Of a stretch of 64,000 nucleotides of DNA, positions 1-64,000 are shown one piece after another. The DNA lies in contig NZ_JANKBZ010000021.1 of assembly GCF_024623785.1 (NCBI RefSeq), positions 124,001 to 188,000 on the forward strand, given 5' to 3'. The DNA comes from Archangium lipolyticum. GTDB taxonomy: Bacteria > Myxococcota > Myxococcia > Myxococcales > Myxococcaceae. The translations under genes were made by a program, and so were the position numbers. The notes below the pieces were generated by a model. That model was not told the DNA's origin and searched no databases. It was given only the letters and a program-made list of their open reading frames with translations. Position 1 is the stretch's first letter, and each line of letters opens with the position of its first letter.

Positions 1-82
1 ACCGCTTCCCGATATCGGACCTGATCTCGCACCCGCCACACAGCAGGGTCGCAGCCATCAGAAGAGCCAGACGCGCAGACAT
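1..82 (-). CDS. lipoprotein, N-terminal fragment (cut by window edge)
   Basis: Reading leftwards from an ATG at 80-82 gives 27 codons that run off the window. The residues form a lipoprotein signal peptide: a short basic start, the hydrophobic stretch LALLMAATLL, then lipobox LCGGC with the acylated Cys as residue 18. Codon third positions are GC-rich as in neighbouring genes. Divergent from the gltBAC operon. In M. xanthus the matching motility cluster also has a lipoprotein (GltK), but 27 residues cannot show whether this is it, and the opposite strand argues against it. Confidence 0.55.
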   Translation of the reverse strand, partial: MSARLALLMAATLLCGGCEIRSDIGKR

Positions 83-378
83 CGACGTGCACCTCATGAA
101 ACGCATGTGGGCGCCCACCGTAACACAGTGCCCCTCCATTCCAACCTGCACCTTGGTCGCACGGATGCCCGCTCTGCGAGTGCCTCGGGTACCCTCTCTG
201 CAAGAATACCGAGTGGATACACAAAAGGGCCCGGGAGACCCACTCCCGCGCATACGGAGGAAGCAGGCGAGCTTTGATCGGTTGATGGGTTGCGAGCGGG
301 ACAGATAGGATGCACAGCGCCTCAGCCTCCGATACGAACGCATCGGTGTGCGGACGCCCAACCACGGAGCTTCCGGAA
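83..378. promoter_or_regulatory. divergent intergenic region upstream of gltB and the edge lipoprotein
   Basis: About 296 bases lie between the divergent starts, and neither frame looks coding there. The region must hold the promoters for both directions. No convincing -35/-10 pair or operator was identified. It is less GC-rich than the flanking genes, as expected for a promoter region. Confidence 0.4.
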
Positions 379-1206
379 GTGAAACGCCTCCAGGCCATTC
401 TGCTCGCGCTGTGCCTCGCGCCAGTGTCGGCACTTGCCCAGAACCAGCAAGACCCGGGGCTCGGACTCGATCTGAGCGGTGATCCCAACAAGCCGCAGGA
501 AGAGACCGAGACGAACGCGGAGACGCCCGCGGAGGAGCCGCCCCCGCTGCCCTCCACGGTCGCGGAGACGCCCCCCGACGAACCCCTCTCTCCGGCCGAG
601 CGCGACGTCACGCTCGATGACCGTGTGAAGAGCGTCCAGCGCAAGGTGTACCTCAAGAAGAACCGCTTCGAGCTGGCACCCTTCATCACCCTGTCGGTGA
701 ACGATCCGTACTACACGAAGGTGGGCGCCGCGGTGCGTGGGGCGTACTACCTGGCGGACACGCTGGCCCTGGCCGGGCGCGTCTCCGTGATGCAGGTGCT
801 GCCCGAGGACGATGTGCGCATCGCCAAGAGCACCTTCGGCAGCCGCATCTTCTACTCGGTGCCCCAGTGGTCGGCCATGGGTGACGTGGAGTGGAGCCCG
901 CTCTACGGCAAGGTGGCCTTCCTCAACTCCATCCTCCACTTCGATGCCTACCTGCTCGGTGGCATGGGCGTGGTGAACACCAAGGTGTCCAAGGCCCGTG
1001 GTGGCCCCAGCCTCGCCGCGGACCTCGGTCTGGGCCTGCGCTTCGTGGCCCGTGACTACCTCGCGGTGAACGTGGCGGTCATCAACACGTCCTACGTGGA
1101 TCAGCCCCTCAACAGCAGCAAGGGCGCCACCCAGAACATCATGACCCTCAACGCCGGTATCTCCGTCTTCTTCCCGCTGAAGTCGACCGGTCGGGAGTCC
1201 GAATGA
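379..1206 (+). CDS. gltB: outer-membrane beta-barrel protein of the gliding machinery, GltB-like
   Basis: A 275-residue protein. The start is a GTG at 379 directly before a signal peptide (KRLQAILLALCLAPVSALA, cleaved before Q); the frame stays open upstream to 310, but those residues do not resemble a leader. An acidic, Pro/Glu-rich stretch (about 25-75) precedes a barrel domain rich in alternating aromatic residues, including the pattern LKKNRFEL then LSVNDPYYTK. The next gene shares this layout and similar motifs, so the two are paralogues. In M. xanthus GltA and GltB are outer-membrane barrels of the focal-adhesion gliding motor, encoded just before GltC. The assignment as GltB rather than GltA rests on remembered gene order. 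It overlaps the next gene by ATGA, which suggests translational coupling. Confidence 0.75.
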   Translation: MKRLQAILLALCLAPVSALAQNQQDPGLGLDLSGDPNKPQEETETNAETPAEEPPPLPSTVAETPPDEPLSPAERDVTLDDRVKSVQRKVYLKKNRFELAPFITLSVNDPYYTKVGAAVRGAYYLADTLALAGRVSVMQVLPEDDVRIAKSTFGSRIFYSVPQWSAMGDVEWSPLYGKVAFLNSILHFDAYLLGGMGVVNTKVSKARGGPSLAADLGLGLRFVARDYLAVNVAVINTSYVDQPLNSSKGATQNIMTLNAGISVFFPLKSTGRESE

Positions 1207-2033
1207 AGACCGCCGCCCGTCGTCTGTTGCTCGCGCTCTGTCTGGCGCCCGTGTCCGCCCTGGCCCAGGAGGCGGCGCCCGCGCCCGCGGCTCCCGCCGC
1301 TCCCGCTCCCGCCGCGAAGCCGGCACCCTCCGCCTCCTCCGGCTCCTCCGAGCAGGAGGCCGGTGACGTGTCCGAGGTGGACAAGGATCGCCTCGGGCCC
1401 CTGCGCGATCGTGTCTCGCCCGTCTCCGGCCACCTGTTCCTCAAGAAGGGCCGCCTCGAGCTCAGCCCCTCGGCCACCCTGTCCGTCAAGGATGCCTTCT
1501 TCACCAAGTACATCCTGGGCGGCGTGCTGACCTACCACCCCACGGAGACGCTGGGGCTCAGCCTGCGCGCCGGCTATGCCATCCCCACGGTGGCGGGAGC
1601 CGCGCAGATCTGCACCTTCTCCGATGAGGGTGGCACTGCCACCCGGGGTTGCCGCAAGCCCGCCTTCGCCGATCTCAATGGCTCCGCGCCCGGGCAGCTC
1701 ACCCTGACGGGCGGGCTCGACGTGCAGTGGGCTCCCATCTACGGGAAGATCTCCCTGCTGGCCGAGCAGTTCGTCCACTTCGACCTGTACGGCATCGCCG
1801 GCGCCTCCGCGGTGCAGTACATCGGGCCCACCAAGACGGCGGAGTTCACCGCTGGCGGTAACGTCGGCGTGGGCATGCGCTTCTTCCTCAACCGCTGGAT
1901 GACGCTGCGCACCGAGTTCCGCGACCTCATCTACGTCGAGAAGGCCCGCAACCCGTCCACCACGTTGCGCAACCAGCTCCTGTTCGAGCTGGGTCTCTCC
2001 TTCTTCTTCCCCTCTGCCAATCCCGAGTCATGA
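1203..2033 (+). CDS. gltA: outer-membrane beta-barrel protein of the gliding machinery, GltA-like
   Basis: A 276-residue protein with signal peptide (RRLLLALCLAPVSALAQ), a low-complexity Ala/Pro linker (about 23-50) and a barrel domain starting with LFLKKGRLELSP then LSVKDAFFTK, matching the preceding paralogue. The C-terminus ends in aromatic-rich strands (LGLSFFFP). Predicted role: outer-membrane part of the Glt gliding complex, working with GltB and GltC. Its start codon overlaps the gltB stop (ATGA at 1203-1206), and its stop overlaps the gltC start in the same way. The three genes are therefore a tightly coupled operon, which favours stoichiometric production. Confidence 0.75.
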   Translation: MKTAARRLLLALCLAPVSALAQEAAPAPAAPAAPAPAAKPAPSASSGSSEQEAGDVSEVDKDRLGPLRDRVSPVSGHLFLKKGRLELSPSATLSVKDAFFTKYILGGVLTYHPTETLGLSLRAGYAIPTVAGAAQICTFSDEGGTATRGCRKPAFADLNGSAPGQLTLTGGLDVQWAPIYGKISLLAEQFVHFDLYGIAGASAVQYIGPTKTAEFTAGGNVGVGMRFFLNRWMTLRTEFRDLIYVEKARNPSTTLRNQLLFELGLSFFFPSANPES

Positions 2034-4051
2034 AACGTCTGCTCCGGCCTCTCTGCCTCGCCACCCTCGGGCTCACCCTGGCCTGGGCGACCCCCTCGCC
2101 CGCCCAGAGCTTCGAGGGTCTGGATCTCTCCCAGTCCTCCAAGAAGAAGAAGAAGAAGCCCACCCGCAAGCCCGCGCGCGGCAAGAAGTCCCCGGCCGCC
2201 CAGGCCCAGGACGATGACTCCGGCTCGGATTCGAGCTCGGACGCCAGCGCTTCCGGCGACACGTCCACTCCGGGCACCACCCCCGCCGACACGGGGACGG
2301 CTTCCTCTCCAGCTGCCCCGGCCGCCCCGGCCGGAGACGCGGCCGCGTCCAACCCGTCCATGGGGTTGGATCTGACGGCCGAGACCCCCAGCGCCCCCAA
2401 GGCCGCGCCCACCATGTCCTTCGACGCGGTGGACGTGTCCGGCAAGAGCGGTGATCGCCAGCGCCTGGACGTGGCCATCTCGCTCTTCAAGAACGAGGAG
2501 TACGAGAAGGCGGCGATGAGCTCCTTCGAGATGCTCCAGGACGCCAAGCTCGCCGGCCTCCACCTCGAGGCGCGCTACGTGCTGGCCAAGTCCCTCTACC
2601 GTATGGGGCTCTACCACTCGTCACTGGGCGAGTTCTCGAAGATCCTCGCCGTCGGTCCGGAGACGAAGTTCTTCCGCACCAGCCTCGAGTGGCTCTTCTT
2701 CATCAGCCGCAAGACGAAGAACGAGACCGTCATCCTGGATGAGATCGCCCGCTACGCGAACCAGGAGTTCCCCGAGCGCTTCCGCAGCGAGTTCCACTAC
2801 CTGCTGGCCCGCTACCACTTCGTGCGTGGCAAGGCGCTGGACCAGGTGGGCCGCAAGGAGGACGCGGACAAGAGCTTCAGCGAGGTGAAGCGGCTGGCGC
2901 TGCTCATCCCGAAGACGGATCCGTTCTACCCGAGGACCAAGTACCTCGAGGGTCTGGCCTTCTTCCGCTTCGGCAACCAGGCCAAGAACGCCGCCGAGAA
3001 GCGCGTGGACATCAACACCGTGGGCGCCATCGACGCGATGAAGGAGATCGTCCGCGTCACCCGCTCCACGGCCGGTCTGGACGCCGAGCAGATCGCCTTC
3101 AACCAGAAGCTGCGCGAGCTGGCCTTCATGCAGCTGGCCCGTACCCACTACGGCATGCAGCAGAACCGCTACGCGCTCTTCTATTTCAACAAGGTGGAGC
3201 GCGGCACCTCGCAGTGGCTGGAGGCCATGTTCGAGGCCAGCTGGGCCAACTACCGCGTGGGCCAGTACGAGCAGGCGCTCGGCAACCTCATCACGCTCTC
3301 CTCGCCCTTCTTCCGCGAGGAGTACTTCCCCGAGGCGATGATCCTCAAGGCGGTCATCTATTACGAGAACTGCCGCTACCGCGAGTCCAGCCTCATCCTC
3401 CAGGACTTCGAGCGCACCTATCTGCCCGTGCATGATCAGCTCGAGCTGATCACCAAGAAGCAGATGAACGCGAGCGAGTACTACGGCGTGCTCTCCGACG
3501 TGCAGAAGAAGAACAAGGAAGGGCTGGAGAAGAGCCAGACGGACGTCATCCTCGAGCGCATCCTCCGGCTGGCCCTCACGGATCAGGACCTGAAGAAGAC
3601 GAACGACTCCATCCTCGAGCTGGAAGGGGAGATGGACATCTTCGGGGAGAAGGGCGACACCTTCCGCTACTCCGAGCTGTCCAAGCAGCTGCTCGAGGGC
3701 CTGAAGACCCAGCGCACCGCCCTCATCGAGAAGGCCGGCATCATGGCCAAGGGCAAGCTGGAGACGGAGCTGGTCGGACTCAAGCAGCTGCTGGCCAACG
3801 GCCTGCGCATCAAGTTCGAGACCGTCTCCAAGGAGAAGGAGTTCCTCGAGGAGCAGCTCAAGGCTGGCGGCAACGTCTCCGTCGTGAAGAAGTACCGCTT
3901 CTCCGTGGCGGTGGCGGACGATCAGCTCTACTGGCCGTACGAGGGTGAGTACTGGCGCGACGAGCTGGGCACCTACCAGTACACGATGACCAAGGGCTGC
4001 ATCCAGCGCGACACCGCGAACCGGACGATCCAGGCCAGCGAGAGCAACTGA
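2030..4051 (+). CDS. gltC: periplasmic TPR-like protein of the gliding machinery, GltC
   Basis: A 673-residue protein with signal peptide (cleaved near residue 25, after SPA), then a Lys-rich segment (KKKKKKPTRKPARGKK, about 38-53) and a long acidic/Ser/Pro linker. From about residue 140 the protein is helical with TPR-like repeats (for example LFKNEEYEKAAMSSFEML and YRVGQYEQALGNL). The C-terminal 200 residues are charged and probably coiled. In M. xanthus GltC is a periplasmic TPR protein that interacts with GltA and GltB in the gliding motor. Last gene of the operon; a perfect 10-bp hairpin follows 14 bases after the stop. Confidence 0.78.
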   Translation: MKRLLRPLCLATLGLTLAWATPSPAQSFEGLDLSQSSKKKKKKPTRKPARGKKSPAAQAQDDDSGSDSSSDASASGDTSTPGTTPADTGTASSPAAPAAPAGDAAASNPSMGLDLTAETPSAPKAAPTMSFDAVDVSGKSGDRQRLDVAISLFKNEEYEKAAMSSFEMLQDAKLAGLHLEARYVLAKSLYRMGLYHSSLGEFSKILAVGPETKFFRTSLEWLFFISRKTKNETVILDEIARYANQEFPERFRSEFHYLLARYHFVRGKALDQVGRKEDADKSFSEVKRLALLIPKTDPFYPRTKYLEGLAFFRFGNQAKNAAEKRVDINTVGAIDAMKEIVRVTRSTAGLDAEQIAFNQKLRELAFMQLARTHYGMQQNRYALFYFNKVERGTSQWLEAMFEASWANYRVGQYEQALGNLITLSSPFFREEYFPEAMILKAVIYYENCRYRESSLILQDFERTYLPVHDQLELITKKQMNASEYYGVLSDVQKKNKEGLEKSQTDVILERILRLALTDQDLKKTNDSILELEGEMDIFGEKGDTFRYSELSKQLLEGLKTQRTALIEKAGIMAKGKLETELVGLKQLLANGLRIKFETVSKEKEFLEEQLKAGGNVSVVKKYRFSVAVADDQLYWPYEGEYWRDELGTYQYTMTKGCIQRDTANRTIQASESN

Positions 4052-4065
4052 GCCCGCGCCCAGGC

Positions 4066-4089
4066 GGCTCCCACCACCCGGTGGGAGCC
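4066..4089 (+). terminator. hairpin downstream of gltC
   Basis: GGCTCCCACC (4066-4075) pairs perfectly with GGTGGGAGCC (4080-4089) around a four-base ACCC loop. It sits 14 bases after the gltC stop and before plsX. No U-run follows, so intrinsic termination is plausible but unproven. Confidence 0.55.
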
Positions 4090-4173
4090 TCCCGGCACCG
4101 TCCTCCACCGGGGGCTGGATCCGAGCGGGTCCGGCCCCCTCGTCATTCTACAAACCTGTAAGATGGTGCTTTC

Positions 4174-5202
4174 ATGGCCACCAAGCTCGTCACCATTGCG
4201 TTCGACGTGATGGGGAGCGACCACGGCCCCGCGGAGGTAGTCAGGGGGGCCGCGCAGCTCTCATTGGAATCACCGCACATCCACACGTTGCTCGTGGGGG
4301 ACAGGGCCGTCATCGACAACGCGCTCGCGGAGACGAAGCACAACGGCGAGCGCATCTCCGTGCAGCACGCCTCCGAGCAGATCTCCATGACCGAGAAGCC
4401 TGGTGAGGCGCTGGCGCGCAAGCCGGATGCGTCCGTGTCGGTGGCGGCGCGGCTGGTGGCCGAGGGCGAGGCGGACGCGCTCGTGTCGGCCGGCAACACG
4501 GGGGCGTGCGTGCTGTCGTGTGCCCGCCACTTCCAGCTGCTGCCGGGAGTGCGGCGCGCGGCGCTGGCGTCGGTGTACCCGACGCGCGCGCGCCACGGTG
4601 ACAAGGATGATCCGTTCTCGCTCATCCTCGACGTGGGAGCCACGGTGGAGGCCACCGCGGACGACCTGGTGACATTCGCGGTGATGGGGTCGGCGTACGC
4701 GCGCATCATCTCGCGCAACGAGAATCCCAAGGTGGCGCTGCTCTCCAATGGCACCGAGCCCAACAAGGGGCCGCGCCAGGTGGTGGAGGCGCACGCGCGG
4801 CTGGCGAGCCTGCCCGGACTCCAGTTCATCGGGAACGTGGAGGGCGTGGACATCCCCAAGGGCACGGCGGACGTGGTGGTGACGGACGGCTTCGTCGGCA
4901 ACGTGTGCCTGAAGATGTTGGAGGGAGTGCACGAGACGGTGGTGGAGCTGGCTCAGTACGCGTACAAGGAGAGCCTGCGCTGGAGGGCCGGTCTGGCGAT
5001 GCTGTCCGGTGGCATCCAGCGCATCAAGGACATCACCGACTGGGAGCAATACGGGGGAGCACCGGTGCTGGGGTTCGATCGCATCTTCATCAAGGCCCAC
5101 GGACGCTCGCGCTCCCGGGCCATCGCCAACGCGGGCAAGGTGGCCGCCAAGGCGGTGTCCCATGAGCTGGGCAAGGCCATCCAGCAGGGTCTGGCGCGGT
5201 GA
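4174..5202 (+). CDS. plsX: phosphate acyltransferase PlsX
   Basis: A 342-residue protein, the usual PlsX length. It makes acyl-phosphate from acyl-ACP, the first step of phosphatidic acid synthesis with PlsY. Visible family motifs: DVMGSDHGP near the N-terminus, SAGNTGA (about 107-113), NGTEPNKG (about 189-196), then NVEGVDI and VVTDGFVGNV, and YGGAPVLG near the end. The usual neighbours rpmF and fabH are absent here. Its stop overlaps the GTG of the next gene (GTGA, 5199-5202), so the HAD phosphatase downstream is probably co-translated. Confidence 0.95.
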   Translation: MATKLVTIAFDVMGSDHGPAEVVRGAAQLSLESPHIHTLLVGDRAVIDNALAETKHNGERISVQHASEQISMTEKPGEALARKPDASVSVAARLVAEGEADALVSAGNTGACVLSCARHFQLLPGVRRAALASVYPTRARHGDKDDPFSLILDVGATVEATADDLVTFAVMGSAYARIISRNENPKVALLSNGTEPNKGPRQVVEAHARLASLPGLQFIGNVEGVDIPKGTADVVVTDGFVGNVCLKMLEGVHETVVELAQYAYKESLRWRAGLAMLSGGIQRIKDITDWEQYGGAPVLGFDRIFIKAHGRSRSRAIANAGKVAAKAVSHELGKAIQQGLAR

Positions 5203-6236
5203 GCCTGCCGGACCGCATCGATCCCAGGCCCCCGCGGCGCATCTACCGCTGGGACCTGGACAAGACGTACCTGCAGACGGAGTTCGACTCGCTCCGGGAT
5301 CTGCTGCGCACGGCCTTCCAGAAGGCCCACGAGAAGCAGGCCGTGCCAGGTGCGTCCGCGCTCATCCGCGAGCTGGCGGCCAACGGAGACTCGCGGCTGT
5401 GCATCGTCTCCGGAAGCCCCAAGCAGATGCGCTCGGTGCTGGAGGAGAAGCTCAAGCTGGACGGGGTGGTGTGGGACGAGTTCGTCCTCAAGGACAACGT
5501 GGGCAACCTGATGCGCGGGCGCTTCCGGGCGCTGCGGGGACAGGTGGGCTACAAGCTGCCCGCCATCCTGGAGAGCCGCGCCAACGCGCCCGTGGAGGCC
5601 GAGGAGGTGCTCTTCGGGGATGATGCCGAGGCGGATGCCTTCATCTACTCGCTCTACGCGGACATGATCGCCGGGCGCGTGGACGAGCGGGTGCTGAATC
5701 AGATCCTCGCGGCGGCCGCAGTGTACCCGGACGAGGCCGAGCGGGTGCGCACCGCGTGGAAGAAGATTCCGGTGTCGGATCCGGTGCGGCGCATCTTCAT
5801 CCACCTGGATCGGCTGACGCCGCCGGCGCACTTCTCCAACTACGGCCCTCGCGTGGTGCCCATCTTCAACTACTTCCAGGCCGCGCTGGTGCTGCTGGCC
5901 GACGGGCACCTGACGGCCCCGCAGGTCATCAAGATCGCCGTGGAGATGGTGCAGACGGCAGGGCACAACATCATCACGCTGTCCAACTCGTTCCAGGACC
6001 TGCTGCGCCGGGGTCTGCCGCTGCAGCAGGCGGCCGCGGCGCTGGTGCAGGCGCTGGAGGGGCCCAACGCGCTCCTCCAGGCGCTGCGGCCGGTGCCGGA
6101 CATCATCTCGGCGTTCACCAAGCGGCTCGCCGCGCTGGGGACGCCGCCGCCCCCGCCGCCGGTGCAGGCGGTGGACTACCTGGACCTCATCCACCACGCG
6201 CTCCCCCGGACGCACAAGGCGCGGAAGACCCATTAG
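5199..6236 (+). CDS. HAD-type phosphatase, possibly phosphatidate phosphatase-like
   Basis: A 345-residue soluble protein. HAD motifs in order: motif I DLDKT at about 18-22, motif II Ser in IVSGSP (about 68), motif III Lys in GYKLP (about 112), motif IV acidic pair GDDAEAD (about 133). The layout resembles App1-like/DUF2183 proteins acting on phosphatidate, and coupling to plsX by a GTGA overlap fits a lipid-phosphate substrate, but the substrate is inferred. The C-terminal 150 residues are helical with a Pro-run (PPPPPP) near the end. The next gene starts directly after the stop (TAG then ATG). Confidence 0.72.
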   Translation: MSLPDRIDPRPPRRIYRWDLDKTYLQTEFDSLRDLLRTAFQKAHEKQAVPGASALIRELAANGDSRLCIVSGSPKQMRSVLEEKLKLDGVVWDEFVLKDNVGNLMRGRFRALRGQVGYKLPAILESRANAPVEAEEVLFGDDAEADAFIYSLYADMIAGRVDERVLNQILAAAAVYPDEAERVRTAWKKIPVSDPVRRIFIHLDRLTPPAHFSNYGPRVVPIFNYFQAALVLLADGHLTAPQVIKIAVEMVQTAGHNIITLSNSFQDLLRRGLPLQQAAAALVQALEGPNALLQALRPVPDIISAFTKRLAALGTPPPPPPVQAVDYLDLIHHALPRTHKARKTH

Positions 6237-7019
6237 ATGAGAGCGATCGTCACGGGCGCCAATGGCACGGTCGGCTCGCGGTTGTGCGAGTACCTCCGGC
6301 GTCTCGGTGTCGAGGTGGTGTGTTGGGAGCGCGACCGCGTCCCGCTGGACGACTACTGGGCCATGGAGGGCTTCGTGCGCTCGGTGGCCCCGGATGCGCT
6401 GTTCCATCTGGCGACGGCCTCGCGCCCCACGGGGCGGCCCAACGAGTCGTGGCTCGTCAACTACGAGTGGACGAGCGAGCTGGCGTGGATCACCCGGCAG
6501 CAGGGCGTACGGTTCGTGTTCTCCAGCACGGCGATGGTGTTCTCGGACCATGCACCCGGGCCCTTCACGGTGGACTCGGAGCCGGAGGCGCCCGAGGGCT
6601 ACGGGTACGAGAAGCGGCGCGCGGAGGAGCGCGTCTTCCAGCAGAACCCCGAGGCGCGCGTGGTGCGGCTGGGCTGGCAGATCGACGATCAGCCCTCGGG
6701 CAACAACATGCTCGCCTCGCTGGAGGCGCAGATGCGCGAGCGGGGCAGGGTGGAGGCGAGCACGCGGTGGTATCCGGCGTGTGCCTTCCTCGATGACACC
6801 GTGAGGGCCCTGCTGGCGCTCGCGTGGGCGGAGCCGGGGCTCTACATGCTCGACGCGAACGAGCGGTGGACCTATTACGAGATCGTCCGTGCGCTCAACG
6901 CGCGGCACGGCAGCCGGTGGCACGTGGAGCCCACGGAGAGCTTCGTGTTCGATCAGCGCATGATGGACGACCGGGTGGTGCTGCCCTCGTTGAAGGCGCG
7001 GCTGCCGGAGCTGCGTTGA
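6237..7019 (+). CDS. NAD(P)-dependent SDR sugar-nucleotide epimerase/reductase
   Basis: A 260-residue extended-SDR protein. The Rossmann motif TGANGTVG is at 7-14, the conserved STAMVF strand at about 100, and the catalytic YxxxK (YGYEK) at about 122-126. It most resembles RmlD/dTDP-4-dehydrorhamnose reductase-type proteins; the precise substrate cannot be read from sequence. The start codon follows the previous stop with no gap, making it the third gene of the plsX operon. Convergent with the DUF2378 gene. Confidence 0.75.
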   Translation: MRAIVTGANGTVGSRLCEYLRRLGVEVVCWERDRVPLDDYWAMEGFVRSVAPDALFHLATASRPTGRPNESWLVNYEWTSELAWITRQQGVRFVFSSTAMVFSDHAPGPFTVDSEPEAPEGYGYEKRRAEERVFQQNPEARVVRLGWQIDDQPSGNNMLASLEAQMRERGRVEASTRWYPACAFLDDTVRALLALAWAEPGLYMLDANERWTYYEIVRALNARHGSRWHVEPTESFVFDQRMMDDRVVLPSLKARLPELR

Positions 7020-7052
7020 GGTCCGCCGGGGTTGCCTGACGGGCCACCGGCC

Positions 7053-7664
7053 TCATGCCCAGGAGAGCTCGAATTCGGTGTCGAGCCGCGCGAGTGGCCG
7101 TGCACGCACCGTCAGTCCTGGCACCTTGGCGATCTCGAACGAGCCCTGCAGCGAGCCCTCCGTATACGCGTGGGGCAGGAAGTCGCGCGTGAAGCGGATG
7201 ACGGCGTTGGTGTGCCCCGTCCACCGCACCGTGCACTCCCCCGCGGTCGTGTTCATCCGGTAGGCCATCGGCAGGGTGTCGAGCAGCCGCCGGGGTTGCC
7301 CGACGACCAGCCGAAGCATGACCCGGCCCATCGTGGAGTCGGCGAAGTTCCTGGCGGACAGATAGCCCATCTGCCGCATCACCTCGTTGAAGTCCCGGCT
7401 GTCGCTGCTCAGGAGTCTCGCCCCGGTGTAGGACATCCGCAGCAGGGTGCCGAGCGGGTAGCTGAAGAGATCCAGGAACTGTTTCTCGCCACTCTCCTCC
7501 AGGCAGCGCCGCACCGTGGACTCATCCCCCAGCTGCCGCACGACTTCCAGCACGCCATTGAGGAAGAGGCCACGCGTTGTGTCCGTGGGCGTCACGTAGG
7601 ACAGCAGCTGCTGTAGCTCCTCCTCCGAGCCGAGTGCGTGTGAACCGCCTGAGTCATCCCCCAT
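7053..7664 (-). CDS. DUF2378 (TIGR02265) Myxococcus-family protein at the end of the nap electron-transfer operon
   Basis: About 203 residues. The motif TRGLFLNGVLEVV (about 25-37) and the later DFNEVMRQMGYLSARNFADSTMGRVM segment layout identify the myxobacterial paralogous family TIGR02265/DUF2378, whose function is unknown. The start was chosen at 7664 because GGGAGAGG lies just upstream; the frame is also open to an ATG at 7742. It follows the NrfD-type gene on the same strand, so it is probably co-transcribed with the respiratory genes. Proteins of this family often sit beside kinases, so a regulatory role is possible but unsupported here. Confidence 0.7.
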   Translation of the reverse strand: MGDDSGGSHALGSEEELQQLLSYVTPTDTTRGLFLNGVLEVVRQLGDESTVRRCLEESGEKQFLDLFSYPLGTLLRMSYTGARLLSSDSRDFNEVMRQMGYLSARNFADSTMGRVMLRLVVGQPRRLLDTLPMAYRMNTTAGECTVRWTGHTNAVIRFTRDFLPHAYTEGSLQGSFEIAKVPGLTVRARPLARLDTEFELSWA

Positions 7665-7770
7665 GGCCTCTCCCATGTCGCGAGTCTGTCGCTCCTCCCG
7701 GGGAGGGCGCCACCCCGGATCGGGAGAGGATCCAGTGGTCATCAGTTCGCGACAAGGAGGTTGTACGAGC

Positions 7771-9054
7771 CTATGCGGCCTGCTTCGCTTCCGGGCCTTC
7801 TGTGCCGTGCGGGCCCTGGCCGTGCTCGGCGTGCGAGGCCGCGATCTGGCCGCTCAGCACTGGCAGTGCCACCTTCACCGCCACCGTCAGCACCATCAGC
7901 CCGAAGGCCCAGATGCCCGCGGTGATCTTCCACTCGGTGATGGTGGGCACGTACTCCACCAACTCGTGCAGGGTGCTCGGGACGAAGCCGGGGATGATGA
8001 GGCCCATTCCCTTTTCGATCCACACACCCGCGAACGCCAGCGCGCACGCCAGGTTGAGCAGCCACACGTGACGCCGCGTGGCAGGCAGGTGCACCACCAC
8101 CGCCGAGGCGATGTTGAGCGCCACCGCCGTCCAGATCCACGGCACCAGCGCGTGGTGCCCGTGTGAACCGAAGAACAGGTAGCGCACCGCCGTGGCGTGC
8201 GTCCCTCCCGTGTAGAACGCCGTGAACAGCTCCGAGCCCAGCATGAACAGGTTGAGCAGCACCGTCACCCGCATCACCGACATCAGCGTGCGCAGCGGCC
8301 CTTCTCCAATGGGCAACCCCGTGAAGCGGCGGATGACCTGTAGCAGCACGATGACGAACGCCGGGCCCGTGATGAACGCCGACGCGATGAACCGCGGTGC
8401 CAGCAGCGCCGAGTTCCAGAACGGCCTTCCCCCCAGCCCGCTGTAGAGGAACGCCGTCACGCTGTGGATGCTGATGGCCCAGAAGATGGAGAGGAAGACG
8501 AACGGCAGGTACCACTGCTTGCGCGGCTTGCGCCCCAGGAAGCGCATGTAGATGAGATAGCCGCAGATGTGCAGGTTGATGAGCAGGTAGCCGTTCAGCA
8601 CCACCACGTCCCAGGTGAGCATCGAGATGGGCCAGTTGAACCGTCCAATCCCTGGCATCAGGTGCCACGCCCGCTCGGGGTGCCCCATGTCCACCACGAT
8701 GAACAGCAGGCACACGAAGATCGCCGCCACCGCGAGCAGCTCGCCTATCAGCGTGACGTCGTGCATCTCATGGTCGTGGTACAGGTACGCGGGGATGACC
8801 ATCATCACCGCGCCCGCCGCCAGCCCCACCCCGAAGGTGAAGTTGGCGATGTACAGGCCCCAGGACACGTGGTCGCTCATCCCCGTGAGCGCCATGCCCT
8901 CGGCCAGCTGGTGCGCATAGGCGTTGGCGCCCACCAGGGCGATCGCCGAGAGCACCGTCATCCACGTGTAGAAGCGCCAGCTCCCATCCGTGCTCATCCA
9001 GAGCAGCCGGCCGAGGAACCGCGGGTAGTCGAGCAGGTGACGGGAAGCAGCCAT
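7771..9054 (-). CDS. NrfD/PsrC-type polytopic quinol-interacting membrane protein
   Basis: A 427-residue membrane protein with about ten hydrophobic helices, for example VGLAAGAVMMVIPAYLY (about 76-92) and LLAVAAIFVCLLFIVVDM. NrfD/PsrC proteins anchor Fe-S and cytochrome subunits and exchange electrons with menaquinol; the segment DMGHPERAWHLMPG is typical. The C-terminal tail is hydrophilic, about 30 residues. It starts three bases after the stop of the Fe-S protein gene, so the two are co-translated. With no NapC or NapH in the window, this is the best candidate for the quinol-oxidising subunit serving NapA. Other partners cannot be excluded. Confidence 0.88.
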   Translation of the reverse strand: MAASRHLLDYPRFLGRLLWMSTDGSWRFYTWMTVLSAIALVGANAYAHQLAEGMALTGMSDHVSWGLYIANFTFGVGLAAGAVMMVIPAYLYHDHEMHDVTLIGELLAVAAIFVCLLFIVVDMGHPERAWHLMPGIGRFNWPISMLTWDVVVLNGYLLINLHICGYLIYMRFLGRKPRKQWYLPFVFLSIFWAISIHSVTAFLYSGLGGRPFWNSALLAPRFIASAFITGPAFVIVLLQVIRRFTGLPIGEGPLRTLMSVMRVTVLLNLFMLGSELFTAFYTGGTHATAVRYLFFGSHGHHALVPWIWTAVALNIASAVVVHLPATRRHVWLLNLACALAFAGVWIEKGMGLIIPGFVPSTLHELVEYVPTITEWKITAGIWAFGLMVLTVAVKVALPVLSGQIAASHAEHGQGPHGTEGPEAKQAA

Positions 9055-9057
9055 GGC

Positions 9058-9963
9058 TCACTTGTCGAAGAAGTAGAAGAAGCGTGGCCGCGTCCCGAGC
9101 TCCTCTTTGAGCACGAAGACGCGCTTGTTCTCGAGCACCCAGCGGATGGGGCTCTTCGGATCCAACAGGTTGCCGAACACCCGCGCCCCCGTGGGGCATG
9201 CCTCCAGGCACGCCGGCAGCCGCCCCGCTCGCGTGCGGTGCAGACAGAAGGTGCATTTCTCCACCACCCCCTGCGGGCGGATCCGGTTGGAGAGGTACCC
9301 CTGGTCCGGGTTGATCTCCTCGGGCGGGATCTCCGGCTTCGCCCAGTTGAAGCGCCGCGCGTGGTAGGGGCACGCCGCCTCGCAGTACCGGCAGCCGATG
9401 CACCAGTTGTAGTCCACCACCACGATGCCGTCCTGCTCCTTCCACGTGGCCTGCACCGGGCACACCTTCACGCACGGCGCGTTGTCGCACTGGTGGCACT
9501 GCACCGGCAGGTAGTACTTCCCCTCGGCCGGTACCGGATGGTCGTAGTTCGCGTTGCCGTGCTCCAGATCCAGGCTGCCCTGCTGCATCTCCAGCACCCG
9601 GATGTAGGAGTTCCCCGTGCGCCGGTCGTGGTTGTTCTCCTGGTGGCACGCCTCGGCGCACTTCCGGCAGCCGATGCAGATGCTCAGGTTGAGCGCGTAC
9701 GCGAAGGACACGCCCTCCTGCGGCGGCAGCGCCTGGATGTCCACGTCGCGGCCGTACTTCCGCTTCGTCTCTTCCTTCAGGTGGAGGAGCACCCGCCCCA
9801 GCTCGTCACGCGTCAGCTCCTTGTAGTGCTTCTGCAGGAACTCATCGACGCTCAGGTCCTTCGACCACTCGGTGAGCGGTGCCATCGCGTGCGCGAAGGC
9901 CGCGGCCCCCAGCGTGGCTCCGGCACCCTTCATCATGGTACGGCGGGAGACGATGTCACTCAT
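9058..9963 (-). CDS. Tat-exported four-cluster [4Fe-4S] ferredoxin subunit (NrfC/DmsB type)
   Basis: A 301-residue protein. The N-terminus carries a twin-Arg signal (SRRTMMKGAGATLGAAAFA). Four Cys clusters follow: CIGCRKCAEACHQ (96-108), CHQCDNAPCVKVCP (156-169), CIGCRYCEAACP (188-199) and CTFCLHRTRAGRLPACLEAC (237-256). This is the DmsB/NrfC/PsrB arrangement that links a membrane subunit to a periplasmic partner. Its start overlaps the end of the cytochrome gene by eight bases and its stop is three bases before the NrfD-type start, so all three are a single translational unit. Inferred role: relay of electrons from menaquinol to the nap cytochromes. Confidence 0.9.
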   Translation of the reverse strand: MSDIVSRRTMMKGAGATLGAAAFAHAMAPLTEWSKDLSVDEFLQKHYKELTRDELGRVLLHLKEETKRKYGRDVDIQALPPQEGVSFAYALNLSICIGCRKCAEACHQENNHDRRTGNSYIRVLEMQQGSLDLEHGNANYDHPVPAEGKYYLPVQCHQCDNAPCVKVCPVQATWKEQDGIVVVDYNWCIGCRYCEAACPYHARRFNWAKPEIPPEEINPDQGYLSNRIRPQGVVEKCTFCLHRTRAGRLPACLEACPTGARVFGNLLDPKSPIRWVLENKRVFVLKEELGTRPRFFYFFDK

Positions 9964-10555
9964 GCCCTTGCGCCTCTTTCGTGTCCGGCTCGCCGTGGGC
10001 GGACGGGTTGCGCGGAGGCATCACCGGATGCGCCCCCGCGTACTTCGGCGTGTGCGGGTCGTGGCAGCTCACGCAGTTGTTCCTCATGCGGTCTCCCCGC
10101 GACAGATCCCAGTACCCCGTCATCCCCCCGTGCGCCCCCGCCTTGAAGTCGCGGTACTGCGGGCCGTGGCACTGCGCGCACAGCGTCACCACCTCCGTCA
10201 TCGGCAGTGGCTCGCCCGTGGCCAGGTGCAGCGTGCGCGGCTCCCGTGCCTGGTGACACGAGGTGCAGGCGAGCTCTCCATGGCGGAATCGCAGGCCCTG
10301 GTGGAACTCCTTCAGCTCCTCGGGCCGCGAGGGCATGGGCTTCGTCTCACGCAGCGAGTGGCAGCTCTCGCACGACACGCGAAGCGGCCGGCCCAGCGCG
10401 TCCTTCTGGTCGCTCTCGACGGAGGTGAGCTTCGCCGGTTGGTGGAGGATTTCCTTGCCCGTCGGTGCTCCCGGAGGCGGTTGGAAGCTCACGGGTTGAT
10501 CCTTCCCGCAGCCGCCAAGGGCGAGCATCGCGGCGACGAGCGCCGGGCGCATCAT
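9956..10555 (-). CDS. tetraheme c-type cytochrome lipoprotein
   Basis: A 199-residue protein with signal peptide ending in lipobox LGGC (Cys at about residue 16) and four heme-binding motifs: CESCH, CTSCH, CAQCH and CVSCH. The frame continues upstream to 10732, but the ATG pair at 10555/10552 begins the lipoprotein signal. Predicted to be a periplasm-facing, lipid-anchored electron carrier in complex with the Fe-S and NrfD-type proteins, resembling NrfB-C-D modules except for four rather than five hemes. First gene of the leftward operon, divergent from napD. Confidence 0.85.
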   Translation of the reverse strand: MMRPALVAAMLALGGCGKDQPVSFQPPPGAPTGKEILHQPAKLTSVESDQKDALGRPLRVSCESCHSLRETKPMPSRPEELKEFHQGLRFRHGELACTSCHQAREPRTLHLATGEPLPMTEVVTLCAQCHGPQYRDFKAGAHGGMTGYWDLSRGDRMRNNCVSCHDPHTPKYAGAHPVMPPRNPSAHGEPDTKEAQGHE

Positions 10556-10788
10556 TCTGTAGAGGTGGTTCTCCACGGGGACCTGCGCAAAGCAGCGTCC
10601 GTGCCAGCACGCCCCGCCCCTGTGTGTCCGATGGAAACTCGGGAGGTGCCCTCGCTTGCCCGCGAAAAACCTGCATTGCTCAAACAACTTTACGCGCAGG
10701 CTTTGCGCGCGCACCCGGGGGATGAGGGGCACGCCAGGGTGGTCCGCCTCTTGCTCCTGGGGACCGCGCCCCCATGGACGGAGCCTGT
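10556..10788. promoter_or_regulatory. divergent promoter region between the two nap operons
   Basis: A 233-base gap between the cytochrome gene (leftward) and napD (rightward). The centre (about 10670-10695) is AT-richer than the rest, with CAAACAACTTTACG, so the promoters probably lie there. I looked for an FNR-type half-site pair and a sigma-54 GG/GC element and found neither convincingly. Shared control of both operons is likely from the layout alone. Confidence 0.45.
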
Positions 10789-11034
10789 ATGCCCATCAGT
10801 AGCCTGGTGCTCACCCTCGATGCGTCGCCCGACTCGAGGGCGCTCGCGCTCTCAGCGCTCGCTCGCGACCCGCGCATCACCCTGGGCCCGCCCGTGGAGG
10901 GGCGCTGGCTGCCGGTGGTGACCGAGACCGCCAGCCCCTACGAAGGTGAGGAGCTCGCCGAGTCCCTGCGGGAGTTGGAAGGAGTGAGCTTCGTGGACGT
11001 GGTGATGGTGGATTTCTCCGAGGAGGAGCGCTGA
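10789..11034 (+). CDS. napD: NapD-type chaperone for NapA signal peptide
   Basis: An 81-residue protein beginning MPISSLVLTLD with GGAG five bases upstream of the ATG. NapD proteins are small ferredoxin-fold chaperones that bind the NapA Tat signal and hold it until the molybdenum cofactor is inserted. The size, the fold-like pattern (two beta-alpha-beta halves, with VSFVDVVMVDF as last strand) and the position immediately before napA support the call. Sequence identity signals are weak in this family, so context carries most of the weight. It ends three bases before the napA start. Confidence 0.8.
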   Translation: MPISSLVLTLDASPDSRALALSALARDPRITLGPPVEGRWLPVVTETASPYEGEELAESLRELEGVSFVDVVMVDFSEEER

Positions 11035-11037
11035 GCC

Positions 11038-13458
11038 ATGGATCGTCGGGACTTCCTCAAGGGTTCGGCCATGACGGCGGCGACGCTGGCCGCGAGCCGT
11101 CTGGCATATGGCCAGGACAGGGCGGCCGCGGAGCCGCCGAGCACTGCCCGTCAAGGGGGTGACGTGCAGTGGAACAAGGCTCCCTGCCGCTTCTGCGGCA
11201 CCGGCTGCCACGTCCAGGTGGGCGTGCAGAACGGCAAGGTGGTGGCCATCGCGGGCGACCAGAAGGCTCCGGTGAACAAGGGCCTGCTGTGCGTGAAGGG
11301 CTACCACGTGGGGCTCGCCCTCTATGGACAGGACAGGCTCACGACGCCGCTCCTTCGTAAGGGCGACAAGCAGGTGCCCATCAGCTGGGAGGAGGCGATC
11401 GACATCATCGCCCGCCGCGTGCTGAAGGACCCCAAGGGCTTCGCCGTCTACGGCAGCGGCCAGTGGACCATCCCCGAGGGTTATGCCGCCTCGAAGTTCG
11501 TCAAGGCCGGTCTGGGCACGCACAACATCGACGCCAACGCGCGCCTGTGCATGGCCTCGGCGGTGACGGGCTTCCTCGCCACCTACGGTGTGGACGAGCC
11601 CGCCGGTTGCTATGACGACCTCGACGCCTGCGACGTGCTCATCACCTGGGGCAACAACCCCGCGGAGATGCACCCCGTCCTCTTCTCGCGCGTCATCGAC
11701 CGGCGCTCGCGCGGCGAGAAGGTCACCCTCATCGATATCGGCACGCGGAAGACGCGCACCAGCGGGTTCGCCGACCACTCGCTGCGCTTCAAGCCGAACT
11801 CGGACCTGGCGATCGCCTGCGGCATCGCCCACCTGCTGGTGGAGAATGGCACCTACGACAAGGCCTTCGTCGAGGCCAACTGCGCCTTCCGCGCCTCCAG
11901 CACTCCGCCCACGCTCGAGGGCAAGGCCATCTCCTTCGAGGAGTACCGCGAGCTGCTGAAGCCCTATACCCCCGAGAAGGTGGAGCAGCTCTCGGGCGTG
12001 TCCCAGAAGGACCTGCGGATGCTGGCCGAGCTGTTCGGCCGGAGGGACATCCGCATCACCAGCATGTGGTGCATGGGGCCCAACCAGCACACCCGGGGCA
12101 CGGCCATGAACAGCCTGCTCCACGGGCTCCACCTGCTCAGCGGGCACTTCGGCAAGCCGGGGGACGCGCCCACCAGTCTCACCGGCCAGCCCTCCGCGTG
12201 TGGCACCGTGCGCGAGGTGGGCACGCTCTCCCACGCGCTCCCCGGCGGCCGCGTGGTGGCCAAGGCCGAGCACCGCGCCCAGATGGAGGAGATCTGGAAC
12301 GTCCCCGCTGGCCGCGTCTCCGACAAGATTGGCTACCACACCGTGGAGATGTGGAATCGCTTCTCCACGCCCACCGACCAGGGGGGCGATGTCCACACCC
12401 TCTGGGTCCAGGTCACCAACCCCGCGCAGAGCCTCCCCAATACGCACAAGCTGGTGGACCCCAGCCGGAAGCTCGCGGACAAGTTCCTCATCGTCTCGGA
12501 CGTCTACCCGACCGCCACCACGCGCGTCGCCGACCTCGTGCTGCCCTCCGCCATGTGGGTGGAGAAGAACGGCATGGTCGGCAACTCCGAGCGCCGCACC
12601 CAGCAGTGGTTCAAGCTGGTTCCGCCCCCCGGGCAGGCCCGCGATGACGCCTGGCAGCTCATCTCCGTGGCCCACCGGCTGCTCGAGCTCGGCTTCGCCG
12701 GAATGAAGGACAAGGACGGCCGCTTCCTCTTCGAGGTGAAGGGGAAGGATGGCAAGTCGGTGCCCATCTGGGAGTGGGCGCACTACTACGACGTCAACGT
12801 CGACGAGCACCTCTTCGAGGAGTACCGGAAGACGACTCGCATCAAGCACAAGGACCTGGCGCCCTATCAGGAGTACGTGAAGGCGCGCGGCCTGCGCTGG
12901 CCCGTGGTGCAGCAGCCGGACGGCAGCTGGCGCGAGACGCGGTTCCGCTTCTCCGGCTTCGATGATCCGTATGTGAAGAAGGGCCGGGACATCCAGTTCT
13001 ACCACTCGACCTCGCACGACGATCGCGCGCAGATCTGGTTCCAGCCCTACGAGTCTCCTCCCGAGTCCCCTGACGCCGAGTACCCCTTCTGGCTGTGCAC
13101 CGGCCGCGTCATCGAGCACTGGCACACGGGCTCGGTGACCATGCGCATCCCGCAGCTCCGGCGCGCCATGCCCCAGGCCTACGTGGAGATGAACCGCGCC
13201 GATGCCCGGAAGCTCGGTGTGGACAACGGGGACCTGGTGACGGTGGAGACCCGCCGCGGGAAGCTCGACCTGCCCGTGTGGGTCGGCGGCCGCGGAGAGC
13301 CCGTCGAGGGCTCGCTCTTCGTCCCGTTCTTCGACGAGCGGCTGCTCATCAACGAGCTCACGCTCGACGCGCATGATCCGTTCTCCAAACAGCCCGACTA
13401 CAAGAAGTGCGCGGCTCGTGTGCGACGGCGTGAGCAGGTCGCGGAGAAACAGGGATGA
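11038..13458 (+). CDS. napA: periplasmic nitrate reductase catalytic subunit NapA
   Basis: An 806-residue protein. The Tat signal RRDFLKGS is at the N-terminus. The [4Fe-4S] motif is CRFCGTGC (51-58) with the fourth Cys in GLLCVKGY. The motif ARLCMASAVTGF holds the Cys expected to ligate molybdenum, and GxN-type motifs (ITWGNNPAEMHP) bind the bis-MGD cofactor. The length matches NapA (about 800-830). It reduces nitrate to nitrite in the periplasm. The ribosome-binding site GGAGGAG lies just upstream. The stop overlaps the napB start (ATGA). Confidence 0.95.
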   Translation: MDRRDFLKGSAMTAATLAASRLAYGQDRAAAEPPSTARQGGDVQWNKAPCRFCGTGCHVQVGVQNGKVVAIAGDQKAPVNKGLLCVKGYHVGLALYGQDRLTTPLLRKGDKQVPISWEEAIDIIARRVLKDPKGFAVYGSGQWTIPEGYAASKFVKAGLGTHNIDANARLCMASAVTGFLATYGVDEPAGCYDDLDACDVLITWGNNPAEMHPVLFSRVIDRRSRGEKVTLIDIGTRKTRTSGFADHSLRFKPNSDLAIACGIAHLLVENGTYDKAFVEANCAFRASSTPPTLEGKAISFEEYRELLKPYTPEKVEQLSGVSQKDLRMLAELFGRRDIRITSMWCMGPNQHTRGTAMNSLLHGLHLLSGHFGKPGDAPTSLTGQPSACGTVREVGTLSHALPGGRVVAKAEHRAQMEEIWNVPAGRVSDKIGYHTVEMWNRFSTPTDQGGDVHTLWVQVTNPAQSLPNTHKLVDPSRKLADKFLIVSDVYPTATTRVADLVLPSAMWVEKNGMVGNSERRTQQWFKLVPPPGQARDDAWQLISVAHRLLELGFAGMKDKDGRFLFEVKGKDGKSVPIWEWAHYYDVNVDEHLFEEYRKTTRIKHKDLAPYQEYVKARGLRWPVVQQPDGSWRETRFRFSGFDDPYVKKGRDIQFYHSTSHDDRAQIWFQPYESPPESPDAEYPFWLCTGRVIEHWHTGSVTMRIPQLRRAMPQAYVEMNRADARKLGVDNGDLVTVETRRGKLDLPVWVGGRGEPVEGSLFVPFFDERLLINELTLDAHDPFSKQPDYKKCAARVRRREQVAEKQG

Positions 13459-14267
13459 GCGCCGGGGGCGAACAGTCGAGTGGGCTCGGGGCCCGCTGGC
13501 TCCAGGTGGGGGCCGCCGTGGCGGTGGCGCTCGCGGCCACCGGGTACTTCGCGGGTCTCCGCGCCCCGGAGATGCCCGAGCGTCCGGCCGCCTCCGACCC
13601 GCATGCGCAACGCGCCGAGCGCGCTCCGGGCTACAGCGAGCTTCGCGAGCAGCGGCGCGGTGACAACGCGCGCATGTACGAGGGCGCCATCGCCTCGCTG
13701 GCGGAGGCGGACTTCCCGGTGAAGCCCCTGCCCGTGGCCACCCCCGCGCTGCGCGCCGAGGCCCTGACCCAGCGGAAGGCCCACCGCGCCTACGACGGCG
13801 CGCCGCCCACGATTCCTCATGAGATCGACCAGCGTGAGGTCCCCGGTTGTCTGGCCTGCCATGGCGAGGGCATGAAGCTGGGCAACCGCGTGGCTCCGAA
13901 GATCAGCCACCCGCCTTACCAGAGCTGCACGCAGTGCCACGTGGTGGGGGAGTCGCCCCGCCCGCTGGCCCAGTACAAGGACGTCCCGGGGAACCGTTTC
14001 GTCGGATTGGCTTCGACTGGGAATGGCGCTCGGGCCTGGCAGGGGGCTCCTCCGACCCTGCCTCACCCCACGCTCATGCGGACCGACTGCACGAGCTGCC
14101 ACGGGCCCAAGGGCCTCCCCGGGCTGCGGACCTCGCACCCGGAGCGGCAGAACTGCCAGCAGTGCCATGGGTCTTCCGCGGTGCTCGACCAGCGCATCCC
14201 GGAGGCCTCGGGGGCAGGGGAGTCCGGACCGCCTCCCGGTGGCGTGGCGATGGAGGCGAGGCCTTGA
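13455..14267 (+). CDS. napB: NapB-type electron-transfer cytochrome with four heme motifs and N-terminal membrane anchor
   Basis: A 270-residue protein. A hydrophobic helix at 16-35 without an obvious cleavage site suggests membrane anchoring. The NapB core is recognisable: RAYDGAPPTIPH (111-122), CLACH (132), SHP, CTQCH (158) and GNRFVGL. A second, similar block follows: QGAPPTLPHP (196-205), CTSCH (212), TSHPERQ and CQQCH (234). Textbook NapB is diheme, so this is a tandemly extended, tetraheme version. It delivers electrons to NapA. It overlaps napA (ATGA) and the ferredoxin gene (TTGA). Confidence 0.85.
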   Translation: MSAGGEQSSGLGARWLQVGAAVAVALAATGYFAGLRAPEMPERPAASDPHAQRAERAPGYSELREQRRGDNARMYEGAIASLAEADFPVKPLPVATPALRAEALTQRKAHRAYDGAPPTIPHEIDQREVPGCLACHGEGMKLGNRVAPKISHPPYQSCTQCHVVGESPRPLAQYKDVPGNRFVGLASTGNGARAWQGAPPTLPHPTLMRTDCTSCHGPKGLPGLRTSHPERQNCQQCHGSSAVLDQRIPEASGAGESGPPPGGVAMEARP

Positions 14268-14785
14268 GCTCCCAGGCTGGAATCAGCCGCCGTGCGCTCC
14301 TCGGGTTCCTCCGGAGGAAGGAGGAGCCCGTGTCTTCTCCCGCGCCTGTTCGTGCTCCTTCGCCCGCCGTGTCCGAGCCCGCGCCGGGGGCGGGCTTCTC
14401 GCTCGAGGCGTTCTATTCCTCTCGTGCGCGGTCGGGTGAGGCGACCGGGACGAGCCTCCCGGTCTTCTCCCTCCGCGAGGGGCTCGCCATTCCCCAGGAC
14501 GGTGTCAGCCGCATCGGGATGGCTCCGCTCGCGCCTCCTCCCGTTGCTCCCGTCGCGGGGATGACCGTGCGCGTCCGGCCCCAGCTCTGCCTCGCCTGGC
14601 AGGGCTCGTTCTGCAGCACCTGCTCCGAGCGCTGTCCCGTCGAGGGCGCCCTCGCCGTCGAGCTGGGCCGCCCTCGCGTCGTGGAAGAGCGGTGCAACGG
14701 CTGTGGTCTCTGCGTCCAGGTGTGCCCGGCTCCGCTCAACGCCTTCGAGTTCCTTCCCTCCCGACAGCAGGTCTCCTCTTCATGA
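14264..14785 (+). CDS. napF: NapF-like ferredoxin
   Basis: About 173 residues from a TTG at 14264, with GGAGG seven bases upstream; TTGA overlaps the napB stop. The N-terminus, SRRALLGFLRRKEE, resembles the NapF/NapG start. A Pro/Ala-rich middle is followed by two Cys groups: an irregular one (C in PQLCLAW, then CSTCSERCP) and a classical [4Fe-4S] motif CNGCGLCVQVCP. NapF proteins are cytoplasmic ferredoxins that help NapA maturation. The family has up to four clusters; only two are visible here, so this is a reduced form. No shorter start gives a better leader. Confidence 0.7.
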   Translation: MSSQAGISRRALLGFLRRKEEPVSSPAPVRAPSPAVSEPAPGAGFSLEAFYSSRARSGEATGTSLPVFSLREGLAIPQDGVSRIGMAPLAPPPVAPVAGMTVRVRPQLCLAWQGSFCSTCSERCPVEGALAVELGRPRVVEERCNGCGLCVQVCPAPLNAFEFLPSRQQVSSS

Positions 14786-15117
14786 CAGCAGGTCTCCGCC
14801 TCGCGAACGCCCCCCCCGAGGACCCGTCTCTTCCCCAGTTGCAGGACGCGATCCTCGACGCGGAGACCCTGGAGCAGCTCTTCCGTGACATCCAGCGCTG
14901 CACCGTGGTGAGCGAGGTGCTGCTCAAGGGCGGCGCCCTCGCCATGGCCTCCGAGAAGTCCGTTCCGCTCGACGAGGCCCTGGCCGCGCTCCGCGAGGCG
15001 CGGGTGCTCGGCGTGCAGATCCGCTACTGGTACGACGGGGCCCATTGGTGGGACACCCTCATGCGCACCCCGCAGGGGATCCGGCTCATCCGCATCCAGC
15101 ACCGGCTGGCCGGGTAG
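14782..15117 (+). CDS. uncharacterised small protein ending the nap operon
   Basis: A 111-residue soluble protein starting at an ATG that overlaps the ferredoxin stop (ATGA, 14782-14785). No Cys-cluster, heme motif or membrane segment. The centre is helical (LEQLFRDIQRCTVVSEVLLKGG) and the C-terminal half has a distinctive aromatic pattern, IRYWYDGAHWWDTLM. I do not recognise the family. Strict coupling to napF suggests a role in Nap assembly or regulation. It ends seven bases before the convergent yjjX stop. Confidence 0.75.
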   Translation: MTAGLRLANAPPEDPSLPQLQDAILDAETLEQLFRDIQRCTVVSEVLLKGGALAMASEKSVPLDEALAALREARVLGVQIRYWYDGAHWWDTLMRTPQGIRLIRIQHRLAG

Positions 15118-15124
15118 GGCGGTT

Positions 15125-15676
15125 TCAGGTCCCGGAGGCTTCGTCTGTCGCGGGTGCCCCGTAGAGCTCTGGATGCAGGAAGGGCATCAGCGCGCACGCC
15201 AGCGGGCCCTGCCACATCTCGGCCCGCGTGAAGAGCCCGTTGGTCAGGATTCCCACCGCCCCCAGCTTCTTCTTGCTCTCGTTGCGGCCCGACACCTGGT
15301 CCATCACCGGCCCCAGTTCCTCTCCCTTCAGCACCCGGGCGACCGCGACCGGGGGCAGGGGAAAGCGCACGCCCCAGGTGAGGTTCTCCCGGCCTCCGGC
15401 CTCCACCACGGCCACGCAGTTGATGAGGCTCCCGTCCGGATCCACTCCCCCTTCCAGCCCCATCCCCATCCGTGCCCCCTCCACGGCCTCGAGTGCGGCT
15501 CGTGCCCGGTTGCGCGCTCCCGTCGAGGTCTGGTCCGGGCCGATGGGTTGTTCCGGCACTCCGCTGGGGACGTCGATCGGGACCACCGTGCAGCCTGGAA
15601 AGGCCCGCTCACAGATGGTCTGGGCGGCCGTCGTCTTGGCCGGGTTCGTCGAGCCAATCGCGATGATGAAGGACAT
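15125..15676 (-). CDS. yjjX: inosine/xanthosine triphosphatase YjjX
   Basis: A 183-residue protein. The pattern IGSTNPAK near the N-terminus, SGVPEQPIGPDQTSTGARNRA (about 38-58) and the glycine-rich GMGLEGGV match the YjjX house-cleaning phosphatases that hydrolyse ITP and XTP. The family is about 170-180 residues, so it is full length. A REP-like palindrome lies 42 bases upstream of its start. It converges with the nap operon and may be co-transcribed with the upstream SDR gene. Confidence 0.9.
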   Translation of the reverse strand: MSFIIAIGSTNPAKTTAAQTICERAFPGCTVVPIDVPSGVPEQPIGPDQTSTGARNRARAALEAVEGARMGMGLEGGVDPDGSLINCVAVVEAGGRENLTWGVRFPLPPVAVARVLKGEELGPVMDQVSGRNESKKKLGAVGILTNGLFTRAEMWQGPLACALMPFLHPELYGAPATDEASGT

Positions 15677-15717
15677 GGGTCTCGGTTTTCTTCACGGTTT
15701 GCGAACAGGGCGGCGGA

Positions 15718-15753
15718 TACCCTCACCCTGGCCCTCTCCCAGAGGGAGAGGGG
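15718..15753 (+). repeat. REP-like palindromic repeat, copy 1
   Basis: Left arm CCCTCACCCT, then CCCTCTCCC, a short loop and GGGAGAGGGG. It lies between the stop of the SDR gene and the start of yjjX, both leftward. It shares its consensus with copies at 18595, 18659, 20394, 62645 and 62704. The inner arms pair to form a 9-bp hairpin, which could end transcription of the SDR gene. Confidence 0.75.
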
Positions 15754-15759
15754 ATTGAT

Positions 15760-16779
15760 TCAACCTATGACTCCTCGGGGCGTCAGCGGTTGGTCTCTCG
15801 GGAGCATTCCTTCTTCCTGGAACCAGCGCAGCGCCTCCCGGATACCGAGCCTCACCGGTCTCGGGTGGTAGCCCAGCTCCCTCATCGCCTTCCCCGAGGA
15901 GTGGTACGCCGGCAATGGCAACGCTTGCAGGAATGCCGTGTTCACGTGCTGGAAGAGGTCCGGGGAGAGCCTTCCCACCACGTCTCCGAACCGTCCCGCT
16001 GCCTTCACCACCGCGTCCGGTAGGGGCACCGTCGGCGGTGGCACCCCCGCTTCTTCCGCGCAGAGGGTCAGGAATTCTCGGAAGGTCAGGTTCTCCCCAC
16101 CCAGGATGTAGCGCTCCCCGGGACGGCCCTTCTCCATGACGAGTTGCAGCCCCCTCGCCACGTCCTGCGCGTTCACCACGTTGATGCCGCCGCTCGGGTA
16201 CACCCGGATGATTCCCTTCGCCACCACCCGCAGCAGCTCCCCCGTGGACGGCCTCACGTCATACGGGCCGATGACGAAACCCGGATTGCCCGCCAGCACC
16301 TCCAGCGTCGGCCCCGAGGCCTCCAGCGCCAGGCGCTCGGCCTCCCGCTTGGACTCGTGATACGGGTTGTCCCCCTCGTAGTTGTAGAGGGTCTCCTCGG
16401 TCGCCGGCTCGGCCAGCGTCCCATGGCCCACCGCCGCCACGCTCGACACCACCACGACCCGCCGTACACCCGCCGCCCGTGCCGCATCCAGAACGTTTCG
16501 AGTCCCCTGGGCGTTGATGCGGGAGACGTCCTCCCGAGTAAAGGGATCGAACCGGACGATACCCGCCACGTGGTAGACCCGCTCCACCCCCTTCATCGCC
16601 CCCCGCAACGACTCCGTGTCCAGCACGTCGCCGAGCACCTCATCGTAGCTCAGCCCGCGCAGACCCCTCCGGTCGCTGCGCTCCCGGACGAGCAGACGGG
16701 GGCGCTCCCCCTGCCCACACAGCTGGTGGGCCAGGTTCGCCCCCACCAGCCCTGTTCCCCCCGTCAACAATGTCTTCAT
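15760..16779 (-). CDS. NAD-dependent epimerase/dehydratase, dihydroflavonol-reductase/HpnA-like
   Basis: A 339-residue extended-SDR protein. TGGTGLVGANL is the NAD-binding motif (7-17), the VVVSSVAAVG strand is at about 108, and the catalytic YHESK is at about 142. It resembles DFR-like and hopanoid-associated HpnA sugar epimerases; the substrate is not determined. The GGAG of the Shine-Dalgarno site lies within a perfect 12-bp palindrome (16789-16800, CCTCCCGGGAGG) just before the start, which could mask the site. Confidence 0.8.
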   Translation of the reverse strand: MKTLLTGGTGLVGANLAHQLCGQGERPRLLVRERSDRRGLRGLSYDEVLGDVLDTESLRGAMKGVERVYHVAGIVRFDPFTREDVSRINAQGTRNVLDAARAAGVRRVVVVSSVAAVGHGTLAEPATEETLYNYEGDNPYHESKREAERLALEASGPTLEVLAGNPGFVIGPYDVRPSTGELLRVVAKGIIRVYPSGGINVVNAQDVARGLQLVMEKGRPGERYILGGENLTFREFLTLCAEEAGVPPPTVPLPDAVVKAAGRFGDVVGRLSPDLFQHVNTAFLQALPLPAYHSSGKAMRELGYHPRPVRLGIREALRWFQEEGMLPRDQPLTPRGVIG

Positions 16780-16855
16780 GTGCTACTCCCTCCCGGGAGG
16801 ATGCGCTATAGGTCGTGCCCCTTAGATTCGCCCCCCACGGGGCGTCAACCGCGAG

Positions 16856-18595
16856 ATGACGCGAGACTCCACTGACACACCGCCTGTCGGCGGACCCACG
16901 CTCCAGCCTGCGCCCGATGACGCGCGCGAGGCTGCTGTCTCCGAGGCCGAGTCCCTGGACTCCCTCGAGATGTTGCCGGTCCCCGAGCCCGCGGAGGAGA
17001 CCCAATCCCCCATGTCCGCCCTGATGGAGACGCTTCCCCAGGACACCCTCTCCGAGTCCAACTCCGAGCTCTTCTCCCACTCCACCCCCTCCGGCGAACC
17101 CCCCGAGATCGACCCCGACAAGCTCGATCCCGATGCCCTCAAGGTCATCCATCGCCTCCACTCCCACGGCCATCAGGCCTACCTCGTGGGGGGATGTGTC
17201 AGAGACCTGCTCCTGGACCGTACGCCCAAGGACTTCGACATCGCCACCAGCGCCCACCCCGGCGAGGTGCGCGCCATCTTCCGCAACTGCCGCCTCATCG
17301 GCCGGCGCTTCCGCCTCGCTCACATCTACTTCAAGGGCGGGAAGATCATCGAGGTCTCCACCTTCCGCGCCAACCCCACCGAGCTCGACGCCTCCTCTCC
17401 CGAGAACGGCTCCGAGAACGGCGAGGAGGAGGGCTCCGAGACCGAGGAGTCCCAGGATCTCCTCATCACCCACGACAACGTCTTCGGCACCGCGGAGCAG
17501 GACGCCCGGCGCCGGGACTTCACCATGAACGGCCTCTTCTACGACGTCGCCGAGGGCCGGGTGATTGATTACGTGCGGGGCCGGCGCGACCTCGACGAGC
17601 GCTACATCCGCACCATCGGCGACCCGGAGATCCGCATGCGCGAGGATCCCGTCCGCATCCTCCGCGCCGTGCGCTTCTCCGCCAAGCTGGGCCTGGACAT
17701 CGAGTCGCGCACCTACGCCGCCATGGAAGGCGCCGTCGAGGACCTGCCCCGCTGCGCCCCCGCCCGCCTCCTCGAGGAGACCTTCCGTCTCATCCGCGGT
17801 GGCGTGGCCGCCCCCTGCCTGAGGCTGCTCGCCGCCCTGGACGCGCTGAAGGTCCTGCTCCCGCCCGTGGCCGCCTACTTCAAGCAGTATGGCCGCCGCG
17901 GCCGGGACACCTTCTACGCCTACGTCGAGGCGCTCGACCGGCGTGTCTCCTCCGGCGAGCCGCTGGATGACGCCATCCTGCTCGCCGCCCTCCTGGTTCC
18001 CATCGCCCAGACCTCGCCCATCGTCGAGAGCCAGGACCCCGCCGGCCGCCCCTCCGTCGCCCAGTCCATCGAGGACCTCCTCGCCGAGTTCGTCCAGACC
18101 GCCCGTCTGCCTCGCCGCATCGCCGAGCGCTGCCGGCTCCTCCTCATCGCCCAGCGGACCCTCTCCGGCGAGCGCCGCCGCCGCACCGGCGCCTTCCGCC
18201 GTCATCCGCTGTTCAATGACGCGCTCATCGTCTTCGAAATCTCCGTCCAGGCCACCGGCCAGCACCGCGACGCGCTCGAGGCGTGGAAGCGCGGTGAGTT
18301 GCCTCCCCTCAAGTCCTCCGAGGGTTCCTCCGAGGGCGGTGAGGCTCCGCGCAAGCGGCGGCGGAGGCGGCGCCGCGGTGGCCGCAAGGTGACGGCAGGG
18401 GAGGGGGCGGCTGCCTCCGCTTCTGCCTCGGGCTCGGCCGAGGCCTCCTCAGGTGGGGCCGCTGGGGACTCGGGTGACTCCGATGACGCTGGTGAGGCCG
18501 GCGATGAGTCCGAGCTGGGGGATGAGTCCGGTGAGGATTCTGGCGGCGATTTCGACGCCGGGTCCGACTCGGATTCCGAGTCCGACGAGGGCTGA
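16856..18595 (+). CDS. pcnB: poly(A) polymerase / tRNA nucleotidyltransferase-family PcnB
   Basis: A 579-residue protein. The class II nucleotidyltransferase head carries VGGCVRD (111-117) and the catalytic DFDIA (126-130), followed by the RRDFTMNGL and RDPVRILRA-type motifs of the family. It adds adenylate to RNA 3' ends; separation from CCA-adding enzyme is by overall resemblance. Unusual: a 90-residue acidic N-terminal extension, an acidic insert around 175-200 (ENGSENGEEEG), and a C-terminal tail with an Arg-run (KRRRRRRRGG) then an acidic Ser/Asp-rich end. The tails probably modulate RNA binding. The stop abuts repeat copy 2. Confidence 0.88.
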   Translation: MTRDSTDTPPVGGPTLQPAPDDAREAAVSEAESLDSLEMLPVPEPAEETQSPMSALMETLPQDTLSESNSELFSHSTPSGEPPEIDPDKLDPDALKVIHRLHSHGHQAYLVGGCVRDLLLDRTPKDFDIATSAHPGEVRAIFRNCRLIGRRFRLAHIYFKGGKIIEVSTFRANPTELDASSPENGSENGEEEGSETEESQDLLITHDNVFGTAEQDARRRDFTMNGLFYDVAEGRVIDYVRGRRDLDERYIRTIGDPEIRMREDPVRILRAVRFSAKLGLDIESRTYAAMEGAVEDLPRCAPARLLEETFRLIRGGVAAPCLRLLAALDALKVLLPPVAAYFKQYGRRGRDTFYAYVEALDRRVSSGEPLDDAILLAALLVPIAQTSPIVESQDPAGRPSVAQSIEDLLAEFVQTARLPRRIAERCRLLLIAQRTLSGERRRRTGAFRRHPLFNDALIVFEISVQATGQHRDALEAWKRGELPPLKSSEGSSEGGEAPRKRRRRRRRGGRKVTAGEGAAASASASGSAEASSGGAAGDSGDSDDAGEAGDESELGDESGEDSGGDFDAGSDSDSESDEG

Positions 18596-18631
18596 CCCTC
18601 ACCCCAGCCCTCTCCCAGGGGGAGAGGGGGC
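18595..18631 (+). repeat. REP-like palindromic repeat, copy 2
   Basis: CCCTCACCCC, then CCCTCTCCC, a short loop and GGGAGAGGGG, beginning at the last base of the pcnB stop codon. It sits between convergent pcnB and dinB with copy 3, in the same orientation, 64 bases away. Confidence 0.75.
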
Positions 18632-18658
18632 ATTCACGGGTTCAACCTGGGACCCGCT

Positions 18659-18694
18659 TACCCTCACCCCCGTCCCCTCTCCCGGTGGGAGAGG
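18659..18694 (+). repeat. REP-like palindromic repeat, copy 3
   Basis: CCCTCACCCC, CCCTCTCCC, loop CGGT, GGGAGAGGG, ending two bases before the dinB stop codon (18697-18699, leftward). The preceding bases, GGTTCAACCTGGGA then CCCGCTTA, closely match those before copy 4, so the repeat unit is longer than the core hairpin. It probably acts as a bidirectional terminator between convergent genes. Confidence 0.75.
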
Positions 18695-18696
18695 GT

Positions 18697-19908
18697 TTAG
18701 TTGGGTCGCTTGGGTCTGCGGGGTCGTTCTGGATCCGGTTCCGCTTCGTCGTTCCCCGCGATGTCCGCCGTCGTCACCGCTTTTGTCCCGAAGCGCTCCG
18801 CGATCTTGTCCAGCGCCGCGTTCAGCTTGTCGCTTCGTTTCGGCTTCTCCGGCTCCGTGAAGAGTCCCAGTTGTCGCGGCTCTTCTCCCGTTCCCAGCTC
18901 CTGCATGGACACCCCGGTCAGTCGCACCGGTTTGTCCTCGTGCGCCTTCTCCAGCAGCTCCCTCGCCACCCGGTAGAGCGTTTGTCCGTCATCCGTTGGT
19001 GACGGCAGGGTGATTCGCCGTGTGATGAGCGTGAAGTCCGCGAACTTCAGCTTGAGCTGCACCACCCGTCCCTTCACGCCCGCCCGCCTCAGCCGGCGGC
19101 CCACTCGCAGCGCCTGCGAGTGGATGTGCGGGCTCAGCTCCTCCATCCCCGTCAGATCCTCGTCGAACGTGTCCTCCGCTCCCACGCTCTTCGCCTCGCG
19201 GTCCGGTACCACCTCCCGCGGATCGATCCCGTGTGCCAGTTCCCAGAGGTGACGTCCGCTCGGGCCCCACCGCGCCTCCATCCACGCCACGTCCCTCTTC
19301 GCCACGTCGCCGATCGTCTCCAACCCCTCGCGCTTCAGCGCCTCCTCCGTCTTCGGCCCCACTCCCCACAGCCTCCCCACGGGTAGCCCCGCCAGGAACG
19401 CCACCGTCTCCTCCGCCCGTACCTCCCGCTGGCCGTTCGGCTTCGCCACGTCCGAGGCGATCTTCGCCACGAACTTCACCGAGGCGATCCCCGCCGATGA
19501 GGGCAGCCCCGTCTCCGCCGTGATCTCCTTGCGGATCCGTCTCGCCATGTCCGCCGGCGCTCCGAACAGCCCCACCGACGCCGTCACGTCCAGGAACGCC
19601 TCGTCCAGCGACAGCGGCTCCACCAGCGGCGTGTACCGCTCGAAGATGGAGAACACCTGCTCGCTCGCCTCGCTGTACGCGCTGAATCGCGGCTTCACCA
19701 CCAGCGCGCCCGGTGCCATCTTCATCGCCCGCGCCATCGGCATCGCGCTGCGCACCCCGTACTTGCGCACCTCGTACGATGCCGCCACCACCACCCCGCG
19801 CCGTGCGTCCCCGCCGACAATCAACGGCTTGCCCCGCAGCTCCGGGTTGTCCCGCTGCTCCACCGACGCATAGAAGGCGTCCATGTCCACGTGGATGATG
19901 GCTCGCAT
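18697..19908 (-). CDS. dinB: DNA polymerase IV (Y-family)
   Basis: About 403 residues. HVDMDAFYASVEQ is the first catalytic block, YEVRKYGVRSAMPM the finger motif and SLDEAFLD the second acidic pair. The C-terminal region has a beta-clamp binding motif, QLGLF, followed by a basic/acidic tail. It performs translesion synthesis. The start was placed at the ATG of MRAIIHVD; a GTG four codons earlier (19920) is possible. No LexA-type operator was recognised upstream. Divergent from yjbQ. Confidence 0.93.
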   Translation of the reverse strand: MRAIIHVDMDAFYASVEQRDNPELRGKPLIVGGDARRGVVVAASYEVRKYGVRSAMPMARAMKMAPGALVVKPRFSAYSEASEQVFSIFERYTPLVEPLSLDEAFLDVTASVGLFGAPADMARRIRKEITAETGLPSSAGIASVKFVAKIASDVAKPNGQREVRAEETVAFLAGLPVGRLWGVGPKTEEALKREGLETIGDVAKRDVAWMEARWGPSGRHLWELAHGIDPREVVPDREAKSVGAEDTFDEDLTGMEELSPHIHSQALRVGRRLRRAGVKGRVVQLKLKFADFTLITRRITLPSPTDDGQTLYRVARELLEKAHEDKPVRLTGVSMQELGTGEEPRQLGLFTEPEKPKRSDKLNAALDKIAERFGTKAVTTADIAGNDEAEPDPERPRRPKRPN

Positions 19909-19950
19909 CGCTGGACTCACTGTAGTGGACCCCTCTGACGCTCACTCCTC

Positions 19951-20364
19951 ATGAAGACCCTCACCGAATACCTCTCCTTCCACACCCGCGAACGCCGTGA
20001 GCTCGTCCGCATCACCGACACCGTCGCCGAGCTCGTCCGCAAGAGTGGCATCCAGGAAGGCATGGTGCTCGTCTCCGCCATGCACATCACCGCCGGTGTC
20101 TTCGTCAATGATGACGAGTCCGGTCTCCACGAGGACATCTGGGAGTGGTTGCAGCACCTCGCTCCCCACGGGCCCGACTACCGCCACCACCGCACCGGCG
20201 AGGACAATGGGGACGCCCACCTCAAGTCCCTCCTCGTCCACCACCAGGTCATCCTCCCCGTCACCGCCGGGAAGCTCGACCTCGGTCCCTGGCAGCAGCT
20301 GTTCTACGCCGAGTTCGATGGTCAACGGCGCAAGCGCGTGGTCATCAAGGTCATGGGCGAGTAG
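19951..20364 (+). CDS. yjbQ: YjbQ/UPF0047 family protein (secondary thiamine-phosphate synthase)
   Basis: A 137-residue protein, the usual length. The motif [18 protein letters not shown] (about 42-59) with the conserved His and Asn, and [13 protein letters not shown] (about 88-100), define UPF0047/YjbQ. Some members have weak thiamine-phosphate synthase activity; the physiological role is unclear. Single gene, convergent with the pseudouridine synthase, whose stop is 12 bases away. Confidence 0.9.
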
Positions 20365-20376
20365 GGCCCTCGGGGT

Positions 20377-21351
20377 TCATCCCGGGGCCCGCGTACCCTC
20401 ACCCCGGCCCTCTCCCGAAGGGAGAGGGAGGGCGTGGTGCTCGAGGACATCCCGGAGCTCCTGGGGCAGCGGGCTTTCCACTCGCAACCGCTGCTTCGTC
20501 ACCGGATGCGTCAGCCCCAGTGCCTTCGCGTGCAGGAAGAAGCGGCTCAGGCCGGCTTCCTCCCGCCCTCCGTACAGCGTGTCTCCCACGATGGGCGCTC
20601 CCACCGCCGCCAGGTGGGCTCGTACCTGGTGCAGCACCCCCGTGGAGATTCGTACCTCCACCAGGCTGTACTCCCCCGCGCGCTCCAGCACCCGGAACTC
20701 CGAGTGCGCATCCCTCGCTCCCTCTCCTCCGTCCAGCGCGGGTTCCACCCGATCCGGATGTCTCGGGTGGTGGCGCAACGGCAGGTCGATTTCACCCTCG
20801 TCCGCCAGCGGCCCCGTCACCAACGCCCAGTAGCGCTTGTCCACCTCGCGCCCGCCGAACGCCTCGCGCACCGCGGTCCACGCCTCGCGCGTGCGCGCCG
20901 CCACCATCACCCCGGACGTCTCGATGTCCAGCCGGTGACACAGCCCTCCCTCGCGCTCGTCCTCCGACGCCTCCGCGCACTCCGGGTAGCGCGCGATCAG
21001 CGCGTTGGCCACCGTGCCCGTCTCCCCCGGCTGTAGCGGGTGCGAGGGCTTGCCCGCGGGCTTGTCCACGAACACCAGCGACTCGTCCGTGTGCAGCAAC
21101 CCCAGCGGCGCCTCCGGCTCCGGCACCACCTCGCGCCGCTCCTCCGGTACCACCACGGTGATCCGCTGCCCCACCGCCACCAGCAGGCCCTTCTTCGCCG
21201 CACGGCCGTCCACCTTCACCGCGCCCGACTCGAAGAGCTTCTTCAGCTTCGCCCTCGACAGCCCCAGCGCCTCTCCGATGAAGAGGTCCACTCGCTGCCC
21301 CGCCTTGCCTGCCTCCACCACCAGCGTGTGCGTCGTCCCTGTCGTGCTCAC
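20377..21351 (-). CDS. RluA-family RNA pseudouridine synthase
   Basis: About 324 residues from a GTG at 21351 that overlaps the kinase stop (GTGA). An N-terminal S4-like RNA-binding part ([26 protein letters not shown] layout) is followed by the RluA catalytic domain. [12 protein letters not shown] holds the catalytic Asp, and later motifs are RYWALV and [17 protein letters not shown]. It isomerises uridine in rRNA or tRNA; the target site is unknown. The last residues ([12 protein letters not shown]) are encoded by a REP-like repeat (20394-20431), so the C-terminus appears to have been extended by the repeat. Confidence 0.88.
20394..20431 (+). repeat. REP-like palindromic repeat, copy 4, inside the 3' end of the pseudouridine synthase gene
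   Basis: CCCTCACCCC, CCCTCTCCC, loop, GGGAGAGGGAGGG. The left flank GGTTCATCCCGGGG then CCCGCGTA parallels copy 3. Unlike the other copies it is translated, on the opposite strand, as the final residues of the RluA-type protein. Confidence 0.75.
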
Positions 21352-22526
21352 TCGGAGAGTGCCTCGTACACTTCCTCCGCCGTCTGGAACCGGTCGTCCG
21401 GTTCCTTCCGGATGAGGCGATGGGCCACCCGGGCCAGCTGCGCATCTCCCCTCTGGTTGATGGCCAACAGTGGCGGGGGCTCGGTTTCCAGCACCTTGTG
21501 CCACAAGTCCACCGGTGACTTCGCGTCAAAAGGCGGCCGGCCGGTCATCAGCTCGTAGATGATGACACCCAGGCTGTAGAGATCCGCCCTCCCGTCCAGC
21601 GGCTCCCCCAATATCTGCTCCGGCGGCATGTAGCGGAACGTCCCCACCATGCGCCCGTCCAGCGTCATCCCCGCGTCGTCCGCCAGGAACTTCGCCAGCC
21701 CGAAGTCCATCAGCCGCACCTGCCGGTCCTCGTCCACCATCACGTTGGACGGCTTCAGGTCCCGGTGCACCAGCCCGTGCGCGTGGATGTAGGCCAGCGC
21801 CTCGCACACCTGCAGCATCGCGTCCTTGAGCCGGCCCACCCGCTCCGGCCGGTTCAGCTCCTCCAGCCGCGCCGCCGGCTCGCGCTTCACCGGCTCCGTC
21901 CCCGGCTCCGGCACGTCGTACGGCAGCTCGAAGTCCAACGGATCCACCTCGTCCGAGTCCGAGCCCAGCCATGGATCCATCGGCACCGGCAACACCGCCG
22001 CCGAGCCGGAGGTCCCGAAGCGCATGCCGCCCATCTCCTCGCTCGGGGCCTCCTCGGCGAAGGCCGACAGGTCGAAGGGCAGGGGCCTCACCTCGCCCGA
22101 CTCCAGCTCCCGGCCCGAGATCGCCTCCCTGGAGGCCGTCCCTCCAGAGGAGGTCGGCCCTCCGGACCGCCGGAACAGCCCCGAGCCCGAGGACCCGCTC
22201 ACGGACGACAGCAGCTCCTCGCCCCTCAGCGACAGGTAGTCCCGCAGTGTCAGCCCCTCGATGAGCTCCATGACCAGGAACGGCGAGCTCTGGAAGACAC
22301 CGGTGTCGTAAACCTTCACCACATTGGGGTGGGACAGATCCGCCAGCGTCTCGAACTCCCGCACCAGCCGCCGGGCCGCCCGGGAATCCATGGCCGGGCC
22401 GCCCGTGAGCAGCTTCAGGGCCACCGGATCGTTCGTACGGCTGTCAAGGGCCCGATAGACGGTCCCGATGCCACCACTTCCAAGCGTCTCGAGGACGCGA
22501 TAGGGACCGATGACTTTGGGACGCAT
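21348..22526 (-). CDS. Hanks-type Ser/Thr protein kinase with a 120-residue insert in the catalytic domain
   Basis: About 392 residues, all cytoplasmic. Kinase motifs: glycine loop GSGGIGTV (16-23), Lys38 (VALK), HRDLKPSN (254-261), DFGLAK and MPPEQ. Between the hinge ([14 protein letters not shown]) and helix E ([13 protein letters not shown]) lies a low-complexity insert of about 120 residues (107-226), rich in Ser/Gly then Pro/Glu, possibly a phosphorylation or docking segment. There is no transmembrane helix or sensor domain. An ATG at 22526 is used; a TTG precedes it. It is coupled to the pseudouridine synthase by GTGA, an unexpected pairing, and divergent from another kinase. Confidence 0.9.
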
Positions 22527-22536
22527 CAAGTCAGAG

Positions 22537-22566
22537 ATCCTAGATACCCTGTCGCGTCGGGGTCAA
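22537..22566 (-). promoter_or_regulatory. candidate sigma-70 promoter for the leftward kinase
   Basis: On the minus strand TTGACC (22566-22561) and TAGGAT (22542-22537) are 18 bases apart: five of six and four of six matches to the vegetative consensus. The predicted start of transcription is within a few bases of the kinase start codon, implying an almost leaderless mRNA. Confidence 0.35.
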
Positions 22567-22653
22567 ACTCCCTCCAGACGGAGGGGGGTGTCGGACAGTC
22601 GGCTCCGGCTATGATGCGCGCCCGAATCCCTGCCCTGTCAGAGGAAGTTGCCC

Positions 22654-24504
22654 TTGAGTCACGTCGGCAAGTACCAGCTCATCAGCAAGCTCGCCACCGG
22701 AGGCATGGCCGAGGTGTTCCTCGCCAAGGCCGCCGGTCCCATGGGGTTCGAGAAGAAGCTCGTACTCAAGCAGATCCTCCCTCACCTGGCAGAGGATCCC
22801 CAGTTCGTGGAGATGTTCCTGGGCGAGGCGAAGCTGGCCGCACAGCTCAACCACCCCAACATCGTCCAGATCTTCGACTTCGGTGAGTCCGAGGGCGCCT
22901 ATTACCTGGCGATGGAGTACATCGACGGGCCGAACCTGCGCATCCTGTCCAAGCGCGCGCGCGCCGCCGGGGTGCCGCTGCCGCCCGCCTACTGCGCGAA
23001 GATCATCGCCTCGGCGTGCGAGGGCTTGGCCTTCGCCCATGACTTCCTGGACCCGGAGACCGGCGAGTCGATGGGCCTCATCCACCGCGACATCAGCCCC
23101 GACAACATCCTGCTGTCGCGCCAGGGCGCGGTGAAGGTGGTGGACTTCGGCATCGCCAAGGTCGCCAACCAGAGCCACAAGACGCAGACGGGCCTCATCA
23201 AGGGGAAGATCGCCTACATGCCGCCGGAGCAGATCCAGGCCCGGCCGCTGGACCAGCGCGTGGACGTGTACGCGCTCGGCGTCGTCCTCTACGAGCTGCT
23301 CACCGGGCAGAAGCCGTTCGATGCCACCACCGACGTGAGCATGATGCAGGCCATCCTCTTCGAGCCGCTCGTGCCCGCGGTGTCGCGCCGGCCGGACCTG
23401 CCGCGTGCCATGACCCAGATCCTGGAGCGCGCTCTCTCCAAGGTGCGCGAGCACCGCTACCCGGACTGCCGCGCCTTCCAGGCCGACCTGGAGCACTTCA
23501 TCCTCTCCACCGGGGAGCCGGTGGGCGCCTATCAGCTGTCGCAGCTCGTGGCCCAGCTGTCCGGTGACAACGCGGGACCCGGAGCCGCGCCCTCTCCCGG
23601 CAGCGGTCCCAAGAGCCGTCCCGGCAACGGCTCGCGCGCGCTCTCCGTCGAGCCCAGCTCCCAGGCTTCTTCGCACCGATCGAACGGCGGTACCCGGGCC
23701 GCTCCCGCGAATCCAAGCCGTGTCGTCGACAACGGGACGCGCGTCGCCCAGAGCGGGGACGAGCCGGACACGATCCGCTCGGAGCCGGTGCCTCCCGCCA
23801 CGCTCATCTCCTCCAGCAGGCCCGCCGCGACCGCGGCCGGCCCCGAAGCGGAGGACGTCACGCTCGCCCTCCCCAAGCGCCGCACGGGTCTGATGCTCGG
23901 GCTCGGGGGCCTCGCGCTGCTCGTCGCGGGAGGGGCGATCGTGTTCCTCCGCGGTGGCTCCGAGCCGCAGCCGCCGCCCCCCGCTCCCATCATCGTCACC
24001 TCGAAGCCCGCTCCGAAGCCCGTGACGCCCCCCTCGACGGAGGAGACCCCTCAGGGCGCGGGAGCGGCGACCCCTTCCACGGAAACGCCGCCGGCGGTGG
24101 CCCCCACGGACCCCGCGACCCAGCCGGGAGCCCAGGCCGTGGCGGAGAACCAGCCCTCCAAGGAGGAGCCCGCCGCCGGGGAGACGGCGCCAAAACCGGC
24201 TCCGGTGAAGAGTCCAGTGAAGCCTTCCCGGCCCAAGGGGACTGCCGTGGCCCGCGCGGAGCCCGTGTCGCCCCGGCGCGCAACCGTGGAGAAGGCCTTG
24301 CTGGAGTTCCGCATCCGGCCCTACGCCATCGTGGTGCTCGATGGGAGGCAGCTCGGCCAGACCCCCCTGGCTCCCGCCGAGGTCGAGGTGGGCATGCACA
24401 CCGTGAAGCTCATCAACAAGGACCTCGGCAAGGAGATCACCCGTACCTACGAGGTGAAGGCCGGCCAGCCCAACATCTTCAAACACAACCTGCTCGAGGA
24501 CTGA
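22654..24504 (+). CDS. membrane-anchored Ser/Thr protein kinase with C-terminal PEGA-like domain
   Basis: About 616 residues. The start is a TTG at 22654, seven bases after GAGGAA; a TTG at 22648 is also possible. The kinase domain covers about 5-285: ATGGMAEVF loop, VLKQI Lys, HRDISPDN, DFGIAK and MPPEQ. A Ser/Pro-rich linker follows, then one membrane helix (MLGLGGLALLVAGGAIVFL, about 415-433), a Pro/Thr/Glu-rich periplasmic spacer, and a terminal domain (FRIRPYAIVVLDGRQLGQTP) like PEGA repeats that bind cell-envelope material. Typical of myxobacterial receptor kinases. Divergent from the preceding kinase. Confidence 0.92.
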   Translation: MSHVGKYQLISKLATGGMAEVFLAKAAGPMGFEKKLVLKQILPHLAEDPQFVEMFLGEAKLAAQLNHPNIVQIFDFGESEGAYYLAMEYIDGPNLRILSKRARAAGVPLPPAYCAKIIASACEGLAFAHDFLDPETGESMGLIHRDISPDNILLSRQGAVKVVDFGIAKVANQSHKTQTGLIKGKIAYMPPEQIQARPLDQRVDVYALGVVLYELLTGQKPFDATTDVSMMQAILFEPLVPAVSRRPDLPRAMTQILERALSKVREHRYPDCRAFQADLEHFILSTGEPVGAYQLSQLVAQLSGDNAGPGAAPSPGSGPKSRPGNGSRALSVEPSSQASSHRSNGGTRAAPANPSRVVDNGTRVAQSGDEPDTIRSEPVPPATLISSSRPAATAAGPEAEDVTLALPKRRTGLMLGLGGLALLVAGGAIVFLRGGSEPQPPPPAPIIVTSKPAPKPVTPPSTEETPQGAGAATPSTETPPAVAPTDPATQPGAQAVAENQPSKEEPAAGETAPKPAPVKSPVKPSRPKGTAVARAEPVSPRRATVEKALLEFRIRPYAIVVLDGRQLGQTPLAPAEVEVGMHTVKLINKDLGKEITRTYEVKAGQPNIFKHNLLED

Positions 24505-24729
24505 CGCCCGCTCCTATTCCAACTCCTCATGGAGTCGCGTAGCCGGGACGAGGTAGGTTTGAAACTCACTGCCTTGCCGGCGAGCAGGCGGATGACAAGG
24601 GCTGGTGGGGTGAGCGGGCATCGCCGGGGCCGTTCCACCCCATGCGGCGACCGCTCGGGTGGGTGGGACGACCGCTCCTGCACGCGCCCGTGGACGTATC
24701 ACGGTGGGGCCTCTATCTTGCGCAGCCTC
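24505..24729 (+). promoter_or_regulatory. upstream region of uppS with a candidate promoter
   Basis: 225 bases without a convincing gene, although one frame is open into uppS. TGGACG (24691-24696) and TATCTT (24714-24719), spaced 17 bases, are a weak vegetative promoter match that would give a leader of only a few bases before the uppS ATG at 24730. No terminator for the kinase gene was recognised. Confidence 0.3.
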
Positions 24730-25523
<794 letters not shown>

Positions 25524-25527
<4 letters not shown>

Positions 25528-26351
25528 ACGAGAAGAACAAGAACCTCGTCATCCGAATCGTCTCGGCGGTGATTCTGCTGCCGGTCGTCGTCTTCCTGCT
25601 GTTCAAGGGAGGCGCGTACAGCGCGGGTCTGCTGGCCGTGGCCGCGGCCATCTGCGCCAGTGAGTACTACACCATCACCCAGAAGACGCTGTCTCCGGCG
25701 GCCTGGGTGGGCGTCGTGCTCGCGGGCGTGTTGCCCTTCCTGCCCCTGCGGCACCCGGAGCGCACGGGCGAGGGGGCCTTCTGGGTGACGGCCTTCTTCC
25801 TCTTCTTCGCCTTCACCTACCACCTCATCCGGGGTCCGCTGCAGGAGGCGCCCACGCGGGTGTCCCACCTGGTGACGGGCTTCCTGTATGGCTCGGTGGG
25901 AATGACGGCCCTGTCCGCGGTGCGGCTGATGCCGGACGGGCTGGCCTGGGTCATCGCCGCGCTCGTCATCACCTGGGCCAACGACACCGCCGCCTACTTC
26001 GCTGGCCGCTTCCTGGGCCGGCACAAGCTGTACCCCGCGGTGAGCCCCAACAAGACCTGGGAGGGCTTCGCGGGCGGCCTGGTGGGCTCGGTGGGCGGCA
26101 TGTTCATCGCCCGGGCCTTCTTCTTTCCAGTCTTCACCATGGCTGACTGCCTGCTGCTCGGCCTCTTTGGCGGCATCCTCGGGCCTATCGGGGACCTGTG
26201 CGAGTCCATGCTCAAGCGGGCCTACGGGGTGAAGGATTCCGGCCGTGTCATCCCCGGGCACGGGGGCATCCTGGACCGCGTCGACGCGCTGCTCTTCAAC
26301 GCGCCCCTGGTGTTCGTCTACATCACCTTCGTGCGCGGCCTGCTCTCGTAA
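25524..26351 (+). CDS. cdsA: phosphatidate cytidylyltransferase
   Basis: A 275-residue polytopic membrane protein, seven or eight helices. CDP-alcohol-forming signatures: SPNKTWEGFAGGLVGS (about 174-189) and the C-terminal KRAYGVKDSGRVIPGHGG plus ILDRVD. It makes CDP-diacylglycerol from phosphatidate and CTP, downstream of the acyl-phosphate route started by PlsX. Translationally coupled to uppS; the site-2 protease gene follows. Confidence 0.95.
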
Positions 26352-26433
26352 CGGCCGACGATTGTCCGGTTGGTTGGACTGCCGGCCTCGAAGCGCATTG
26401 TCCGGCATGGGTCCCACGGTTACTGTTGGCACC

Positions 26434-28074
26434 ATGCTTCAAGGTCCCGGTCTATTCATCCTGCTTCTCGGTGTGCTCATCACCGTCCATGAGCTGGGCC
26501 ACTTCCTCGTGGCCAAGGCCTGCGGCGTGAAGGTGCTCCGCTTCTCCATCGGGTTCGGGCCGAGGCTGTTCGGTTTCACGAAGGGGGAGACGGAGTACCA
26601 GGTGGCCATCCTGCCCCTGGGCGGCTACGTGAAGATGGCAGGGGACTCGCCCCACGAGGAGCTGGCCCCCGAGGACGCCAATCGTGGCTTTCTGAACGCC
26701 GCGCCCTGGAAGCGCGCCCTCATCGTGGCGGCCGGGCCGTTCTTCAACCTGGTCTTCCCCGTCCTCATCTACTTCTTCGTCTTCGTCGGGGCGCACGAGG
26801 CCATCTCCACCAAGGTGGGATTCGTGGACCCGGCCATGCCCGCGGCGACCGCCGGCATCCGTCCGGGAGATCGGATCATCGCCGTGGATGGTGAGAAGGT
26901 GCGCACCTTCGACGAGCTGCGCGAGACCTTCGTCGGCCGCTTCGAGCGCCCCATCCCCATCACCGTCGAGCGCGATGGCAAGCAGTCCATCGTCGAGGTG
27001 ACGCCGCGCAAGGTCACCGACTCCAACGGCATCGACCCGGTGGAGCGGGGGCAGATTGGCATCCAGTACGCCCGCAAGCCCGCGGTGCTGGGCGTGCCGC
27101 CGGGTTCTCCCGCCGCCCAGGCCGGGTTGAAGACCTTCGACCGCGTCCTGTCCATCAACGGGGTGAGCATCCCGGACGAGGCCGCCCTCCACGAGCAGCT
27201 GGCGAAGCAGGAGGGGCCGCTGGCGGTCTCCGTCCAGCGCATGCAGCCGGTGGTGGCCGGTGCGGTGACGGGGAGCGCGCCGTCCGTCGTCCAGGTGACG
27301 GTGCCGAAGCAGCCGGGCAATGACGGGTTCACGGCCCTGGGCGCGGAGTCCTCGGATCTCTACGTGGTCTCCGTCAACCCCGGCAGCGTGGCGGACAAGG
27401 CCGGCATCCGCGCGGGGGACCGGCTCGTCTCCTTCAACGGTCAGCCGCTGCGCTCCTTCACCGTGCTGCTGGCGGAGCTCAGCAACCTGAAGGACCAGCC
27501 CTTCCAGCTCACCTGGCGCTCGGCGGATGGGCAGGAGCAGACGCAGAAGCTCGCGCAGGCGCCCTACAACACCCGGAGTGAGTTCTCCCAGGAGGCCCGG
27601 CTCGAGCTGGGCGTGGACCCCTGGTACCCCTCCTCGGCGGAGATCCTGCCCGTGGACATGGTGACGGTGGAGGTCAGCCCCGGAGACGCGTTGCTCCAGG
27701 CCGCCACCGTCGTGCCCCGCATCGTCGGGCAGATGGTGACGGTGCTCGGCCGCATCGCGACCAACCAGATGTCCACGAAGACGCTGGGCGGGCCGGTGAT
27801 GATGTACCAGCTGGCGTCCAAGAGCGCGGAGCAGGGGTGGGAGAGCTTCTTCCACCTGATGGCCGTCATCTCCATCAACCTGGGGGTGATGAACCTGCTG
27901 CCCATCCCCATCCTCGACGGCTTCCACCTGCTGTCCGCCTTCTGGGAAGGCATCCGCCGCCGCCCCATTCCGGTGCGCGTGCGCGAGGTGGCCAACGTCG
28001 TCGGCCTCATCCTCCTGGCGGCGCTGATGGTGATGGCCTTCTACAACGACATCAACCGGCTCATCTTCGGGTAG
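26434..28074 (+). CDS. rseP: RseP-family site-2 zinc metalloprotease with three PDZ domains
   Basis: About 546 residues against roughly 450 for E. coli RseP. HELGH active site at about 21-25 within the first helix; LDG motif (PIPILDGFH) near the C-terminus. Three PDZ-like blocks can be read between the helices: AGIRPGDRIIAVDG, AGLKTFDRVLSINGV and AGIRAGDRLVSFNG. RseP has two, so one appears duplicated. It cleaves membrane anti-sigma factors and signal-peptide remnants. The start was set at the second of two in-frame ATGs (26407, 26434), which gives the usual short N-terminus. Confidence 0.9.
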   Translation: MLQGPGLFILLLGVLITVHELGHFLVAKACGVKVLRFSIGFGPRLFGFTKGETEYQVAILPLGGYVKMAGDSPHEELAPEDANRGFLNAAPWKRALIVAAGPFFNLVFPVLIYFFVFVGAHEAISTKVGFVDPAMPAATAGIRPGDRIIAVDGEKVRTFDELRETFVGRFERPIPITVERDGKQSIVEVTPRKVTDSNGIDPVERGQIGIQYARKPAVLGVPPGSPAAQAGLKTFDRVLSINGVSIPDEAALHEQLAKQEGPLAVSVQRMQPVVAGAVTGSAPSVVQVTVPKQPGNDGFTALGAESSDLYVVSVNPGSVADKAGIRAGDRLVSFNGQPLRSFTVLLAELSNLKDQPFQLTWRSADGQEQTQKLAQAPYNTRSEFSQEARLELGVDPWYPSSAEILPVDMVTVEVSPGDALLQAATVVPRIVGQMVTVLGRIATNQMSTKTLGGPVMMYQLASKSAEQGWESFFHLMAVISINLGVMNLLPIPILDGFHLLSAFWEGIRRRPIPVRVREVANVVGLILLAALMVMAFYNDINRLIFG

Positions 28075-28081
28075 GGGTGCG

Positions 28082-28549
28082 ATGCGGCGGCTGCTCTTGG
28101 GCGTGACGGTGGGGGTGGGGGTCCTGGTGGGTTGCGCGCCGCGCGCCACCCGGCCAACCCCCTCCGAGGATCGGGAAGTGGTGCGGCCGGAGAAGCAACC
28201 TCCGCCGCGGGCGTACCTGGAAGAGGGCGTCGCCTCGTATTACGGCCCGGGCCTGGTCGGCCGGCCCACCGCCAGCGGCGAGAAGCTGGACCTCAAGGCC
28301 TTCACCGCCGCGCACCGCAAGCTGCCCTTCGGCACGTGCCTGCGCGTGGTGAACATGGAGAACGGGCGCTCGGTGCAGGTGCGCGTCAATGACCGGGGGC
28401 CCTTCGTCCAGGGGCGCGTGGTGGACGTGTCGCTCGCCGCCGCGAAGCAGCTCGACATGCTGCAGAAGGGGCTGGCCCGGGTGCGCCTCTACCGCTGCGC
28501 GGAGCGCACTTCCTACCTCTTCATCCCCTTCGGGCCGCTGGCGGGGTAG
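28082..28549 (+). CDS. rlpA: RlpA-family lipoprotein (septal-ring lytic transglycosylase-like)
   Basis: A 155-residue lipoprotein with lipobox LVGC at 15-18. A double-psi beta-barrel domain follows: GVASYYGPGLVGRPTASGE, AAHRKLPFGTCLRV and VRVNDRGPFVQGRVVDVS, where the catalytic Asp lies in NDRGPF. RlpA enzymes cut naked glycan strands. There is no C-terminal SPOR domain, so targeting to the septum is not assured. It starts seven bases after the rseP stop. Confidence 0.88.
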   Translation: MRRLLLGVTVGVGVLVGCAPRATRPTPSEDREVVRPEKQPPPRAYLEEGVASYYGPGLVGRPTASGEKLDLKAFTAAHRKLPFGTCLRVVNMENGRSVQVRVNDRGPFVQGRVVDVSLAAAKQLDMLQKGLARVRLYRCAERTSYLFIPFGPLAG

Positions 28550-28558
28550 AAGCCTCGC

Positions 28559-29293
28559 ATGTTCCTCGCGCTCGATACCTCCACCCTCACACTGTCCCTG
28601 GCCCTCGTGGAGCGGGAAGGGGAGGGCGTGCGCGTCCTCGAGCACGTGGTGGTGGGGCCGCCGAAGAAGCAGAGCGAGGTGCTGCCCGGCATCGTCGGCG
28701 AGGTGCTCGCGCGGCACGGGGTGGCGCTGAAGTCCCTGGAGGGGCTGGCCATCGGCCTGGGTCCGGGCTCCTTCACCGGCCTGCGCATCGGCCTGTCCTG
28801 CGTGAAGGGGCTCGCGTACGCGGCGGGCCTCAACGTGGCCGGGGCGTCGTCGCTCGCGGCCGTGGCCCTGGAAGGCCCCGAGGGTCCGCCCCTCTTCGCC
28901 CTCGCGGTGGCGCGCAAGGATGACCTGTACCTGGGGCGCTACCGGCGCGTGGGCCAGCGCGTGGAGGCGCTGGGGCCCGAGGAGGCCATGAGTCCGGAGG
29001 AGGTGGCCGCGCGCATGGCCGCCGAGCCCGAGGCGCTCGCGCTGGGTCCCGCCCTGACCGACTACCGCGCGGCCCTGGAGGCCCACGGCGTGGCGCCCTC
29101 ACGGCTGCTGCACGCGCCCGACTTCCCCTCGGCGGTGGCGCTGGCGCACCTGGTGCGCTTCCCCGAGCAGCGCTCGCTGGAGGCGCTCTTCGCCCTGGAG
29201 CCGCACTACGTCCGGGCTTCCGAGCCCGAGCGCAACCCCAAGTTCCCCCCGCTGCCCGGGCCTCCTCCCACCGCTCGCCTCAAGGAAGACTGA
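28559..29293 (+). CDS. tsaB: tRNA threonylcarbamoyladenosine biosynthesis protein TsaB
   Basis: A 244-residue member of the ASKHA/TsaD-like fold. LALDTSTLTLSLALV is the N-terminal phosphate-loop strand and GLGPGSFTGLRIGLSCVKGLAYA (about 63-85) the family signature. TsaB partners TsaD and TsaE to make t6A on ANN-decoding tRNAs. Ends the uppS-to-tsaB run and converges on the chemoreceptor gene. Confidence 0.93.
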   Translation: MFLALDTSTLTLSLALVEREGEGVRVLEHVVVGPPKKQSEVLPGIVGEVLARHGVALKSLEGLAIGLGPGSFTGLRIGLSCVKGLAYAAGLNVAGASSLAAVALEGPEGPPLFALAVARKDDLYLGRYRRVGQRVEALGPEEAMSPEEVAARMAAEPEALALGPALTDYRAALEAHGVAPSRLLHAPDFPSAVALAHLVRFPEQRSLEALFALEPHYVRASEPERNPKFPPLPGPPPTARLKED

Positions 29294-29318
29294 GGCCCGC
29301 TTCCGGTGGGGTGGGGCT

Positions 29319-31217
29319 CTACACCCGCCAGGTGCGCGCCACCGTCTCCATGCGCGTGGCGGCCTCGCGCAGCGTGCCCGTGGCCCGCGTGGTGGCCTGG
29401 AGACTCCGCATCGTCTCGTCCATCAGCGTGGACAGGTCCGTCACCGCGGTGAAGATCTGCGAGATGCCTGCGTTCTGCTGGTTCACCGCGACGGCGATCT
29501 GCCGCGCCGCCCCCGCGTTGTCCCGCACGATGGACGTCAGCTCCCGGAGGCTCTCGCCGCTCTCCCGCATCTGCTCGAGCCCGGCCTGCATCTGCGTCTG
29601 GCCCTTCTCGGTCATCGCCACCGTGGTCTGGATGGACTGACGGATGTCGTCGAGGATCTCCCGCACCCGGCCGGTGGAGTCGATGGACTGATCCGCCAGG
29701 CTGCGGATCTCCCGCGCCACCACGCCGAAGCCCTTGCCGTGCTCGCCCGAGCGCACCGCCTCGATGGCCGCGTTGAGCGCCAGCATGTTCGACTGGTCCG
29801 CCAGGTCCTTCACCGTCTGGGCGATGTCGCCAATCTGCAGGGTGCGCTCGCCGAGCGAGACGATGCTGCCGGCCAGGCGCCCCACCTTCGCGTGCAGCTC
29901 CTTGAGTCCCTCGAGGCTCGCGTTCACCTTCGCCTCGCCCGAGGTGCCCACCTCGTCGGCCCGGGCGGCCACCTCCAACACGGCCTGCGAGCGCTCCGCC
30001 GCCATCTGCGAGGTCTGTTGAATCTCCTGCGCGGTGACCTGCGTCTCCTGGATGGCCGATGCCTGACGCGCGAGGTTGCCCTCCTGTACCTCGGACGCCC
30101 GGCTCAGCTCGGCCACGGCCTCGGTGAGCACGTGCGTGCCCTGTTGCAGGCTGAGCGTGGACTCGCGCACGTGGTCCATCATCCTCGCGAAGGCCCGGGC
30201 CAGATCGCCCACCTCATCCTGGCCGTGCACCTCCACGCGCTGGGTGAGGTCTCCCTTCTGGACGACGCGCGTCACCGTCTCGCTCAGCGCCACGATGGGC
30301 TGGGTGATGCCACGTGCCAGCCACCAGGCGCCCACGATGGCCAGTCCCACGAAGAACGCGAGCATCCCGAAGGCCACCGTGGCCGCCTGGTTCACGGGGG
30401 CATAGGCCTCCGCCGCGTCCACCTTCGCCACGAAGTGCCAGCCATCTCCCACGTCCTGCTCGGCCGAGTCGTTGATGGCTCTCTCGGACACGGGCCGGAC
30501 GAGGGGAGCGGCACCGGGGAGGCGGGAATCGAAGAGGAGCGTGCCATCCGCGCGTTGCACCTCCAGGGTGAAGCTGCTCTGCGAGCGCTCGTGGGCCCGC
30601 CGCACCGCGGCCTTCACCACGTCGCCGACTTGGCTCCAGTCGTACGCGGCCAGCAGCATTCCGATGCGGCCACCACCGAGCGGGCTGAGCACCGGCGCGG
30701 CCAGCGGCAGCACCCGCCGGCCAAAGGTGGGGTCCTTCTCGGCCGAGAGGGAGTCGGCGGTGAAGCGCCCCTCCAGCGCCGCCCGGTACCATGCCGTCTC
30801 GCGCACCTCGCGCTCCCGGCCCTGATAGGACTTGAGCAGCGCCTCCGTGCTGGCGGAGACGGCGCGCCCCTTCTCGTCGAAGAGAACGAAGCCTCTGATG
30901 GACGGGTGGCGCTTCGCCAGCCCCGCGAGCACCGCGTCGCTCTTCTCGTACGTGTCGAAGAGCAGTGCCCCTCTCAGGATGGCGTCCTCGGACCAGCTGC
31001 GCACGCTCGCCTCGCGCTCGGCGAGCGTCCGCTCCACCAGATCCTTGAGACCCTCGGCCTCCACCTTGAGCGTGGAGTGGATCTGCTTCGACATCGTGCG
31101 CCGGGTGAAGGACAGGCCCAGACCCGTGAGTGACAGGAGGGACAGGGCCGACAGCAGCGCCACGGACAGGGTCAGGCGGCTCCTCAGCTTGAGGTTGCCC
31201 AGGAAGGCGTTGTTCAT
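29319..31217 (-). CDS. methyl-accepting chemotaxis protein with periplasmic dCache-type sensor
   Basis: About 632 residues. One helix near the N-terminus ([20 protein letters not shown]), a 235-residue periplasmic part with Cache-like segments ([18 protein letters not shown]), a second helix ([20 protein letters not shown]), HAMP ([15 protein letters not shown]), then the signalling coiled coil with the hairpin tip near [18 protein letters not shown]. There is no C-terminal CheR-binding pentapeptide. No che genes are nearby, so it must couple to a distant array. Four bases after the Cache-like gene, so co-expressed. Confidence 0.92.
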
Positions 31218-31221
31218 GATG

Positions 31222-31761
31222 TCAGAGCTCGAGCAGGGAGACGGACACGGTGAGGGCGCCGATGACACGGGCGCCGTCCTTCACCGGCAGGGAGACCTGG
31301 ACGACGTAGGACTGGGAGGACTCGTCGAAGAAGGGCTTCTCGCGCAGCTCCCCGCCCCGGCCACCGTTGAAGGCCGCGCGCCACTTGGCCTCATCGCCCT
31401 GCCAGTAGTCGGAGGTGCGGCGCGTCGCGCCCACCAGTGCGCCCTGGTTGTCCATGATGAAGGCCTCGGCCACTGCCCGGCCCAGCTGCTCGCGGTAGCG
31501 GTTGAGTGAGCGCGTGCTCGTGCTGCCCAGGACCTTCCGCTTGAAGGGCGTGAGGGCGGGGGTCGCCGTCCACTCCGCATCCAGCTTCCGGATGGTCTCC
31601 AGCGGGACGCGCTGGGCGTTCTGCCGCTTCACTTCTCGCACCACGCCCGGATCCCTGGCGAGCCGCCGGAGCTCGGGCATCAGCGCATCTACCTTCTTCA
31701 ACTGCGCCGCACCATCTGGAGGCAGTTGGGTGAGCAGCAGTAACGAGACGATCGTCCACAT
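31222..31761 (-). CDS. exported single-Cache-like sensor protein, partner of the chemoreceptor
   Basis: A 179-residue protein with a short signal peptide ([17 protein letters not shown]). The body carries PDC/Cache-like features: [12 protein letters not shown] in the middle and [23 protein letters not shown] at the end, the two strands typical of this sensor fold. It has no output domain or second membrane helix, so it is probably free in the periplasm and may bind ligand for the chemoreceptor encoded four bases downstream. Confidence 0.75.
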
Positions 31762-32081
31762 CGATAGGGATTCACCATCGGGCCATGCGGAGATGCGTGC
31801 GGGTGGCCCACTCTGGCCACCCGTGGCCGGCGCTTCTGGCTCGCAGTCTACCCGACGGCTGGCGGGGTCCTCGCGGGCATGCGAGCAGGCCTCCTGGCGG
31901 GCGCATGGCCCCAGACCCGAAGCCGGGAGAGCGGGGGAGGCGCCAGGACAGGCCCGCTCGACCCGACCTGAAAAACACCGCCCGATGTCGCATACTGGCC
32001 TACAAGACGTGGAATGACCCGGACTTCCGGGCCGCCAGAAGGGAGCCCACTGGGGCCGGGGCTGGGGTAAAGGGACGCGCC
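31762..32081. promoter_or_regulatory. 320-base divergent region between the chemoreceptor operon and the ASADH-like gene
   Basis: No coding frame supported by homology, although one frame is open into the downstream gene. It contains a perfect 8-bp hairpin, GGGTGGCC (31801-31808) with GGCCACCC (31815-31822), 40 bases upstream of the leftward start, and a purine-rich GGGAGAGCGGGGGAG stretch near 31924-31938. It must carry promoters for both directions. No riboswitch class was recognised. Confidence 0.4.
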
Positions 32082-33110
32082 ATGAACGAGAACCTGCGAA
32101 TCGCCGTGGTGGGCGCCACGGGCGTGGTGGGCAGCGAGGTGCTCTCCGCCCTCTTCGACCGGGACTTCCCCGCCGAGCGGCTCACCGTGCTGGCCTCGGA
32201 GCGCTCCGAGGGCGAGGAGCTGGAGTACGGGGAGGAGTCCCTCGGGGTGGAGAAGGCCACCCCGGAGGCCTTCCGGGGCATTGGCCTGGCGCTCCTCGCC
32301 ACACCGGCGGACGTGTCGCGGACGCTCGCGCAGGCCGCCCAGGCCGCGGGCGCCTGGGTGGTGGACGTGAGCTCCGCCTTCCGCGCCGACGGCAACGTCC
32401 CGCTGGTGCTCCCCGGCTTCAACTCCGAGCTCCTGGGCGCTTCCTTCAAGGGCCGCATCGTCGCCGTGCCCTCGGCGGTGACGAGCGCCCTGGCGACCCT
32501 CCTCGAGCCGCTGCGCCAGTCCTTCGGCGTGGCCCAGGTCCAGGTGACGGCCCTCATGGGGGCCTCCTCCGCGGGCCAGCGGGGCCTGCGCGAGCTGGAG
32601 CAGCAGACGGCGGCCCTCCTCTCCGGCCGCGAGCCCGAGTCCCACGCCTTCCCCCAGCGCGTGGGCTTCAACCTGGTGCCCCAGGTGGGCCCCTTCCTGG
32701 CCAACTCGCCCTGGACGGAGGAGGAGGCCGGCTGGACGCTGGAGGCCGCCCGCCTCTTCGCCCCCAAGGGCGAGGTGCCCGTGGTGGCCGGGACCGCCGT
32801 GCAGGTGCCCTCCTTCTATGGTCACGGGCTGAGCCTCCATGTGCGGCTGAGGAAGCCCGCCTCGGTGGACCAGGCGCGCGCCGCCCTCAAGGGCTCGCCC
32901 GCCATCAAGGTGCTGGATTCACCCGGAGAGAAGGTCTACCCCATGACCAGCCTGGTCACCGCGGACCCCACCGTCCACGTGGGACGCCTGCGCTCCTTCC
33001 CCCAGGCCCCCGAGTGGCTCACCCTCTTCGCCGCCGTGGACAACGCCGGCCGGGGGGCCGCCCTCAACCTGGTGGAGGCCGGACTGCGGCTCGCCGAGCG
33101 CCCCGCCTGA
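32082..33110 (+). CDS. aspartate-semialdehyde dehydrogenase homologue of the USG-1 type, lacking the catalytic Cys
   Basis: A 342-residue protein. N-terminal VVGATGVVGSEVL is the NADP-binding motif. At the position where active ASADH has a Cys in the sequence NPNCST, this protein reads VAVPSAVTSAL, with no Cys, as in E. coli USG-1 (which I recall as VPNSLTS). C-terminal VPSFYGHGLSLHV is retained. The enzyme therefore probably does not make aspartate semialdehyde by the normal thioester route. The function of USG-1 proteins is unknown; a true asd gene should exist elsewhere. The ATG at 32082 gives the normal N-terminus. Confidence 0.85.
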   Translation: MNENLRIAVVGATGVVGSEVLSALFDRDFPAERLTVLASERSEGEELEYGEESLGVEKATPEAFRGIGLALLATPADVSRTLAQAAQAAGAWVVDVSSAFRADGNVPLVLPGFNSELLGASFKGRIVAVPSAVTSALATLLEPLRQSFGVAQVQVTALMGASSAGQRGLRELEQQTAALLSGREPESHAFPQRVGFNLVPQVGPFLANSPWTEEEAGWTLEAARLFAPKGEVPVVAGTAVQVPSFYGHGLSLHVRLRKPASVDQARAALKGSPAIKVLDSPGEKVYPMTSLVTADPTVHVGRLRSFPQAPEWLTLFAAVDNAGRGAALNLVEAGLRLAERPA

Positions 33111-33235
33111 CAATTTGGCAAGGCCTCCGGGGCGCCCCTGCCCATTTGACCGGGGCGGGGCTCCCTCCTCCCGGAAATGAAGGGGGGCGGGCCGGGTTCT
33201 TCCTGGCCTCTGGCTTGCTACCCTCCTGCCCGCCC

Positions 33236-34114
33236 ATGCGTAACCTCCTCCTTCTCACCGCCGTGTTCCTGTCGTCCGCGGCCTTCGCCCAACCGGTGCA
33301 GTTGCGCCTGTCCAACGGACAGGAGACGCAGAGCTTCGGACCCACGACGTGCTCCGGGCGCGTCAGCATCACCTGGACGAGGACCAGCACCACCATCTGT
33401 GAACAGCTCTCCCTGTGGCTCACCCAGCCCGGCAAGAACTGCGGTGACAGCCCCGAGGCCGGGGATGTCGGCCTGGATGCCATCACCCTCACGGAGCTGG
33501 GACAGTCGAACACGGGCACCTTCCAGGTCGATCTCGGCCAATTGCCCTTCCCCACCACGGGCGGTGGCGGAGGATGCGGTGCCCTGACGCAGGACGCGAC
33601 GTTCCGGCTGTGTGGTGCCACCAAGGTCTATGGGGGGTCTTTCGGGACCGACTGCAACACCGTGTCGAGAGCGTCGGGGATGAAGTTCGTCTACGACGGG
33701 ACGCCCCCGACCGCGCCCGTCATCGAGGACGCGCGGGGCCTGGACCAGGCCGTGCTCGCGGACGTCAGCGAGCCCACGGGGGCCACCGTCATCGAGCTCC
33801 ATGTGTCACGTGATGGCACCGAGGTGGCGATGGTGAGGCAGGACGTGGGCAGGGGCGCCATCCGGGTGGAGGGGCTGGAGAACGAGGTGACGTATCAGTT
33901 GGTGGCCTACGCCTTCGATCAGGCGGAGAACCGGAGCAATCCGTCCGAGGCCCGGGAGGCCTCCCCCACCAAGACCAATGGCTTCATGGAGGAGTACGCC
34001 AACGCCGGGGGCAAGGAGATGGGCGGGTGTGGCGCGGCGGGCGGAGGAGTTGTGGGCAGCGCGGTGCTGGCCGCCCTGGGTTTCTGGTTGTCCTCAAGGA
34101 GAAATCGTTCATGA
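33236..34114 (+). CDS. MYXO-CTERM-anchored exported protein (MXAN_2561-like)
   Basis: A 292-residue protein: signal peptide (LLLLTAVFLSSAAFA), a Cys-rich beta domain, a fibronectin-like segment (about 155-245; PPTAPVIEDARG), and at the end GGCGAAGGG, a hydrophobic helix and SSRRNRS. This Cys-helix-Arg ending is the MYXO-CTERM sorting signal, expected to direct the protein to the cell surface. I recognise the pairing with the next gene as that of M. xanthus MXAN_2561 and MXAN_2562. The stop overlaps the next start (ATGA, 34111-34114). Function unknown. Confidence 0.78.
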   Translation: MRNLLLLTAVFLSSAAFAQPVQLRLSNGQETQSFGPTTCSGRVSITWTRTSTTICEQLSLWLTQPGKNCGDSPEAGDVGLDAITLTELGQSNTGTFQVDLGQLPFPTTGGGGGCGALTQDATFRLCGATKVYGGSFGTDCNTVSRASGMKFVYDGTPPTAPVIEDARGLDQAVLADVSEPTGATVIELHVSRDGTEVAMVRQDVGRGAIRVEGLENEVTYQLVAYAFDQAENRSNPSEAREASPTKTNGFMEEYANAGGKEMGGCGAAGGGVVGSAVLAALGFWLSSRRNRS

Positions 34115-34824
34115 CTCGAGCAGTGGCCCTCGGCCTCGCGGTGTTCCTCATCGCGCTCCCCGGCGAGGCGCAGGACATGTCCGGGGTGGCCCAGTCACCC
34201 CGAAGCGGCTCCATCGAGTTCCGGCTCGGTGGATGGCGGCCGCAGATGGGCAGCGAGGAGGGCCTCTCCGAGGATCCGTTCTCGAAGGTGTTCGGAGGCA
34301 GCAACCTGCTGCTCTTCGAGGCCGAGCTGCAGCGCTTCTTCTACCAGGGCATCGGCTCGGCGGGCGTGAGCGTGTCGCTCGGCTACGCGGAGAAGTACGC
34401 CGCCGCCCTGCTGCCGAGCGGGGGCGCGAGCGCGGAGCGCACGGGCTTCCACGTGCTGCCCATCCACCTGCGCGGCGTCTACCGGTTCGACTACCCCGCG
34501 TTCCACTGGGGCATTCCGCTGGTGCCCTACATCAAGCCCGGCCTCATCTACATGCCCTGGTGGGTGACCAAGGGCGGAGACATCGAGACGGTCGAGGGCC
34601 GCAAGGGGCGTGGTGGCAAGCTGGGCTGGGAGGTGGCTGGTGGCGTGTCCTTCCTGCTGGACGTGCTGGAGCCGCGGCTGGCGCGCGACTTCGACTCGGA
34701 CCTCGGGGTGAACCACAGCTATCTCTTCGCCGAGTACACCTACGCGAAAGTGAACAACTTCGGCGGAGAGGGATTCAATCTCTCCGACTCGTACTGGATG
34801 TTCGGTCTGGCGCTGGATTACTAG
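34111..34824 (+). CDS. outer-membrane beta-barrel protein (MXAN_2562-like)
   Basis: A 237-residue protein with signal peptide (ALGLAVFLIALPGEAQ) and alternating aromatic strands such as GSIEFRLGGWRPQMG and YIKPGLIYMPWW, ending in WMFGLALDY, with the terminal aromatic residue expected of an outer-membrane barrel. The start ATG overlaps the stop of the MYXO-CTERM gene, so the two are made together and may form a surface complex. Function unknown. Confidence 0.78.
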   Translation: MTRAVALGLAVFLIALPGEAQDMSGVAQSPRSGSIEFRLGGWRPQMGSEEGLSEDPFSKVFGGSNLLLFEAELQRFFYQGIGSAGVSVSLGYAEKYAAALLPSGGASAERTGFHVLPIHLRGVYRFDYPAFHWGIPLVPYIKPGLIYMPWWVTKGGDIETVEGRKGRGGKLGWEVAGGVSFLLDVLEPRLARDFDSDLGVNHSYLFAEYTYAKVNNFGGEGFNLSDSYWMFGLALDY

Positions 34825-34831
34825 ACCGTAC

Positions 34832-36643
34832 ATGAAACCCCATGTGCGTTCCGACCTCCGAGCCCTGACCGTCTTCTGCCTGGTGGCCGCGGCCCTGGTG
34901 GGGTCCGGCTGCCACCGGGCGGCGAGGCCGGAGGCGGGAGGGGCGCGCACGGTGGAGGCGGGCGTACCGGAGAGCTTCGGCTCCGAAGCTCCGGACGCGC
35001 CGGTGGTGACGTGGGACTTCGGCGACGGCTCGCCGCCTCAGCAGGGCGCGCGGGTGTCCCACGCCTTTCCTCGTGCGGGCACGTACACGGTGCGCGCGCT
35101 GGAGAAGGACAAGAAGGACGAGGTGCTGGCCAGCGCGCAGGTGACGGTGGTGTCGCGGCCGGTGCTGCGCGCCATCCCCGCCGAGGCCGAGGTGGCCGTC
35201 TACTTCCCCCAGCTCCGGGGCAACGTGGACCCGCTGATGGATTTCTACTCGCGGCTGATGGGGGAGACGCAGGCGCTCGAGTCGCTGGAGGACACCCCGC
35301 TGCTGTCGCTGGTGCTGCGTGATCTGCGGGGAGAGCCCCGGGTGGTGGATCCGGAGGAGGGCGTCGGCTTCTTCTCCCTGCCCGACTTCCAGGGCACCGT
35401 GGCGCTGCTGGGCGTGACGGATGTCGAGGCCGCCATGGACGCGGTGGTGGGCGACCTGGAGTCCGGTGGTATCGCCGTCTCCCATCGAGAGCCCGGGGGC
35501 GCCGTCCGCTTCCAGCGCCCGAATGGGGATCCCCTGTTGCTCTTCGCGGACCGCGGCTACGTCTACCTGGCGGTGCCGGATACGGAGGACGAGGAGGAAG
35601 GGGCGTTGTCCGCATCGCGGGCGGACGGTATGGGCCTGGAGGCCGCTCGCGCGAGCATCACCGGTATGCGCGGCCCGGGGCTGTCCGAGCTGCCGCTCCT
35701 CGGGGAGCTGCAGCGCAAGGTGGGCTCGGGCAACGTGCACTTCTTCGTGCGCCCGGTGGAGGAGGATGCCTCCTCTGGCCTCCGGGGCGTCTTCGCGGCG
35801 TTGAAGGTGGAGGAGGCACGCGCGGAGCTGGAGGGCTGGGTGGCCTTGGAGAAGGCGCTCTTCGAGGGCAAGAGCGCGCCCGGCTCGGAGCTGCTGGGGA
35901 AGGCGCCCGCGGGCCCCTTCGCCGCGCTGATGATCTCCATTCCGCCGGAGGAGCTGGCGAAGCTCGTCTTCGGCGCGCCGGGCTCGGAGCGCCGCGAGCG
36001 GACGCTGCTGCGCCTGCGCGAGGAGGGCTTCGACGCGGCCAACGCGGACAGCCTGCTGAGCGCCCTGAGGGGAGACCTGACGCTGCTGGCCTACTTCGAC
36101 GCGCCGGCCTTCTACCGCAACCTGCTCAGGGGCTCCCAGCGGCCGGAGCCGCGCGGCACCCTGCTCTTCGAGGCGGGGCTCGTGCGCTCCGAGCAGATGG
36201 TGGAGTGGCTCACCGGACGGCTGAAGGCGCGCGGGCAGCCCTACGAGGTGGTGAAGGAGGCGGGCGCCACGCGTCTGCGCACGCGGGCGATGGAGCAGCC
36301 GGTGGAGTTCACCATCACGGCCAACCGGCTGTCGATGACGGCGGGTGAGGCCATCCAGGGCCGGGCGGTGGGGGACATGGGGAGCGCGTTGAAGGAGCGC
36401 TTCGGCAACAATGCCTTCGAGCCCGGCCACCTCTCCGCCATGGTGGACGTGGGCCGGCTGCGCGCCGAGCTGGATGCGCCCCAGGAGGTGCCCGGCGTGC
36501 CGGCGCAGCAGCTCCCCGCGGTGCGCTCGCTGGTGGGGACGCTGCTCGACCAGCTGCCGCCCGTGGAGCTCGTCTTCGTCGACTTCATGCCCGAGGAGGG
36601 CGGGGGACGTTTCCGGGCACGCACCGTGCTCCGTTCGCGTTAA
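34832..36643 (+). CDS. PKD-domain lipoprotein of unknown function
   Basis: A 603-residue protein. Lipobox GSGC with the acylated Cys at about 27. A PKD-like domain at about 35-108 (VTWDFGDGSPPQ, then SHAFPRAGTYTVRALE) is followed by roughly 490 residues of mixed alpha/beta sequence without a family I recognise (starts RPVLRAIPAEAEVAVYFP). Such repeated statements of bounded 'values' (LLGVTDVEAAMDAVV) recall DUF3352-like proteins, but this is a guess. Seven bases after the barrel gene. Confidence 0.7.
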   Translation: MKPHVRSDLRALTVFCLVAAALVGSGCHRAARPEAGGARTVEAGVPESFGSEAPDAPVVTWDFGDGSPPQQGARVSHAFPRAGTYTVRALEKDKKDEVLASAQVTVVSRPVLRAIPAEAEVAVYFPQLRGNVDPLMDFYSRLMGETQALESLEDTPLLSLVLRDLRGEPRVVDPEEGVGFFSLPDFQGTVALLGVTDVEAAMDAVVGDLESGGIAVSHREPGGAVRFQRPNGDPLLLFADRGYVYLAVPDTEDEEEGALSASRADGMGLEAARASITGMRGPGLSELPLLGELQRKVGSGNVHFFVRPVEEDASSGLRGVFAALKVEEARAELEGWVALEKALFEGKSAPGSELLGKAPAGPFAALMISIPPEELAKLVFGAPGSERRERTLLRLREEGFDAANADSLLSALRGDLTLLAYFDAPAFYRNLLRGSQRPEPRGTLLFEAGLVRSEQMVEWLTGRLKARGQPYEVVKEAGATRLRTRAMEQPVEFTITANRLSMTAGEAIQGRAVGDMGSALKERFGNNAFEPGHLSAMVDVGRLRAELDAPQEVPGVPAQQLPAVRSLVGTLLDQLPPVELVFVDFMPEEGGGRFRARTVLRSR

Positions 36644-36652
36644 GAGGGGGCC

Positions 36653-37321
36653 GTGCCCGACACCATCACCGTCCTGTACTTCGCCGCGGCGCGCGAGCGC
36701 GCGGGACTGCCTCGTGAATCACTGGAGCTGCCTCCGGGCGCGCGCGTGTCGGACGTGCTGCGCCTGCTGGCCGGGCGTCACCCGGGGCTCGCTCCGCTGC
36801 TGCCGCACCTGAGGGTGGCGGTGAACCAGGAGTTCTCCGGCGCGGACGCCGAGGTGCCCGCCGGCGCGGAGCTGGCCCTCATCCCTCCCGTGGCTGGAGG
36901 CAGTGGTGGGCTCTTCCGGGTGGTGGATCGGCCGCTGCTGCTGGAGGAGGTGGTGGAGGCGGTGGCCGGCGAGGCCCATGGAGGGCTCGTCACCTTCTCG
37001 GGCTCGGTGCGCAACCAGACGCGCGGCAGGCGGGTGACGAAGCTGGAGTACGAGGCCTATCCGCCCATGGCCGAGAAGAAGCTGGCGGAGATTGGCGCCG
37101 AGGTGGCCGGGCGCTTCAACGGGACGCGGCTGGCCATCGTTCACCGGGTGGGGACGCTCGTGCCGGGCGAGCTGGCCGTGGTCATCGCCGCCGCCGCGCC
37201 GCACCGCAAGGAGGCGTTCCTCGGGTGCGAGCACGCCATCGAGCGGCTCAAGCAGGACGTCCCCATCTGGAAGAAGGAGTTCTACGAGGACGGCGAGGTC
37301 TGGGTGGGCCTGGGGCCCTGA
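36653..37321 (+). CDS. MoaD-MoaE fusion, molybdopterin synthase
   Basis: A 222-residue protein from a GTG. Residues 1-83 are a MoaD (ubiquitin-fold) domain ending in PPVAGG; residues 88-222 are MoaE, with GGLVTFSGSVRNQTRG, LEYEAYPPMAEKKL and the Lys-containing WKKEFYEDGE. Molybdopterin synthase transfers sulfur from the MoaD C-terminal Gly-Gly thiocarboxylate to precursor Z. Here the Gly-Gly is followed by SGG and the MoaE domain, so a free carboxylate would need cleavage, or the fusion works differently. MoeB and NapA in this window belong to the same cofactor pathway. Confidence 0.9.
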   Translation: MPDTITVLYFAAARERAGLPRESLELPPGARVSDVLRLLAGRHPGLAPLLPHLRVAVNQEFSGADAEVPAGAELALIPPVAGGSGGLFRVVDRPLLLEEVVEAVAGEAHGGLVTFSGSVRNQTRGRRVTKLEYEAYPPMAEKKLAEIGAEVAGRFNGTRLAIVHRVGTLVPGELAVVIAAAAPHRKEAFLGCEHAIERLKQDVPIWKKEFYEDGEVWVGLGP

Positions 37322-37344
37322 AGCCCCACCCGAGCCCCGGTGCC

Positions 37345-37992
37345 TCAGTGGACGCCGAGGTTGGCGGGCAGCGTCTTCACGCCCGCGTCGGGCTTCGAGT
37401 CCTGGGGGATGGGGCGCGCGGGCGAGTCCACGCCGAGCCGCTTGCGCTCGGCCTGCTCGAGCTCGCGGGCCGCCTTGATGGCGCGGGCGTTGGACTCGGC
37501 CATCTTCTCGGGCGTGGGCCACGCGAGGAGGAAGCCCACCGGCAGGCTGAGGAAGAGCACCGACACCATCGCCAGCAAGCCCAGGTCGCGCGGCCGGAGG
37601 CCCGCCGCGCGCTTGCCCGCGACGGAGGGTGCCACCACCAGGGCGAGCTCGCCCTCGGAGATGCGCAGCCGGTCATCCTGGGTGAGCTCCACCCAGGCGC
37701 GGCCCCCGGTCCGCTGTAGCTCCGAGTCGGGCACCGCGCGGAAGGCATCGCCATGCCGGCTTCGCTCGACGCGCGCCGCCGGGGGAATGAAGACGCGGTA
37801 GCCCTGCTCGGTGCGCTCGGCGAACACGAAGCGCTCCTCCGGCAGGGTGAAGCCATAGAGGGGAAGGGACACCGTCTCGTCCGACGCGGCGATCACCTGC
37901 GGGTGCTCGGGACCGAAGCTCCACACCTCGTTGAGGGTGGTGCCCCAGTAGAACTCGCAGAACAGCCCCTCGTTCTTCGCCTCGGTCTTCAT
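37345..37992 (-). CDS. single-pass membrane protein with conserved cytoplasmic N-terminal domain, unknown function
   Basis: A 215-residue protein. The N-terminal 135 residues form a compact beta-rich domain (LFCEFYWGTTLNEVWSFG, later FTLPEERFVFAER and GYRVFIPPAARVERS) resembling the N-terminal FHA-like modules of myxobacterial gliding proteins, though I cannot assign it firmly. One membrane helix follows (LLAMVSVLFLSLPVGFLLAW), then a charged periplasmic tail. The ATG at 37992 was chosen because upstream residues are low in coding character. Convergent with the MoaD-MoaE gene. Confidence 0.65.
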   Translation of the reverse strand: MKTEAKNEGLFCEFYWGTTLNEVWSFGPEHPQVIAASDETVSLPLYGFTLPEERFVFAERTEQGYRVFIPPAARVERSRHGDAFRAVPDSELQRTGGRAWVELTQDDRLRISEGELALVVAPSVAGKRAAGLRPRDLGLLAMVSVLFLSLPVGFLLAWPTPEKMAESNARAIKAARELEQAERKRLGVDSPARPIPQDSKPDAGVKTLPANLGVH

Positions 37993-38043
37993 GGCGCGGT
38001 GGAGCATAGGGCCTTCCCGTCTCCCTGGCGCTTCCTTCCGGTG

Positions 38044-38067
38044 GGAGTGCGTTGTCCGAAGCACTCC
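38044..38067 (-). terminator. hairpin downstream of the second site-2 protease gene
   Basis: GGAGTGC (38044-38050) pairs with GCACTCC (38061-38067) around a ten-base loop, 40 bases past the stop of the leftward M50 gene. No U-run follows on the minus strand. Confidence 0.35.
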
Positions 38068-38106
38068 TGGCTGCCCGGGGGGCCGGCGTCGGACCCGGCC
38101 CCGCGC

Positions 38107-39246
38107 TCACCCGCCGAGGTCGTCCGCCACCGGGGATACGCCGCCATCCGAGGGCGCCAGGGAGCCGGTGTTGGCACCCGGACCCGGACGCGCGGTGCCC
38201 GCGTCGGGGGTGGCCTGGGAGCGGACCATGACCTGGCGCAGGTCCGCGAGCGCCACCATCAGCAGCACCCCGAGCAGCGCGAGGAAGCCCACCGTGTGCA
38301 CCAGCGTCTCCACGCGCGGTGGCACCTTGCGGTGGCTCACCACCTCGAAGAGGAGGAAGAGCATCCGCCCTCCGTCCAGCGAGGGCAGGGGCAGCAGGTG
38401 GAAGAAGGCGAGCGCCACCGAGACGCTCACCAGCACGCGCAGGAAGGCTCCCAGGCCGCTGGCCGCCGCGCCCGAGGACTGCTTCACCAGCCCCACCGGG
38501 TTGGCCATGTCGAGGCCCTGCTTGCCCTGCAGCATGCGGTGCAGCATCCGGGTGCCCTCGGATACCAGGTTCGCCGTGTGCGCCACGGCCTGCATCAGCG
38601 CCTGACCCGGGTCATGGGTGCGGTACACGTACTGCTGGCTCACGCCGATGCGGCCCTCTCCCCGCTCGTCCGGACGCGGGCGCACCGTCACCTCGCGCGG
38701 TTCGTCCTGGCGCTCGACCCCCAGCTTCAGCTCGCGTCCGGGGTTCTGGGCGATGAGCTCCACGAACTCGGCCCAGCTTCCCAGGGGCACGCCGTCCACG
38801 CTGACGATGCGGTCCCCGGGCACCAGCTGGGCGCGCGCCGCCTCCGAGCCGGGAACGATGGTGCCCACCGTGAGCGGCACCACCACGTGCGTGCCCGAGG
38901 TGTAGAGCGCGACGAGGATGCCCAGGGCCACCAGCGCGTTGGTCAGCGGCCCCGCCAGCAGCACCCACATGCGCTTCCAGGGGCTCTTCGACGAGAAGCT
39001 CGTGGGGTCCGAGGCATCCAACCCCGGCTCATGGGGGTTCATCCCGTGGATGCGGACCGAGCCGCCCAGCGGGACGGCGCCGAGCACGTACTCCGTGCCC
39101 TTGAGCCGCCAGGTGAGGACCGCGGGCCCGAAGCCGATCATGTAGCGGTGGACCCGCACGCCCACCAGCCGGGCGGCCACGAGGTGCCCCAGCTCGTGCA
39201 GTGCCACGAGCAGTCCGAGGGCGAGGATGAGCGGGAGGTAGTGCAT
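38107..39246 (-). CDS. second RseP/M50-type site-2 metalloprotease, single PDZ domain
   Basis: A 379-residue membrane protease. Active site HELGH (about 18-22) in the first helix, a single PDZ domain (VPGDRIVSVDGVPLGSWAEF) and a C-terminal LPSLDGGRMLF that supplies the third metal ligand. The C-terminal 35 residues are a Pro/Gly tail in the periplasm or cytoplasm. It is a paralogue of the longer RseP 10 kb away; myxobacteria may use one for anti-sigma cleavage and the other for another substrate. A small open frame ends 13 bases upstream. Confidence 0.9.
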   Translation of the reverse strand: MHYLPLILALGLLVALHELGHLVAARLVGVRVHRYMIGFGPAVLTWRLKGTEYVLGAVPLGGSVRIHGMNPHEPGLDASDPTSFSSKSPWKRMWVLLAGPLTNALVALGILVALYTSGTHVVVPLTVGTIVPGSEAARAQLVPGDRIVSVDGVPLGSWAEFVELIAQNPGRELKLGVERQDEPREVTVRPRPDERGEGRIGVSQQYVYRTHDPGQALMQAVAHTANLVSEGTRMLHRMLQGKQGLDMANPVGLVKQSSGAAASGLGAFLRVLVSVSVALAFFHLLPLPSLDGGRMLFLLFEVVSHRKVPPRVETLVHTVGFLALLGVLLMVALADLRQVMVRSQATPDAGTARPGPGANTGSLAPSDGGVSPVADDLGG

Positions 39247-39259
39247 CCGGAGGGTTGCC

Positions 39260-39376
39260 TCAGGGTTTCCGACGCTGCCCCGTCCGCTTGCAGGTCAGGT
39301 CGTCGGCGAGGAGGGTGCCGTGGTCGAAACACAGCCGCTTGGGCAGGGCATCCACCGGATTCTTGAACTGGGACAT
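39260..39376 (-). CDS. possible 38-residue small protein upstream of the M50 protease
   Basis: An ATG at 39376 leads to a TGA at 39260-39262, 38 codons with about 87% GC at third positions, which is a coding-like bias. The peptide starts MSQFKNPVDALPKRL and ends KRTGQRRKP, with two Cys and a basic tail. The stop codon bases TGAGG may double as part of the protease ribosome-binding site. No Shine-Dalgarno site precedes its own start, and I recognise no family. Real gene, leader peptide or chance frame are all possible. Confidence 0.4.
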   Translation of the reverse strand: MSQFKNPVDALPKRLCFDHGTLLADDLTCKRTGQRRKP

Positions 39377-39452
39377 GAGGGGGACAGTCTAGCCGCTGGC
39401 CTCGCGGTTGCACTCTCCGCACGTATGCCCGGGTTGGGCTACCCTGGGGGGC

Positions 39453-39959
39453 GTGGCTGCTACCCGACTGTTCCGCCCGCTCCTCCTGTCCTCCCTGGCC
39501 CTCACCCTGAGCGTGGGCTGTACCCGCGCCTACCTCCAGAACGAGGGCCGCTACGAGTTCATGGCCATGGAAGTGCTGCGCGACGACTGCGCCATGCTCT
39601 CCTCTCCCGAGGCGCTCTGGGGGGGCACGCTCCAGATCTCCGGCGAGGTGGTCCGCATGGACTACGAGCTGCTGCACCTCCACCTCGTGGGCTCCTTTCT
39701 CGATGGAGGCCCGGACGACGAAGACGCCTTCTCGATGGACGGCAGCGTGACCAACGCCTCGCTCACCGCCAACGGCCAGCAGTGCATCGTGGACCAGGTG
39801 ACCATGCACCTGGATGGAACGACCCTGTGCGCCACGCGGTTCGATGGCGTGATGCGCGTGCGCTACCACCCTCGGCTCTATCAGCCCGAGTGCGCCTGCG
39901 AGCTCTGGGTCCGGTATCAAGCCGTCCAGGACGGCTCTTCTTGCGCACCCGCGCGTTGA
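39453..39959 (+). CDS. small lipoprotein of unknown function
   Basis: A 168-residue protein. The start is set at a GTG (39453) preceded by GGGGGG; this gives a signal peptide with lipobox SVGC (Cys at about 23). The mature part is beta-rich with several Cys (CAML, CIVDQ, CATRF, CACELW) that may form disulfides. No recognised domain. Divergent from the M50 protease and the small frame. Confidence 0.65.
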   Translation: MAATRLFRPLLLSSLALTLSVGCTRAYLQNEGRYEFMAMEVLRDDCAMLSSPEALWGGTLQISGEVVRMDYELLHLHLVGSFLDGGPDDEDAFSMDGSVTNASLTANGQQCIVDQVTMHLDGTTLCATRFDGVMRVRYHPRLYQPECACELWVRYQAVQDGSSCAPAR

Positions 39960-39981
39960 GGAGGACGGGAGCGCCTGGCGC

Positions 39982-40611
39982 TCAGCGCTCCAGGTGGGTG
40001 ATGCCCGCCTCGAGCAGCGCGGCCACGCCCCGCCGGGCCACGTGCACCACCTTGTGGCGGTAGGGCGTGCCCGGCGCCGTGTAGTGGGTGCTCACCTTGT
40101 GGTGCAGCTCCGTGGCACCCCAGACGAGCACCAGGTCTCCCCACTCCAGGTCACTCTGGGCCTTGCCGGCCGTGCGCCGCTCGGTGCCGTCCACCATGCG
40201 CAGCTCGATCCGGGTTCCGAGCTTGCTCTCCAACTCCTCGCGCACCGACGGCGAGCCGCCCACCACCACCACCCGGCGCACCCCATGGCGCTCACACGCT
40301 TCCAGGAAGGCCACCTCGGCGCGCCGGTTGTTCGAGCCCCCGCAGTGCTCACAATGGCTGCGGGGCTCCACCGGCAGCGGCTCCCGCCCGCTGGACCAGG
40401 CCACCTGCTGGCAGGCGGGGGCCGTGCACACCCGGTAGAAGCGCTCGGCCAGGAGCTGCTCGGCCTTGGGCAGCTTGGTCTCGCTGATGCGTACCTTGCG
40501 AGGGCTGGTGAGGTTCGCCTCCTCCAACACGGCCCGGGCGCGGGCTCGCGAGTCCGGTGAGGAGATGCCCCGCTCGCCCAGCCACCCGTCGATGTCCTTG
40601 TCCGCGCTCAC
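39982..40611 (-). CDS. DUF2325-like protein with zinc-ribbon Cys motifs, overlapping rnhB
   Basis: About 209 residues. The start is a GTG sharing four bases (GTGA) with the rnhB stop at 40608. The central part has two Cys pairs, CTAPAC and CEHCGG, a probable zinc site. The C-terminal half (RRVVVVGGSPSVREEL, then LEWGDLVLVWGATELHHK) follows the pattern of DUF2325, in which a glycine-rich strand and a final His cluster recur. Function unknown; coupling to RNase HII suggests a nucleic-acid role. Confidence 0.68.
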   Translation of the reverse strand: MSADKDIDGWLGERGISSPDSRARARAVLEEANLTSPRKVRISETKLPKAEQLLAERFYRVCTAPACQQVAWSSGREPLPVEPRSHCEHCGGSNNRRAEVAFLEACERHGVRRVVVVGGSPSVREELESKLGTRIELRMVDGTERRTAGKAQSDLEWGDLVLVWGATELHHKVSTHYTAPGTPYRHKVVHVARRGVAALLEAGITHLER

Positions 40612-41468
40612 CTGGGGCCGTTCTCCGTGAAGAGCTCGCCCTGGGTGGGCCCGGCCTGGACTGGCGGGTTGCCTCCGAGCGCTTCCCGTACCGGCGCGAA
40701 GCTGCGGCGATGGATGGGCAGCACCCCCTTGTCCCGGATGGCCTGCACGTGCGAGGCCGTGGGGTAGCCCTTGTGCTCGGCGAGGCCGTAGCCCGGGTAT
40801 CGCGCGTCCAACTCCCGCATCAGCCTGTCCCTCGTCGTCTTCGCCAGCACCGATGCCGCGGCGATGCTCAGCGAGAGCGCGTCTCCCTTGATGATGCCGC
40901 GCTGGGGCAGGGTGCACTCGGGAATCGTGAAGGCGTCCAGCAGCACGTAGTCCGGCCGGATGCCCAGCGCCTCCACCGCGCGGTGCATGGCCAGCAGGCT
41001 CGCCCGGCGGATGTTGAGCCGGTCGATCTCCTCCGCATCCGCCTGGCCCACCGCCCAGGCCACCGCGCCCTGCTTGATGGCCTCGGCCAGCTCGTCGCGG
41101 CGCGCCTCGTCGGCGATCTTCTTCGAGTCGTCCAGCCCCTCCAGCCGCCAGCCCTTGGGGAGGATGGCCGCCGCGGCCACCACCGGACCGGCGAGCGGGC
41201 CCCTGCCTGCCTCGTCCACCCCGGCGATGTGCGTGTGGCCCTGCTCCCACAGCTCGCTCTCGAAGCGCAGCAGGTGGCGCAGGCGCTGGCCCTCGGCGCG
41301 GTTCTTCCCCTGGCGCGAGCGGATGCGGCGGACGAGGGTCTTCGCTCCCTGGCGTGGATCCGCCTCCAGTGCCTCCAGGAGGCCCGATGGGACGGAGTGC
41401 TCCTGGGTAATGAAGCGCTCGGTCAACTCCGCGAGGGAGTGCTGGAGGAGGTCTTCCACACTCGGCAT
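40608..41468 (-). CDS. rnhB: ribonuclease HII
   Basis: A 286-residue enzyme that removes ribonucleotides from DNA. Motifs: GVDEAGRGPLAGPV (about 83-96, Asp/Glu metal ligands), LDDSKKI, later DAFTIP and KGDALSLSIAAASVLAKTTRD. An 80-residue helical N-terminal extension exceeds the minimal family length and resembles that in other large RNase HII proteins. It overlaps the following gene by GTGA. Confidence 0.95.
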   Translation of the reverse strand: MPSVEDLLQHSLAELTERFITQEHSVPSGLLEALEADPRQGAKTLVRRIRSRQGKNRAEGQRLRHLLRFESELWEQGHTHIAGVDEAGRGPLAGPVVAAAAILPKGWRLEGLDDSKKIADEARRDELAEAIKQGAVAWAVGQADAEEIDRLNIRRASLLAMHRAVEALGIRPDYVLLDAFTIPECTLPQRGIIKGDALSLSIAAASVLAKTTRDRLMRELDARYPGYGLAEHKGYPTASHVQAIRDKGVLPIHRRSFAPVREALGGNPPVQAGPTQGELFTENGPR

Positions 41469-41539
41469 GACGCCCTCAACCTAGCGAGTTGGGGCGCGAG
41501 GGACAAACTCCGAGTGAGGAAGCAGCCGACCGGAGGCGC

Positions 41540-41923
41540 TTACGGGTGGAGCTGGAGCCGCACCATGGAGGGCTCGGGGTGGCAGTGGCAGTCGTCGCAC
41601 GTCCAGGCCACCTCGGCCGGGGCGCTCACCTTGGAGCCGGCGGTGGCCGTCAGCCTCACGGCGCCCGAGCCGATCTCCTCGTTCACCGCCGTGGTGATTC
41701 CCCTGTCACCGGTGGTGCTGGTGATGGTGCGTCCCGTGTCCAGGTTGGTGGCCGTGACGGTGGCGTCCCGTACGGTGGTTCCCTGTGCGTCCACCACCTC
41801 CACGCGCAACGTGACGAGGTTCTCGGTGCAGGGGTCTCCCTGGCGGTTGACCCGCACGCCTCCATCACAGGAGACGAGGGGCGCGAGGCCCAGGAGGAGC
41901 AGCAGATTTCGTGCCTGGAGCAT
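41540..41923 (-). CDS. small lipoprotein with carboxypeptidase-regulatory-like beta domain
   Basis: A 127-residue protein. Lipobox LVSC (Cys at about 19). The remainder is a beta-sandwich-like segment (VTLRVEVVDAQGTTVRDATVTATN then TGRTITSTTGDRG), the usual pattern of carboxypeptidase-regulatory-like modules. Near the end, CDDCHCHP is Cys/His-rich and could bind metal. Function unknown. Confidence 0.7.
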   Translation of the reverse strand: MLQARNLLLLLGLAPLVSCDGGVRVNRQGDPCTENLVTLRVEVVDAQGTTVRDATVTATNLDTGRTITSTTGDRGITTAVNEEIGSGAVRLTATAGSKVSAPAEVAWTCDDCHCHPEPSMVRLQLHP

Positions 41924-41967
41924 GCGGAGGGATTGCGCACGCTCCTGCGTGGAGGCAATGCCGGGTG

Positions 41968-43434
41968 TCAGGTGGTGGGCGGAAGGCGGGCCTGGGCGAA
42001 GCGGGAGGCGTCCGTATCCGGGTACCGGTCGACGATGTAACGGTAGACGTCCCGGGCGCGTGACGGCTCCTGCATGCGCTCGCCGAGGACGCGGGCCAGC
42101 AGGACGAGGGCGCGCGGGGCGATGGGGTCATCCGGGGCCACGTCCGCCGCGGACTCCAGCGCGCGCACGGCCAGGGTGTAGTCCTCGTAGGTCGCCGCCG
42201 CCTGTCCGACGAAGAGGTGCAGCTCCGGGGCGATGGCCGTCCTGGGAAGGCCCAGTGCGGCGTAGAGCGAGAGCGCCTCGAGGACATCGCGGGCCTGGAC
42301 CGCCCTGGCGAGCTCCTGGAGCTGGGTCTCGGGCGGGGCCGGGGCTCCTCCCGGGGGGGGCGCCGCCACCGCGGTGCTCGGCACCGGGAGCTGTGTGTCC
42401 TGGGGGAGCAGCGAGGTGCTCGGCGCCGCGTCCAGCAAGGGGAGGAGGTAGTCGTTCGGGGCGCCATACCCGAGGGCATCCCCGCGCGTGTAGAGGAGCA
42501 GCCCGAGCACGCGCGCCATGACGAAGGCCACGAGGCACTCGAGGCTCGCGGAGAGCCAGCTCGACAGGACGAGGATGTTCACCGCGCGCAGGCCGGAGGT
42601 GAAGAGGCGGACGACGAGGAACACGAGCCCCAGGGTGAGCAGGGCGCCGAGGGCCACCGCGTAGTCCCGCCCGAGGCGCCGCAGGGCACGCGCGGCCTTC
42701 ACCGGGTTGAACAGGTCCAGCAGGTCGATGCCCGCAGCCGCCAGCATGAGGGCCATCGGGAGGTAGGCGAGGCCGGCGAGGCCCAGCAGCCACGCGAGGG
42801 GATCCTCCAGGAGTTTCTCCACGGGCACGGGGTGGGTGCGGCCGGTCGCGTAGAACATGGGATCGTTCAGCAGGCCCTTCACGTACTGGAGCACGTCCCA
42901 CCCTCCGGTGGCGACGGAGTAGAGGAAGAGGGTGAGCCACACCGGGCTGGTGGCCAGCAGGCCCCGCAGGACCGGGACGAACCAGTCGTTGAAGATGTCG
43001 CTGAAGTCGGGGAGGGGGACGTCGGTCTCGCCGCGGGCGCTGGAGCGGATGATGGCGAAGACGGTGCTCCAGAAGGTCCCCGCGGCCAGCAGGGCGGGGA
43101 ACATCCGCATCAGGACGAACGAGACGTTCGTCATGAAGCCAAGGAAGGTGAGCAGCGCTCCGAGCCCGGCCACCAGCGCCAGGCCGTGGGGGGTGAAGGG
43201 GTAGCGCCACACCTGGCCCAGCCGGTGGGCGAACGAGGCCTGCTCGGAGCGGTGGACGAGCAGGGTCTGGGCCCGGCCGCCACACGCGCGGCAGACGAGC
43301 AGGTCCACCGTCTGCATCCGCCGCGCCTCCACGCACTCGGGACAGAGGGCGGTTCCGCAGTCCACACACCGCCAGCCAGCGGTGGCGGCGGGGTGTCGTT
43401 CGCAGCGCGCGAGGCGGTTCGGAGGCAGGGGCAT
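41968..43434 (-). CDS. membrane protein with N-terminal B-box-type zinc finger and C-terminal TPR-like segment
   Basis: A 488-residue protein. Cys/His pattern at the N-terminus: CERHP, CVDCGTALCPEC and CRACGG, a B-box-like zinc finger. Five or six hydrophobic helices follow between about 75 and 315 (for example LALVAGLGALLTFLGFM). A Pro-rich linker leads to a helical TPR-like tail (VQARDVLEALSLYAALG and ARDVYRYIVDRYPDTDA). Function unknown; the layout suggests a cytoplasmic zinc domain attached to a membrane permease-like body. Confidence 0.72.
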   Translation of the reverse strand: MPLPPNRLARCERHPAATAGWRCVDCGTALCPECVEARRMQTVDLLVCRACGGRAQTLLVHRSEQASFAHRLGQVWRYPFTPHGLALVAGLGALLTFLGFMTNVSFVLMRMFPALLAAGTFWSTVFAIIRSSARGETDVPLPDFSDIFNDWFVPVLRGLLATSPVWLTLFLYSVATGGWDVLQYVKGLLNDPMFYATGRTHPVPVEKLLEDPLAWLLGLAGLAYLPMALMLAAAGIDLLDLFNPVKAARALRRLGRDYAVALGALLTLGLVFLVVRLFTSGLRAVNILVLSSWLSASLECLVAFVMARVLGLLLYTRGDALGYGAPNDYLLPLLDAAPSTSLLPQDTQLPVPSTAVAAPPPGGAPAPPETQLQELARAVQARDVLEALSLYAALGLPRTAIAPELHLFVGQAAATYEDYTLAVRALESAADVAPDDPIAPRALVLLARVLGERMQEPSRARDVYRYIVDRYPDTDASRFAQARLPPTT

Positions 43435-43449
43435 GGCTGGAGTGTGAGC

Positions 43450-45213
43450 TTACCCCGAGTCCTCCCAGGGCGCGCCCAGCCAGGCCTGATAGGCGGCCTT
43501 CTGGGTGTCGGTGGGCTTGTCCACGCGCGAGAGCCAGGCCGCGTCCGCGGGCTTCTGGCCGAGCACCACCGGCACCTCCAGCAGCCTGTCCCGGCGGAAC
43601 ACGGTGATGAGCACCTTGTCTCCGGGGGGCTTTTCGTCGCAGCGGGACAGCAGCCCCGCGGCGTCCACCCGCCAGCCGTCGAGCGCCACCAGCTCGTCAT
43701 CCACGTACAGCCCCGCCTCCTGCGCGGGCGAGCCGTCCAGCACCGTGGCGAGGGTGGAGCTGCCCTTTGTGGTGACGCCCAGCCAGCCCTTCGGTTTGAC
43801 TTCTCCCCTGGGCCGCACCGGGACGCCGCCCTTGTCGCTGGAGGACTCGCGCGGGCGGAAGTTCACCTCCAGCCCCACGTGCGAGAAGACGGAGTAGTCC
43901 AGCTCCTCCGTGGAGCGCACCGCCCGATCGAAGAAGGCGCTCAGGTCCTTTCCCGCCAACTCCGAGGCCGCCGCCTCCACGCCGTCCTCGGGCACGCCGG
44001 ACTCGTCACCGTGGCGCTGCCAGAGCAGCCGTATCAGGTCGTCCAGGCCCCGCGCGTCGTTCGTGGCGCGGCGCAGCTCCAAATCCAGCAGCGCGGCCAC
44101 CACCTCGCCCTTGAGGTAGTAGGAGATGGCGCTGTTGGGCGAGTGCTCGTCCGGGCGGTAGTGCTTCACCCAGCTCACCAGCGACGCCTCGGCGAGCGTC
44201 TGCACCTTGCGGCCCGGTGTGGCGTGCAGCGCGGAGAGCGTCTCGCCCAGGCGCGTGAGGTAGCGGTTCGCCCCCATCAGCCCCGCGCGCAGCACGAAGA
44301 GGTTGTCGTAGTAGGACGTGGCCCCCTCGAAGGCCCAGAGCAGGGACGTGTAGTTCTCCTGCGAGTAGTCGAAGGGGACGAGCGCCTTCGGCTTCACCCG
44401 CTTGATGTTCCACAGGTGGAAGTACTCGTGCGCGGCGAGGGTGAGGAAGTCCTCCCAGCCCCGCGCGTTCTGCAGCCCCGCGCGCGGGAAGAGGAGCGCC
44501 GTGGACGCCTTGTGCTCCAGCCCTCCGCGGCCCTTGTCCGTCAGGTAGACGAGGAAGAGGTAGCGCCGCATGGGCAGGCCACCGAACATCTTCGCCTGCG
44601 CCTCGCAGATGCGCTGCAGGTCGAAGCACAGCCGGCCCGCGTCGGGCACCGTGTCGCCCCACACCACCACCTCGTGCGGCACGCCCGCGGCGGTGAAGGT
44701 GAGCGGCGTGTGCGGCCCCACCTCGAAGGGACTGTCCACCAGCTCGTCGTAGTCGGGGGCGACGAAGAGCTCGCCCCGGCGCTCCAGCGCGGCGAAGGCC
44801 TTCCACCCCTCGGGGGCCTCCACGGTGACCAGGTGCTCCAGGCCGCGCGTGGCCTCGGTGTAGAGGAAGAGGGTGGCACCGTTGAAGTAGCCGTGGCTGC
44901 CGTCCAGGTGGCTGGTGCGCACGGTGAGCTCGTTGGCGTAGACGCGGTAGCGCAGCGTCACCGCGACGCCCCCGGCCTGGACGCGCCAGGTGCGCTTGTC
45001 CACGCGCCGCACCGGGAGGGGCTCGCCGCCCGGACCCGTGGCGCTCACGTCCTGCACATGGCGAGCGAACTCGCGCACCAGGTAGCTGCCGGGCGTCCAT
45101 ACCGGCAGCAGGGCCTCGAGCGTGTCCGGGCCCGCGGGGAAGGTGGCCTCCACCTCGAAGAGGTGCGAGTGCGGGCGGCGCATCGAGACGCGATAGTGGA
45201 CCGCTTCCGGCAT
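43450..45213 (-). CDS. M61-family glycyl aminopeptidase-like metallopeptidase with PDZ domain
   Basis: A 587-residue protein. N-terminal beta domain (MPEAVHYRVSMRRP). The zinc-binding HEYFHLWN motif is at about 272, followed by the expected downstream Glu region FEGATSYYDN. The C-terminal 130 residues include a PDZ-like part (GWLGVTTKG, then AGLYVDDELVALDGW). It hydrolyses N-terminal Gly or Ala peptides in characterised relatives. No signal peptide, so cytoplasmic. The ATG at 45213 is preceded by GGAGG; the long in-frame extension upstream has no homology. Confidence 0.9.
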   Translation of the reverse strand: MPEAVHYRVSMRRPHSHLFEVEATFPAGPDTLEALLPVWTPGSYLVREFARHVQDVSATGPGGEPLPVRRVDKRTWRVQAGGVAVTLRYRVYANELTVRTSHLDGSHGYFNGATLFLYTEATRGLEHLVTVEAPEGWKAFAALERRGELFVAPDYDELVDSPFEVGPHTPLTFTAAGVPHEVVVWGDTVPDAGRLCFDLQRICEAQAKMFGGLPMRRYLFLVYLTDKGRGGLEHKASTALLFPRAGLQNARGWEDFLTLAAHEYFHLWNIKRVKPKALVPFDYSQENYTSLLWAFEGATSYYDNLFVLRAGLMGANRYLTRLGETLSALHATPGRKVQTLAEASLVSWVKHYRPDEHSPNSAISYYLKGEVVAALLDLELRRATNDARGLDDLIRLLWQRHGDESGVPEDGVEAAASELAGKDLSAFFDRAVRSTEELDYSVFSHVGLEVNFRPRESSSDKGGVPVRPRGEVKPKGWLGVTTKGSSTLATVLDGSPAQEAGLYVDDELVALDGWRVDAAGLLSRCDEKPPGDKVLITVFRRDRLLEVPVVLGQKPADAAWLSRVDKPTDTQKAAYQAWLGAPWEDSG

Positions 45214-45242
45214 TCCATGCCCTCCAATGGACGGGGTAGACG

Positions 45243-46649
45243 CTACTTCGAGCGCACGAGGATGGCCCCGAAGAATCCATCCGTGCCGTGCAGGTGGGGG
45301 GCGAGCCGCAGGAAGGGGCCCGGGCCCACCTTCGCGCCCAGCTCCGGCCCGAGCTCCTCGGCCACCGGCCTCACCGAGTAGTCCGGGTGCCTGGAGAGGA
45401 AGTCCTCCACCACGGCCTCGTTCTCCTCGCGCAGCACGCTGCACGTGCCGTAGATGAGCCGGCCACCCGGCTTCACCAGCTGGGAGAAGCGCTCCAGCAG
45501 CCGCTTCTGCCGCGCCACGTGGTCCTGAATCATCTCGGGCGTGAGGCGGTAGCGCGCGTCCGGCTTGCGGCGGAAGGTTCCGGTGCCACTGCACGGGGCA
45601 TCCACCAGCACCCGGTCCGCCTTGCCCTTGAGGGCGGCGAGGGCCTCGTCCACCTCGGCGCCCTCGGCGGGGATGACCTGGGTGCGCACGTTGTGCACAC
45701 CGGCCCGGCGCGCGCGCTTGCGCAGCTCGTCGATGCGGCCCTCGTCCACGTCCAGCGCGTGCAGGTCTCCCCGGTTCTTCATCTGTACGGCGAGCTGCAG
45801 CGTCTTGCCGCCCGCGCCCGCGCACGCGTCCACCACCCGAGTAGGCGGCGCGTCCACCAGCATGCCGAGCAGCTGGCTGCCCTCGTCCTGTAGCTCGAAC
45901 CAGCCCTCGCGGAAGGCCTCGAGCGTGAAGGCGTTGGCGCGCGTGTCGAGGATGAGGCCGAGCGGCGACAGCGGGGTGGGGGTGGCGAGCACGCCCTCCT
46001 GCTCCAGCTGCGCGCGGAGCTTCTCGCGGTCTCCCTTGAAGCCATTGGCGCGGGCGGTGAGGGGGGCGCGCTCGTTCATCGCCTCGGCGGCGCGCTCGGC
46101 GTCGGCGCCGAACACCTCACGGAAGCGCTCGGCGAGGAAGTCCGGCAGCGAGGCGGCGATGGGGAAGCGCTTCTCCCTCGGGAGGGACTCCAGCTTCCGG
46201 GCGGCCTCGGGCAGCGCGCTCAGAGCGCCGGCGTCCGAGCCCGTCAGCGCGGAGGTGCGCGCCACCGCGTCCACGGCCTCGCCGTGGAGGATGCGCGAGG
46301 CGGCCAGGCGCAACACGTCCTGGCGCGTCTTGTCCAGGCGGGAGAAGTCGCGGTGGGCGTGCTCGAGGAGGAAGTCCACCGTGCGCTGGCGGCGGAGCAG
46401 GGCGTACACCCGCTCGGCCACGGCGCGGCGCTCGTTGGAGTAGAGGTTGCGCTTGTGACGGAGGGTGAAGTCCAGGGCCCGGTCGGCCAGGCGGCCCTCG
46501 TGGCGGACGAAGCCGTAGGCCTCGAGGCACGCCTGGAGGACGAGGTCCTCGCGCACGGGGCGGTTGGGGCGTGGCGCCGCCTCGGAGGTGGGCGGCTCAT
46601 GGCGGCGGGGCTGGGACGCCCGGGCGGGCGGGCGGGGGTTCTTCTTCAT
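45243..46649 (-). CDS. rsmB: 16S rRNA m5C methyltransferase RsmB-like
   Basis: About 468 residues. N-terminal NusB-like RNA-binding helical part, then the RsmB/NOP2 methyltransferase domain: DACAGAGGKTLQLA (SAM site), VDAPCSGTGTFRRKPD with one catalytic Cys, and LIYGTCSVLREENE with the second. The N-terminal 35 residues are Pro/Arg-rich. The start is placed at the ATG of MKKNPRP because the upstream in-frame residues look non-coding. It is 29 bases upstream of the M61 gene on the same strand. Confidence 0.9.
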   Translation of the reverse strand: MKKNPRPPARASQPRRHEPPTSEAAPRPNRPVREDLVLQACLEAYGFVRHEGRLADRALDFTLRHKRNLYSNERRAVAERVYALLRRQRTVDFLLEHAHRDFSRLDKTRQDVLRLAASRILHGEAVDAVARTSALTGSDAGALSALPEAARKLESLPREKRFPIAASLPDFLAERFREVFGADAERAAEAMNERAPLTARANGFKGDREKLRAQLEQEGVLATPTPLSPLGLILDTRANAFTLEAFREGWFELQDEGSQLLGMLVDAPPTRVVDACAGAGGKTLQLAVQMKNRGDLHALDVDEGRIDELRKRARRAGVHNVRTQVIPAEGAEVDEALAALKGKADRVLVDAPCSGTGTFRRKPDARYRLTPEMIQDHVARQKRLLERFSQLVKPGGRLIYGTCSVLREENEAVVEDFLSRHPDYSVRPVAEELGPELGAKVGPGPFLRLAPHLHGTDGFFGAILVRSK

Positions 46650-46734
46650 TCGAGACTCCGGGGGCCCGGGAGACGGGCCTGCTCGTTCGGCAGTCAGGCG
46701 AATCGCATCCCGGGCGCTCAATGACAAGGGTGGA

Positions 46735-46761
46735 GGCGCCCCGGAGGGTTTCCAGGGCGCC
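46735..46761 (-). terminator. hairpin downstream of the metallophosphoesterase gene
   Basis: GGCGCCC (46735-46741) pairs with GGGCGCC (46755-46761) around a 13-base spacer, 25 bases beyond the stop of the leftward metallophosphoesterase gene and before rsmB. No U-run follows. Confidence 0.35.
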
Positions 46762-46786
46762 CGCGCCTTCTCCCCCGGACTCCCGG

Positions 46787-48238
46787 CTAGCGACGGCGAC
46801 GGCGCCGCAGGGCCCCGGCGAGCAGCACCGCGCCCGCGGGGAGGAGCACCATCGCCGGGCCCGCCGAGCACCCCGGCGGCAACTCGGGCTGGGCCTCTCC
46901 CAGGTTGTCCTCGTCGGAGGGCGTGCCCGGAGTGCCCGGCAGTCCGGTGCCGGTGCCATCGGTGGTGGAGCCCGGCTGGGGGGCCGGCGTCGGGTCGGTG
47001 GGCTGCTGGGGCTCGGAAGGAGCGGACGGCGTCGAGGTATCGGGAGTGCCGTCGGGCCGCTGCTCGAGGGGAGGGAGGTCTTTGGAGAGGGAGAAGCTGT
47101 CGAGCACCTTGCCCGAGGGCGTCAGCATCTGGGCGGTGAGGGTGCCTTCCTCCACCTTCACGTCGAGGTAGCCGTGGTCACTGTCGTTGCGCAGCACGGT
47201 CCAGGAGGGCTTGCCATTGTCGAAGCGGCGAAGGGACGCGCCGCCGCTGCCGACCACGAGGTAGGTGGGGCTCCGGGTGCTCGACGCGGCCACGTCATTG
47301 CCCCGCATGGGGTACATGCGCTCGTAGTGGTGGTCGTGCCCGGTGAGGACGAGGTCCACGCCGTACTTCTCGAAGAGGGGGGAGAACTCCCGGCGCATCA
47401 GGAGCTGCGAGCCGTGCTCACCGCTGCTCCAGGGCGGGTGGTGGAAGAAGACGATCTTCCAGGGCGCGGTGCTGGCGGCCAGGTCCTGCTCCACCCACTT
47501 CCGCTGCGCGGCGAGCGAGCAGCGATCCGAGGAGGCCAGGCCGATGGCGCAGTTGGAGTCCAGGGAGACGAAGTGGATGTGGCCCCAGTCGAAGGAGTAG
47601 TAGCGCTCGCCACCGGAGGGGCTGGTGGGCAGGTAGAGGTTGTCGAAGTAGGGCTGGGCCTGGTTGGTGACGTACTCGTGGTTGCCCGGGGTGGCGAAGA
47701 AGGGCACCTGGGAGAGCAGCGGCGCCATGGGGGCGAAGAGGTTGTTCTGGATCTCCGCCTCGGTGCCCTCGTTGTAGGCGTTGTCGCCGAGCATCACGAA
47801 GAGGTCGGGCTTGCGGCCAAGCATGGCGGTGGCCACGCTGCGCTGGTCGGCGTTGTTCATGCCGAAGTCGCCCACGGCGGTGAAGTGGACGTCGCGGGTG
47901 CCCGGGACGGGAGCGGTGGAGAAGCGCAGGGGGTTGGTGCGCGAGCCGCAGGCGTCCACGAGGTAGGTGTACTCGGTACCGGGCTGGAGACCGGTGAGGA
48001 CGACGGCGTGATTGCGGCCGCTGTCCGCCGACCGGGCGGTCTGGTCGGTGGAGCCGTTGGTGCCGTAGAGGACCGTGGGGGCGCACGGGGCATCCAGGCG
48101 GAAGGCCACGGTGGCGGTCTCGGGTCCCACCCGTTGCAAGTAGGGCTGGCGGGTGAGGGCCTCGGCGCAGGCGCTGCTCGCGGTCAACGTGAGCGCCGCG
48201 GTCACTGCTCCGAGCGCGAGGGAATACAGTCGGTGCAT
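46787..48238 (-). CDS. MYXO-CTERM-anchored purple-acid-phosphatase-like metallophosphoesterase
   Basis: A 483-residue exported protein. Signal peptide (LALGAVTAALTLTASSACA), a fibronectin-like N-terminal domain, then the calcineurin-like motifs GDFGMN, GDNAYNEG, GNHEY and GHDHHYER. A Pro/Thr-rich linker leads to the MYXO-CTERM tail: GCSAGP, helix, then LRRRRRR. It probably hydrolyses phosphate esters at the cell surface. The start ATG at 48238 has AGGAGG upstream. Confidence 0.9.
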   Translation of the reverse strand: MHRLYSLALGAVTAALTLTASSACAEALTRQPYLQRVGPETATVAFRLDAPCAPTVLYGTNGSTDQTARSADSGRNHAVVLTGLQPGTEYTYLVDACGSRTNPLRFSTAPVPGTRDVHFTAVGDFGMNNADQRSVATAMLGRKPDLFVMLGDNAYNEGTEAEIQNNLFAPMAPLLSQVPFFATPGNHEYVTNQAQPYFDNLYLPTSPSGGERYYSFDWGHIHFVSLDSNCAIGLASSDRCSLAAQRKWVEQDLAASTAPWKIVFFHHPPWSSGEHGSQLLMRREFSPLFEKYGVDLVLTGHDHHYERMYPMRGNDVAASSTRSPTYLVVGSGGASLRRFDNGKPSWTVLRNDSDHGYLDVKVEEGTLTAQMLTPSGKVLDSFSLSKDLPPLEQRPDGTPDTSTPSAPSEPQQPTDPTPAPQPGSTTDGTGTGLPGTPGTPSDEDNLGEAQPELPPGCSAGPAMVLLPAGAVLLAGALRRRRRR

Positions 48239-48356
48239 GATGCCTCCTGCCCGAACCATTCGGACCGGAGTGCAACCGTCCACCGTGTGACATCCATCCG
48301 TTTTCTTTCGGTCGCCTGTCTACCCCACGGCGTGCGGACGAGGGGTTGGCCGTGAG

Positions 48357-49253
48357 TCAGTCGAGGAAGCGTCGTTCCCAGCGGCGTACTTCCTCCGAGG
48401 CGCGAGGTTCTTGGAAGAGCCAGGGCTCCAGCACATGTGCGAGTTCCCGGTAGGCGGGCAGCACGTCACCGCGCGCGGCATCACCGGCCTCCGGTTTGGG
48501 GCCCAGGGTGATGACGGCTCGTTCGCCTTCCATTTCCTGCACGGTGGTGCCCGGTGAGTGCAGCCGTGAGCGCAGTCCTGCCGCGCCTCCCAGTTCCCGC
48601 AGGACAGGGTGACCCAGGAAGGTCAGCCAGGAGGCCCCCCGTACCCTGGTTCCGATCCTCAATGAGGAGAGGCTCGGGTCGGGAATGTCCATGCCCGGGT
48701 AGCGGGAGCTCAGCTCGAACACTTCCCGCTTCACGCCCACCAGGTCGGTCTCGCAATTGAGGGAGAGGCCGGTGTGTCCCGAGCAGAAGGGCAGGGGCGC
48801 CGCCAATTCCATCGCCAGCTCGCGCACGTGGCCCGGGCCGTGTTCCTCCAGGTATTCGGTGGGCAACCAGAAGCTCACCGCACACACCGCCCCCGGCTCG
48901 TCCGCGAAGACGGAGCCGCTCGGGGGCTTGCCACGGTAGACGAACCGGTAGCGGTTCTCCCTGCTCGATACATCCGCCAGCTGGATGTTGGCACTGCGGG
49001 GGTTCAACAACTCCTTTCGGAGCTCCGTCCAGTCCGCTGCACCGAGCTCCATCCATCCCGCGGCCTCGTGCGAGTATCGGCTGAGAACGTGGTGACCGCC
49101 CACTGCCTGGATGTACACCTCGAGAGAGCGCATCACCGCGGATGCCACCTCCGCATGGGGATGGCACATATAGAACGTGAAGCTCAGGCCATCGCGTATC
49201 AGCATGGCTCCGTTCTGCACGAGGATGCGGATTCTTGGTGGGTGCTTGCTCAT
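48357..49253 (-). CDS. DUF3396 immunity protein
   Basis: A 298-residue cytoplasmic protein. The pattern LSFTFYMCHPHAEVASAV, AGWMELGAADWTEL, SFWLPTEYLEEHGPGHVREL and LPFCSGHTGLSL is that of DUF3396, a family that includes the TsiV-type immunity proteins for type VI effectors. The start ATG overlaps the stop of the lipoprotein toxin gene (ATGA, 49250-49253), the usual effector-then-immunity order. Its role here is inferred: protection against the toxin encoded directly upstream. Confidence 0.78.
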   Translation of the reverse strand: MSKHPPRIRILVQNGAMLIRDGLSFTFYMCHPHAEVASAVMRSLEVYIQAVGGHHVLSRYSHEAAGWMELGAADWTELRKELLNPRSANIQLADVSSRENRYRFVYRGKPPSGSVFADEPGAVCAVSFWLPTEYLEEHGPGHVRELAMELAAPLPFCSGHTGLSLNCETDLVGVKREVFELSSRYPGMDIPDPSLSSLRIGTRVRGASWLTFLGHPVLRELGGAAGLRSRLHSPGTTVQEMEGERAVITLGPKPEAGDAARGDVLPAYRELAHVLEPWLFQEPRASEEVRRWERRFLD

Positions 49254-50098
49254 CGGATGACTCCCAATCTGGGGACGATCCGCACGGGCTCGGGTCCCAA
49301 TGCTTCCATGTACATATCTCTCTGGCTGGACCCTTCGTAGGGATGATTCTCGGGGTATCTGTCCCATTCGGGAGCCCGGTCGGTGTTCGCGCAGGGGAAC
49401 TTGAAGTCGTAGACGGCCTGGACGTTGACCGGATCTCCCGAGTGGATGACCACGTCTGGCTTCAGCGTTCCCTTCAATTCCCCGGCATTGCCGGAATCAA
49501 TCAGTGCTTGCTCTTCCTCGGCGCTGACCTGCTTCCACCTCTTGAGCCTGCCGTCGTAGCGGTAGCGTTGTTCCACGCTGAAACCGCCCGGGCGCAGCCT
49601 GCTCAGCTCCTCCTGTGCGCACTGGGATGCCACGTCGTGCATCTCCATCCCGAGCCGCACGGCCCACGTGACGCTCCTGCCTCGTGCGTCCACCGTCCAC
49701 TGCTTGCACTCGTCAGCATTGGGGGTGGGGCCCTCGAACGTTTTCGGGTAGCGCAGGAGGACCTCCGAGCGGGCCATGTTTGCGCAATCCACCAGGGCGT
49801 CTTCAATGGATTTCCTCACCAGGTCATCCAGTGCTCCCATCACCGCGGCGCTGGATGCCACCACGGTCCCCACTTCCCGGATGGGCTCGAAGGCTGCTTC
49901 CTTCCCTGTCAGGGCGATGCAATTGGCGGGGTTCTGCCGACATGCGGCTGACGCGGAGTTGTCGTAGCCGTAGCGGTCGCCCCGGGACGTCCCCGAGGTG
50001 GTGGTGCATGAGACCAGGCTCACGAGCGCCACCAGGGACAGCACCCAGCAACGCCACCGCACACGCTCCATTCGCGGTCCAATGAAGCATGTGAACAT
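49250..50098 (-). CDS. lipoprotein toxin candidate with PD-(D/E)xK-like C-terminal domain
   Basis: A 282-residue protein. The ATG at 50098 has GAGGAAGG six bases upstream; a shorter start at 50071 is possible. Lipobox LVSC (Cys about 31) follows a hydrophobic stretch. The central part has paired Cys (CRQNPANC, CANM, CKQW, CAQEE). Near the C-terminus LKPDVVIH then VYDFKFPC give a PD...DxK pattern typical of restriction-fold nuclease toxins, followed by SSQRDMYMEALG. Coupling to a DUF3396 gene supports a toxin role. Catalytic activity is not shown. Confidence 0.65.
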   Translation of the reverse strand: MFTCFIGPRMERVRWRCWVLSLVALVSLVSCTTTSGTSRGDRYGYDNSASAACRQNPANCIALTGKEAAFEPIREVGTVVASSAAVMGALDDLVRKSIEDALVDCANMARSEVLLRYPKTFEGPTPNADECKQWTVDARGRSVTWAVRLGMEMHDVASQCAQEELSRLRPGGFSVEQRYRYDGRLKRWKQVSAEEEQALIDSGNAGELKGTLKPDVVIHSGDPVNVQAVYDFKFPCANTDRAPEWDRYPENHPYEGSSQRDMYMEALGPEPVRIVPRLGVIR

Positions 50099-50149
50099 GT
50101 CGCACCTTCCTCTGTACGTGAAGGACGGCGCTCGTGACTCTCACTTGGA

Positions 50150-50182
50150 GACGTCTACGAGTGAAGTGGTCCGAATGTATAC
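50150..50182 (+). repeat. imperfect direct repeat, copy A, between divergent toxin modules
   Basis: GACGTCTACGAGTGA is followed by AGTGGTCCGAATGTATAC. Copy B, 55 bases downstream, begins with the same 15 bases and ends in a similar sequence. The pair lies within the 298-base gap (50099-50396) separating the two toxin genes, otherwise without recognised content. Confidence 0.6.
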
Positions 50183-50204
50183 GACAAGAAGTGTTTCTCT
50201 TGTG

Positions 50205-50238
50205 GACGTCTACGAGTGACTCGTGTCCGGATGTCTAC
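50205..50238 (+). repeat. imperfect direct repeat, copy B, between divergent toxin modules
   Basis: GACGTCTACGAGTGA followed by CTCGTGTCCGGATGTCTAC. The first 15 bases are identical to copy A and the remainder matches with several changes. The spacing of 55 bases, about five helical turns, suits a cooperative protein-binding site. Confidence 0.6.
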
Positions 50239-50396
50239 AGGCGCTTGACGCTCCGGGCTCTCTCCACTGTGTGAGTCCGCTTGGCGGAGTTCGAGGGCTC
50301 CCACCTGCCAAAACGGGATAGAACGCCATGTCCGCGAACGCGCTCGCCTGGCCGGTGACGCCTTCGCGTATTCTCTCGCTCCGAAGAGGCGACCTG

Positions 50397-51806
50397 ATGC
50401 CTGAGCACATCGTCCAGTTGAGTGCCTCGGGTGCGCGGCCGTACTCGCGCGTGGGCGCTCTGGCTCTGTCGCTGCTGATGTTGCTGAGTGCGTGCGCCTC
50501 GGGGGCACCTCCTGCTCGAGTGGTGACCGCGGACCGCGCTCCGCCGTTGACGGCGTGGGAGTCCCTGGAGACACGTGGCGGGGGAGAAGCGGTCTTCACC
50601 ACGCTGCCCACGGACTTCGAACCGGTGCGGGTGAGTGGCGCGGAGTTTCAGGGCGCGCTGGTGGCGCTGCTGCTCGACATACCGCTGCGGGTCGCCAGTT
50701 CCCGCCCGCCGCTGTACGTGGGCCAGAAGCTGGCGCTCGCCTCCGTGCCTCTCGTGGGGGAACAGTGGCGTTCGGAGCTGGCGCGAGCTTACGGACGCTT
50801 CTGCGAGCGGCGCGGCACTCCGGGCGATTGTCTGACGCTGTTCGATGACGGGCCCGGCCTGGAGGCCAAGGACAAGCGCGGCATCGCCCTGGCGCTGGCC
50901 GTGGGCCCGGCCCTGGATGCCCGCGATGCCGAGCTGCGGGCCATGCTCTCCTCCACGCAGTTGTGGACGACGGTGAGCATCACCCTCTCGGCCTATCTGG
51001 CGCTCTTGATTGCGCCCGAGCCGGTCTCCAAGGGCGTGGCCAGCGTGTTGACCCTGGTGATGTGGGGTTACCTCGGGTGGGAGTTCTTCGACCTGATACG
51101 GGCCTACGTACGGTTGTCGGAGGAGTCGGAACGGGCCACCACTTTCGAGGAGCTGCGCGAGGCGGGGGAGCGCTTCGGGAAGGTCATCGGGCCCAACAGC
51201 GTCCGCATCCTCGTCATGCTGGGCACGGCGGCGCTGGGCGACACGGCGGCGCTCGTGTCCAGGGGGCCGAAGTTGCCAGGCTTCGGACAGGCCGCGCGCG
51301 TGGTGGAGGCCCGCACCGGCATGCGCTTGATGGACGCGGCGGCCGGGACCGAGCGGGTCATCATGTCCATCCCCGAGGGCACCATCCGCGTCGTGCTCCC
51401 CGCCAATGCCTTTTCAATGTCCGCATTGAAGGGTGATGGTGGGCGCCCGGCGGGCAACGGAGGTGGAGGGCTCAAGCAGGGCAGGCTCCTTCCCAACGGC
51501 CATCGTGCCTTCGAGTCATTCAGAGACTTCAAGGACTTCATGGGCCCGGCTGGCAAGGACAAGCAGTGGCATCACATCGTCGAGCAGCACCAGGGCAATC
51601 TCCAGAGATTCGGCCCCGAGGCCCTGCACAATACGGAAAATGTCGTCTCGATAGACGCGACAACGCATACGAGAATATCGTCGTTGTATTCCTCGAAACC
51701 GACGGGTTGGAAGATGACAATCCGGCAGTGGTTGAGTCAGCAGTCCTATGAGGCGCAGCGGGAGTACGGTCTGTCTGTCCTGCGCGACTTGGGGGTCATT
51801 CCATGA
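50397..51806 (+). CDS. SitA-type polymorphic lipoprotein toxin with HNH-like C-terminal domain
   Basis: A 469-residue protein; the ATG at 50397 has AGAGG upstream. Lipobox LSAC (Cys about 33). The N-terminal 340 residues match what I recall of the SitA5-family myxobacterial lipoprotein toxins (VVTADRAPPLTAWESLETRG, later a hydrophobic hairpin LWTTVSITLSAYLALLI). The C-terminal domain contains QWHHIVEQH, HNTENV and DATTHTRISSLY, an HNH-like metal-nuclease pattern. SitA toxins are passed between kin by outer-membrane exchange. The C-terminal domain uses many rare AT-rich codons (ATA, AGA, AAT), unlike the rest, a sign of domain swapping. Coupled to its immunity gene by ATGA. Confidence 0.78.
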   Translation: MPEHIVQLSASGARPYSRVGALALSLLMLLSACASGAPPARVVTADRAPPLTAWESLETRGGGEAVFTTLPTDFEPVRVSGAEFQGALVALLLDIPLRVASSRPPLYVGQKLALASVPLVGEQWRSELARAYGRFCERRGTPGDCLTLFDDGPGLEAKDKRGIALALAVGPALDARDAELRAMLSSTQLWTTVSITLSAYLALLIAPEPVSKGVASVLTLVMWGYLGWEFFDLIRAYVRLSEESERATTFEELREAGERFGKVIGPNSVRILVMLGTAALGDTAALVSRGPKLPGFGQAARVVEARTGMRLMDAAAGTERVIMSIPEGTIRVVLPANAFSMSALKGDGGRPAGNGGGGLKQGRLLPNGHRAFESFRDFKDFMGPAGKDKQWHHIVEQHQGNLQRFGPEALHNTENVVSIDATTHTRISSLYSSKPTGWKMTIRQWLSQQSYEAQREYGLSVLRDLGVIP

Positions 51807-52168
51807 GTCACCATGAAGGGCCTGCTGGTGAACCCGTGAAGAGTTTGATCGATAGGTACATCGAACTCGCGAAACTCCATGGTGTGGCATTGAGCGAGTT
51901 CGATCACAAGAAGGCCAACCGGTTGCACTCTCGCATCATGAAGGTCCATCGTGAACTGCTGGCCCTGGGGCCCGATGCCCAGGGCGCGTTCTTTTGTCTA
52001 TTGGAGCATCCCGACATCTCGGTTCGCTGTTGGGCGGCATCGCAGTCGCTGGACTCGATTCCTGAACGTGCCGAACCTGTTCTCAGGCAGATTGCCGCGG
52101 AGGGGCCAGTGCCTCTGAATATCAACGCGAGCACAGTGTTGATGGGATGGCGCTCGAATCCTTCATGA
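51803..52168 (+). CDS. DUF2019 immunity protein for the SitA-type toxin
   Basis: A 121-residue cytoplasmic helical protein. The pattern LIDRYIELAKLHGVAL, NRLHSRIMKVHRELLALG and LLEHPDISVRCWAASQSLDSIPERAEPVLRQIA is the HEAT-like DUF2019 family, frequently an immunity partner of polymorphic toxins. The start overlaps the toxin stop (ATGA, 51803-51806). Codon use is AT-richer than in housekeeping neighbours, as for the toxin domain. Convergent with the following lipoprotein gene, 15 bases away. Confidence 0.75.
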   Translation: MSHHEGPAGEPVKSLIDRYIELAKLHGVALSEFDHKKANRLHSRIMKVHRELLALGPDAQGAFFCLLEHPDISVRCWAASQSLDSIPERAEPVLRQIAAEGPVPLNINASTVLMGWRSNPS

Positions 52169-52183
52169 CCTTCCTGCTCCGTC

Positions 52184-52930
52184 TCAAGGCCTCTTCACGT
52201 CATGGGAGACGAGCTCCTCGAGCCGCTCGCCGGTCTCCTTCACCTTGCCGATTCCTGGCACCAGCCAGTACGTGCGCTCGTCGCCTGGCTTGTCACCGCG
52301 CTTGCGCTTCACCCGGGTTGCGTTGGTGAAGGTTCCGGCTGGGGTGGTGACGGTCTCGTTCACCGCCTCCACACTCCACACGTACGTCTTGTCCTGGTCC
52401 TTCACCTCGCCATCATCGAAGTGCTTCTCCAACTCGCGGATGTCGGACGTGTAGCTCCACCCCACGGGCTGCTCCCGGGCGATCGACTTCACCGTCGCGG
52501 GGTTCCACGTCGTCACCTTCTCGAGCGTGTTGTCCTCCCGGTCCTCCTCGCGCAGGCGCACCACCAGCCCGTTCACGTCGGTGATCTGCCAGGACAGCTC
52601 CTCCTGGTGCGGCTGGATGCTGCGCACCGCGGTGGCCTTCATGGACGTCTCTGGCACCGTCTGCTCACCCAGCACCTCCACCCGCTTCTCGAAGGTGCCT
52701 TTCTTCGGGTCCGTGATGCGGTACGTCCACGTGGAGCCCTTCGTGAGCGGCCAGAGGCTCGTGAACGGCTCCTCTGTATCGGGATCCACCGGGTCTCCCG
52801 GCAGGTCCACCGTCCCATCCGGATTCGTCGTGGTCGGCTGCTCCTGTGATTGCCTGGGCAGGCTCCCGCCCTCTCCGCATCCCGTCCAACACGCCACCGC
52901 CACCAGCGCAGCCAACCCCCACCTCTTCAT
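52184..52930 (-). CDS. lipoprotein ending the polyphosphate-linked operon
   Basis: A 248-residue protein. Lipobox WTGC (Cys about 17). The linker is Pro/Asp-rich (GDPVDPDTEEPF), followed by a beta-rich domain (SLWPLTKGSTWTYRITDPKKG) of a type common in myxobacterial lipoproteins, with repeated charged strands such as LREEDREDNTLEKVT. No enzyme motif. The start overlaps the stop of the DUF4956 gene (ATGA). Function unknown. Confidence 0.75.
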   Translation of the reverse strand: MKRWGLAALVAVACWTGCGEGGSLPRQSQEQPTTTNPDGTVDLPGDPVDPDTEEPFTSLWPLTKGSTWTYRITDPKKGTFEKRVEVLGEQTVPETSMKATAVRSIQPHQEELSWQITDVNGLVVRLREEDREDNTLEKVTTWNPATVKSIAREQPVGWSYTSDIRELEKHFDDGEVKDQDKTYVWSVEAVNETVTTPAGTFTNATRVKRKRGDKPGDERTYWLVPGIGKVKETGERLEELVSHDVKRP

Positions 52931-53634
52931 CCCCGTTCCTCCCAGCCGCCCTTCCGGGCCGGCATCTCCGACCACCTCAGTCCCCGGATCGGGCCGCCCG
53001 CGGACCGGCCCAGCGCCGATGCGAGCACTCCCGGCTCCTTCTCCTCCACCTCGAGCTCCAACCGCCGGCCGTCGAAGTCCAGCGCGCAGCTGCGCACCAG
53101 CACGTTGCGCTCGCCGAGCTTCTGCCTCAGCCACTCCTCCGCGCCCGCCAGGTCATCCGCCTGCGCCGACACCAGCATCCGCTGCTTCGCGGCGGTGGGC
53201 TCCTTCTTCTCGAAGAAGTCCAACACGAACAGCAGCACGCCGACGAAGAGGGTCCCCACCCCGGCCAGTCCCAGGCTGCCGTGTCCGCAGGCCATGCCCA
53301 GGCCAATCACCAGGAAGAGGATGGCGGCATCGCGCGGGTCCTTCAGTCCGGAGCGGAAGCGCACGAAGCCGCCGAGCCCCACCAGTCCGAAGGCCTTGGC
53401 CATGCTGTTGCCGATGACGGCGGTGATGACGGCCGCCGCGGTGCACAGCAGCACCTGGGCCTGCACCATGTCCGCCCGGGGCAGGGGCTTGCCGGTGAGG
53501 AGCCGCCACGGCCGCAGCGCGAGCACCAGGCCGATGGCCACCGCCGCCAGCAGGCGGGGCACCATCAGGCGCGCGTCGTGGAGGGAAACCCCGGACGACA
53601 CATCGTTGGCCAGCTCGGAGAAGAACGAGTCCAT
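52927..53634 (-). CDS. DUF4956 membrane protein (MgtC-like)
   Basis: A 235-residue protein. Four or five hydrophobic helices in the first 140 residues (LLAAVAIGLVLAL, then AQVLLCTAAAVITAVIGNSMAKAFGLVG), with the conserved FRSGLKDPRDAA, then a cytoplasmic alpha/beta tail. DUF4956 proteins are commonly encoded beside VTC-domain polyphosphate polymerases, as here. AAGGAG precedes the ATG. A role in polyphosphate or ion handling is inferred from context. Confidence 0.8.
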   Translation of the reverse strand: MDSFFSELANDVSSGVSLHDARLMVPRLLAAVAIGLVLALRPWRLLTGKPLPRADMVQAQVLLCTAAAVITAVIGNSMAKAFGLVGLGGFVRFRSGLKDPRDAAILFLVIGLGMACGHGSLGLAGVGTLFVGVLLFVLDFFEKKEPTAAKQRMLVSAQADDLAGAEEWLRQKLGERNVLVRSCALDFDGRRLELEVEEKEPGVLASALGRSAGGPIRGLRWSEMPARKGGWEERG

Positions 53635-53652
53635 GGGCTCCTTGCCTTCCGC

Positions 53653-55359
53653 TCAAAGCGTGGGCCGCGGGGCGTCGTCCCCGGGCGAAAGGAGTGCCGC
53701 GCGCTCCGAGGGGAGCACGGCCGCGTGGGCGGCGGCGACGATGCGGTAGGCATTGCGCAGCACGGGCAGGCGGCCGGAGGTGAGCTCCAGCGCGCGCAGC
53801 ACGAGGGCCTCGGCGCGCTCCGTCAGGGGCAGGCCCTCGAGCGAGGACACCACCGTGGCGGGCCAGCGTGTCACGAAGGCCTCGCGCAGCCGCCACGCGC
53901 GGGGGTCATCCAACCCGTCCAGCGAGTCGAGGGCCTCCTTCGTCAGCGGGGCGCCGCGCTCGCGCAGGGCGAAGGACTCGTCGGTGGTGAGCCCGGTCAG
54001 CGAGCGCAGCACCAGCTTCAGGGCCTTGTCCTCCAGCGCCAGGCGCAACTCCCGCGCGAAGGGCGTGTCCAGGCCCTGGATGCTGCGCAGCACCGCCAGC
54101 CTGTCGTGGGCGAGCAGGCTCTCGCGCAGGGCGTCCGCCCGGGGCGAGCCGACGCCGATGAGGCTGCGCGCCACGTCCGCGTACAGCCCGCGCCGCACCC
54201 CCAGCTCGCGCGCCGCCCAGGCCGGCTCCTCGTCCACTCCGGCCAGGCCGCAGAGCACCTCTCCGAGGCGCCCCTCCCGCAGGGCGTGCTCGCGCAGGAC
54301 CCAGGCCTCGGGCGAGTCGTTGTGCTTGAGGCCCGAGAGCACCTCCGCGGGCGCGTGCTCGTAGAGACGCTCGCGCAGGGACATGGCCTGGGGTGACGGA
54401 TGGGTGCCGAGGCTCACGGCCACGTCCTGGGGAACCACCTCCGCCAGCAGCTCGCGCAGGGCCCGGGCCGGCTCGTCGTCCAGCCCCGTGAGGCTGCGCA
54501 CCGTGAGGCCCGGGAAGCGCTCCACGAAGCCCAGCCGCCGCTGGTGCGCGGCGAAGCCGGGGATGCCGCCCAGCAGCCACACGGCCAACTGGGGCTCGCG
54601 CACCTCCAACCCGTCCAGCGCGCGGAAGAAGTGCTCCTCCACGTCGTCCACCGTCGCTGGCACCTGCACCGGCGTGGGGCTCGGAGGCGTCACCCGCTGC
54701 GCTGGCAGCTCCCGCCCCTCCAGCCGCGCCACCACCGCCTCCACCAGGCGCTGCTCCAGCACGTGCAGCGGCTGATCATTGTTCTCGATGATGAGCCAGC
54801 GCGCCGGGTCCCTCCGGGCCAGGTCGAGGAAGGCCTCGCGCTGGCGCACCGTCAGGCCCGCACCGGCCAGCCCCTTGCGGCTGTCCGAGTCCGGCGTCCG
54901 CTCGCTCTTGTTCTTCCCCAGCCGCTTGCGCAGCCGGGCCAGCTCCGGCTCCACGTCCACCAGGATGACCAGGTCCGGCCATAGCCCCTGCGAGGCCAGC
55001 TCGCACGCGGGCGCGAGTGAATCCCAGGACAGCCCGCGCCCGCCGCCGCTGAGCGCCAGCTGCGAGTAGAGGTAGCGGTCGCTGATGCACACCTCGCCGC
55101 GCGCCAGGGCGGGGGCGATGACCTCCTCCAACTGCTGCGCGTCCCGGGCGAGGTTGAGGAAGAACTCGGTGCGCGGCGACATCTCCAGCAGCTTGGAGTC
55201 GCGGGTGAGGTCGCGGATGCGCCGGGCGATGGGCGAGCGCAGCTCTCCCCCCTCGCGCGCGTGCGCCACCCGGTAGCCGAGCCGCCGGAGCCGCGTCGCC
55301 AGGAGGTTGGACAAGGTTGTCTTGCCGCTGCCGTCAATGCCTTCGAAGTCGATGAACAC
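53653..55359 (-). CDS. tmk: thymidylate kinase fused to a long repeat domain
   Basis: A 568-residue protein from a GTG. Residues 1-215 are a thymidylate kinase: P-loop EGIDGSGKTT (6-15), CISDRYLYSQ (91-100) and a LID-type basic segment near 140-165. A linker (215-240) leads to about nine tandem copies of a 27-residue motif ending near 525. Each reads roughly V..SL.GL...A..LRE: for example VRSLTGLDDEPARALREL at 287 and VLRSIQGLDTPFAREL at 423. This looks like a HEAT-like or related helical repeat scaffold. Normal Tmk is about 210 residues. It starts seven bases after the VTC gene. Confidence 0.85.
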   Translation of the reverse strand: MFIDFEGIDGSGKTTLSNLLATRLRRLGYRVAHAREGGELRSPIARRIRDLTRDSKLLEMSPRTEFFLNLARDAQQLEEVIAPALARGEVCISDRYLYSQLALSGGGRGLSWDSLAPACELASQGLWPDLVILVDVEPELARLRKRLGKNKSERTPDSDSRKGLAGAGLTVRQREAFLDLARRDPARWLIIENNDQPLHVLEQRLVEAVVARLEGRELPAQRVTPPSPTPVQVPATVDDVEEHFFRALDGLEVREPQLAVWLLGGIPGFAAHQRRLGFVERFPGLTVRSLTGLDDEPARALRELLAEVVPQDVAVSLGTHPSPQAMSLRERLYEHAPAEVLSGLKHNDSPEAWVLREHALREGRLGEVLCGLAGVDEEPAWAARELGVRRGLYADVARSLIGVGSPRADALRESLLAHDRLAVLRSIQGLDTPFARELRLALEDKALKLVLRSLTGLTTDESFALRERGAPLTKEALDSLDGLDDPRAWRLREAFVTRWPATVVSSLEGLPLTERAEALVLRALELTSGRLPVLRNAYRIVAAAHAAVLPSERAALLSPGDDAPRPTL

Positions 55360-55365
55360 GGTTGC

Positions 55366-56079
55366 TCAGCCCCCCAGAATCCCGTCCGCGACGAAGTCGT
55401 GGACCCTCGCCATCCCCTCGGCGAACTTGCTGTACGCCGGCTTTCGCCCGGGGTGCAGGGCCGCGAGCCACTCGGGCAGCTCCTCCCCCAGGTGCTTCAC
55501 TTCCACCACCACGCGCCCGTCCAGGGCGAGTGGCTCGCCCAGCCGCTCCGCGCTCAGCGTCCTCTCGCCGAGCGCCAGCTCCGGCGTCACCCGGTGGAAG
55601 CCGATGTCCCGGTCCACCGTCACCCGCCAGGCCTGCGAGCACTGGTACACGTGCCGCCGGTACGTCACGGCCAGCACCGGGACGAGGTTGCCCCCCGCGA
55701 TGAGCGGCAGCAGGCGCACGCCTCCCTGGAGCACGGTGCCCAGCTGCGCGCGTGGTACCCAGACCCGGCGCTTCTGCGTGACGCCGTTGCGCTCGCGCTT
55801 CACCTCCAGCACCACGCGCTCCACGCCGCCGGCCCCCACGTCCGGCGAGTACTCCTTGGTGCGCACCTTGAGGCAGTCGTTCGGGGTGCCCAGGGCACGC
55901 ACGGCCAGCGGGTAGCCCGGCTTGTCGAAGTAGACGGAGGTGATGCGCGTGGGCGGCGGCAGGTAGTCGCCCAGCGAGGCGGAGAGTCTCGCGCACAGGG
56001 CCACCGCCGCTTCCCTCTCGATCACCAGCTTGAACTCCCGGCGCAACCGGGTGACTTCTCCTTCCGCGAACTGGAGCAT
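55366..56079 (-). CDS. VTC-domain polyphosphate polymerase
   Basis: A 237-residue protein. Family features of the VTC catalytic tunnel are visible: basic and acidic strands such as RREFKLVIER, ITSVYFD, LKVRTKEYS, VLEVKRERNGVTQKRR, VTYRRHVY and VVVEVKHLG. The VTC domain builds polyphosphate from ATP. Its start is preceded by GGAG. It lies between a phosphate-type porin gene and the Tmk-repeat fusion. Confidence 0.85.
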   Translation of the reverse strand: MLQFAEGEVTRLRREFKLVIEREAAVALCARLSASLGDYLPPPTRITSVYFDKPGYPLAVRALGTPNDCLKVRTKEYSPDVGAGGVERVVLEVKRERNGVTQKRRVWVPRAQLGTVLQGGVRLLPLIAGGNLVPVLAVTYRRHVYQCSQAWRVTVDRDIGFHRVTPELALGERTLSAERLGEPLALDGRVVVEVKHLGEELPEWLAALHPGRKPAYSKFAEGMARVHDFVADGILGG

Positions 56080-56097
56080 GGTCGGTCGTCTCCGTTC

Positions 56098-57168
56098 CTA
56101 GAAGCGGGTGGCGAGCTGCAGCGAGTACTCGAAGCCTGGCGCCTCGTCCCCGGGACGCAGCGCGCGCTCGGCCTGGAACTGGGCCTTGAAGTGCTCCGAG
56201 TACAGGACGTTGAGGCCACCGACGAGGCCGTAGCCGCGGGCCTTCAAGGGGCCCTGGAGCTGCAACGACTCGGCGCCCACCACCGGCTGCAGCGCCCATC
56301 CCTCCAGGCCCACCGGCAGCGTGTAGCTGGCCAGCCCGAGCTGCGCGCTGAAGGTCCCCACGGCGAGCCGCCCGTTGACGTACTCGCCCGACACCTCCAG
56401 CCCGCCCAGGTGCAGCGTCGTGTCCGCGGCCACCGCGTGATGGCGGGTGCCCTGGAAGACCTGTGTGAGATAGGTGCTGGCCCCCACGGAGAGGAACTTC
56501 AGGGGACGCGCGCTCACCCGGAGTGCGGCGTCCTCGCTGGCGCGCACGCCGGTGTCATCGTCCTTGGCGCCCTGGAAGACGCCGCCGGACACCTTGAGCT
56601 TCCACACGTTCTTCAGGCTCACCTCGCCCATGAGCCCCAGCCGCCGGCCCCCCAGGTCGTGCTCGTCCTCCAGGTAGTCCGCCACCAGCCCGCGCCGCAT
56701 CAACGGGAGCTGCCAGGCCGACTCGAGCTCTCGCGCGAGGAAGGGGGCCTTGAACTGGCCGCCATAGAGGCGCAGCCGCTTCTTCCCGTCGGAGACGCGC
56801 AGGTAGGCGTCCTTGAGCATCGTCTTGGATGACAGGTCCGCGGTCACCTCCGCGTCCACATGGGACAGCGACGCGGCCAGTCCCACGCGCGCCGAGGGAA
56901 TGGACAGCGAGCGCTCGAACGCATTGCGCTCGTCCGCGCTCACCCGGGCGAAGACGCGCCCGAAGGGGCGGACCCGCAGGCCCTTCTTCTCCTCGCCCGC
57001 CGCCTTCTCCGCGTCGCTGGGCAGCGGCTCCTCTCCCACGCTGGTGGCCTCGGGCTTCGCCGCGTCCGCCGCCGGCTTCTGCTCCGCGGCCCAGACGGGC
57101 ATCCCCAAAAGGAGGACGGAGGCGAGGACTGCCCGCCTTCCCTTTCCGACCCCAAACCCCTCGCCCAT
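56098..57168 (-). CDS. OprO/OprP-like phosphate-selective porin
   Basis: A 356-residue exported protein. Signal peptide (AVLASVLLLGMPVWAAEQ), an acidic spacer (40-65), then porin sequence with alternating aromatic strands (GLRVRPFGRVFARV, LRLYGGQFKAPFLAREL, LMRRGLVADYL) and a terminal Phe (LQLATRF) typical of outer-membrane barrels. The ATG has GAGGAGG five bases upstream. It is the first gene of the operon, with a Pho-box-like site about 120 bases upstream. Selectivity for phosphate is inferred from family and neighbours. Confidence 0.82.
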   Translation of the reverse strand: MGEGFGVGKGRRAVLASVLLLGMPVWAAEQKPAADAAKPEATSVGEEPLPSDAEKAAGEEKKGLRVRPFGRVFARVSADERNAFERSLSIPSARVGLAASLSHVDAEVTADLSSKTMLKDAYLRVSDGKKRLRLYGGQFKAPFLARELESAWQLPLMRRGLVADYLEDEHDLGGRRLGLMGEVSLKNVWKLKVSGGVFQGAKDDDTGVRASEDAALRVSARPLKFLSVGASTYLTQVFQGTRHHAVAADTTLHLGGLEVSGEYVNGRLAVGTFSAQLGLASYTLPVGLEGWALQPVVGAESLQLQGPLKARGYGLVGGLNVLYSEHFKAQFQAERALRPGDEAPGFEYSLQLATRF

Positions 57169-57286
57169 GAACGCCTCCTCGCCGCCGGCCCGCGCGAGGG
57201 GATTGCAACCCGGGTGCCTGGGAGAAACGCGTTCGCGGGCCGACAGTCGTGTCGTCTCCGCGTCCGAAAGCCACCGACACCAGGGC

Positions 57287-57304
57287 GTTACTGCGCCGTG
57301 ACAG
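57287..57304 (-). promoter_or_regulatory. candidate Pho box upstream of the porin operon
   Basis: On the minus strand CTGTCAC, spacer GGCG, CAGTAAC. The Pho-box consensus is CTGTCAT, four bases, CTGTCA(C/T): the first half matches six of seven and the second five of seven, with the exact four-base spacing. It is oriented toward the porin and lies 119 bases upstream of its ATG. Confidence 0.4.
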
Positions 57305-57347
57305 GGAAGCGGATTTCCACTGCTGGGCGGAGGACGGCCTGTCGAAG

Positions 57348-58100
57348 TTACGGGAGCGAGGGTGGCTTCTCTTCAGCCGTGGCCGCGGGCTCGGCCGGAG
57401 CTTCGCTCCCGGAGGCGGGAGCGGTGCTCGCGATCGGCGCTTCGATGGCGGCCGGTGCATCGGCTCCCGGGGTGGGGGGAGTTGCCGCTATCGGATTCTC
57501 GGCGGCGGGGGCGGGGGCAGCCGTCGCGGGCGGCACTTGCTCCTCGGCCGAGCCGGCGGGCGTCCGCTCCTGGGGCCGCTCTCCGCTTAGAATGTTGTGT
57601 ACCGTATACCCGAGCAGCACCAGCAGGCCCAGGCCGAGCACTCCCCAGCCGAGCATCCGCGGAATCGGCGAGCCGCCCACCTCGAAGCGGGCGTGGATCA
57701 CCTTGTGCCGGGTCGTCCGGAAGCCGACATCCAGCAGGTAGGGGCCGGAGCTCTCGGGGGTGAAGGTGGCCTGCCAGTCGCGCTCGCCCCGTTTCACGGT
57801 GACGGTCTGCCCGTGTGTGGCCCCCACCTCACGCAGGGTGAGGACGAGGGGGCCGTCGAAGGAGTCGCCCTCGAAGCTGCCCACGTGGAGGGAGACCTGG
57901 AGGGGCTGGCCCTCCCGGGGGGACGCGGGGCGGATGCCGCCCTGGAGGCGCTCCTCGGTGTCGGACCAGGTGAGCTCCAGCACCTCGTTGGCCGGGCTGA
58001 CCTCGATCTGATCGGTCGGGTCCCTCGGAATGGCCGGGTCGGCGACGGCGGCGGTCGCCAGCAGCAGGCCGGCCATCAGAGGGAGCCAGCGAATTCGCAC
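57348..58100 (-). CDS. exported membrane protein with FixH-like beta domain
   Basis: A 250-residue protein from a GTG with AAAGG upstream. The N-terminal signal (LMAGLLLATAAVA) is followed by a beta-sandwich domain (about 60-135, for example QVSLHVGSFEGDSFDG and YLLDVGFRTTRHKV), then one membrane helix (MLGWGVLGLGLLVLLGYTV) and a long Ala/Pro/Glu tail on the cytoplasmic side. The beta domain recalls FixH and related YtkA-like proteins, but no cco genes are nearby. Divergent from a Ser/Thr kinase gene. Confidence 0.65.
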   Translation of the reverse strand: MRIRWLPLMAGLLLATAAVADPAIPRDPTDQIEVSPANEVLELTWSDTEERLQGGIRPASPREGQPLQVSLHVGSFEGDSFDGPLVLTLREVGATHGQTVTVKRGERDWQATFTPESSGPYLLDVGFRTTRHKVIHARFEVGGSPIPRMLGWGVLGLGLLVLLGYTVHNILSGERPQERTPAGSAEEQVPPATAAPAPAAENPIAATPPTPGADAPAAIEAPIASTAPASGSEAPAEPAATAEEKPPSLP

Positions 58101-58193
58101 CTGTCGCCTTTGCCTCACCCCGGCCCCTCGCCTAAGATGCCTCCCTCTGACGTCTTCCACTTCGCGCTTGCTCCCCCCGGCGAGCAACCCGGG

Positions 58194-60506
58194 ATGAACC
58201 CTCAATCTTTCGGGAAATATCAGCTCATCAAGAAGCTCGCCACCGGCGGCATGGCCGAGGTGTGGCTCGCGCGCCAGACGGGCATCGAGGGTTTCGCCAA
58301 GAACGTGGTGGTGAAACGCATCCTCCCGCACCTCGCCGAGGACGCGGAGTTCGTGGAGATGTTCCGCAACGAGGCGCTCATCGCCGCGCGGTTCAACCAC
58401 CCGAACATCGCCCAGGTGTACGAGTTCGGCGAGGCCAACGGCTCCTATTACATCGCCATGGAGTTCATCCACGGCGAGGATCTGGGCCGGGTGATGCGCA
58501 AGGCCTACAACGCCGGGCAGTGGATCGCCCGGCCCCTGGCCATCCGCATCGTGGCCGCGGCGTGCGAGGGCCTCTACTACGCCCACTCGCGCACGGATGA
58601 CTCGGGCCGCCCCCTGAGGGTGGTGCACCGCGACATCTCGCCGCAGAACATCCTCATCAGCTTCGACGGCTCGGTGAAGCTGGTGGACTTCGGCATCGCC
58701 AAGGCGGCGGATCAGGCGTCGCTGACGAAGTCGGGCGCCATCAAGGGCAAGTTCGCCTACATGGCGCCGGAGCAGGCCGCGGGCAAGGCGTTGGATCACC
58801 GCGCGGACATCTTCGCCATCGGCCTGGTGCTCTACGAGCTGCTCACGGGCGTGCGCCCGCTCAAGCGTGAGACGGAGCTGGCCACGCTGCAGGCCGCGCT
58901 CGAGTGCAACATCTCCACGCCCTCCGAGGTCGCGGACGTGCCCGCGGAGCTGGACTCCGTGGTGATGCCGGCGCTGGCCAAGGCGGCGGATGACCGGTAC
59001 CGGGACGCGCGCCAGTTCCAGATGGCGCTGGAGGAACTGCTCGTCAGCCAGCGGTGGGTGGCCGGCTCGGTGCAGATCTCCGAGCTGATGGAGACGCTCT
59101 TCGCGGACCGGCTGGATGAGGAGCGGCGCAGCGGCAATCCAGAGCCCCGGAGCGAGGATTCGATGTCGGCGATGCCGGTGCCGCCGGAGCCGCCGCCCCC
59201 GGAGCCGCGCTCGCCGCCCCGGAGCAGCTCGCGCGTCGAGTCGCGCCCCAGCGCCAACCCCGCCAGTGAGATGAACTGGGAGGCGCCCCCGGGAGAGATG
59301 CCGCAGAACCGGCGGACGGGGACGCGCGCGGCGCTGGTGAACAAGCGCACGGAGTCGGCGACCCTGCCCATGTCGGACGTACCGGAGGTGGGGGAGTGGG
59401 AAGCGCCTCCGGCCACCGAGGTGCCCCGCCGCCGCACGAGCAGCGAGGCCCCGCGCCGCACCCAGGCGGGCGGCACGGCCATGGCGCGTGCCCCCAGCCG
59501 GATGGAGATGGGCCGGGGCGGTACGCAGACCGAGGTTCCCGCCCCGAGGCGCACGGGCACCCGGATGGGAGTGGAGTCCGGGGAGCCGGAGCTTCCCGCT
59601 CCCCGGCCCTCGCGCGCGGGGTCCGCGGTCGTCAACCCGCGTGTCCGCACGCCGCCCATCGAGGACGACGAGGATCCGGAGCGCACGATGTTGCCGCCAC
59701 CGCCGGAGCCTCCGGAGCCTCCGAGGCGGCGCACGGGGGTGGCCCCGTCTCCGCAGGCCGTCGAGCCCGCGCCCCGCCGGCGCACCCAGAGCCGCGCGGA
59801 GATGCCCGAGGCACCTACGCCGCGCCGGAAGTCCTCCTTCGTCCAGGAGGTGGACGACGAGGACGAGGACTCGGTCCGTACGGAGAAGCCCAGGCCCGCC
59901 GCGCGTGTCGCCCGGTCGCTGCCGTCGTTGTCGAACCTGTTCGGGGTCTTCGTGGTGGTGGCCGCGGTGGCCCTGGCCTTCGTCTTCCGCCAGTCCATCT
60001 GGGACACGCTCAACAGCACGGCCACGGACGGGCAGGGCATCTACCTCAACGTCATCACCAATCAGCGTGTGCAGGTGGCCGTGCGGCACAACGCGCGGTG
60101 CCGCAGCTCCGAGCCCATCACCGTGCTCGGCTTCACCCCGCTGCAGCGCATGGGCGGCGCGCACGTGCAGGACACGCTCATCCTGGAGAACAAGGAGCAG
60201 GGCATCCGCGAGGAGATCGAGGTGCCCTTCGGGGAGCCCCAGGAGACGAAGACGATCGAGCGCACCTTCCAGACGGGCTTCTTCCGTCCCAAGGTCTTGC
60301 AGCGCAACGTCTCCGGCATCGAGATCTTCCGCGACGGACAGAAGCTGGCGCTCTACCAGCCCGGGCTGAAGCTGGAGCTGGTGGAGGGCACGCACCACCT
60401 GGTGTTCAAGAGCGCATCGCTCCGGGAGCCGGTGCCGGTGGAGGTGGAAGTGAAGGCCCGCGGCACGGCGGACGTGCAGGTGGATCTGTCGCCGTACATG
60501 CAGTAG
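58194..60506 (+). CDS. membrane-anchored Ser/Thr protein kinase
   Basis: About 770 residues. Kinase domain at about 5-290: ATGGMAEVWLA loop, VVKRI Lys, HRDISPQN, DFGIAK and MAPEQ. A 270-residue Pro/Arg-rich linker repeatedly carries RRTG and RRRT, possibly phosphosites or a nucleic-acid-like contact, then a membrane helix (LFGVFVVVAAVALAFVF) and a periplasmic C-terminal domain without recognised family (IYLNVITNQRVQVAV). The ATG at 58194 starts the usual MNPQSFGKYQL; an ATG at 58137 is possible. It is a close relative of the kinase at 22654. Confidence 0.9.
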   Translation: MNPQSFGKYQLIKKLATGGMAEVWLARQTGIEGFAKNVVVKRILPHLAEDAEFVEMFRNEALIAARFNHPNIAQVYEFGEANGSYYIAMEFIHGEDLGRVMRKAYNAGQWIARPLAIRIVAAACEGLYYAHSRTDDSGRPLRVVHRDISPQNILISFDGSVKLVDFGIAKAADQASLTKSGAIKGKFAYMAPEQAAGKALDHRADIFAIGLVLYELLTGVRPLKRETELATLQAALECNISTPSEVADVPAELDSVVMPALAKAADDRYRDARQFQMALEELLVSQRWVAGSVQISELMETLFADRLDEERRSGNPEPRSEDSMSAMPVPPEPPPPEPRSPPRSSSRVESRPSANPASEMNWEAPPGEMPQNRRTGTRAALVNKRTESATLPMSDVPEVGEWEAPPATEVPRRRTSSEAPRRTQAGGTAMARAPSRMEMGRGGTQTEVPAPRRTGTRMGVESGEPELPAPRPSRAGSAVVNPRVRTPPIEDDEDPERTMLPPPPEPPEPPRRRTGVAPSPQAVEPAPRRRTQSRAEMPEAPTPRRKSSFVQEVDDEDEDSVRTEKPRPAARVARSLPSLSNLFGVFVVVAAVALAFVFRQSIWDTLNSTATDGQGIYLNVITNQRVQVAVRHNARCRSSEPITVLGFTPLQRMGGAHVQDTLILENKEQGIREEIEVPFGEPQETKTIERTFQTGFFRPKVLQRNVSGIEIFRDGQKLALYQPGLKLELVEGTHHLVFKSASLREPVPVEVEVKARGTADVQVDLSPYMQ

Positions 60507-60512
60507 CGCGCG

Positions 60513-60845
60513 TCAGTAGCGGGGCAGGCTGGGGTCCACCGCGCGGGAGTAGAGATCGATTCCCCCGCGCAGGGACACGGCGTCCAGTCCGCGCGAGCGC
60601 AGGTACGCGGCGCCGTCCAGGCTGCGCACGCCGTGGTGGCAGTAGACGACGACGGGCCTGCCGCGGAAGGCCTCCAGCTCCTCGGCGCGCTCGTCCAGCT
60701 CCGGCAGGGGGATGAGCACCGAGCCCGGGAGCGCCACGTAGGCGTGCTCGTCGGGGAAGCGCACGTCGAGCAGCACGGGACGTGCCTCGTGCGGGCCGGA
60801 GAGCTGATGGGCGAGGGTGGGGGGATCGATCTCGGGGATGGGCAC
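60513..60845 (-). CDS. rhodanese-like sulfurtransferase
   Basis: A 110-residue single-domain protein. The start is a GTG 11 bases after the moeB stop, with GGAG five bases upstream. The active-site loop is YCHHGVRS, with the catalytic Cys. The rest follows the rhodanese pattern (VLLDVRFPDEHAYVALPGS and FRGRPVVVY). Directly downstream of the MoeB-type gene, which has its own rhodanese domain; likely supplies sulfur in the same cofactor pathway. Confidence 0.85.
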   Translation of the reverse strand: MPIPEIDPPTLAHQLSGPHEARPVLLDVRFPDEHAYVALPGSVLIPLPELDERAEELEAFRGRPVVVYCHHGVRSLDGAAYLRSRGLDAVSLRGGIDLYSRAVDPSLPRY

Positions 60846-60856
60846 GGAGACTCCGT

Positions 60857-62017
60857 TCAGGCGGACGAGGCGCAGAAGCGCTCGTAGTCGATGAGCTCCA
60901 CCTTGGCGCCGGGGGCGCACACGGGACACTTCGGGTCGCGCCGCAGCTTGAGCTCCTGGAAGCGGGTGCCGAGCGCGTCGAAGGTGAGCAGGCGCCCCAC
61001 GAGCGGCTCGCCCACGCCGAGCAGGAGCTTGAGGGCCTCGTTGGCCTGGAAGAGGCCGATGATGCCGGGGAGGACGCCCAGGACACCGGCCTCGGCGCAC
61101 GAGGGGGCGAGCTCGGGAGGAGGCGGGGAGGGGTAGAGACAGCGGTAGCAGGGGCCCTGGCCAGGGACGAAGGTGGTGACCTGGCCCTCGAAGCGGAAGA
61201 TGGAGCCGTGGAGGTTGGGCTTGCCGAGCATCACGCACGCGTCGTTGAGCAGGTAGCGGGTGGGGAAGTTGTCCCCGCCATCGAGGACCAGGTCGAAGCC
61301 CTCGAGGATGCGCAGGACGTTGTCCGAGGTGAGCCGCTCGTGGAAGGGGAGGACCTTCACGTCGGGGTTGAGGGCCTCGAGGGTGGCGCGGGCGCTCTCC
61401 ACCTTGGGTTGGCCGGCGCGCTCGTGGGTGTGGAGCACCTGGCGCTGAAGGTTGCTGAGGTCGACGACGTCCGCGTCGACGATGCCGAGGGTGCCCACGC
61501 CCGCGGCGGCGAGGTAGAGGGCGGCGGGCGAGCCCAGTCCACCCGCGCCGAGCAGCAACACCCGGGACTTGAGGAGCCGGGCCTGTCCCTCCTCACCGAC
61601 CTCGGGGAGGATGAGGTGGCGGCGGTAGCGCTCCTTCTGGGCGGGGGTGAGCACCACGGGCTTTTCCACGGGGAAGTGCGCATCGCTCCAACGGTTGAAG
61701 CCGCCGGTGAGCGAGGCCACGCGCGTGTAGCCCATGTGTTGCAGGGTGCGAGCGGCCAGCGCCGAGCGGGTGCCTCCGGCGCAGTAGAGGACGAGCTCCT
61801 CGTCGCGAGCGGCCTTGTCCTCGATGCGCAGCTCCAGGAAGCCACGGGGGATGTGGAGGGCGCCGGGCAAGCGGCCGCCCGCGTACTCGTCGGCCTCTCG
61901 GACGTCGACGAGCTTCACGGGGGCCCGCGCGTCCAGCAGGCGCTTGACGTCCTCGACGGAGACCTCGCGGATCTCCTTCTTCGCGTCGGACAGCAACTCG
62001 CGGAAGGTGGCGGACAT
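60857..62017 (-). CDS. moeB: molybdopterin-synthase adenylyltransferase with N-terminal rhodanese domain (MoeB type)
   Basis: A 386-residue protein. Residues 15-115 are a rhodanese domain with active-site loop YCAGGTRS; residues 130-386 are an E1-like adenylation domain: GAGGLGSPAALYLAAAGVG (nucleotide site), DGGDNFPTRYLLND and the zinc Cys pairs CYRC and CPVC. It activates the MoaD C-terminus. MoeZ-type fusions usually put the rhodanese domain last; here it is first. It would act on the MoaD-MoaE fusion encoded at 36653. Confidence 0.9.
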   Translation of the reverse strand: MSATFRELLSDAKKEIREVSVEDVKRLLDARAPVKLVDVREADEYAGGRLPGALHIPRGFLELRIEDKAARDEELVLYCAGGTRSALAARTLQHMGYTRVASLTGGFNRWSDAHFPVEKPVVLTPAQKERYRRHLILPEVGEEGQARLLKSRVLLLGAGGLGSPAALYLAAAGVGTLGIVDADVVDLSNLQRQVLHTHERAGQPKVESARATLEALNPDVKVLPFHERLTSDNVLRILEGFDLVLDGGDNFPTRYLLNDACVMLGKPNLHGSIFRFEGQVTTFVPGQGPCYRCLYPSPPPPELAPSCAEAGVLGVLPGIIGLFQANEALKLLLGVGEPLVGRLLTFDALGTRFQELKLRRDPKCPVCAPGAKVELIDYERFCASSA

Positions 62018-62246
62018 GGGAGCACACGTATAACCCGGGCCCGGAGGGATTTCCCTGATGCAGGTGGGACCTTCACCTCCTGGAGGAATGACTCGGCGTA
62101 TGGGTGCCCGGGGCGGGGAGGCGTTTGGGTGGGCCCATGGACATCATGGCTGTGACCTGGGGACGGGTCTGTTGGTTGGCCCGCCAGGGCTGGATGGCAA
62201 TTTGGGCGCTCGGCGTTATAAGGCGCTTGTAAGGAGAGCAACCTAC

Positions 62247-62633
62247 ATGGACACCACCACCACTCCCGCTTCGAACACCACCACGGCGCCGCAGGGCACG
62301 CCCACGTCGCCGGTGCGGCTCACGGAGGCCGCCGTGGCCCAGGTGAAGAAGGTCATCCAGGAGCAGGGCTTCCAGGACTACTACTTCTCGATCCGCGTGG
62401 TCCCGGCCGGCTGCAGCGGGCTGGGCTACGACCTGAACATGGTGCGCGAGGCGAAGCCGGGCGATCTGACGTGGGATCAGGACGGCGTGAAGATCGCGAC
62501 GGATGCGTTGAGCAACAAGTACCTGACGGGAACGGAGATCGACTTCGTGTCGAGCGTGACGGGAGCGGGCTTCAAGTTCAACAACCCGAACGCGAAGTCG
62601 TCCTGCGGCTGCGGGACGTCGTTCTCGACCTGA
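62247..62633 (+). CDS. A-type iron-sulfur carrier protein (IscA/ErpA-like)
   Basis: A 128-residue protein. The ATG at 62247 has AAGGAGA eight bases upstream. Three conserved Cys: AGCSGLGYDL in the middle and SSCGCG at the C-terminus. The N-terminal 25 residues (a Thr-rich stretch) are unusual. It delivers Fe-S clusters to apo-proteins such as the NapA and Nap ferredoxins. The specific sub-type cannot be decided from sequence alone. TATAAG at 62217-62222 may be the -10 element. Confidence 0.9.
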   Translation: MDTTTTPASNTTTAPQGTPTSPVRLTEAAVAQVKKVIQEQGFQDYYFSIRVVPAGCSGLGYDLNMVREAKPGDLTWDQDGVKIATDALSNKYLTGTEIDFVSSVTGAGFKFNNPNAKSSCGCGTSFST

Positions 62634-62644
62634 GACGCGGTGTA

Positions 62645-62682
62645 GACCCTCACCCCAGCCCTCTCCCAGCGGGAGAGGGAGC
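62645..62682 (+). repeat. REP-like palindromic repeat, copy 5 (left half of an inverted pair)
   Basis: CCCTCACCCC, CCCTCTCCC, loop CAGC, GGGAGAGGG. It follows the stop of the Fe-S carrier gene by 11 bases. Copy 6, 22 bases further, has the opposite orientation; together they span about 98 bases, a REPIN-like doublet that can fold as one long hairpin. The gap 62634-62939 holds nothing else recognised. Confidence 0.75.
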
Positions 62683-62703
62683 ATGCACGGTGAGGAATCA
62701 GGT

Positions 62704-62742
62704 TTGTCCCTCTCCCTTTGGGAGAGGGTCGGGGTGAGGGAA
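62704..62742 (-). repeat. REP-like palindromic repeat, copy 6 (right half of an inverted pair)
   Basis: On the minus strand CCCTCACCCC, then CCCTCTCCC, a short loop and GGGAGAGGG. It faces copy 5 with ends CCCTCACCCC and GGGGTGAGGG complementary, so the outermost arms pair. Probably terminates transcription from the Fe-S carrier gene and shields the following toxin-like genes. Confidence 0.75.
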
Positions 62743-62939
62743 GTCGCTCCCGTGAGCGCCCCTCGCCCTTTTCTTTTGCCCCGGGCCGAGCACCCCATCT
62801 TCCTGGGTGGGGCACTTCAGGAACTCGTTTCCTGCCTTGGATCCGCACTGTCCGCTCGTTGACAGAGAACATCTCCCCTCATGAAGATGACTGACTCGAG
62901 GGCACGACCGTGCGGGGGAGCTCGCCGAGGAGCCGGATG

Positions 62940-63512
62940 ATGAAGCCATGGACCACTTCTGGGCGAGGGCTTCGAGTTCGGGTGCTGCTCGTGGCGCTCG
63001 CGGTGCTGGCTGCCTGCAAGAAGTCGAAGACAGACGCGAAGCCAGATGGACAGCCCGAGCAGTCCGTCGAATCCCCTGCCTCTCTCGAACCCATCTCTCT
63101 CGAGATCAACGGCTTCAACTATACCGATCTGTACATCGACAGCTTCGAGGTGAATGGCCGGGGTGGCGGCAACATCTTCGTCAGTACACCGGAATCGGGA
63201 GGTGGGGGAGGTACGTGTTGCGCGAGCTGGTGGCCGGACCCCAAGGATCCGATGCCGCTGAAGATCAAGTGGACGCGCGGGGGGGATCGCTGGTGCGAGA
63301 AGGAAGTGCTGGTGACCGGCCCGGTGCCAGCCAATCCCCGCCACCTCGGGGTGCATTTCTTTCCCGATGGGCACATCGAGGCCGAAGTCACGGAGCAATT
63401 TCCGGAAGTGAAGCTCCGGCTGGAAAGCGTCAGCCCCGTCGAGCGCAAGAAGACAGGCAACAAGGTCGCGGACGAGCAAGTCGCGAGGTGCCAGAATGGC
63501 TATCCCTACTGA
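62940..63512 (+). CDS. DUF3304 lipoprotein, candidate immunity protein for a Tle1-type effector
   Basis: A 190-residue lipoprotein. Lipobox LAAC (Cys at about 26). The motif NGFNYTDLYIDSFEVNGRGGGN followed by GGTCCASWWPDP and KIKWTRGG is that of DUF3304, associated with type VI secretion loci. The last 17 bases overlap the start of the Tle1-like gene in a different frame. DUF3304 lipoproteins are found beside Tle-type lipase effectors and probably neutralise them in the periplasm. The ATG pair at 62937/62940 sets the start. Confidence 0.78.
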   Translation: MKPWTTSGRGLRVRVLLVALAVLAACKKSKTDAKPDGQPEQSVESPASLEPISLEINGFNYTDLYIDSFEVNGRGGGNIFVSTPESGGGGGTCCASWWPDPKDPMPLKIKWTRGGDRWCEKEVLVTGPVPANPRHLGVHFFPDGHIEAEVTEQFPEVKLRLESVSPVERKKTGNKVADEQVARCQNGYPY

Positions 63513-64000
63513 CCAGAAGAAGCAGGTCCTCTCGAGTTTGAGCAGGTCCGCATCGCTCGCGAATGTACGGACCGATGGAACCACGTCAACACTCGTTACG
63601 AAGACGAGTCCCACGCAGAGCTCCCCCGCCTCCCAGGGGCTCTGGATCTCCTTCTTCTTCGACGGCACGGGCAACAACCTGGATGCGGATTTCGGTACCC
63701 GCGAACACAGCAATGTGGCGCGGTTATATCGATTGCACCGCCAGACCCAGGCCCAGGAAGTGTTCCGTTATTACATTCCTGGCATTGGCACCTACTTCAA
63801 GGACATTGGCGATCCCGGAGGCACGGCCCTGGGGGGCGGTGCTGGCGACATGGGAGAAGAGCGCCTCAAATGGGCGATGCAGCGGATGGACGAGTGCCTC
63901 GCGAGCAGCGATGGTCGCAGGACAATCCACATGTCGCTGTTCGGCTTTTCCCGTGGGGCCACGCTAGCGCGCGCCTTCGCCTTGCTCATCGCGCAACGCT
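63496..64000 (+). CDS. DUF2235/Tle1-type lipase effector, N-terminal part (cut by window edge)
   Basis: The ATG at 63496 lies inside the end of the DUF3304 gene; the frame is open for 168 codons to the window end. FFFDGTGNN (about 55-63) is the DUF2235 signature, with SNVARLYRLH shortly after. GFSRGA (about 154-159) is the nucleophile elbow of an alpha/beta-hydrolase, with the catalytic Ser. Tle1 enzymes are type VI phospholipases. The C-terminus, needed to see further domains or a delivery signal, lies outside. AT-richer codons suggest acquisition with its neighbour. Confidence 0.82.
   Translation, partial: MAIPTDQKKQVLSSLSRSASLANVRTDGTTSTLVTKTSPTQSSPASQGLWISFFFDGTGNNLDADFGTREHSNVARLYRLHRQTQAQEVFRYYIPGIGTYFKDIGDPGGTALGGGAGDMGEERLKWAMQRMDECLASSDGRRTIHMSLFGFSRGATLARAFALLIAQR

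What the first reader, a model, noticed from the sequence alone, without database searches (positions are those of the whole stretch)
7053..15117. Nap nitrate reductase served by an NrfD-type module instead of NapC
The rightward operon has napD, napA, napB, napF and an orphan, but no NapC or NapH. The divergent operon, 233 bases away, encodes a tetraheme lipocytochrome, a four-cluster Tat-exported ferredoxin and an NrfD/PsrC-type membrane protein. This is a complete menaquinol-to-periplasm electron path, which suggests the latter module replaces NapC. Such an arrangement would be a distinct respiratory architecture.
Basis: partly seen in the sequence, partly recalled or inferred. Interest (0 to 1): 0.62.

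Follow-up and report, generated by a model that had tools for sequence, protein, structure and literature searches.

The report
Nitrate reductase fed by NrfD module
In this soil bacterium, and in relatives from several phyla, the genes of a nitrate-breathing enzyme sit beside a three-gene membrane module of another type instead of its usual electron supplier, which points to a widespread and little-noticed way of breathing nitrate.

Summary
A napDAB-F-orphan operon and a divergent operon (tetraheme lipocytochrome, four-cluster Tat ferredoxin, NrfD) lie 233 bases apart. The genome, a myxobacterium, has no NapH and no bc1-type cytochrome b; its two NapC/NrfH-family proteins are each followed by NrfA. 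It does have alternative complex III.

The link is not local. In the window's family (96 genomes) this NapA and this NrfD occur in the same 12 genomes. Among the 80 nearest NrfD relatives in GTDB contigs, 69 (Myxococcota, Planctomycetota, Verrucomicrobiota, a few others) carry this NapA nearby; eight of the other 11 are cut by contig ends. Gene order varies while linkage stays, and a Bacteroidota plasmid has the six core genes in one run. Of 50 module genomes, 22 show no NapC/NrfH-family protein and 49 no NapH at E 1e-30. NapB is a duplicated tetraheme form, the orphan is a new conserved family, and both operons carry sigma-54-like promoters in 12 of 12 family regions.

Best reading: a fifth nap architecture, in which an NrfD-type quinol dehydrogenase (Cbc4/DsrOP-like) takes the place of NapC and NapGH. 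Electron flow and proton translocation are untested.

The parts
9956..10555 (-). Tetraheme c-type lipocytochrome of the module (first gene of the leftward operon)
   Evidence: Four CXXCH, lipobox LGGC; four haems in 82 of 85 loci where it was found; four CXXCH and four further His conserved at 95% or more in 35 rows
9058..9963 (-). Tat-exported ferredoxin with four cluster-binding motifs (DsrO/QrcC/TtrB/PsrB-like)
   Evidence: NCBIfam DsrO 185 bits, under its cut-off of 200; best solved relative by sequence is 2vpw_B (PsrB), E 1e-38; 15 of its 16 cluster cysteines conserved at 95% or more in 35 rows
7771..9054 (-). NrfD/PsrC/DsrP-type integral membrane quinol dehydrogenase subunit
   Evidence: Pfam NrfD 130 bits; NCBIfam DsrP 426 bits over cut-off 350; model matches ActC at Z 35-36 and PsrC at Z 20
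10556..10788 (.). Shared divergent control region, 233 bases
10592..10606 (-). Sigma-54-like promoter (TGGCAC-N5-CTGC) facing the module
   Evidence: Pattern present in 12 of 12 family regions
10740..10754 (+). Sigma-54-like promoter (TGGTCC-N5-TTGC) facing nap
   Evidence: Pattern present in 12 of 12 family regions
10694..10708 (.). Palindrome GCGCA-N5-TGCGC between the two promoters, candidate enhancer site
   Evidence: Seen by eye in the alignment; no statistic made
10789..11035 (+). napD, maturation chaperone
   Evidence: Translation and homologues
11038..13458 (+). napA, catalytic subunit of a divergent NapA clade
   Evidence: TIGR01706 851 bits, under cut-off 930.55; the six best solved relatives are NapA; own branch in the tree
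13455..14267 (+). napB, tetraheme form made of two tandem NapB-like units
   Evidence: Pfam NapB and four CXXCH; duplication test; four haems in 75 of 77 loci where found
14264..14785 (+). napF-like ferredoxin with two cluster motifs (start codon uncertain)
14782..15117 (+). Orphan: new conserved family of about 100 residues at the end of the nap operon
   Evidence: 50-row alignment with invariant Q79, Y82, W89, D91, R104; no Pfam family; confident model without a clear solved relative

Best explanation
The two divergent operons form one respiratory system. NrfD, an integral membrane protein, oxidises menaquinol. Electrons pass to the periplasmic four-cluster ferredoxin, then to the membrane-tethered tetraheme lipocytochrome, then to the tetraheme NapB, then to the 4Fe-4S cluster and molybdenum site of NapA, where nitrate becomes nitrite. 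The module thus does the work of NapC or NapGH. Nitrite is probably passed on to the two NrfHA pairs of the genome, which make ammonium. NapD and NapF would serve maturation, the orphan probably too. Shown here: gene content, conserved linkage in several arrangements, co-occurrence, absence of NapC/NapGH and often of bc1, conserved haem- and cluster-binding residues, paired sigma-54-like promoters. Inferred: the order of the carriers, the quinone type and site, the function of the orphan, the nitrate specificity.
For: The same 12 of 96 family genomes hold both parts and none holds one alone; in one genus of 27 genomes five have both and 22 neither. 69 of the 80 nearest NrfD relatives in GTDB contigs have this NapA within the flank. 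Order is rearranged but linkage kept: divergent in most, NrfD upstream of nap on the same strand in 15 loci; in G187 the nrfD stop overlaps the napD start; a Flammeovirga plasmid has napD-napA-napB(4 haems)-cytochrome-FeS-nrfD in one run. NapH: none in the window genome, none at E 1e-30 in 49 of 50 module genomes. NapC/NrfH family: none in 22 of 50 nor in G187; in the 12 family genomes 14 of 15 such proteins lie beside NrfA. bc1-type cytochrome b: none in the window genome, G187 and 13 of 22 others, by two Pfam models. The NrfD model has the fold of ActC and PsrC. Shared control region.
Against: No biochemistry. Alternative complex III (ActD) is present in all 24 genomes tested, three matches in the window genome, and could feed Nap. 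The same module type stands without Nap in 14 fetched regions and beside octaheme cytochromes, so it is not Nap-specific by nature; in G016 a relative lies behind a napDAGHB operon and before an octaheme cytochrome. One of the 80 nearest relatives (L167) is in a non-Nap context, two (L152, L153) are unclear. 28 of 50 module genomes carry some PF03264 protein, one NapC-like at 222 bits; one has NapH over its cut-off (G243). Three of the 12 family genomes (G099, G126, G115) have NapH matches under the cut-off. Completeness of the 50 genomes was not given and many are MAGs, so some absences may be gaps. NapA is under the NCBIfam cut-off.
Confidence: 0.82

Rival explanations
1. The module feeds the periplasmic cytochrome pool in general (like Cbc4 or SirCD) and Nap is only one of several clients, for example NrfA or extracellular acceptors.
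For: Homologous modules occur in 14 fetched regions of the phylum without a NapA hit and next to octaheme cytochromes. SirCD in Shewanella replaces CymA for several acceptors (passage in PMC11434368).
Against: The subclade has this NapA beside it in 69 of 80 loci, comes and goes with it, shares a control region with it, and branches apart from most non-Nap modules.
Confidence: 0.25
2. Nap gets its electrons from alternative complex III or a cytochrome bc complex, as from Qcr in Campylobacter jejuni, and the module has another task such as reductive maturation of NapA.
For: Alternative complex III (ActD, PF11821) is present in 24 of 24 genomes tested, with three matches in the window genome. 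Qcr feeds Nap in C. jejuni (passages of PMC6195509); a Rieske/cytochrome b pair lies in the nap cluster of Caldithrix abyssi (passages of PMC5317091).
Against: bc1-type cytochrome b is absent from the window genome, G187 and 13 of 22 others. None of the three ActD matches is on the contig of the nap cluster, whereas the module is next to nap in all 12 family genomes that have it.
Confidence: 0.13
3. One of the NrfH proteins elsewhere in the genome also serves Nap, so that nothing is replaced.
For: Two NapC/NrfH-family proteins exist in the genome; CymA of the same family serves many acceptors in Shewanella (passage in PMC11434368).
Against: Each is paired with NrfA; G187 and 22 of 50 module genomes show no such protein.
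Confidence: 0.07
4. The NapA-like enzyme is not a nitrate reductase and the whole unit respires another oxyanion.
For: NapA is under the TIGR01706 cut-off and forms its own branch.
Against: The six best solved relatives by sequence are all periplasmic nitrate reductases; napD, napB and napF homologues accompany it; it keeps the CRFCGTGC cluster motif and the Cys-Met pair after NAR (alignments).
Confidence: 0.06

Closest known systems
The four published nap operon types napEDABC, napDAGHB, napCMADGH, napAGHBFLD (listed in PMC13223375, a 2026 review; section 5 read)
   Same: NapD, NapA, NapB and a NapF-like ferredoxin; periplasmic nitrate reduction
   Different: No NapC and no NapGH; quinol dehydrogenase of NrfD type; NapB tetraheme by duplication; extra orphan family
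Cbc4 (CbcSTU) of Geobacter sulfurreducens (passages of PMC11434368 read)
   Same: One c-type cytochrome, one ferredoxin, one membrane subunit as a module without a catalytic subunit
   Different: Cbc4 is linked to metal respiration; its sequences were not compared here; that CbcS is tetraheme and the membrane subunit NrfD-like is recalled (the paper's figure legend calls it a b-type cytochrome)
DsrJOP part of DsrMKJOP (passages of PMC8076601 read)
   Same: NrfD passes the NCBIfam DsrP cut-off; DsrO is the best NCBIfam match of the ferredoxin; conserved residues spaced much like the DsrP1 quinone site
   Different: Tetraheme lipoprotein instead of triheme DsrJ; no DsrM or DsrK noticed beside it; partner is Nap
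NrfABCD and SirCD NrfD-type quinol dehydrogenases
   Same: Ferredoxin plus NrfD pair delivering quinol electrons to a periplasmic reductase
   Different: Partner is a molybdoenzyme with tetraheme NapB; SirCD was reported to replace CymA except for nitrate (passage in PMC11434368)
NrfD-type cluster downstream of Nap in Phycisphaerales MAGs OFTM8 and OFTM33 (PMC10732223, section 10 read)
   Same: The same two genomes are among our loci (L115, L125): a published sighting of the neighbourhood
   Different: Reported as a cluster with a potential role in respiratory electron transfer; that section makes no claim that it replaces NapC and gives no wider survey

Membership tests
Periplasmic nitrate reductase NapA | Closest solved relatives are NapA; 4Fe-4S and Mo-Cys motifs | tested here: met
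   the six best sequences are NapA; CRFCGTGC and NAR.CMAS kept
Periplasmic nitrate reductase NapA | Score over the NCBIfam NAPA equivalog cut-off (930.55) | tested here: not met
   851 bits; the NrfD-linked rows branch apart from canonical NapA
Periplasmic nitrate reductase NapA | Nitrate reductase activity | not testable with these tools
   no experiment
NapC-dependent Nap (napEDABC) | A NapC tetraheme quinol dehydrogenase in cluster or genome | tested here: not met
   the only two family members are followed by NrfA
NapGH-dependent Nap (napDAGHB) | NapH in the genome | tested here: not met
   0 hits at E 0.001; E. coli control over the cut-off
Diheme NapB | Two haem motifs | tested here: not met
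   Four in the window and in 75 of 77 loci where found; tandem duplication
NrfD/PsrC membrane subunits | Pfam NrfD over cut-off; fold of PsrC/ActC | tested here: met
   129.9 bits, cut-off 25.8; ActC Z 35.3-36.0, rmsd 3.1-4.3 over 375-385 residues; PsrC Z 20.0, rmsd 3.1 over 240; cytochrome bd chains score 18.4-22.1
DsrMKJOP | DsrP and DsrO equivalog scores | tested here: inconclusive
   DsrP 426 over 350 met; DsrO 185 under 200 not met
DsrMKJOP | Triheme DsrJ | tested here: not met
   The cytochrome has four haem motifs
DsrMKJOP | DsrM and DsrK in the genome | not tested
   Only the listed frames near the cluster were looked at by eye; no search made
Cbc4-type module (cytochrome, ferredoxin, NrfD-like) | Three-gene set without catalytic subunit of its own | tested here: met
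   Gene content; sequence comparison with Geobacter CbcSTU not made
Cbc4-type module (cytochrome, ferredoxin, NrfD-like) | Quinol oxidation coupled to periplasmic cytochrome reduction | not testable with these tools
   no experiment

The most novel reading that the evidence does not exclude
This is a fifth, multi-phylum nap architecture in which nitrate respiration is energy-conserving at the quinol-oxidation step: the NrfD subunit, a proposed ion translocator, moves charge while passing menaquinol electrons through ferredoxin, tetraheme lipocytochrome and duplicated NapB to nitrate. Periplasmic nitrate reduction through NapC, by contrast, is held to be non-electrogenic.
Probability: 0.35. Interest if true: 0.82.

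Novelty: new variant of a known kind. Interest (0 to 1): 0.66.

Why it matters
Nap has been read as fed by NapC, NapGH or (in Epsilonproteobacteria) Qcr, and a 2026 review lists only four operon types. A fifth type, found here in many Myxococcota, Planctomycetota and Verrucomicrobiota and once each in Acidobacteriota, Sumerlaeota and a Bacteroidota plasmid, changes how nitrate respiration is predicted from genomes. NrfD subunits are proposed ion translocators (passages of PMC8076601), while NapC- or NapGH-driven Nap is held not to conserve energy (passage of PMC6195509); so the old question whether Nap respiration can conserve energy becomes directly testable in cultured Haloferula, Rhodopirellula or Archangium. 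It also shows that the automatic label DsrP (sulfate reduction) falls on nitrate-linked genes.

Tried and rejected
Rejected: DUF2378 (7053-7742) as part of the system: recovered in 1 (L037) of the 12 fetched regions that carry this module. Rejected: the canonical NapA of L046, L047, L048, L050 as members: no homologue of the module, NapB or NapD of the window in the fetched regions. Set apart: G016 and G018, where relatives of the module stand beside octaheme cytochromes.

Led nowhere: the orphan's fold. The model is confident (mean pLDDT 84.2) but the best Foldseek match has E 0.015 and the best VIA-align match Z 6.9, which is common for unrelated folds. Listings of the searches on myxobacterial nap and on tetraheme NapB showed no title or abstract on this arrangement; I opened none of the papers listed there for this question. 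My GC-based gene caller failed on the low-GC genome G187, so that operon was read from the ORF listing. One search mislabelled four loci (L160, L161, L175, L176) because open frames were extended too far upstream; corrected from the coordinates. In one search one canonical NapA (L048) was cut in a wrong frame; corrected.

Alternative complex III is present in all 24 genomes, which does not favour my reading; I lowered the best explanation from 0.85 to 0.82 and raised that rival from 0.10 to 0.13.

Prior print: searches, 95 of an open-access library only. The one partial sighting found is PMC10732223. Subscription papers (for example the Simon and Klotz reviews, recalled) could not be read.
Full report
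What is there. All eight genes of the finding are present with tight spacing. Rightward: napD 10789-11035, napA 11038-13458, napB 13455-14267, a napF-like two-cluster ferredoxin 14264-14785 and an orphan 14782-15117; stop and start codons overlap at napA/napB and napF/orphan, and at napB/napF if napF starts at its TTG. Leftward: a tetraheme lipocytochrome 9956-10555, a Tat-type four-cluster ferredoxin 9058-9963 and an NrfD protein 7771-9054. NCBIfam gives DsrP 426 bits (cut-off 350) for NrfD, DsrO 185 bits (cut-off 200) for the ferredoxin and NapA 851 bits (cut-off 930.55) for NapA. NapB carries four CXXCH motifs, not two. Its two halves, cut by hand, align with a score of 109 against at most 80 in 2000 shuffles that keep the haem motifs, so it is a tandem duplication of a diheme unit.

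Host. A same-genus genome (G062) has a contig of the same length as the Archangium lansinium record L102, with the module at the same place, so the window is most likely from Archangium.

Does the genome hold another quinol dehydrogenase for Nap? NapH: none (E. coli control over the cut-off). PF03264 (NapC/NrfH): two proteins, each followed at once by NrfA. bc1-type cytochrome b: none by PF13631 or PF00033. Alternative complex III: three ActD matches, none on the contig of the window. So alternative complex III is the main other candidate that these searches leave.

Family level. NapA was searched in 195 genomes of the phylum and NrfD in 195. In the window's family (96 genomes) NapA of this clade and NrfD at 85% identity or more occur in the same 12 genomes, with none discordant (Fisher p 1.6e-15, which ignores kinship). 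One genus of 27 genomes has both in five and neither in the other 22. In all 12 the two operons are neighbours (window and 11 fetched regions). Other members of the family have only distant versions: G066, G068, G106 and G107 have an NrfD of about 45% identity, and G066 has a NapA of 50% identity on another contig. A thirteenth genome from another family, G187 (98% complete), has nrfD, napD, napA, napB, napF and the orphan on one strand; the nrfD stop overlaps the napD start (the contig ends inside nrfD). G187 has no PF03264 and no NapH hit. Of the 15 PF03264 proteins in the 12 family genomes, 14 lie beside NrfA; the exception is L199 in G138. NapH: none of the 12 is over the cut-off; G099 (109 bits), G126 (114 bits) and G115 (26 bits) have matches under the cut-off of 213, the other nine none.

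Across phyla. Of these 80 loci, 69 have a NapA of this type (63% identity or more) in the flank: Myxococcota 25, Planctomycetota 22, Verrucomicrobiota 14, labelled Pseudomonadota 3, Acidobacteriota 1, Sumerlaeota 1, unassigned 3. Of the other 11, eight end at a contig edge on the side where nap lies in most loci (L118, L135, L147, L158, L162, L177, L178, L180), L152 and L153 are unclear, and L167 has an octaheme cytochrome instead. All 69 have the three module genes and NapA; 64 also NapB, 51 of these also the orphan. In L164 (Rubritalea profundi) NapA and its neighbours are read only in pieces. In 93 loci examined (window, 80, and 12 regions, three of which repeat contigs of the 80), NapB was found in 77 and has four haems in 75 (one has three, one five); the lipocytochrome was found in 85 and has four haems in 82. 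Arrangements, of 83 loci with both genes: 66 divergent (three counted twice), 15 with NrfD upstream on the same strand, one with NapA upstream (L163), one convergent with an enzyme of only 34% identity (L152, not counted as Nap). A plasmid of Flammeovirga kamogawensis (Bacteroidota) has napD, napA (49% identity), tetraheme NapB, tetraheme lipocytochrome, ferredoxin and nrfD in one run, with nrfD labelled DsrP in the record.

Is NapC dispensable? Of 50 module genomes (63 were offered, 50 are allowed; 13 were dropped before any result), 22 have no PF03264 match, among them the isolates Haloferula rosea, Haloferula sp. BvORR071 and Rubritalea profundi; 28 have one or more, of which one (G222) is NapC-like at 222 bits and the rest score up to 65 bits, while the window's NrfH proteins score 43 and 58. 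NapH at E 1e-30 or better: 1 of 50, G243. Completeness of these genomes was not given and many are MAGs. Of the 22 without PF03264 plus the window genome and G187, 15 of 24 lack both Pfam models of bc-type cytochrome b, and 24 of 24 have ActD.

Trees. In a 48-row NapA tree (a selection) 37 of 38 NrfD-linked sequences form one branch (SH-aLRT 99) apart from six canonical NapA (99); the Flammeovirga NapA groups with G066 outside both. In a 61-row NrfD tree 39 of 40 Nap-linked sequences sit in one branch of 44 rows (100) with five of unclear context. Of 14 non-Nap modules eleven form another branch (100), two group with Flammeovirga, one (L101) stands alone on a long branch; the octaheme-linked relatives lie between (quick method, some long branches).

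Residues and fold. In 39 NrfD rows Y68, D122, S144, D149 are 90% or more conserved and E347, K348 invariant. Calisto and Pereira list Tyr52, Asp106, Ser124, Asp129 first for DsrP1, which I take as the quinone site, and Lys329 as gate residue (passages of PMC8076601). The match rests on spacing (54/22/5 against 54/18/5) and, for K348, on the ActC alignment, not on an alignment with DsrP. The AlphaFold model (mean pLDDT 82.4) matches ActC of alternative complex III at Z 35-36 and menaquinone-bound PsrC at Z 20.0, rmsd 3.1 over 240 residues; cytochrome bd chains lie at Z 18-22, so only the ActC match stands out. Haem motifs, further histidines and 15 of 16 ferredoxin cysteines are conserved at 95% or more in 35 or 36 aligned rows.

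Regulation. The 233-base gap holds two outward sigma-54-like promoters, present in 12 of 12 family regions. Over 62 divergent loci the pattern faces nap in 14, the module in 22 and both in 13, against about 0.5 loci expected from simple shuffles for each single direction; the 12 family regions are not independent, and most loci of other phyla lack it. In the whole window the pattern occurs 6 times (3.0 expected), so the evidence lies in the conservation, not in the match.

Orphan. A family of about 100 residues, recovered from 59 loci, with invariant Q79, Y82, W89, D91, R104 in 50 aligned rows, one chance-level Pfam hit in 50, a confident alpha/beta model and no clear solved relative. Its place at the end of the operon suggests maturation or assembly (inference).

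Relation to print. A 2026 review lists four nap operon types, all with NapC or NapGH (section read). Routes without NapC in print are Qcr in C. jejuni (passages) and a proposed Rieske/cytochrome b in Caldithrix (passages). A paper on Planctomycetota MAGs saw an NrfD cluster downstream of nap in OFTM8 and OFTM33 (section read), which are our L115 and L125, without proposing there that it replaces NapC. SirCD shows that an NrfD-type dehydrogenase can stand in for a NapC-family protein, reportedly not for nitrate (passage in PMC11434368). I found no description of the architecture as such in the ten searches named under Tried and rejected.

Verdict. It is a new variant of a known kind: known parts (Nap; an NrfD-type quinol dehydrogenase module) in a conserved combination, with a duplicated NapB and a new small protein. 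Whether it moves protons is open and is the most interesting test.

Noticed in passing
window 7771-9054; L213 11728-12945: The NCBIfam equivalog DsrP (sulfate reduction) passes its cut-off on the Nap-linked NrfD and is the label in the Flammeovirga plasmid record; other nitrate-linked genes may be misnamed too.
   Followed up: partly
L046, L047, L048, L050: Canonical NapA (TIGR01706 over 1200 bits) in four genomes stands without any haem protein that my gene caller could find in the fetched stretch (about 8 kb on each side): an orphan NapA.
   Followed up: no
L049 920-10428 (G016); L083 848-5066 (G018); L167 708-5931: Relatives of the module sit beside octaheme cytochromes (possible nitrite reductases), in G016 directly behind what reads as a full napDAGHB operon.
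   Followed up: partly
L001, L002 (G000 contigs C9 and C7): The genome has two NrfHA pairs, so nitrate to ammonium is complete on paper.
   Followed up: partly
window 14782-15117: New conserved protein family of about 100 residues at the 3' end of nap operons in Myxococcota, Planctomycetota and Verrucomicrobiota.
   Followed up: partly
L042 2194-4853 (G066): A NapA close to the Flammeovirga type with a NapB-like neighbour but no module on the contig; its electron donor is unknown.
   Followed up: no
G000 contigs C2, C10, C16: Three ActD matches suggest up to three alternative complex III loci in one genome.
   Followed up: no

Follow-up and report, generated by a model that had tools for sequence, protein, structure and literature searches.

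A thymidylate kinase-fold protein fused to an alpha-solenoid, probably an undescribed part of the VTC-type polyphosphate machinery in soil bacteria of two phyla

In the parts available to us of the two papers that describe the closest known gene sets, CotH, polyphosphate polymerase and DUF4956 genes adjoin the pel clusters of Gram-positive bacteria (PMC7112168) and VTC and CotH genes occur in the NELoc-2 locus of Clostridium perfringens (PMC2879425), and no kinase of the thymidylate kinase (TMK)-solenoid type is named for either set. The loci reported here share with these sets the adjacent VTC and DUF4956 genes, and CotH in one of two cassette types (B) and in many Planctomycetota loci, but add a protein in which a TMK-fold kinase is fused to an alpha-solenoid (the kinase-solenoid); those of Myxococcota further include an OprO/P-like porin and a lipoprotein. 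A VTC domain with its tunnel residues and a likely membrane-coupled synthesis are held in common with the eukaryotic VTC complex (Vtc4), from which the bacterial cassette differs in lacking an SPX domain and in having a separate small membrane protein, DUF4956, and a kinase-solenoid partner. PPK2, which is of shared ancestry with TMK (PMC8776046), resembles the kinase-solenoid as a P-loop kinase that is related to TMK and linked to polyphosphate; membership of the kinase-solenoid in PPK2 was ruled out by the absence of a PPK2 profile match in a Pfam scan with E-values up to 1, and the genome studied here encodes its own PPK2, together with two PPK1-type genes. The TMK-solenoid fusion is not described in the literature searched on VTC with DUF4956 or on a TMK-VTC link, and in that literature bacterial VTC proteins, like their CotH/DUF4956 partners, seem to have received little study. 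In soil bacteria of two phyla, the kinase-solenoid probably belongs to the polyphosphate machinery as a component not described before; it has a fixed architecture, a neighbourhood conserved over both phyla and a rebuilt acceptor pocket. We favour, with a probability of roughly 0.6, the reading that it serves a Gram-negative CotH-VTC-DUF4956 cassette as a dedicated cytosolic subunit, namely a non-dTMP kinase tied to VTC.

Architecture of the kinase-solenoid and its cassette

The stretch of DNA analysed (the window) comprises 64,000 nucleotides of Archangium lipolyticum (GCF_024623785.1, contig NZ_JANKBZ010000021.1, positions 124,001–188,000, forward strand). An earlier note on this sequence had described a TMK-like kinase with a repeat array at 53653–55359, and an open reading frame is present there (568 aa, GTG start; minus strand, as are all features of the protein and its cassette given below), which begins right at the P-loop strand and matches Pfam Thymidylate_kin (PF02223) over residues 5–196 (E = 1.1e-27). 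The kinase domain (residues 1–213, 54721–55359) has a TMK fold, with Foldseek matches to solved TMKs at TMt 0.82–0.91, and contains the P-loop GIDGSGKT (residues 7–14, 55318–55341). It is followed by an alpha-solenoid (residues 237–548, 53716–54651) composed of nine 27-residue two-helix repeats (269–513) and cap helices. AlphaFold, with 35 natural sequences as input, modelled the whole protein with a pLDDT of 91.1 and a pTM of 0.89. In the 51-row set, members not truncated by a contig end are 540–585 aa long, with the exception of L258 (525 aa as extracted), and because complete members nearly all fall within this range the copy number of the solenoid looks fixed.

Among periods of 5–89 residues, 27 was the best for the repeats and exceeded all 3000 composition shuffles, and within 20–39 it was the best in 35 of 35 aligned members. 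Modelled alone, the solenoid region reached a pLDDT of 95.9 and showed nine repeats of two helices each, closed by a capping pair, the long helices beginning at residues 269, 296, 323, 350, 378, 406, 433, 460, 486 and 514. The nine-copy, 27-residue repeat proposed earlier is thus borne out by a periodicity beyond chance and by regular helix pairs in the AlphaFold model, a confident fold that speaks against unstructured repeats. The repeat positions given at that time (287, 313, 339, 367, 396, 423, 450, 476 and 503) lie at most one residue from the Val or Leu of the second helix (V287, V313, V340, V368, V396, V423, V450, L477 and V503); the array itself stands, and its extent, previously put at about 310 residues past the kinase, is corrected to about 269–513 plus caps. 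The solenoid has two-helix repeats with a conserved Arg in common with HEAT/ARM-type alpha-solenoids, but differs from them in its 27-residue unit and in matching none at the level of family: no Pfam repeat family matched it in any of 35 members, no PDB sequence family covers the repeat, and Foldseek against the PDB returned nothing at E < 1e-3, just generic ARM/HEAT/TPR-like and proteasome-subunit solenoids. The conserved Arg forms a ladder of one residue per repeat (275, 302, 329, 356, 384, 412, 439, 466 and 492) that is nearly invariant in 51 members. By sequence pattern it points inward from the first helix, no acidic partner is conserved to the same degree, and it is retained in L094, a member from a genome (G157) in which no VTC was found; for these reasons this Arg is more likely to be structural than ligand-binding.

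The window cassette is a tight operon ordered porin–VTC–kinase-solenoid–DUF4956–lipoprotein, in which successive genes lie 18, 6 and 18 bases apart and the last two overlap by 4 bases. The VTC-domain polyphosphate polymerase (55366–56079, 237 aa; PF09359, E = 3.2e-17), whose closest solved relative is Vtc4, directly adjoins the kinase gene, as had been noted before, although the distance from the VTC stop to the GTG is 6 bases and not seven. E, K and R at the tunnel positions are invariant in the eight VTC neighbours that align with Vtc4, the VTC neighbours match catalytic Vtc4 best, and judged by these residues the neighbouring VTC protein would be catalytically competent. The cassette further encodes an OprO/OprP-like outer-membrane porin with an N-terminal signal-like segment (56098–57168), which gave a weak Pfam match and whose homologue in the B cassette clears the Porin_O_P cut-off, an MgtC-like DUF4956 membrane protein (52927–53634; PF16316, E = 2.8e-11; MgtC, E = 0.0022), and a small lipoprotein (52184–52930), which overlaps the DUF4956 stop with its start, shows a weak below-cut-off DUF3108-like match and is conserved in cassettes of the window type (A). 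In the second cassette (B) of the same genome the order is CotH–VTC–porin–kinase-solenoid–DUF4956, and its kinase-solenoid is 39% identical to that of the window; in the tree, the A- and B-cassette proteins form separate, fully supported clades. Next to the window cassette, a lipoprotein-like open reading frame with a WHHIVEQ-type C-terminus (50328–51806) is followed by an overlapping small one (51803–52168), and the two resemble a toxin-immunity pair.

Distribution and conservation of the neighbourhood

The fusion was searched for in 96 and 195 genomes, in a scan of genome contigs, and in 392 and 284 further genomes; neighbours were called with profiles built from the cassettes themselves, with Pfam checks on a sample. 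It was found across Myxococcales, in MAGs of other Myxococcota and in Planctomycetota (17 of the 392 sampled). Among the 90 distinct fusion loci, 80 had VTC within 4 kb on the same strand, 70 had DUF4956 and 86 had one or the other nearby, while CotH, present in many Planctomycetota loci and not seen adjoining window-type cassettes, was found in 24. All 12 Planctomycetota loci with useful flanks are among the linked ones. The tie to VTC suggested in the earlier note is therefore upheld by 80 of 90 loci in two phyla and by two VTC-bearing cassettes in the window's genome. In six of the ten loci without VTC, the contig breaks off on one side of the gene, no more than about 1.3 kb away; two (L219 and L220) are split cassettes with VTC elsewhere in the genome, and L141 and L094 are the remaining two. 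In two genomes, G067 and G042, the B cassette is split and the other half of the gene set lies elsewhere in the same genome. Five of the 75 Myxococcota fusion genomes had no Pfam VTC match (G066, G126, G127, G018 and G157); G066, G126 and G127 do carry VTC by homology, and in G018 the fusion is cut by a contig end. Relatives with the fusion and without VTC, which had been named beforehand as evidence against the link, thus came down to L094, the only locus whose genome yielded no VTC.

Several genomes without the fusion contain VTC-DUF4956 pairs, one of them with CotH, porin and lipoprotein genes nearby, and such pairs lacking the kinase-solenoid are common in Myxococcota. The kinase-solenoid is therefore not essential to the VTC-DUF4956 system, and, since these pairs exist without it, the fusion seems to have been added to a gene set that predates it. 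In the midpoint-rooted tree the members from Planctomycetota are not gathered in a single clade, which is still compatible with one origin. Individual loci carry additional genes: a PelG exopolysaccharide exporter (2698–4317) lies beside DUF4956 and the kinase-solenoid in L141, and a Na/Pi cotransporter is encoded inside the cassette in two others (L145:8305–10395 and L147:3019–4998).

The kinase pocket and the housekeeping tmk genes

The pocket was compared with that of ordinary TMKs from fetched loci and of a sequence which we take to be E. coli Tmk. Fold, P-loop, DR motif and phosphate-side arginine are common to the kinase-solenoid and dTMP kinase (TIGR00041, PF02223), and the catalytic residues D9, K13, D94 and R95 as well as R72 are invariant in 51 of 51 members. 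By contrast, the Arg that contacts thymine, corresponding to Mtb Arg74, which hydrogen-bonds the thymine ring (pocket residue roles from PMC3619541), is replaced by Asp or Glu in all 51 members in a gapless alignment of the helix; the stacking Phe is Asn or Tyr in 49 of 51, the Pro of the REP motif is absent, and the AYQG motif following DR is lost, its Tyr being Leu in 38 and His in 8 of the 51 members and never Tyr or Phe. A new, family-specific lid motif, SRKGL.G.G (SRKGLAGAG in the window, residues 160–168, 54856–54882), has R161 and K162 in 50 of 51 members. The sole exception is the divergent L094 from G157, the lone Myxococcota fusion genome (1 of 75) without a VTC found, a single case in which the coincidence of lid-motif loss and absent VTC is suggestive only. 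Further differences from dTMP kinase are the C-terminal solenoid and the presence of the kinase-solenoid in addition to a housekeeping tmk. Residue by residue, the acceptor pocket is rebuilt relative to TMK, despite which this group of proteins matches the NCBI dTMP kinase model, passing the cut-off of the NCBIfam equivalog TIGR00041 with 102–103 versus 83.25 bits. The earlier suggestion of a different substrate gains indirect support at the sequence level, as thymidine-recognition residues are lost, phosphate-binding and catalytic residues are kept, and an ordinary tmk coexists.

That separate housekeeping tmk lies elsewhere in the window's genome, so the fusion is not its only tmk, a possibility considered before. 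Another tmk beside the fusion was also found in the sampled Myxococcaceae and, at E < 1e-33, in 9 of 11 distant MAGs carrying the fusion; of the other two, G205 has just a weak second match and G204 none. The housekeeping Tmk of many Myxococcota has Thr for the Walker A Lys (GAGTTT) with the DR and AYQ motifs kept, for example in L001 (G000:C28:138144–138716), L181, L188, L192 and L196–L200, and this form occurs in genomes without the fusion too.

Possible roles of the kinase-solenoid

As a non-dTMP kinase tied to VTC, the kinase domain would actively transfer phosphate from ATP to a nucleotide other than dTMP or to a small phospho-compound. Its product would feed or gate the adjacent VTC enzyme as this makes polyphosphate at the inner membrane, with DUF4956 perhaps taking part in translocation there, and the solenoid, fixed in length, would anchor the kinase on the VTC/DUF4956 complex or on the substrate. 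The narrower proposal that the kinase makes a phosphorylated small molecule activating or supplying the VTC polymerase, with the new alpha-solenoid as docking arm, is tentative and of low probability. If true, it would represent a bacterial module for the control or feeding of VTC-type synthesis, analogous to inositol pyrophosphates and SPX domains in yeast. An idle kinase fold that binds a nucleotide or phospho-ligand as a sensor or allosteric VTC subunit, like the SPX domains in yeast, would also accord with the strong VTC linkage, the conserved basic lid motif and the loss of known acceptor recognition; pseudokinases, however, seldom retain all core catalytic residues, every one of which is invariant in the 51 members, and we regard this as rather unlikely.

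That the protein is a second genuine dTMP kinase with a helical arm, placed in the operon for nucleotide supply, is unlikely. The TIGR00041 score and the closeness of the fold to TMK argue for it, and a backup dTMP kinase is thinkable because the housekeeping Tmk has Thr for the Walker A Lys, but both the DR and the AYQ motif are kept in the housekeeping gene, which genomes lacking the fusion possess as well; the altered pocket and the presence of another tmk led us to drop a second housekeeping tmk as the main reading. Direct handling of polyphosphate, with the kinase using it as donor or acceptor like PPK2 and the Arg ladder binding the chain, draws on the shared ancestry of PPK2 and TMK (PMC8776046), the nearly invariant Arg at the same position in each repeat and the adjoining VTC gene. 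It is improbable given the missing PPK2 profile match, a solenoid that in most members carries a negative net charge or almost none, and the inward position of the ladder Arg and its retention in L094, which a structural role fits better. Many sampled genomes are closely related, as would suit a neighbourhood arising from chance or inheritance only, without a functional link; yet the linkage is found in two phyla and in two cassettes whose genes are arranged differently, and the pieces of split cassettes are retained in the genome, which makes this explanation extremely improbable.

As a non-dTMP kinase tied to VTC, the kinase-solenoid would offer a genetically tractable entry to bacterial VTC, with an orthologue in the model organism Myxococcus xanthus (L121). 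L116, titled Comamonas sp. KCTC 72670, pairs with M. xanthus in the tree, and its record is probably mislabelled.
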